10,879 nucleotides of DNA. Origin: Bacillota bacterium (GTDB taxonomy: Bacteria > Bacillota > Limnochordia > Limnochordales > ZCTH02-B6). Below the pieces are notes generated by a model. It saw only the letters and a program-made list of their open reading frames with translations. It did no database searches and had not been told where the DNA came from. The stretch's first letter is position 1. Every line of letters begins with the position of its first letter. Where the stretch lies: NCBI GenBank assembly GCA_003387805.1, contig QGSR01000038.1, positions 1 through 10,879 on the forward strand. The letters are read 5' to 3'. A program made the position numbers and the translations under genes. Shown here one piece after another: positions 1 through 10,879 of the stretch.

Positions 1-15
1 CTGTTGTGACGGCAC
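1..15 (-). CDS. Possible start of a second minus-strand gene (partial)
   Basis: On the minus strand, a GTG codon (complement of 13-15) follows an AGGAGG motif (complement of 20-25) at a short spacing of 4 bases. A second AGGAGG (complement of 31-37) lies just upstream. The spot is about 30 bases after the stop of the thioredoxin-like gene, as expected for the next gene of an operon. Only five codons are inside the window, so the product cannot be named. The doubled ribosome binding sites are the only evidence. Confidence 0.25.
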
Positions 16-46
16 CGAACCTCCTCTAGCACCTCCTCCCCTGAAA

Positions 47-1135
47 TCATCGTGGAGAGTTTGTCAAGATGAGCTGTTCGATGTAAGTGGTGACACTGGC
101 CGGACTGTACGTGCCGGGCATCCAAACAGGATCCGGACCAAGGAACCGACCCTGCTCATCGAAAAAGGCAAGATCCGGCGTTCCGTGTTTCCCCCACTTT
201 AGACCGGGATCGCTTTGATCTCCCGCGAAGTACCGGACGACCTCGACGTTTGGTTGCCATCCTTCGGTTGGAAGCTGAACGAGTTCGACCTCGGATTCCG
301 GACCGACGAAGTGCAGTAGTTCTACAAGGGACTCGGGCAACGCGCTCTTACCAAAGCGCGCGATGAAATCGGAGAAAACATCCCACACTAGTTTTGGGTA
401 TTGCCTATCCAAGACCACGAACCGGACCGACGGATAACGGGATGCCAGGGCATTCAGCTCTCGTTGGAGGCCTTGTTCGATAATGAGCGAACAAGGGAGA
501 CAATTCGAGTCCGTGAAATACACGACGGTCGGCTGACCGGGGGTGATGGCGAGCCCGTGGAGTGGGACCGGGCGTTGACCTACCTGAAGAGGACGTTCCG
601 CGAGTTCTTCCAACTCTTCCCAGCGGCCTTCTGCCGCCAGCGCCATGATTCGGTCAAAGCCAAGGACACGCTGTGGGTCCAGTCCATGGAATCTTGTCCG
701 AACGATTCCCTGTTCGTCCACTAAGAACATCGTGAGATTGAGGTTTGTCTGAAATTGTGCCTCCCACGCTCCGGCGGAATCAGCGAACACGTAGTAAGGG
801 GTATATCGGCTGGCCGCCAGTTCGCGCAGTTCACCTTCTGTGTTCCTTAGTGAAACGACATGGATTCCGATTTCGGGATATTCTTCGGCCCAGACAGTGA
901 GTACGCGGTGTAGCATATTACACGTGTCCAAACAAGGGACAAGCCTTGTGAACACGACAAGCGCTGGTTGTTGCGGCGTGGATAACCGACCCAGAACGTC
1001 GACAACGTTTGGGACCTCTACCGCCTGCCCCGGAACCACACCCGGCCGAAGTTGCTCAGGTTGACTTGACGCGGTCCCGGACAATATAAAACCTGTCAGC
1101 AGGACGGTGAGCAGTACCGCAGCTTGATGACGCAC
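47..1135 (-). CDS. Secreted protein with two thioredoxin-like domains
   Basis: Probable extracytoplasmic thiol redox or metal-handling protein of 362 residues. A hydrophobic signal segment lies at about residues 5-22 and ends near ASS. Domain 1 (about 55-150) resembles an AhpC/Redoxin or SCO fold and carries a CLDTC motif (C68, C72), a CxxxC spacing as in SCO copper chaperones, but has no visible downstream DHS-type histidine and lacks the usual cis-proline. Domain 2 (about 198-355) has a standard CLPC site (C212, C215) and a GTPDLAFFD stretch that supplies the cis-proline, so it looks catalytically intact. The GTG start at 1135 has AAGGAGG (complement of 1144-1150) 8 bases upstream and puts a normal signal peptide at the N-terminus. 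An in-frame ATG at 1207, with its own AGGAGG (complement of 1214-1219), would add 24 residues. The gene is visibly less GC-rich than its neighbours, which may mean transfer. The thioredoxin assignment is firm; the substrate is unknown. Confidence 0.9.
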   Translation of the reverse strand: MRHQAAVLLTVLLTGFILSGTASSQPEQLRPGVVPGQAVEVPNVVDVLGRLSTPQQPALVVFTRLVPCLDTCNMLHRVLTVWAEEYPEIGIHVVSLRNTEGELRELAASRYTPYYVFADSAGAWEAQFQTNLNLTMFLVDEQGIVRTRFHGLDPQRVLGFDRIMALAAEGRWEELEELAERPLQVGQRPVPLHGLAITPGQPTVVYFTDSNCLPCSLIIEQGLQRELNALASRYPSVRFVVLDRQYPKLVWDVFSDFIARFGKSALPESLVELLHFVGPESEVELVQLPTEGWQPNVEVVRYFAGDQSDPGLKWGKHGTPDLAFFDEQGRFLGPDPVWMPGTYSPASVTTYIEQLILTNSPR

Positions 1136-1143
1136 GAGTCGAT

Positions 1144-1219
1144 CCTCCTTATAGACGGAATTATGTAATTTATAATGCTGTAAATCATATAATACTGCGG
1201 ATTGCATGGAGTTCCTCCT
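1144..1219 (-). promoter_or_regulatory. Two in-frame Shine-Dalgarno/start pairs with an AT-rich stretch between
   Basis: Reading the minus strand, AGGAGG (complement of 1214-1219) is followed after 6 bases by ATG (1207-1205). Then come about 50 very AT-rich bases (1151-1200), then AAGGAGG (complement of 1144-1150) and, 8 bases on, GTG (1135-1133) in the same frame. The AT-rich stretch stands out in this GC-rich region and may hold a promoter for the shorter form, but I could not fit a convincing -35/-10 pair. Confidence 0.4.
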
Positions 1220-1546
1220 GTCCAGAAGTTTTGTTTATCGTCCATAGTCCGTCGAGTCGCTGTCCGTATCATCTTCCGGGCGTTCTGACGCCGTCCTACA
1301 AGCTTGCGATACTCTAGGCTGCGAACTTTCGATTCGCCGCGTGCTTTGCGTTATGGTCGTGATCGAAGTGTGGTGCGAGCTTTCAGTACCGGTCGATGAT
1401 CGCAGCGAACCGCAGGTTTGAGAGGAACGGCACGTCCGTCAGCGAAAGCTTGGCTCAACAGCCTGGAGGCCGAATACAGGCACGCAAGGCCGGTCCCGGT
1501 GATTCGAGTCCGGGTGGGGAAGCTTGGAAAACGGGGGCCGAAGCCG
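1208..1546. other. Intergenic region between divergent genes
   Basis: This stretch separates the minus-strand thioredoxin-like gene from the plus-strand DUF1624 gene and must hold control signals for both. I see no reading frame with a ribosome binding site, no RNA gene and no clear sigma-A promoter in either direction. A small inverted repeat, GGCGT-TCTG-ACGCC (1279-1292), is the only structure noted and has no T tract. The open frame upstream of 1547 could carry an N-terminal extension of the DUF1624 protein starting as early as TTG 1418. Confidence 0.5.
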
Positions 1547-2338
1547 TTGTCGAACCCGAGGCACAGACTTTGGCAAATCGACGCCGTGCGCGGGATGGCC
1601 GTGGTGTGCATGGTGTTTTACCACTTCATGTGGGACATGATGTTTTTCGGCCTGTACCCGCATGACGTTACGTCGGGAGGCTGGCGGCTGTTCGCCCGGA
1701 GCGTCGCGATTACATTTCTGGTTCTGGTAGGCGTGTCGATGGTACTCACCGCCCAGCGGAAGCGGCCCGCCGAGCGGAACCGGCAGTGGCTGGAGCGGGG
1801 CGCCAAAGTGTTCGGCTGGGGGCTGCTCATCAGCGTCGTCACGCGGATTTTCCTCGGCGAAGCGTTCGTGCTCTACGGCGTCTTACATCTCATCGGAACG
1901 GCGTTTCTGCTGGCGCCCCTGCTGTGGCGCATCCGCCGCTGGACGCCGCTGCTGGGCGCGGGCGTCATCGCGCTGGGCGTGGTCCTGGCGGACCGCTCGC
2001 CCGAGATGGCTCATCTTCTTCCATACGCGATTCCGCTGGGCGTGCGGCCCGAGTTTTATCCCGCCGTCGATTACTTTCCCGTGTTTCCTTGGCTGGGCGT
2101 CATCATGCTGGGCATGGGCGCCGGGCAGCTGCTGGCTCCCGCGCTTTCGGGTCCGGAGCCCCACGGCCCGGCGTCGGCTGCCCGGCCGGAGCCGTCGAAG
2201 CGTCAGGCGCTTCCCGGCTCGCCGCCGCCGGTGCTGGCCCAGCTGGCGGCCATCGGCCGCCGCGCATTGATCATTTACATCTTGCACCAGCCCGTTCTGC
2301 TGGCCGCGTTCATGGCGCTGGGCTATACGGTGTGGTAG
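1547..2338 (+). CDS. DUF1624 / heparan-alpha-glucosaminide N-acetyltransferase-like membrane protein
   Basis: Multi-pass inner-membrane protein of the DUF1624 family, related to the catalytic domain of lysosomal HGSNAT and more loosely to acyltransferase-3 proteins. The family is thought to move acetyl or acyl groups across the membrane onto sugars; no bacterial substrate can be read from the sequence. Recognisable motifs are LWQIDAVRGMAVVCMVFYHF near the start, with the conserved R-G and a histidine in the first helix, FLVLVGVSM in a following helix, a cytoplasmic RGAKVFGWGLLIS segment, VLYGVLHLIG, and the terminal ALIIYILHQP helix. A Pro/Ser/Ala-rich loop precedes the last helix. The C-terminus is complete. 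The start is uncertain. TTG 1547 has a purine-rich GGGGG 9 bases upstream and gives an N-terminus typical of the family. The frame stays open back to TTG 1418 and GTG 1499, which would add a basic 27-43 residue tail without a good ribosome site. The next gene follows after 36 bases. Confidence 0.92.
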   Translation: MSNPRHRLWQIDAVRGMAVVCMVFYHFMWDMMFFGLYPHDVTSGGWRLFARSVAITFLVLVGVSMVLTAQRKRPAERNRQWLERGAKVFGWGLLISVVTRIFLGEAFVLYGVLHLIGTAFLLAPLLWRIRRWTPLLGAGVIALGVVLADRSPEMAHLLPYAIPLGVRPEFYPAVDYFPVFPWLGVIMLGMGAGQLLAPALSGPEPHGPASAARPEPSKRQALPGSPPPVLAQLAAIGRRALIIYILHQPVLLAAFMALGYTVW

Positions 2339-2359
2339 CCGATGCGCCCTTCGTCATCC

Positions 2360-2377
2360 GGGAGGCGATCCGAATTG
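2360..2377 (+). promoter_or_regulatory. Ribosome binding site fixing a TTG start
   Basis: GGGAGG at 2360-2365 is followed 9 bases later by TTG at 2375-2377. It decides the start of the NTF2-like gene in favour of TTG over the upstream ATG at 2342. Confidence 0.7.
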
Positions 2378-2764
2378 AAAGTGGTTTGTCCGGTGGACTG
2401 CGGCAATGCGCCGCGCAAGGAAATTCTTCGGGACTGGAACATCGCCTGGGCTCGGGGCGAGGCGGCGGCCGCGGACCTGCTGGCCGACAACGTGGTGTAC
2501 GAGCCGGTGGGTGCGCCCCCCGTGGAAGGAAAGGCGGCCGTCATGGCGGCCTTCGCCAGCCGGTTCGGCGGCGATGCGGCAAGGCCCGAGGAACTTCACA
2601 TCCACAACATCATCACCCACGGCAACACGGCCGCCCTCAACGCCTCGCTCCTCATGCCCGGCGGGCGGGTGGAGTACTGCCACGTCTACTTGTTCAACGG
2701 GTTCGCCAAGAGCGCCAAGCTGAAACGCATTACCGAATATCGCATTGAAACGGGGGCCAACTGA
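2375..2764 (+). CDS. NTF2-like (SnoaL-type) small protein
   Basis: Soluble protein of about 129 residues resembling the nuclear transport factor 2 / SnoaL-like fold, a cone-shaped alpha+beta barrel used by many small enzymes and ligand binders. The N-terminus carries a cysteine motif, CPVDCGNAP, followed by a helix (KEILRDWNIAWARGE), an acidic LADNVVYEPVG strand, VEGKAAVMAAF, and the paired strands around HNIITHGNTAALNASLLM and YCHVYLFNGF. This order matches NTF2-like proteins. The start is TTG 2375: GGGAGG (2360-2365) lies exactly 9 bases upstream, whereas the earlier in-frame ATG at 2342 has no ribosome binding site. It lies 36 bases after the DUF1624 gene and is probably cotranscribed with it. 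The reaction is unknown. The two N-terminal cysteines are close enough to bind a metal or form a disulfide, but that is inference. Confidence 0.85.
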   Translation: MKVVCPVDCGNAPRKEILRDWNIAWARGEAAAADLLADNVVYEPVGAPPVEGKAAVMAAFASRFGGDAARPEELHIHNIITHGNTAALNASLLMPGGRVEYCHVYLFNGFAKSAKLKRITEYRIETGAN

Positions 2765-2780
2765 AGCTTGCGGCGCGTTG

Positions 2781-2812
2781 CCGGCGGGTGATGCGGCGAG
2801 CACCCGTGCCGG
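2781..2812 (+). other. Hairpin between the NTF2-like and S41 genes
   Basis: CCGGCGGGTG (2781-2790) can pair with CACCCGTGCCGG (2801-2812) over ten base pairs with a two-base bulge and a ten-base loop. No T tract follows, so it is not a typical rho-independent terminator. It may attenuate transcription between the two gene pairs or have no function. The rest of 2765-2948 shows no gene. Confidence 0.35.
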
Positions 2813-2948
2813 GCTGCGGCATGCTGGACGCCGTTCGTGACGCGGCGGCCCGGGGTACGGAGGAAACGCCCCGAGCTCGCACCGAAAATGAGATGTAGAA
2901 GGAACGTCGGACAAATCCATGGGGCCCGCGAGATGGGAGTCGGTGAAG

Positions 2949-4301
2949 TTGCAGTTCCGTCCTTTGTACGTCGTTCTCGTCGCGGCACTTCTTGTGGTTT
3001 CGCTCTCGGCCGGTGCCCGGGCCGCCAATCCACGAGTGGCGGCGACCGTGCCCGCTGCCGGCGACGGCGCCGTCGATCCGGGCCTGGGCGAGATTCGGGT
3101 CACGTTCGACCAGGCTATGGACCCCGCAAGCGTCAGCTTTGTCACACTAGGGAGCGGCTTTCCGCAGGTTACCGGGCAGCCCTACTGGGTCGATGACACG
3201 ACCATCGCGTTGCCCGTACGGCTGGAGCCCGACACAGGGTACTGGCTGCTGGTCAACTCGCCCAGCTTCCAGGGCTTCAGGAATCGGTCGGGTGAACCGG
3301 CAGTGCCCCGGCTTCTGGCTTTTTGGACCGCCGGTGGCGAACATTCCGAGGAGCCGGGCGATGCGGAGCGGGAGCGCAATCAGCGGGCGTATGAGCAAGT
3401 GGTCGAGCTCATGACCATTTTCTACTCATACAAGGACCGCCTCGGCATCGATTGGGCCGAGCGGCTGGCCGCGGCCCGCGAATGGCTGCTCTCGTCGCGC
3501 AACGATTTGATGTTCGGCGTGCGACTGGTGGAAGTGCTGGCGCCGGCCATGGATGCGCACCTGGCGGTCGGGGTGGCCGGCCCGGACGGCAACGTTGTCA
3601 CCCTGCCCACACGGTGGGCCATGGCGCCGGCCAACTACAACTTGCAAGCCGTGCTGGCGAAGCTGACGAACGTGAAGCAATGGTCGTCCGCGGTGGTCAG
3701 CGGCGAGGCGGGCGACATCGGTTACGTCCTCATCGGCGGGTGGGTGCCTGACGCGGATGTGGCCATCGAGGCCGTCGCGGCCATGAGCCACAAGGCGGCC
3801 ATCATCGTCGACGTGCGGCCTAACTCGGGCGGCGATGAGCGTATCGCGCAGCGGGTGGCCGGCTGCTTTACGGATGAGGCGGTGGACTATGCCCTGTCCC
3901 TCACGTTGGATCCGGAAACGCTAGAGTTCACGCGTTTGGAAACGCGCACGTTCCAGCCCAATCCCGCGTGCGGCCCGTACGCCGGAGAAGTCGTCGTGCT
4001 CACCGGACCGCAGGTGATGAGCAGCAACGAGGCGTTTTTGTTGATGATGAGGGCGGCGGGAGCGACGCTCATCGGCGCGCCGTCCTTCGGAAGCTCCGGG
4101 AACCCGCAGCCCCGCCAACTGGCCAACGGTTTGGTGCTGTACGTTCCCCAGTGGCAAGCTTTGGATCTGGACGGCCGCCTGGTCGAGGGGAACGGCGTCA
4201 CGCCGGATATTGTACTGGATGTGGCGCCCGACCGGTTCGCCTCGGCGGACCCCGTCTTCGATGCCGCCGTCGCGCTGGTCAGCCGGCAGGAGAGGGACTG
4301 A
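2949..4301 (+). CDS. Secreted Big_5 + S41-family peptidase-like protein
   Basis: Exported protein of 450 residues. A signal peptide (about residues 5-26, ending ARA-A) is followed by a bacterial Ig-like Big_5 domain (about 27-128; NPRVAATVPAAGDGAV and IRVTFDQAMD are typical). A linker and helical region come next, then an S41 (tail-specific protease/tricorn-like) C-terminal half from about 255. Supporting motifs are DAH (202-204), IIVDVRPNSGGD, VVVLTGPQVMSSNEAF with the likely nucleophile serine at 358 or 359, LIGAPSFGSSG, and the closing EGNGVTPDI. The Ser-Lys dyad lysine of CtpA-type proteases (GxxTxGKG) is absent, which fits the tricorn/IRBP-like branch, where other residues complete the site. 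No PDZ domain is seen. The TTG start at 2949 has GGGAG (2935-2939) 9 bases upstream; ATG 2919 and GTG 2943 are alternatives with poorer spacing. The stop overlaps the methyltransferase start by one base, so translation is probably coupled. Confidence 0.88.
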   Translation: MQFRPLYVVLVAALLVVSLSAGARAANPRVAATVPAAGDGAVDPGLGEIRVTFDQAMDPASVSFVTLGSGFPQVTGQPYWVDDTTIALPVRLEPDTGYWLLVNSPSFQGFRNRSGEPAVPRLLAFWTAGGEHSEEPGDAERERNQRAYEQVVELMTIFYSYKDRLGIDWAERLAAAREWLLSSRNDLMFGVRLVEVLAPAMDAHLAVGVAGPDGNVVTLPTRWAMAPANYNLQAVLAKLTNVKQWSSAVVSGEAGDIGYVLIGGWVPDADVAIEAVAAMSHKAAIIVDVRPNSGGDERIAQRVAGCFTDEAVDYALSLTLDPETLEFTRLETRTFQPNPACGPYAGEVVVLTGPQVMSSNEAFLLMMRAAGATLIGAPSFGSSGNPQPRQLANGLVLYVPQWQALDLDGRLVEGNGVTPDIVLDVAPDRFASADPVFDAAVALVSRQERD

Positions 4302-5482
4302 TGGCCGTGGCTTGGGCAACGATGAAACCCGGACACGAACGGCGCCTTCGCGCCGGGCACTTGTGGATCTACCAGGGAAACGTAGACGAGGTGGACGGGG
4401 AGGCCGCTCCGGGCGACGTGGTCGACGTCCGCTCGGCCGCCGGAGATTTCTTAGGCAGAGGCTATTACAACCCCCGGTCGCAGATCGCCATTCGGCTGCT
4501 GGCTCGGGAGCCCGAGGAGATTGACTACGCCTTCTTCGTGGAGCGCATTCGCCGGGCCCGGGCCTGGCGGGAGCGCTGGATGCCCGAGGCGACGGCTTTT
4601 CGGCTGGTCTATTCCGAGGGCGATCTGCTGCCGGGTCTGATCGTGGACCGCTACGAGGACGTGCTGGTGGCCCAGTTTCTCACGCTGGGCATGGACGTGC
4701 GGCGTGACATGATCGTCCAGGCTTTGCGGGAGGTCGAGGCGCCCGCGGCGATTTACGAACGCAGCGACGTGCCCAGCCGCCGGTACGAAGGGCTGGAGGA
4801 GCGGACCGGGCTGCTTTGGGGGAAGCTGCCGCCGCAGCCCATGGTGATGCGCGAAAACGGGCTGTCTTTCGAGATTGACGTCACCACGGGGCAGAAGACC
4901 GGGTATTTCCTCGACCAGAAAGAAAACCGCCGAAGCCTTGCGCCGCTGGTTTCCGGGGCGCGGGTGCTGGACGTGTTTTGCCACAACGGCACCTTTGCGC
5001 TGCACGCGCTGCGGTACGGCGCGCAGGAGGTGGTGGGCGTCGACAGTTCCGCGCAGGCCGTGGAGCTGGCCCGCCGCAACGCCGAGCTCAACGGCTTCGC
5101 CGAAGCGGCCCGGTTTGTCGAGGCCAATGCGTTTGATTTTCTGCGTGAGCTGGACCGAACGGGAGAGCGCTTCGACGCGGTCGTGCTGGACCCGCCCGCG
5201 TTCGCCAAGAGCAAGGCGCATTTCGAGTCCGCCCGGCGGGGATACAAGGAAATCAACCTGCGGGGCATCAAGGTCGTGGAGCCGGGCGGGTTTCTGGTCA
5301 CGTGTTCCTGCTCTCACCACATGCCGGAGGACGAGTTCTACCGCCTGATTCTCGAGGCGGCCGCCGACGCGCGCCGGGCCCTGCGCCTCGTCGAGCGGCG
5401 GGGCCAGGCCAAAGACCACCCGGTTCTGGCCGGTGTGCCCGAGACGGCCTACCTGAAGTGCTTCGTCTTCCAGGTGTTGTAG
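4301..5482 (+). CDS. rlmI: Class I SAM-dependent 23S rRNA cytosine methyltransferase (RlmI-like)
   Basis: Cytoplasmic rRNA methyltransferase of 393 residues, a normal length for RlmI (YccW), which makes 5-methylcytosine in 23S rRNA in E. coli. An N-terminal PUA domain (about 1-75; HLWIYQGNV) binds RNA. A central region with YSEGDLLPGLIVDRY follows, then GQKTGYFLDQ (197-206). The Rossmann methyltransferase part has motif I VLDVFCHNGTF (222-232), an acidic residue at D248 for the SAM ribose, motif IV DPPAF (297-301), and TCSCS (334-338), which carries the cysteine expected for C5 methylation. The ATG at 4301 shares its A with the TGA of the S41 gene (TGATG), and a purine-rich AGGAGAGGG lies just upstream. 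The name is used by family similarity; the exact base modified in this organism is inferred. Confidence 0.93.
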   Translation: MAVAWATMKPGHERRLRAGHLWIYQGNVDEVDGEAAPGDVVDVRSAAGDFLGRGYYNPRSQIAIRLLAREPEEIDYAFFVERIRRARAWRERWMPEATAFRLVYSEGDLLPGLIVDRYEDVLVAQFLTLGMDVRRDMIVQALREVEAPAAIYERSDVPSRRYEGLEERTGLLWGKLPPQPMVMRENGLSFEIDVTTGQKTGYFLDQKENRRSLAPLVSGARVLDVFCHNGTFALHALRYGAQEVVGVDSSAQAVELARRNAELNGFAEAARFVEANAFDFLRELDRTGERFDAVVLDPPAFAKSKAHFESARRGYKEINLRGIKVVEPGGFLVTCSCSHHMPEDEFYRLILEAAADARRALRLVERRGQAKDHPVLAGVPETAYLKCFVFQVL

Positions 5483-5754
5483 CCGGGCCCAGCCCGGGGG
5501 ATGCAGCCCGGATCCGTCGGGGGCGGGCCCCGCCCTGACCCGCCGGGGTCCGGCCCCCGTTTCGCCCGCCGATGGCGGGATGCGGGCTGGAGGTTCCTTC
5601 CAGGCAGGAATTGTGCGTGACTTCGGCCAACATAAGACTCGTCTCGCAATAAACTGACCTGTGGCGAGCCCGAGACCTGACGGTCGCGGAGGGTTCGCGG
5701 CCGGGCGCCGCCCCATGACGCTGCTGAAAGCGGCGGGGAAAGGGGACGAGGTCG
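5483..5754. other. Intergenic region with successive hairpins
   Basis: No gene is supported here. Besides the long hairpin at 5518-5559, two more short inverted repeats follow: CCCGCC-GAT-GGCGGG (5565-5579) and CTGGAGG-TTC-CTTCCAG (5587-5603, one wobble). A GGCAGGAATTG stretch (5603-5613) and an AT-richer patch (about 5628-5655) lie before the next gene and may contain its promoter, but no convincing -35/-10 pair was found. Confidence 0.5.
5518..5562 (+). terminator. GC-rich hairpin after rlmI, probable terminator
   Basis: CGGGGGC (5518-5524) pairs with GCCCCCG (5553-5559). After a one-base bulge the stem continues through GG/CC, one G-T wobble and CCCCG (5528-5532)/CGGGG (5544-5548), leaving an 11-base loop. 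Only TTT (5560-5562) follows, so the U tract is weak for an intrinsic terminator. It lies 36 bases after the rlmI stop. Confidence 0.5.
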
Positions 5755-6219
5755 ATGCCGGTTTCCCATGATATGGTCGTCGAGGCGGTCAAGGCTTACA
5801 ACCCTTCCCTCTCGTATCGCGAGCGCCAGCTTCTGGACCAGCGTGACTATCCGGGACTGTTGGAGCTCTTGAATCGAAGCGTCCGGGACGCGAAATGGAT
5901 GATCGTCGCCTGGCCCGTCGTCGCCTTGATCCAGGTCGTGCTTCATGGCTACAACATCATGGGCGGGCTGGCCGACGGCGGCGATCTTGCTCGAGCCTTG
6001 CGCAGCGCCGTCATTCTGCTGGCGGCTTGGTTCCTGCTCGGCATGGGAGCCGCCTGGGTCGGGGTGACCCGGCTCGCAAGCCTCGAGCGGGCAAAGTTCG
6101 TGCTGGAGCTGGCGGTGGAGCAGGCGGCGGCACGGGCGACGCCGGAACCGTTGGAGCCGTTCGCGCCGGCGGGGGCGGCCGCAACCCGGCCCTCCGGGGG
6201 CCGCAACCCCGGGCAATAG
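5755..6219 (+). CDS. Hypothetical two-helix membrane protein
   Basis: A 154-residue protein I do not recognise. The first 45 residues are soluble and charged (SYRERQLLDQRDYPGLLELLNRS). Two hydrophobic segments follow at about 48-68 and 84-104, the second glycine/alanine-rich. A short amphipathic helix (about 107-127) leads into a disordered Pro/Ala/Gly-rich tail. The ATG at 5755 has a purine-rich AGGGG about 9 bases upstream. Codon use is strongly GC-ending like the neighbours, so it is very likely a real gene. Repeat array 1 starts immediately after its stop. It could partner the PH-domain membrane protein downstream, but only position suggests this. Confidence 0.8.
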   Translation: MPVSHDMVVEAVKAYNPSLSYRERQLLDQRDYPGLLELLNRSVRDAKWMIVAWPVVALIQVVLHGYNIMGGLADGGDLARALRSAVILLAAWFLLGMGAAWVGVTRLASLERAKFVLELAVEQAAARATPEPLEPFAPAGAAATRPSGGRNPGQ

Positions 6220-6220
6220 C

Positions 6221-6510
6221 CGGTCGATAAGTGGAAAATCGATTCCAAGCCGTTGATGGACCGTGGGCGGGGGGCCGATGGGTCGAAAATCGGTTCCGAT
6301 TCGGTGCTGGACCCGCCGCTGCGATGCGGATAAGTTGAAAGTCGATTCCAATTTGGCGGCGAACCGCTGTTTGGGCGCGGATAAGTCGAAAACCGAGACC
6401 AATTTCCTTGAAAACGAGCGATTTTCGGCTGGCGGCTGGATTTTAGTCGCGGTTTTCGTCTAAAGTTCGGCGGAAGTCGAGCAATCGGCCGGATTAGTCG
6501 CAGAATCCGC
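6221..6510. repeat. Repeat array 1: tandem units of about 51 bases
   Basis: A 23-base core recurs at 6226, 6277, 6329 and 6380 (steps 51, 52, 51), for example GATAAGTGGAAAATCGATTC at 6226 and GATAAGTTGAAAGTCGATTC at 6329. The copy at 6277 reads GATGGGT and the one at 6380 has a diverged 3' half. More degenerate starts follow at 6439 (GATTTTAGTCGC) and 6492 (GATTAGTCGC). The bases between cores are less conserved and GC-rich. An imperfect inverted repeat (TTTAG...CTAAA, 6442-6464) sits in the fifth unit. The array exactly fills the gap between two genes. In opposite orientation its core matches the core of array 2. No gene is supported inside it. Confidence 0.8.
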
Positions 6511-6529
6511 CTTGTCGCCGGCCGGTCGC

Positions 6530-6545
6530 GGGAGGTGGAGTCTTG
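6530..6545 (+). promoter_or_regulatory. Ribosome binding site fixing a TTG start
   Basis: GGGAGG at 6530-6535 is followed 7 bases later by TTG at 6543-6545. This supports the TTG start that keeps the whole Gly-X-Y segment in the protein. Confidence 0.7.
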
Positions 6546-7319
6546 GCTCCGGGAAAGGGCGACCATCCCCACGCCGGCCAGGCCGGCCTTGCCGGCGACA
6601 CCGGTCGCGACGGCCAGGTCGGCCCCGTCGCCCAGGCAGGGCTCCCCGGCCACGAGCGCCAACCCGGCGCCATCGGCGCGGCCGGTCACACGGGCCAACC
6701 CGGCCCCGAAGGCCACATTGCCGCCGCCGAGTCCATCGGGCCCGCCGGCCATGCGGCTGTTTTTCGGCCGGCGCCGGTTCCCGGGACGGAAGCGACCCTC
6801 GGCGTGCTGCTGGCGCTGACCCTCATGGCGGGAGTCGGCCTTCCTTTGATTTTGTTCGTGGCCACCGGCGCCTTCAGCTGGTGGCTGCTGGCTGTCGTGC
6901 TGGTCATCTCGGTGGCGCCCTTCGCCTTGGTCCGGGCCGCTGTGCGCAGCCTCCGCTATGAAGTTGGTGCCGCCGGCGTGAGCGTGCACCACCTTCGGAG
7001 GAAATCATATCCGTGGGACGAGATCGAGGCCGTTCGCGTACTGCGCCGGCCTTTGCGCGGATTTGTCCGCATCGGGATGGGCTCGACCACCGCCGGTTTC
7101 CACGTCGGCCCGTTCCGGGAGTCCCGCCTCGGACGGATTCAGGCGTATGTCACAGCCGTGACTCCTCCGCTGGTCGTCCTGGAGACGCGGTCTGATCCCG
7201 TTTTGCTGTCGCCGGACGACGTGGACGGTTTCGTGGCCGCCGTGCGGAGGTTCAGCGGCCGGCCCGGCATCGTGGTCGACCGGCCTGAACAGGAGGAGCG
7301 TGGAGCCGATGGGCCTTGA
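6543..7319 (+). CDS. Membrane protein with collagen-like N-terminus and bacterial PH-like domain
   Basis: A 258-residue protein in three parts. Residues 12-71 are twenty consecutive triplets of Gly-X-Y type, with glycine in 16 and A, R, A, E in the other four, including GLP, GQP and GPE triplets as in bacterial collagen-like proteins. Two hydrophobic segments follow (about 85-107 and 112-132). From about 137 to 236 lies a domain like bacterial PH domains of the bPH type (YEVGAAGVSVHH, YPWDEIEAVRVL, IGMGSTTAGFHVGPF, VVLETRSDPVLLSPDDVDGFVAAV), a fold usually found on the cytoplasmic side of membrane proteins. Two helices would place both ends on the same side, so the collagen-like part may be cytoplasmic, which would be unusual. 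There is no signal peptide before it. Start TTG 6543 is supported by GGGAGG 7 bases upstream. The function is unknown. Confidence 0.85.
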   Translation: MAPGKGDHPHAGQAGLAGDTGRDGQVGPVAQAGLPGHERQPGAIGAAGHTGQPGPEGHIAAAESIGPAGHAAVFRPAPVPGTEATLGVLLALTLMAGVGLPLILFVATGAFSWWLLAVVLVISVAPFALVRAAVRSLRYEVGAAGVSVHHLRRKSYPWDEIEAVRVLRRPLRGFVRIGMGSTTAGFHVGPFRESRLGRIQAYVTAVTPPLVVLETRSDPVLLSPDDVDGFVAAVRRFSGRPGIVVDRPEQEERGADGP

Positions 7320-7341
7320 AAAACCTCCGCAAGAATAGCAG

Positions 7342-7359
7342 TACCTCAACTTGAGGGTA
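7342..7359. promoter_or_regulatory. Inverted repeat, possible operator
   Basis: TACCTCAACTTGAGGGTA is nearly palindromic around a central C (CCTCAA-C-TTGAGG). It lies between the PH-domain gene and the 58-codon gene. The half-sites resemble those of MerR-family operators (CCTCAA/TTGAGG), but the spacing is shorter than in known MerR sites and no promoter can be fitted around it. It could also form a weak 5-base-pair hairpin. Confidence 0.3.
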
Positions 7360-7393
7360 GGCGTGCTGCGAAAAACAAAGGAGGCTGGTTGCC

Positions 7394-7570
7394 GTGGACA
7401 AGGCGTCGAAGATATGGCTGGCGGGTTCTGTATTTTGGACCTTGGTGTTTGGCACCGCGTCCATCGCTTTTGACAACTACCGCTTTATCGTCTTTGCGCT
7501 GCCCGCCATCATGTGGGGATTTGTTCAAGCCTTCGTCATCGAGTTGCGGCGCCGGCAGACGCAGGGCTGA
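7394..7570 (+). CDS. Small two-helix membrane protein (58 aa)
   Basis: A short gene starting with GTG 7394, preceded at 9 bases by AAAGGAGG (7377-7384), one of the strongest ribosome sites in the window. The product has a short basic N-terminus (MDKASK), a hydrophobic segment at about 7-24 (IWLAGSVFWTLVFGTASI), a short FDNYR turn, a second hydrophobic segment at about 31-50 and a basic tail (LRRRQTQG). This is a clean alpha-helical hairpin topology with both ends probably cytoplasmic. It ends 38 bases before the DUF2804 gene. The family is not recognised. Typical roles for such proteins (regulator of a membrane partner, stress protein) cannot be told apart from sequence. Confidence 0.75.
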   Translation: MDKASKIWLAGSVFWTLVFGTASIAFDNYRFIVFALPAIMWGFVQAFVIELRRRQTQG

Positions 7571-7608
7571 CGCCGGTGCTTGCGACGGCGGGATGATTGT
7601 GGGATGCC

Positions 7609-8616
7609 ATGCGAGCAGAACGCGAATTGACCCGGACGACAAATTTATGTGATGAGCGCGGCCGGCTGAACCGCTCGGCCGTCGGCTGGTCGCGCCGGCC
7701 GCTCCACGTCTGCAACCTAAAGGGCCGCTGGCTGCGCAAGAAGCGATGGAACTACTGGGCCGTCACCACCGAGACGCACTTGTTTTCCGCCACCGTTTCC
7801 CATCTTGACTACGCCGCGGTCGTTTTCGTCTACTTTCTCGACTTCGAAACCAAATGGTTTCACGAGCAAACGGTGCTGGCGCCGCTGGGAGCGGGCGTGC
7901 AAATGCCCGAGACGGTCACGGGCGACATCGACTTTCGCTCCTCCGGCCTGGCCGTGCGGATGAACGACGACGGGCGGCAGATTCAGCTGGCCGTGGACAG
8001 TCGCAACTTCGGCGGGCGGCCGCTGCGTGCCGAATTTGCCGTGCGCCGCCCGGATGGGCACGCGTCCATCAACGTCGTCATTCCTTGGTCCGACGACACG
8101 TTTCAGTTTACGTCCAAGCAGCCGGCGCTGCCCGCGACGGGCGTCGTGGAGCTGGGCGCCGAGCGCATCGGCTTTGACGGCTTTGCGTGTCTGGACTACG
8201 GCCGCGGGATTTGGCCCTACAGCAGCACGTGGAACTGGGCCTCGGGCTCGGGCGTGCAAGACGGCCGCACCGTGGGCCTGAACCTGGGCGGCCGCTGGAC
8301 CGACGGCACCGACATGACCGAGAACGGCCTGGTCGTCGACGGCGTCGCGACGAAAATCAGCGACGATCTCGTTTTCGAATACGACAGCAAAGATTTCATG
8401 AAGCCGTGGCGCATCCGCACGGCCGTCACCGACGCAGTAGACCTCGAGTTTGTCCCTTTCTTCGAACGAGTCGCCAAGACCAACGCCCTGATCATCCGCT
8501 CCGAAGTGCACCAGATGATTGGCCGGTTCCGCGGCCGCGTCGTGACGGCCGAAGGGGAAACGCTGAAGATCGACGGTCTGGTCGGCTGGGCGGAGGAGCA
8601 CCACGCCCGCTGGTGA
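7609..8616 (+). CDS. DUF2804 domain-containing protein
   Basis: Protein of 335 residues covering the full DUF2804 family, whose biochemical role is not established. Characteristic stretches are ERELTRTTNLCDERGRLN at the N-terminus, AVGWSRRPLHVCNLKGRW, the aromatic RKKRWNYWAVTTETHLFSATVSHLDYA, and later IGFDGFACLDYGRGIWPYSSTWNWASG and VGLNLGGRWTDGTDMTENG. The rich pattern of Trp, Tyr and short beta strands fits a beta-barrel like that of lipocalin or hydroxyneurosporene-synthase-like proteins, which is inference. There is no signal peptide or membrane helix. ATG 7609 gives the usual family N-terminus; an in-frame TTG at 7597 adds four residues and neither has a strong ribosome site. The region after the stop is repeat array 2. 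Confidence 0.9.
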   Translation: MRAERELTRTTNLCDERGRLNRSAVGWSRRPLHVCNLKGRWLRKKRWNYWAVTTETHLFSATVSHLDYAAVVFVYFLDFETKWFHEQTVLAPLGAGVQMPETVTGDIDFRSSGLAVRMNDDGRQIQLAVDSRNFGGRPLRAEFAVRRPDGHASINVVIPWSDDTFQFTSKQPALPATGVVELGAERIGFDGFACLDYGRGIWPYSSTWNWASGSGVQDGRTVGLNLGGRWTDGTDMTENGLVVDGVATKISDDLVFEYDSKDFMKPWRIRTAVTDAVDLEFVPFFERVAKTNALIIRSEVHQMIGRFRGRVVTAEGETLKIDGLVGWAEEHHARW

Positions 8617-8649
8617 CGAGGCGGTTCGCAGGCGGGCGGCCTCTGGTCG

Positions 8650-9590
8650 AGCCTTGGTGTCGTTTCCGGGACTCCGACGACGCTCGTCCACGGCCATTTT
8701 TCCACCGATGGCGCTCAATTCCGACTTTGACTCCACCCACGGCGTCGATTTCCGATTTCGTCGCCGCCGACGGTGAGGTACCGCCGACCGTTCAGCCCGG
8801 TCCGGCGGCGATGGGGGCCGGGCCATCAAAATCATTGCGCACAGCTTTAATCGTTTATTGCCGAAGGCGATGTTGCCACCCATGGAGCTGAATTTCGATG
8901 TTCGCTCCACCTATGGTGTCGATTTCCGGTTTTGTCACCGTCTATGGCGATGTGCCGCCGGGCGTCCGCCCCTAGCGAGCGGAAATGAGTCCCGAGGCCA
9001 CTACAATGCGGCCCGGACCAGCCAAGCCATCGCGGGTAGCCGTCGTTGGTCATCGCCCAGGGTCATATCGCCACTCATGGAGCCGGATTTGGATTTTGAC
9101 ACCACCCATGGCGCCGATTTGCAATTTCGTCGCCGCCAATGGTGACGTACCGCCGGGCATCCGGCCTGGGCGAGCGGAAACACGGGTTTGTGGGGTGAAT
9201 CCATCTCGCACAGCTATGAACGGCAATCGCCCAGGGCCATATCGCCACCTATGGAGCCAGGTTTCGATTTTGGCTCCATCGGTGGCGTCGATCTTCGATT
9301 TAGTCGTCACTCGTGGCACCGTACCGGCGGGTATCTCGCCCAGGCGAGCGGAAATGCGGACCGGCGCCGCGAAAACGCGGAGTTGATCAGCGAAACCATC
9401 GCACGCAGCCATAAGCAGAAATCGCCCAGAGCTATATCGCCACTCATGGAGCTGGATTTCGATTTTGGCTCCGCCCATGGCGACGGTTTTCGGTTTTGTC
9501 TCCATCTACGGTGATGTGCCGCCGGGCATCAACCCCGAGCGCGCGGAAATGCCCCCGGGCGGCCCGACTGTCCGCCGGATCATCTCCCGG
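8650..9590. repeat. Repeat array 2: hierarchical array of 31-base subunits
   Basis: Five blocks each contain subunits exactly 31 bases apart, phased by ATGG or a one-base variant. Positions are 8708/8739/8770, 8882/8913/8944, 9077/9108/9139, 9251/9282/9313 and 9446/9477/9508. Each block also has a different subunit 31 bases earlier (8677, 8851, 9046, 9220, 9415), typically with ATCGCCCAGGGCCATATCGC. First subunits read like ATGGAGCTGGATTTCGATTT and second ones like ATGGTGTCGATTTCCGGTTT. Third subunits contain a CCGCCGGGCATCCG-like stretch, and in blocks 2-5 GCGGAAA follows. Blocks start 174, 195, 174 and 195 bases apart. A degenerate copy lies at 8654. No frame is consistently open in step with the repeat and 31 is not a multiple of 3, so it is treated as non-coding. 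Confidence 0.88.
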
Positions 9591-9627
9591 CACTAGCGTT
9601 CCGAACCTGGTCTTGCCCGGTGACCCC

Positions 9628-9863
9628 TCACCACTCGGTGAAATCCGCCTCCGCATCAGAGTCTGCAACGGATGCGAGACGGCAGCGCCGAAGAACGGGC
9701 ATGCGAAGAATACATCCCACGTGGAAAGCAGGGTCACGTCCTGTGGCTTGTCCCGCAGCGTCACAAGCGCCGCCGCAGCCTCGTCTTCAAGGCGCAGCGC
9801 CTCGCCTTCGTGCATGGGCTCGATGACGCCGGGCCCCTCGGCGCGGACGACCAGTGCGACCAT
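9628..9863 (-). pseudogene. Short hypothetical gene adjoining the repeat array, possibly frameshifted
   Basis: From ATG 9863 on the minus strand, about 75 codons have clearly GC-ending third positions and a sensible composition (HEGEALRLEDEAAAALVTLR, then STWDVFFACPFFGAAVSHP). I do not recognise the family. After about residue 75 the codon bias is lost and the same frame runs on to 9444 through the end of the repeat array. A different frame over the same end reads a plausible acidic C-terminus (DSDAEADFTEW) and stops at 9628, so a frameshift in a gene of about 78 codons is possible. An in-frame TGA lies directly before the ATG. The only Shine-Dalgarno-like GAGG is about 15 bases upstream, which is poor. 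It is either a small real gene whose end was captured by the repeats or a remnant. Confidence 0.45.
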
Positions 9864-9885
9864 TCAACGTATGTTTTTCCTCGTG

Positions 9886-9914
9886 TTGACATTCCCCGTT
9901 CGGTTCGCTACTCT
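9886..9914 (+). promoter_or_regulatory. Putative sigma-A type promoter for the final gene
   Basis: A perfect -35 box TTGACA (9886-9891) is followed, after exactly 17 bases, by TACTCT (9909-9914), a weak match to TATAAT. Transcription would begin near 9921 and leave a leader of about 55 bases before ATG 9977. Confidence 0.5.
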
Positions 9915-9930
9915 AATTGCATAGATGTCG

Positions 9931-9947
9931 ATTGTGCAACTTGCAAT
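9931..9947. promoter_or_regulatory. Imperfect inverted repeat, possible operator
   Basis: ATTGTGCAACTTGCAAT is an inverted repeat (ATTG-T-GCAA / TTGCAAT) with one extra base on the left, centred about 18 bases after the predicted transcription start. A further ATTGCAT half-site lies at 9916-9922. Position and symmetry suit a repressor site of the sort used by MarR or similar dimeric regulators; which protein binds is unknown. Confidence 0.4.
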
Positions 9948-9979
9948 CATCCCGCCCCGGCGGCAAGTCCTGCGGGATG
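9948..9979 (+). promoter_or_regulatory. Leader hairpin covering the start codon
   Basis: CATCCCGC (9948-9955) is a perfect 8-base inverted complement of GCGGGATG (9972-9979), separated by 16 bases. The right arm contains the ATG 9977 and the only purine-rich stretch before it, so the folded leader would hide the start. Whether this is used as a control is inference. Confidence 0.4.
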
Positions 9980-10879
9980 CGACGGGTGGTGATTGGGATT
10001 TCCGAATCCGGCCGGTTCCCGGAAGGCGATGGGCGCGGCGCGAGGGACGACCTGGTGGCCGCGTACCCGCCGCCCGAATGGGACGTGACGCTGTCTTTGC
10101 CGGCCGTCCATGCGACGGCCATGGTACTGGTAGATTACGCGCTGGGCGGGAGCAGCACGCCCACCGCCTGGCCGCACGCGGTGGCCAGTCGCGTGCCTGC
10201 GGCCGTGAAGTCCGAGTGGATGCTGCTGCGGCCCATCGTCGCCCACGGGACGGTGTGGCGCGATTTCGTTTTGTTCAGGCTCGGCCGGGACGACGCGGCG
10301 CAGCACGAGTGGCGGGCGTATCGGGAGTGGACGGCCCGGCTCCCGGATGAGGAAATGCAGGCGCTGGTCGTCGAAGGCGTCCTGTCCGGCCTTCGCTATT
10401 ACCGCGAGAACATGAAACCGATGCCCGAGGTTGAGGATTGCCTGGCGGCCGTCGGGACGCGGGCGCCGGACCGGCAGGTGCTGGCCGAGCGAAACGTGCT
10501 TCCGACGGCAGTCCGGGCGCTGGCGGCCAGCTGGGGAGCGCCCGTGGAAGCCGTGCCGGAGCTGGCGGCCCATCCGCCGCGGCTGAGGCGCGCGCTGCTG
10601 CGCATGATGGATGCGGTTTGGGAGCTGGGTTTCGGCCGTCTCTGGACGGAGAGACTGCCCCGGCTACGCCGCGCCGCCGTGGCTGCGACGCGCAGGCTGG
10701 AGGAAGCCGCGGCCCCGCGGCGTTCGGGCGCGGGAGGCGGCGGAGCCGCGGTGCCCGCCGGCGTGGACGAGCTGGTGCTGGCGGCCACCGGCCGCCAGTT
10801 GGCGTCATCGGTGCTGGACAAGATGCGCAGCGCATCCCGTGTCGTTTTCTTTCCCGGCCTGGAGCTGGGTCATTTCATA
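9977..10879 (+). CDS. Partial gene, possible ArsR-like transcriptional regulator (sensor part)
   Basis: An open frame of 301 codons runs off the window end with strong GC-ending codon bias, so it is certainly coding. The visible part is soluble and rich in Arg, Ala, Leu and Trp. It has an N-terminal VVIGISESGRF, a YPPPEWDVTLSLPAVHATAMVLVDYALGG segment, several predicted helices (EWMLLRPIVAHGTVWRDFVLFRL, LPDEEMQALVVEGVLSGLRYY), a Gly/Ala-rich low-complexity stretch at about 249-260, and a final SASRVVFFPGLELGHFI. This resembles the ligand-sensing part of atypical ArsR-family regulators found in high-GC Gram-positives, in which the winged helix lies at the C-terminus; here that part would be beyond the window. 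The assignment is tentative. The start is ATG 9977, inside a leader hairpin; in-frame TTG 9941 and 9932 or GTG 9986 are alternatives. A divergent promoter region precedes it. Confidence 0.75.
   Translation, partial: MRRVVIGISESGRFPEGDGRGARDDLVAAYPPPEWDVTLSLPAVHATAMVLVDYALGGSSTPTAWPHAVASRVPAAVKSEWMLLRPIVAHGTVWRDFVLFRLGRDDAAQHEWRAYREWTARLPDEEMQALVVEGVLSGLRYYRENMKPMPEVEDCLAAVGTRAPDRQVLAERNVLPTAVRALAASWGAPVEAVPELAAHPPRLRRALLRMMDAVWELGFGRLWTERLPRLRRAAVAATRRLEEAAAPRRSGAGGGGAAVPAGVDELVLAATGRQLASSVLDKMRSASRVVFFPGLELGHFI

Follow-up and report, generated by a model that had tools for sequence, protein, structure and literature searches.

The DNA analysed here (10,879 nucleotides, hereafter the window, forming the whole of contig C337) carries an array of short dyads that belongs to a family dispersed through its genome. 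The window array comprises five 95-nt blocks, each with three 16-bp dyads (A boxes) at an exact spacing of 31 bases, and four linkers with a second type of dyad (B box). The same three-box block recurs, according to DNA and profile searches of the source genome, on ten further contigs (C295, C326, C94, C77, C86, C58, C327, C260, C56 and C300), and hence is not a product of chance. Based on the sequence, we hypothesize that these dispersed arrays are sets of dimer-binding dyads phased on one face of the DNA with a structural role, a reading to which we give about an even chance and in which the binder is a postulated protein.

The features of the window discussed below, all on the + strand, are:

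7597..8616, + strand: flanking gene for a DUF2804 protein (PF10974, E 2.5e-113); its stop lies 76 bases ahead of block 1
8693..9525, + strand: complete array, with three A boxes in each of five 95-nt blocks and a B box in each of four linkers
8693..8787, + strand: block 1, with A boxes (16-nt dyads) at 8699-8714, 8730-8745 and 8761-8776
8831..8851, + strand: B box (linker dyad), centre at about 8841
8867..8961, + strand: block 2, with A boxes at 8873-8888, 8904-8919 and 8935-8950
9026..9046, + strand: B box, centre at about 9036, the weakest of the window's four (14.4 bits)
9062..9156, + strand: block 3, with A boxes at 9068-9083, 9099-9114 and 9130-9145
9200..9220, + strand: B box, centre at about 9210
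9236..9330, + strand: block 4, with A boxes at 9242-9257, 9273-9288 and 9304-9319
9395..9415, + strand: B box, centre at about 9405
9431..9525, + strand: block 5, with A boxes at 9437-9452, 9468-9483 and 9499-9514

Five direct-repeat copies are found at 8684, 8858, 9053, 9227 and 9422 (steps of 174, 195, 174 and 195 bases), each corresponding to one 95-nt block with three subunits. These copies and the exact register of the fifteen boxes bear out the initial annotation, which had described fifteen subunits at 31-base spacing in five blocks. Lag identity between positions 8641 and 9590 amounts to 0.63 at 369, 0.48 at 195, 0.45 at 174 and 0.36 at 31, so that equivalent subunits are closer between blocks than neighbours are inside a block. 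The accompanying proposal, that a composite unit was duplicated after its subunits had diverged, finds support genome-wide, beyond the window alone. Other details fared differently. A period of 195 bases, given as that of the block, does occur, but it alternates with 174 in the window and is replaced by 153 in most other arrays. The recommended tandem-repeat analysis yields identity at lags 31, 174, 195 and 369, whereas Tandem Repeats Finder, run on the window, does not report the five-block array. A fourth subunit, placed 31 bases upstream of each block, is in the wrong register: dyad agreement there is 0.33, versus 0.51, 0.58 and 0.61 at the box centres, values which are among the top four of 138 centres in the five window blocks. 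The element recurring as a fourth part across arrays is the B dyad. On the far side of the array, an ORF without a Pfam match extends from about 9980.

The genome searched comprises 2.37 Mb in 454 contigs and is 91% complete. A profile scan yielded 37 blocks (36 distinct ones) at 11 loci, each on a contig of its own; the arrays on C300 and C58 were first detected through short matches. This set was gathered with an ungapped profile, so that blocks with indels could have escaped it, and one degenerate block on C300 (about 131-216) stands outside the 37. Since the loci on C56, C58 and C260 lie at or near contig ends, the numbers of arrays and blocks are lower bounds; the C260 locus is a single block, cut near the contig end. 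The strand of the C77 and C300 arrays is ambiguous. Neighbouring blocks (26 intervals) are spaced by 153 bases in fifteen cases, 154 in three, 152 in one, 174 in four, 195 in two and 150 in one. In other words, 25 of 26 intervals measure 152-154, 174 or 195 bases, and the single interval of 150 is out of phase.

Judged from ORFs and codon composition, the loci are intergenic. Pfam-named genes, considered for the array contigs other than C56, encode the DUF2804 protein (C337), an iron-dependent repressor (C295), a SorC/CggR-like regulator (C326), YetF (C94), a PPIC isomerase (C77), SecA (C58), CtaA (C327), a patatin (C300) and, barely above the Pfam cut-off, a DUF3887 protein (C86); the ORF scanned on C260 has no Pfam match. 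Some of these genes are several hundred bases or more away from the array, and they display no constant side or orientation. Operators of a regulon were rejected as an explanation, given that the Pfam-named flanking genes share no theme and no A dyad is found outside the arrays at one mismatch or fewer.

A 16-bp dyad marks the middle of each 31-nt subunit; its family consensus is YCKCCACCYATGGMGA. Complementary agreement, computed for 77 centres over the 36 distinct blocks, is highest at box 1 (0.65), box 3 (0.59) and box 2 (0.56), with the next centre at 0.45. Mirror symmetry of conservation, at 0.81, 0.62 and 0.34 for boxes 1 to 3, is weaker evidence for dyads, because it reaches up to 0.68 at a centre away from the boxes. 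Variable positions are mostly uncorrelated between the two dyad halves in the 36 distinct blocks, as expected for half-sites that a dimer would read. The A consensus at one mismatch or fewer has 50 matches in the genome, all 50 inside the 11 arrays, and the reversed-pattern control has none; these 50 are drawn from 111 boxes overall. The boxes of the window are degenerate, with one of 15 within one mismatch and the others 2 to 5 mismatches off. In the diverged arrays on C77 and C300 the inner asymmetry of some boxes is flipped, with their centres still in register, and one box of window block 4 is flipped likewise.

The linkers between blocks contain the B dyad, with a consensus near TYATSGCK-NNN-AGCMTTR. 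Its profile, which was trained on the same linkers that it scores, gives 13 to 33 bits in 25 of the 26 internal linkers and 6 bits in the remaining one (C300). In 25 of 26 linkers the B centre and the following first box are 39.5 or 40.5 bp apart; the additional 21 or 42 bases that lengthen units to 174 and 195 nt therefore sit between box 3 and B. In the window, blocks 2-5 each have a B centre some 40 bases ahead of their first box, and by eye none stands before block 1; a B box ahead of the first block was seen by eye in C295, C94, C260 and C300. At one mismatch or fewer the B pattern has 17 genome matches (reversed control: 0), none of them inside the window. Since 11 are in arrays and 6 outside, B is less array-specific than the A box.

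Within the arrays, block lengths are kept while bases change. The 36 distinct 95-nt blocks are related by 559 parsimony substitutions, and their gapped alignment contains no gap. A gapped model search gives match lengths equal to the model span in the best 36 of 63 rows, and in a longer alignment of 29 units every gap falls on the linker side. Mean block identity is 0.75 within arrays and 0.62 between them.

The spacings between dyad centres (31, 31, about 51 and about 40 bp, with an extra step of 21) are near 3, 3, 5, 4 and 2 turns at 10.2 bp. Compared with uniformly drawn spacings they fit whole turns at a pitch of 10.18, with p between 0.002 and 0.004 for pitches of 10.0-10.8; p is 0.015 without the 21-bp step and 0.02 when any period of 8-13 is allowed. 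Because the units share ancestry, 31, 51, 40 and 21 represent few independent distances. The AT spectrum, averaged over the 11 arrays, peaks at 10.22 bp (8.98), followed by 4.77 at 5.28 bp. A peak at about 10.2 bp is the highest in 6 of 11 arrays, and in 9 of 11 its height is reached by at most 5% of 300 background segments of the same length; such spectra are inflated by tandem repetition, and the background segments come from unsorted genome sequence, most of it probably genic. In an averaged 153-column AT profile (19 units, 7 arrays), the fixed 15th harmonic has a permutation p of 0.003-0.005, and a free harmonic one of 0.06-0.16. The dyad centres fall on AT maxima (phase 0.93-0.06 of a turn), a coincidence that partly depends on the dyads themselves. 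We regard the helical phasing of the dyads as supported but not proven, and its statistics as moderate.

From the dyads and their spacing we infer protein binding, cooperativity and a structural role. The composite unit would begin with three A dyads at 31-bp spacing; a B dyad would follow after about 51 bp (or 72 or 93) and the next unit after some 40 bp more, at distances near 3, 3, 5 (7, 9) and 4 turns for a helical pitch of 10.2 bp. A homodimeric protein would recognise the two halves of each A dyad separately, and the B dyad would be read either by this protein or by a second one. Lined up on a single face of AT-phased DNA, the dyads would assemble one multi-protein complex that bends, wraps or bridges the DNA, and the array would serve as a chromosome-structuring anchor, not as the operator of a particular gene. 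The initial annotation had suggested protein-binding sites on one helical face, and this suggestion is strengthened, at the level of candidate sites, by the dyads, their mostly independent half-sites, the near whole-turn spacing and the lack of indels.

A more specific version, which we put forward tentatively and consider rather unlikely, would have the arrays act as chromosomal nucleation sites of a dedicated nucleoprotein particle, in which DNA is wrapped or stacked on a multi-dimer core, both kinds of dyad lying on one face and the AT-rich stretches sharing their pitch. Just as tentatively, such a particle might correspond in bacteria to a positioned, wrapped complex, or act as a centromere-like anchor in dispersed form. 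Contig C17 encodes an orphan ParB-domain ORF (L163, 576-1520; 314 aa), apart from two ParB-family genes on C87, and the orphan protein is a candidate binder.

The main rival to the dyad-array reading is a neutral or selfish satellite family of the VNTR or MIRU type, which would grow through slippage and recombination and give rise to new loci with no bound protein, the palindromes being a by-product of the origin of the unit. We hold this to be possible but doubtful. It would account for the restriction to one lineage: a model of the unit, run against 72 genomes of the class, has matches at E <= 1e-4 in the window's own genome only and none in the 71 others, all of them from other genera. The nearest neighbour of 26 of the 36 blocks comes from the same array, as local expansion would give; many boxes have drifted from the consensus, above all in the window; the flanking genes are unrelated; other tandem arrays are present in a sample of the genome; and predicted ORFs in public data point to arrays of varied make-up. 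On the other hand, a satellite is difficult to reconcile with 559 substitutions in the 95-nt blocks and not one indel, with a dyad symmetry kept across arrays that are 62% identical, and with a B-box register and near whole-turn spacing kept while the linkers diverged.

Weaker matches in relatives were considered as well. Searches over 40 genomes, the one of 72 genomes among them, ran with stricter filters, by which weak matches are lost. With a block model (R1), 12 of 59 other genomes show a single weak match (E 0.002-0.01), and with a unit model (R2) 3 of 4 other genomes of the family do so (E 0.003-0.009). At these 12 + 3 loci no repeat lag rises above background: none of the lags listed exceeds 0.39, compared with 0.45-0.63 for the block lags of the window, and the top lags are mostly multiples of 3, as in genes. 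One stretch (L097) has a lag of 153 at 0.35, which is background height. A 153-nt repeat with an identity of 0.75 in the relative G002 (L144) is an alanine-rich coding repeat with an open frame.

Public protein and viral data were searched as well. An array ORF of C295 has 16 matching proteins at E <= 1 (P0001-P0016), the first being itself or a near-twin, and several of them display a 51-residue period by eye; an array ORF of the window, on the - strand, matches itself and one other protein. The 16 proteins are probably mis-called ORFs across such arrays, and the matches may be read as a sign of sister arrays in other metagenomes and not of proteins. Predicted ORFs from other sources suggest, at the level of the ORFs, arrays of differing make-up. 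Viral contigs contain no match to the spacer-plus-dyad pattern, and against the array ORF they give one pattern stretch and no confirmed relative. In those parts of the literature available to our search, no similar array surfaced.

Other repeats were observed along the way. A second, unrelated repeat in the window (6226-6440) has GATAAGTSGAAAATCGATTCCAA motifs that appear dyad-like by eye and identity peaks at lags 51, 103 and 154, which at a pitch of 10.2 correspond to roughly 5, 10 and 15 turns. Apart from itself, this repeat has no match in its genome at E below 0.4. Nearby, an ORF on the + strand (6543-7319) combines a collagen-like stretch, below the Pfam cut-off, with a subsequent bacterial PH domain. 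A 233-kb sample of the genome (G000) has 13 places above the lag-identity threshold besides the window array, among them five tandem arrays, given here with their best lags: L121 4667-4943 (lag 20), L121 1752-2085 (lag 28), L122 4095-4399 (lag 20), L132 1031-1324 (lag 48) and L135 2096-2502 (lag 102). In the relative G002, two arrays (L111 353-1302 and L114 114-2402) have best lags mostly of about 66-67 and multiples and, judged from the period alone, may be CRISPR arrays.

A transcribed, structured RNA, with repeated hairpins (4-nt loop, stems of about 6 bp) or alternative stems between neighbouring boxes, appears improbable. The folds of the blocks are indeed more stable than those of dinucleotide-shuffled sequences (mean z -1.9 on the + strand and -1.4 on the - strand; z < -2 in 14 and 10 of 36 blocks, respectively), but extra stability is expected of palindromes anyway. 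Covariation within boxes is at chance level, with one of 24 column pairs at p 0.03 (pair 9-20, 24 of 36 versus 18.0), and one of 35 pairs in five alternative stems reaches p 0.02, the first 18 blocks being no better. Hairpins and a three-way junction between adjacent boxes look appealing when one sequence is taken alone, but were rejected on this ground. No Rfam match is obtained at E <= 1 for 8600-9650, and the structured RNA that the initial annotation had named as an alternative is weakened. A scan for sigma-70-like promoters between 8400 and 10100 found none, which says little, because 0.3 are expected there by chance.

The chance is similarly slim for mobile palindromes of the REP or BIME type, spread by a transposase. 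These would fit the dispersal of the palindromes and the occurrence of CGTC near the foot of some boxes (4 of 36 for box 1, 16 of 36 for box 2, 11 of 36 for box 3). However, tags within about 10 nt of the dyad foot are inconsistent (GTAG at 2 and CGTC at 31 of 108 boxes), no box lies outside the arrays at one mismatch or fewer, and the 91%-complete genome has no Y1 transposase (PF01797), a domain detected in 6 of 14 control genomes.

A repetitive protein-coding gene with a period of 153 nt, or 51 codons, is hardly credible and was rejected: the lengths 153, 174, 195, 150 and 21, and 22 of the 26 intervals, are divisible by 3, and + frame 0, with the fewest stops (in 9 of 36 blocks), is open in several arrays and predicted as public ORFs, but differences are spread evenly over codon positions (0.31-0.35 in all six frames), synonymy is near its null (0.283 versus 0.264 in + frame 0), conservation tracks the 31-nt register, and three intervals of 154 and one of 152 break the frame. 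The non-coding nature claimed by the initial annotation is in line with the absence of codon bias and with stop codons, which interrupt between 9 and 21 of the 36 blocks depending on the frame.

Families of intergenic repeats are common in bacteria, and the role of most is obscure. Here, the sequence itself suggests a geometric rule, with dyads set whole turns apart and lengths kept as bases change. If a protein is bound, the arrays would serve to organise or insulate the chromosome through a spacing code that can be read off the sequence, and could themselves be used as bait DNA to find this protein. If nothing binds, a diverged satellite free of indels would itself call for explanation.

Several known systems invite comparison. 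REP, BIME and REPIN elements are likewise short palindromes between genes, often clustered, with the REP/RAYT family features given in PMC3733652; the arrays differ by lacking a GTAG/CGTC tag rule and a RAYT gene, by their fixed 31-nt triplets and by having no copy outside arrays at one mismatch or fewer. CRISPR arrays share a regular repeat pitch. However, the blocks here are 75% identical within and 62% between arrays, the linkers share the B element, and whole composite units recur; identical repeats and unique spacers are absent, in agreement with the earlier exclusion of CRISPR. Pneumococcal BOX elements are modular intergenic repeats composed of distinct boxes (boxA, boxB and boxC). The likeness lies in this modularity; going by the general description of BOX, box sizes and the head-to-tail triplet set the arrays apart. 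MIRU/VNTR loci of Mycobacterium consist of tandemly repeated units, tens of bases long, in numerous intergenic regions. The arrays resemble them in that tandem copies lie between genes at more than one place (11 loci, each on a separate contig), and differ in the hierarchical dyad unit near whole helical turns, with its length kept despite strong divergence.

Centromere-like sites come closer. The canonical chromosomal parS has the consensus TGTTYCACGTGRAACA. A scan of the genome at up to two mismatches (reversed control: 3 matches per strand) found one perfect site on C87, beside two ParB-family genes, one 2-mismatch site on C46 and none in the arrays. ParB_N has three matches in the genome (two on C87, one on C17), none of them on an array contig. 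Because the perfect parS sits on C87 with its two ParB-family genes, away from the arrays, we reject the idea that the arrays are ordinary parS. The F plasmid centromere parS_F (sopC) has its own ParB gene close by. According to PMC6238139, it comprises twelve 43-bp repeats with ten 16-bp inverted motifs. Its tandem inverted-repeat sites, like the A boxes in size, are bound by a dimeric protein. The arrays likewise contain dyad sites in tandem, with three A dyads to a block and one B dyad in the linker. parS_F is one plasmid locus with one type of site, whereas the present arrays occupy at least 11 chromosomal loci and combine two dyad types in a triplet-plus-one order. By analogy, the tandem dyad centromere of the F plasmid may serve as the closest working model for these arrays.
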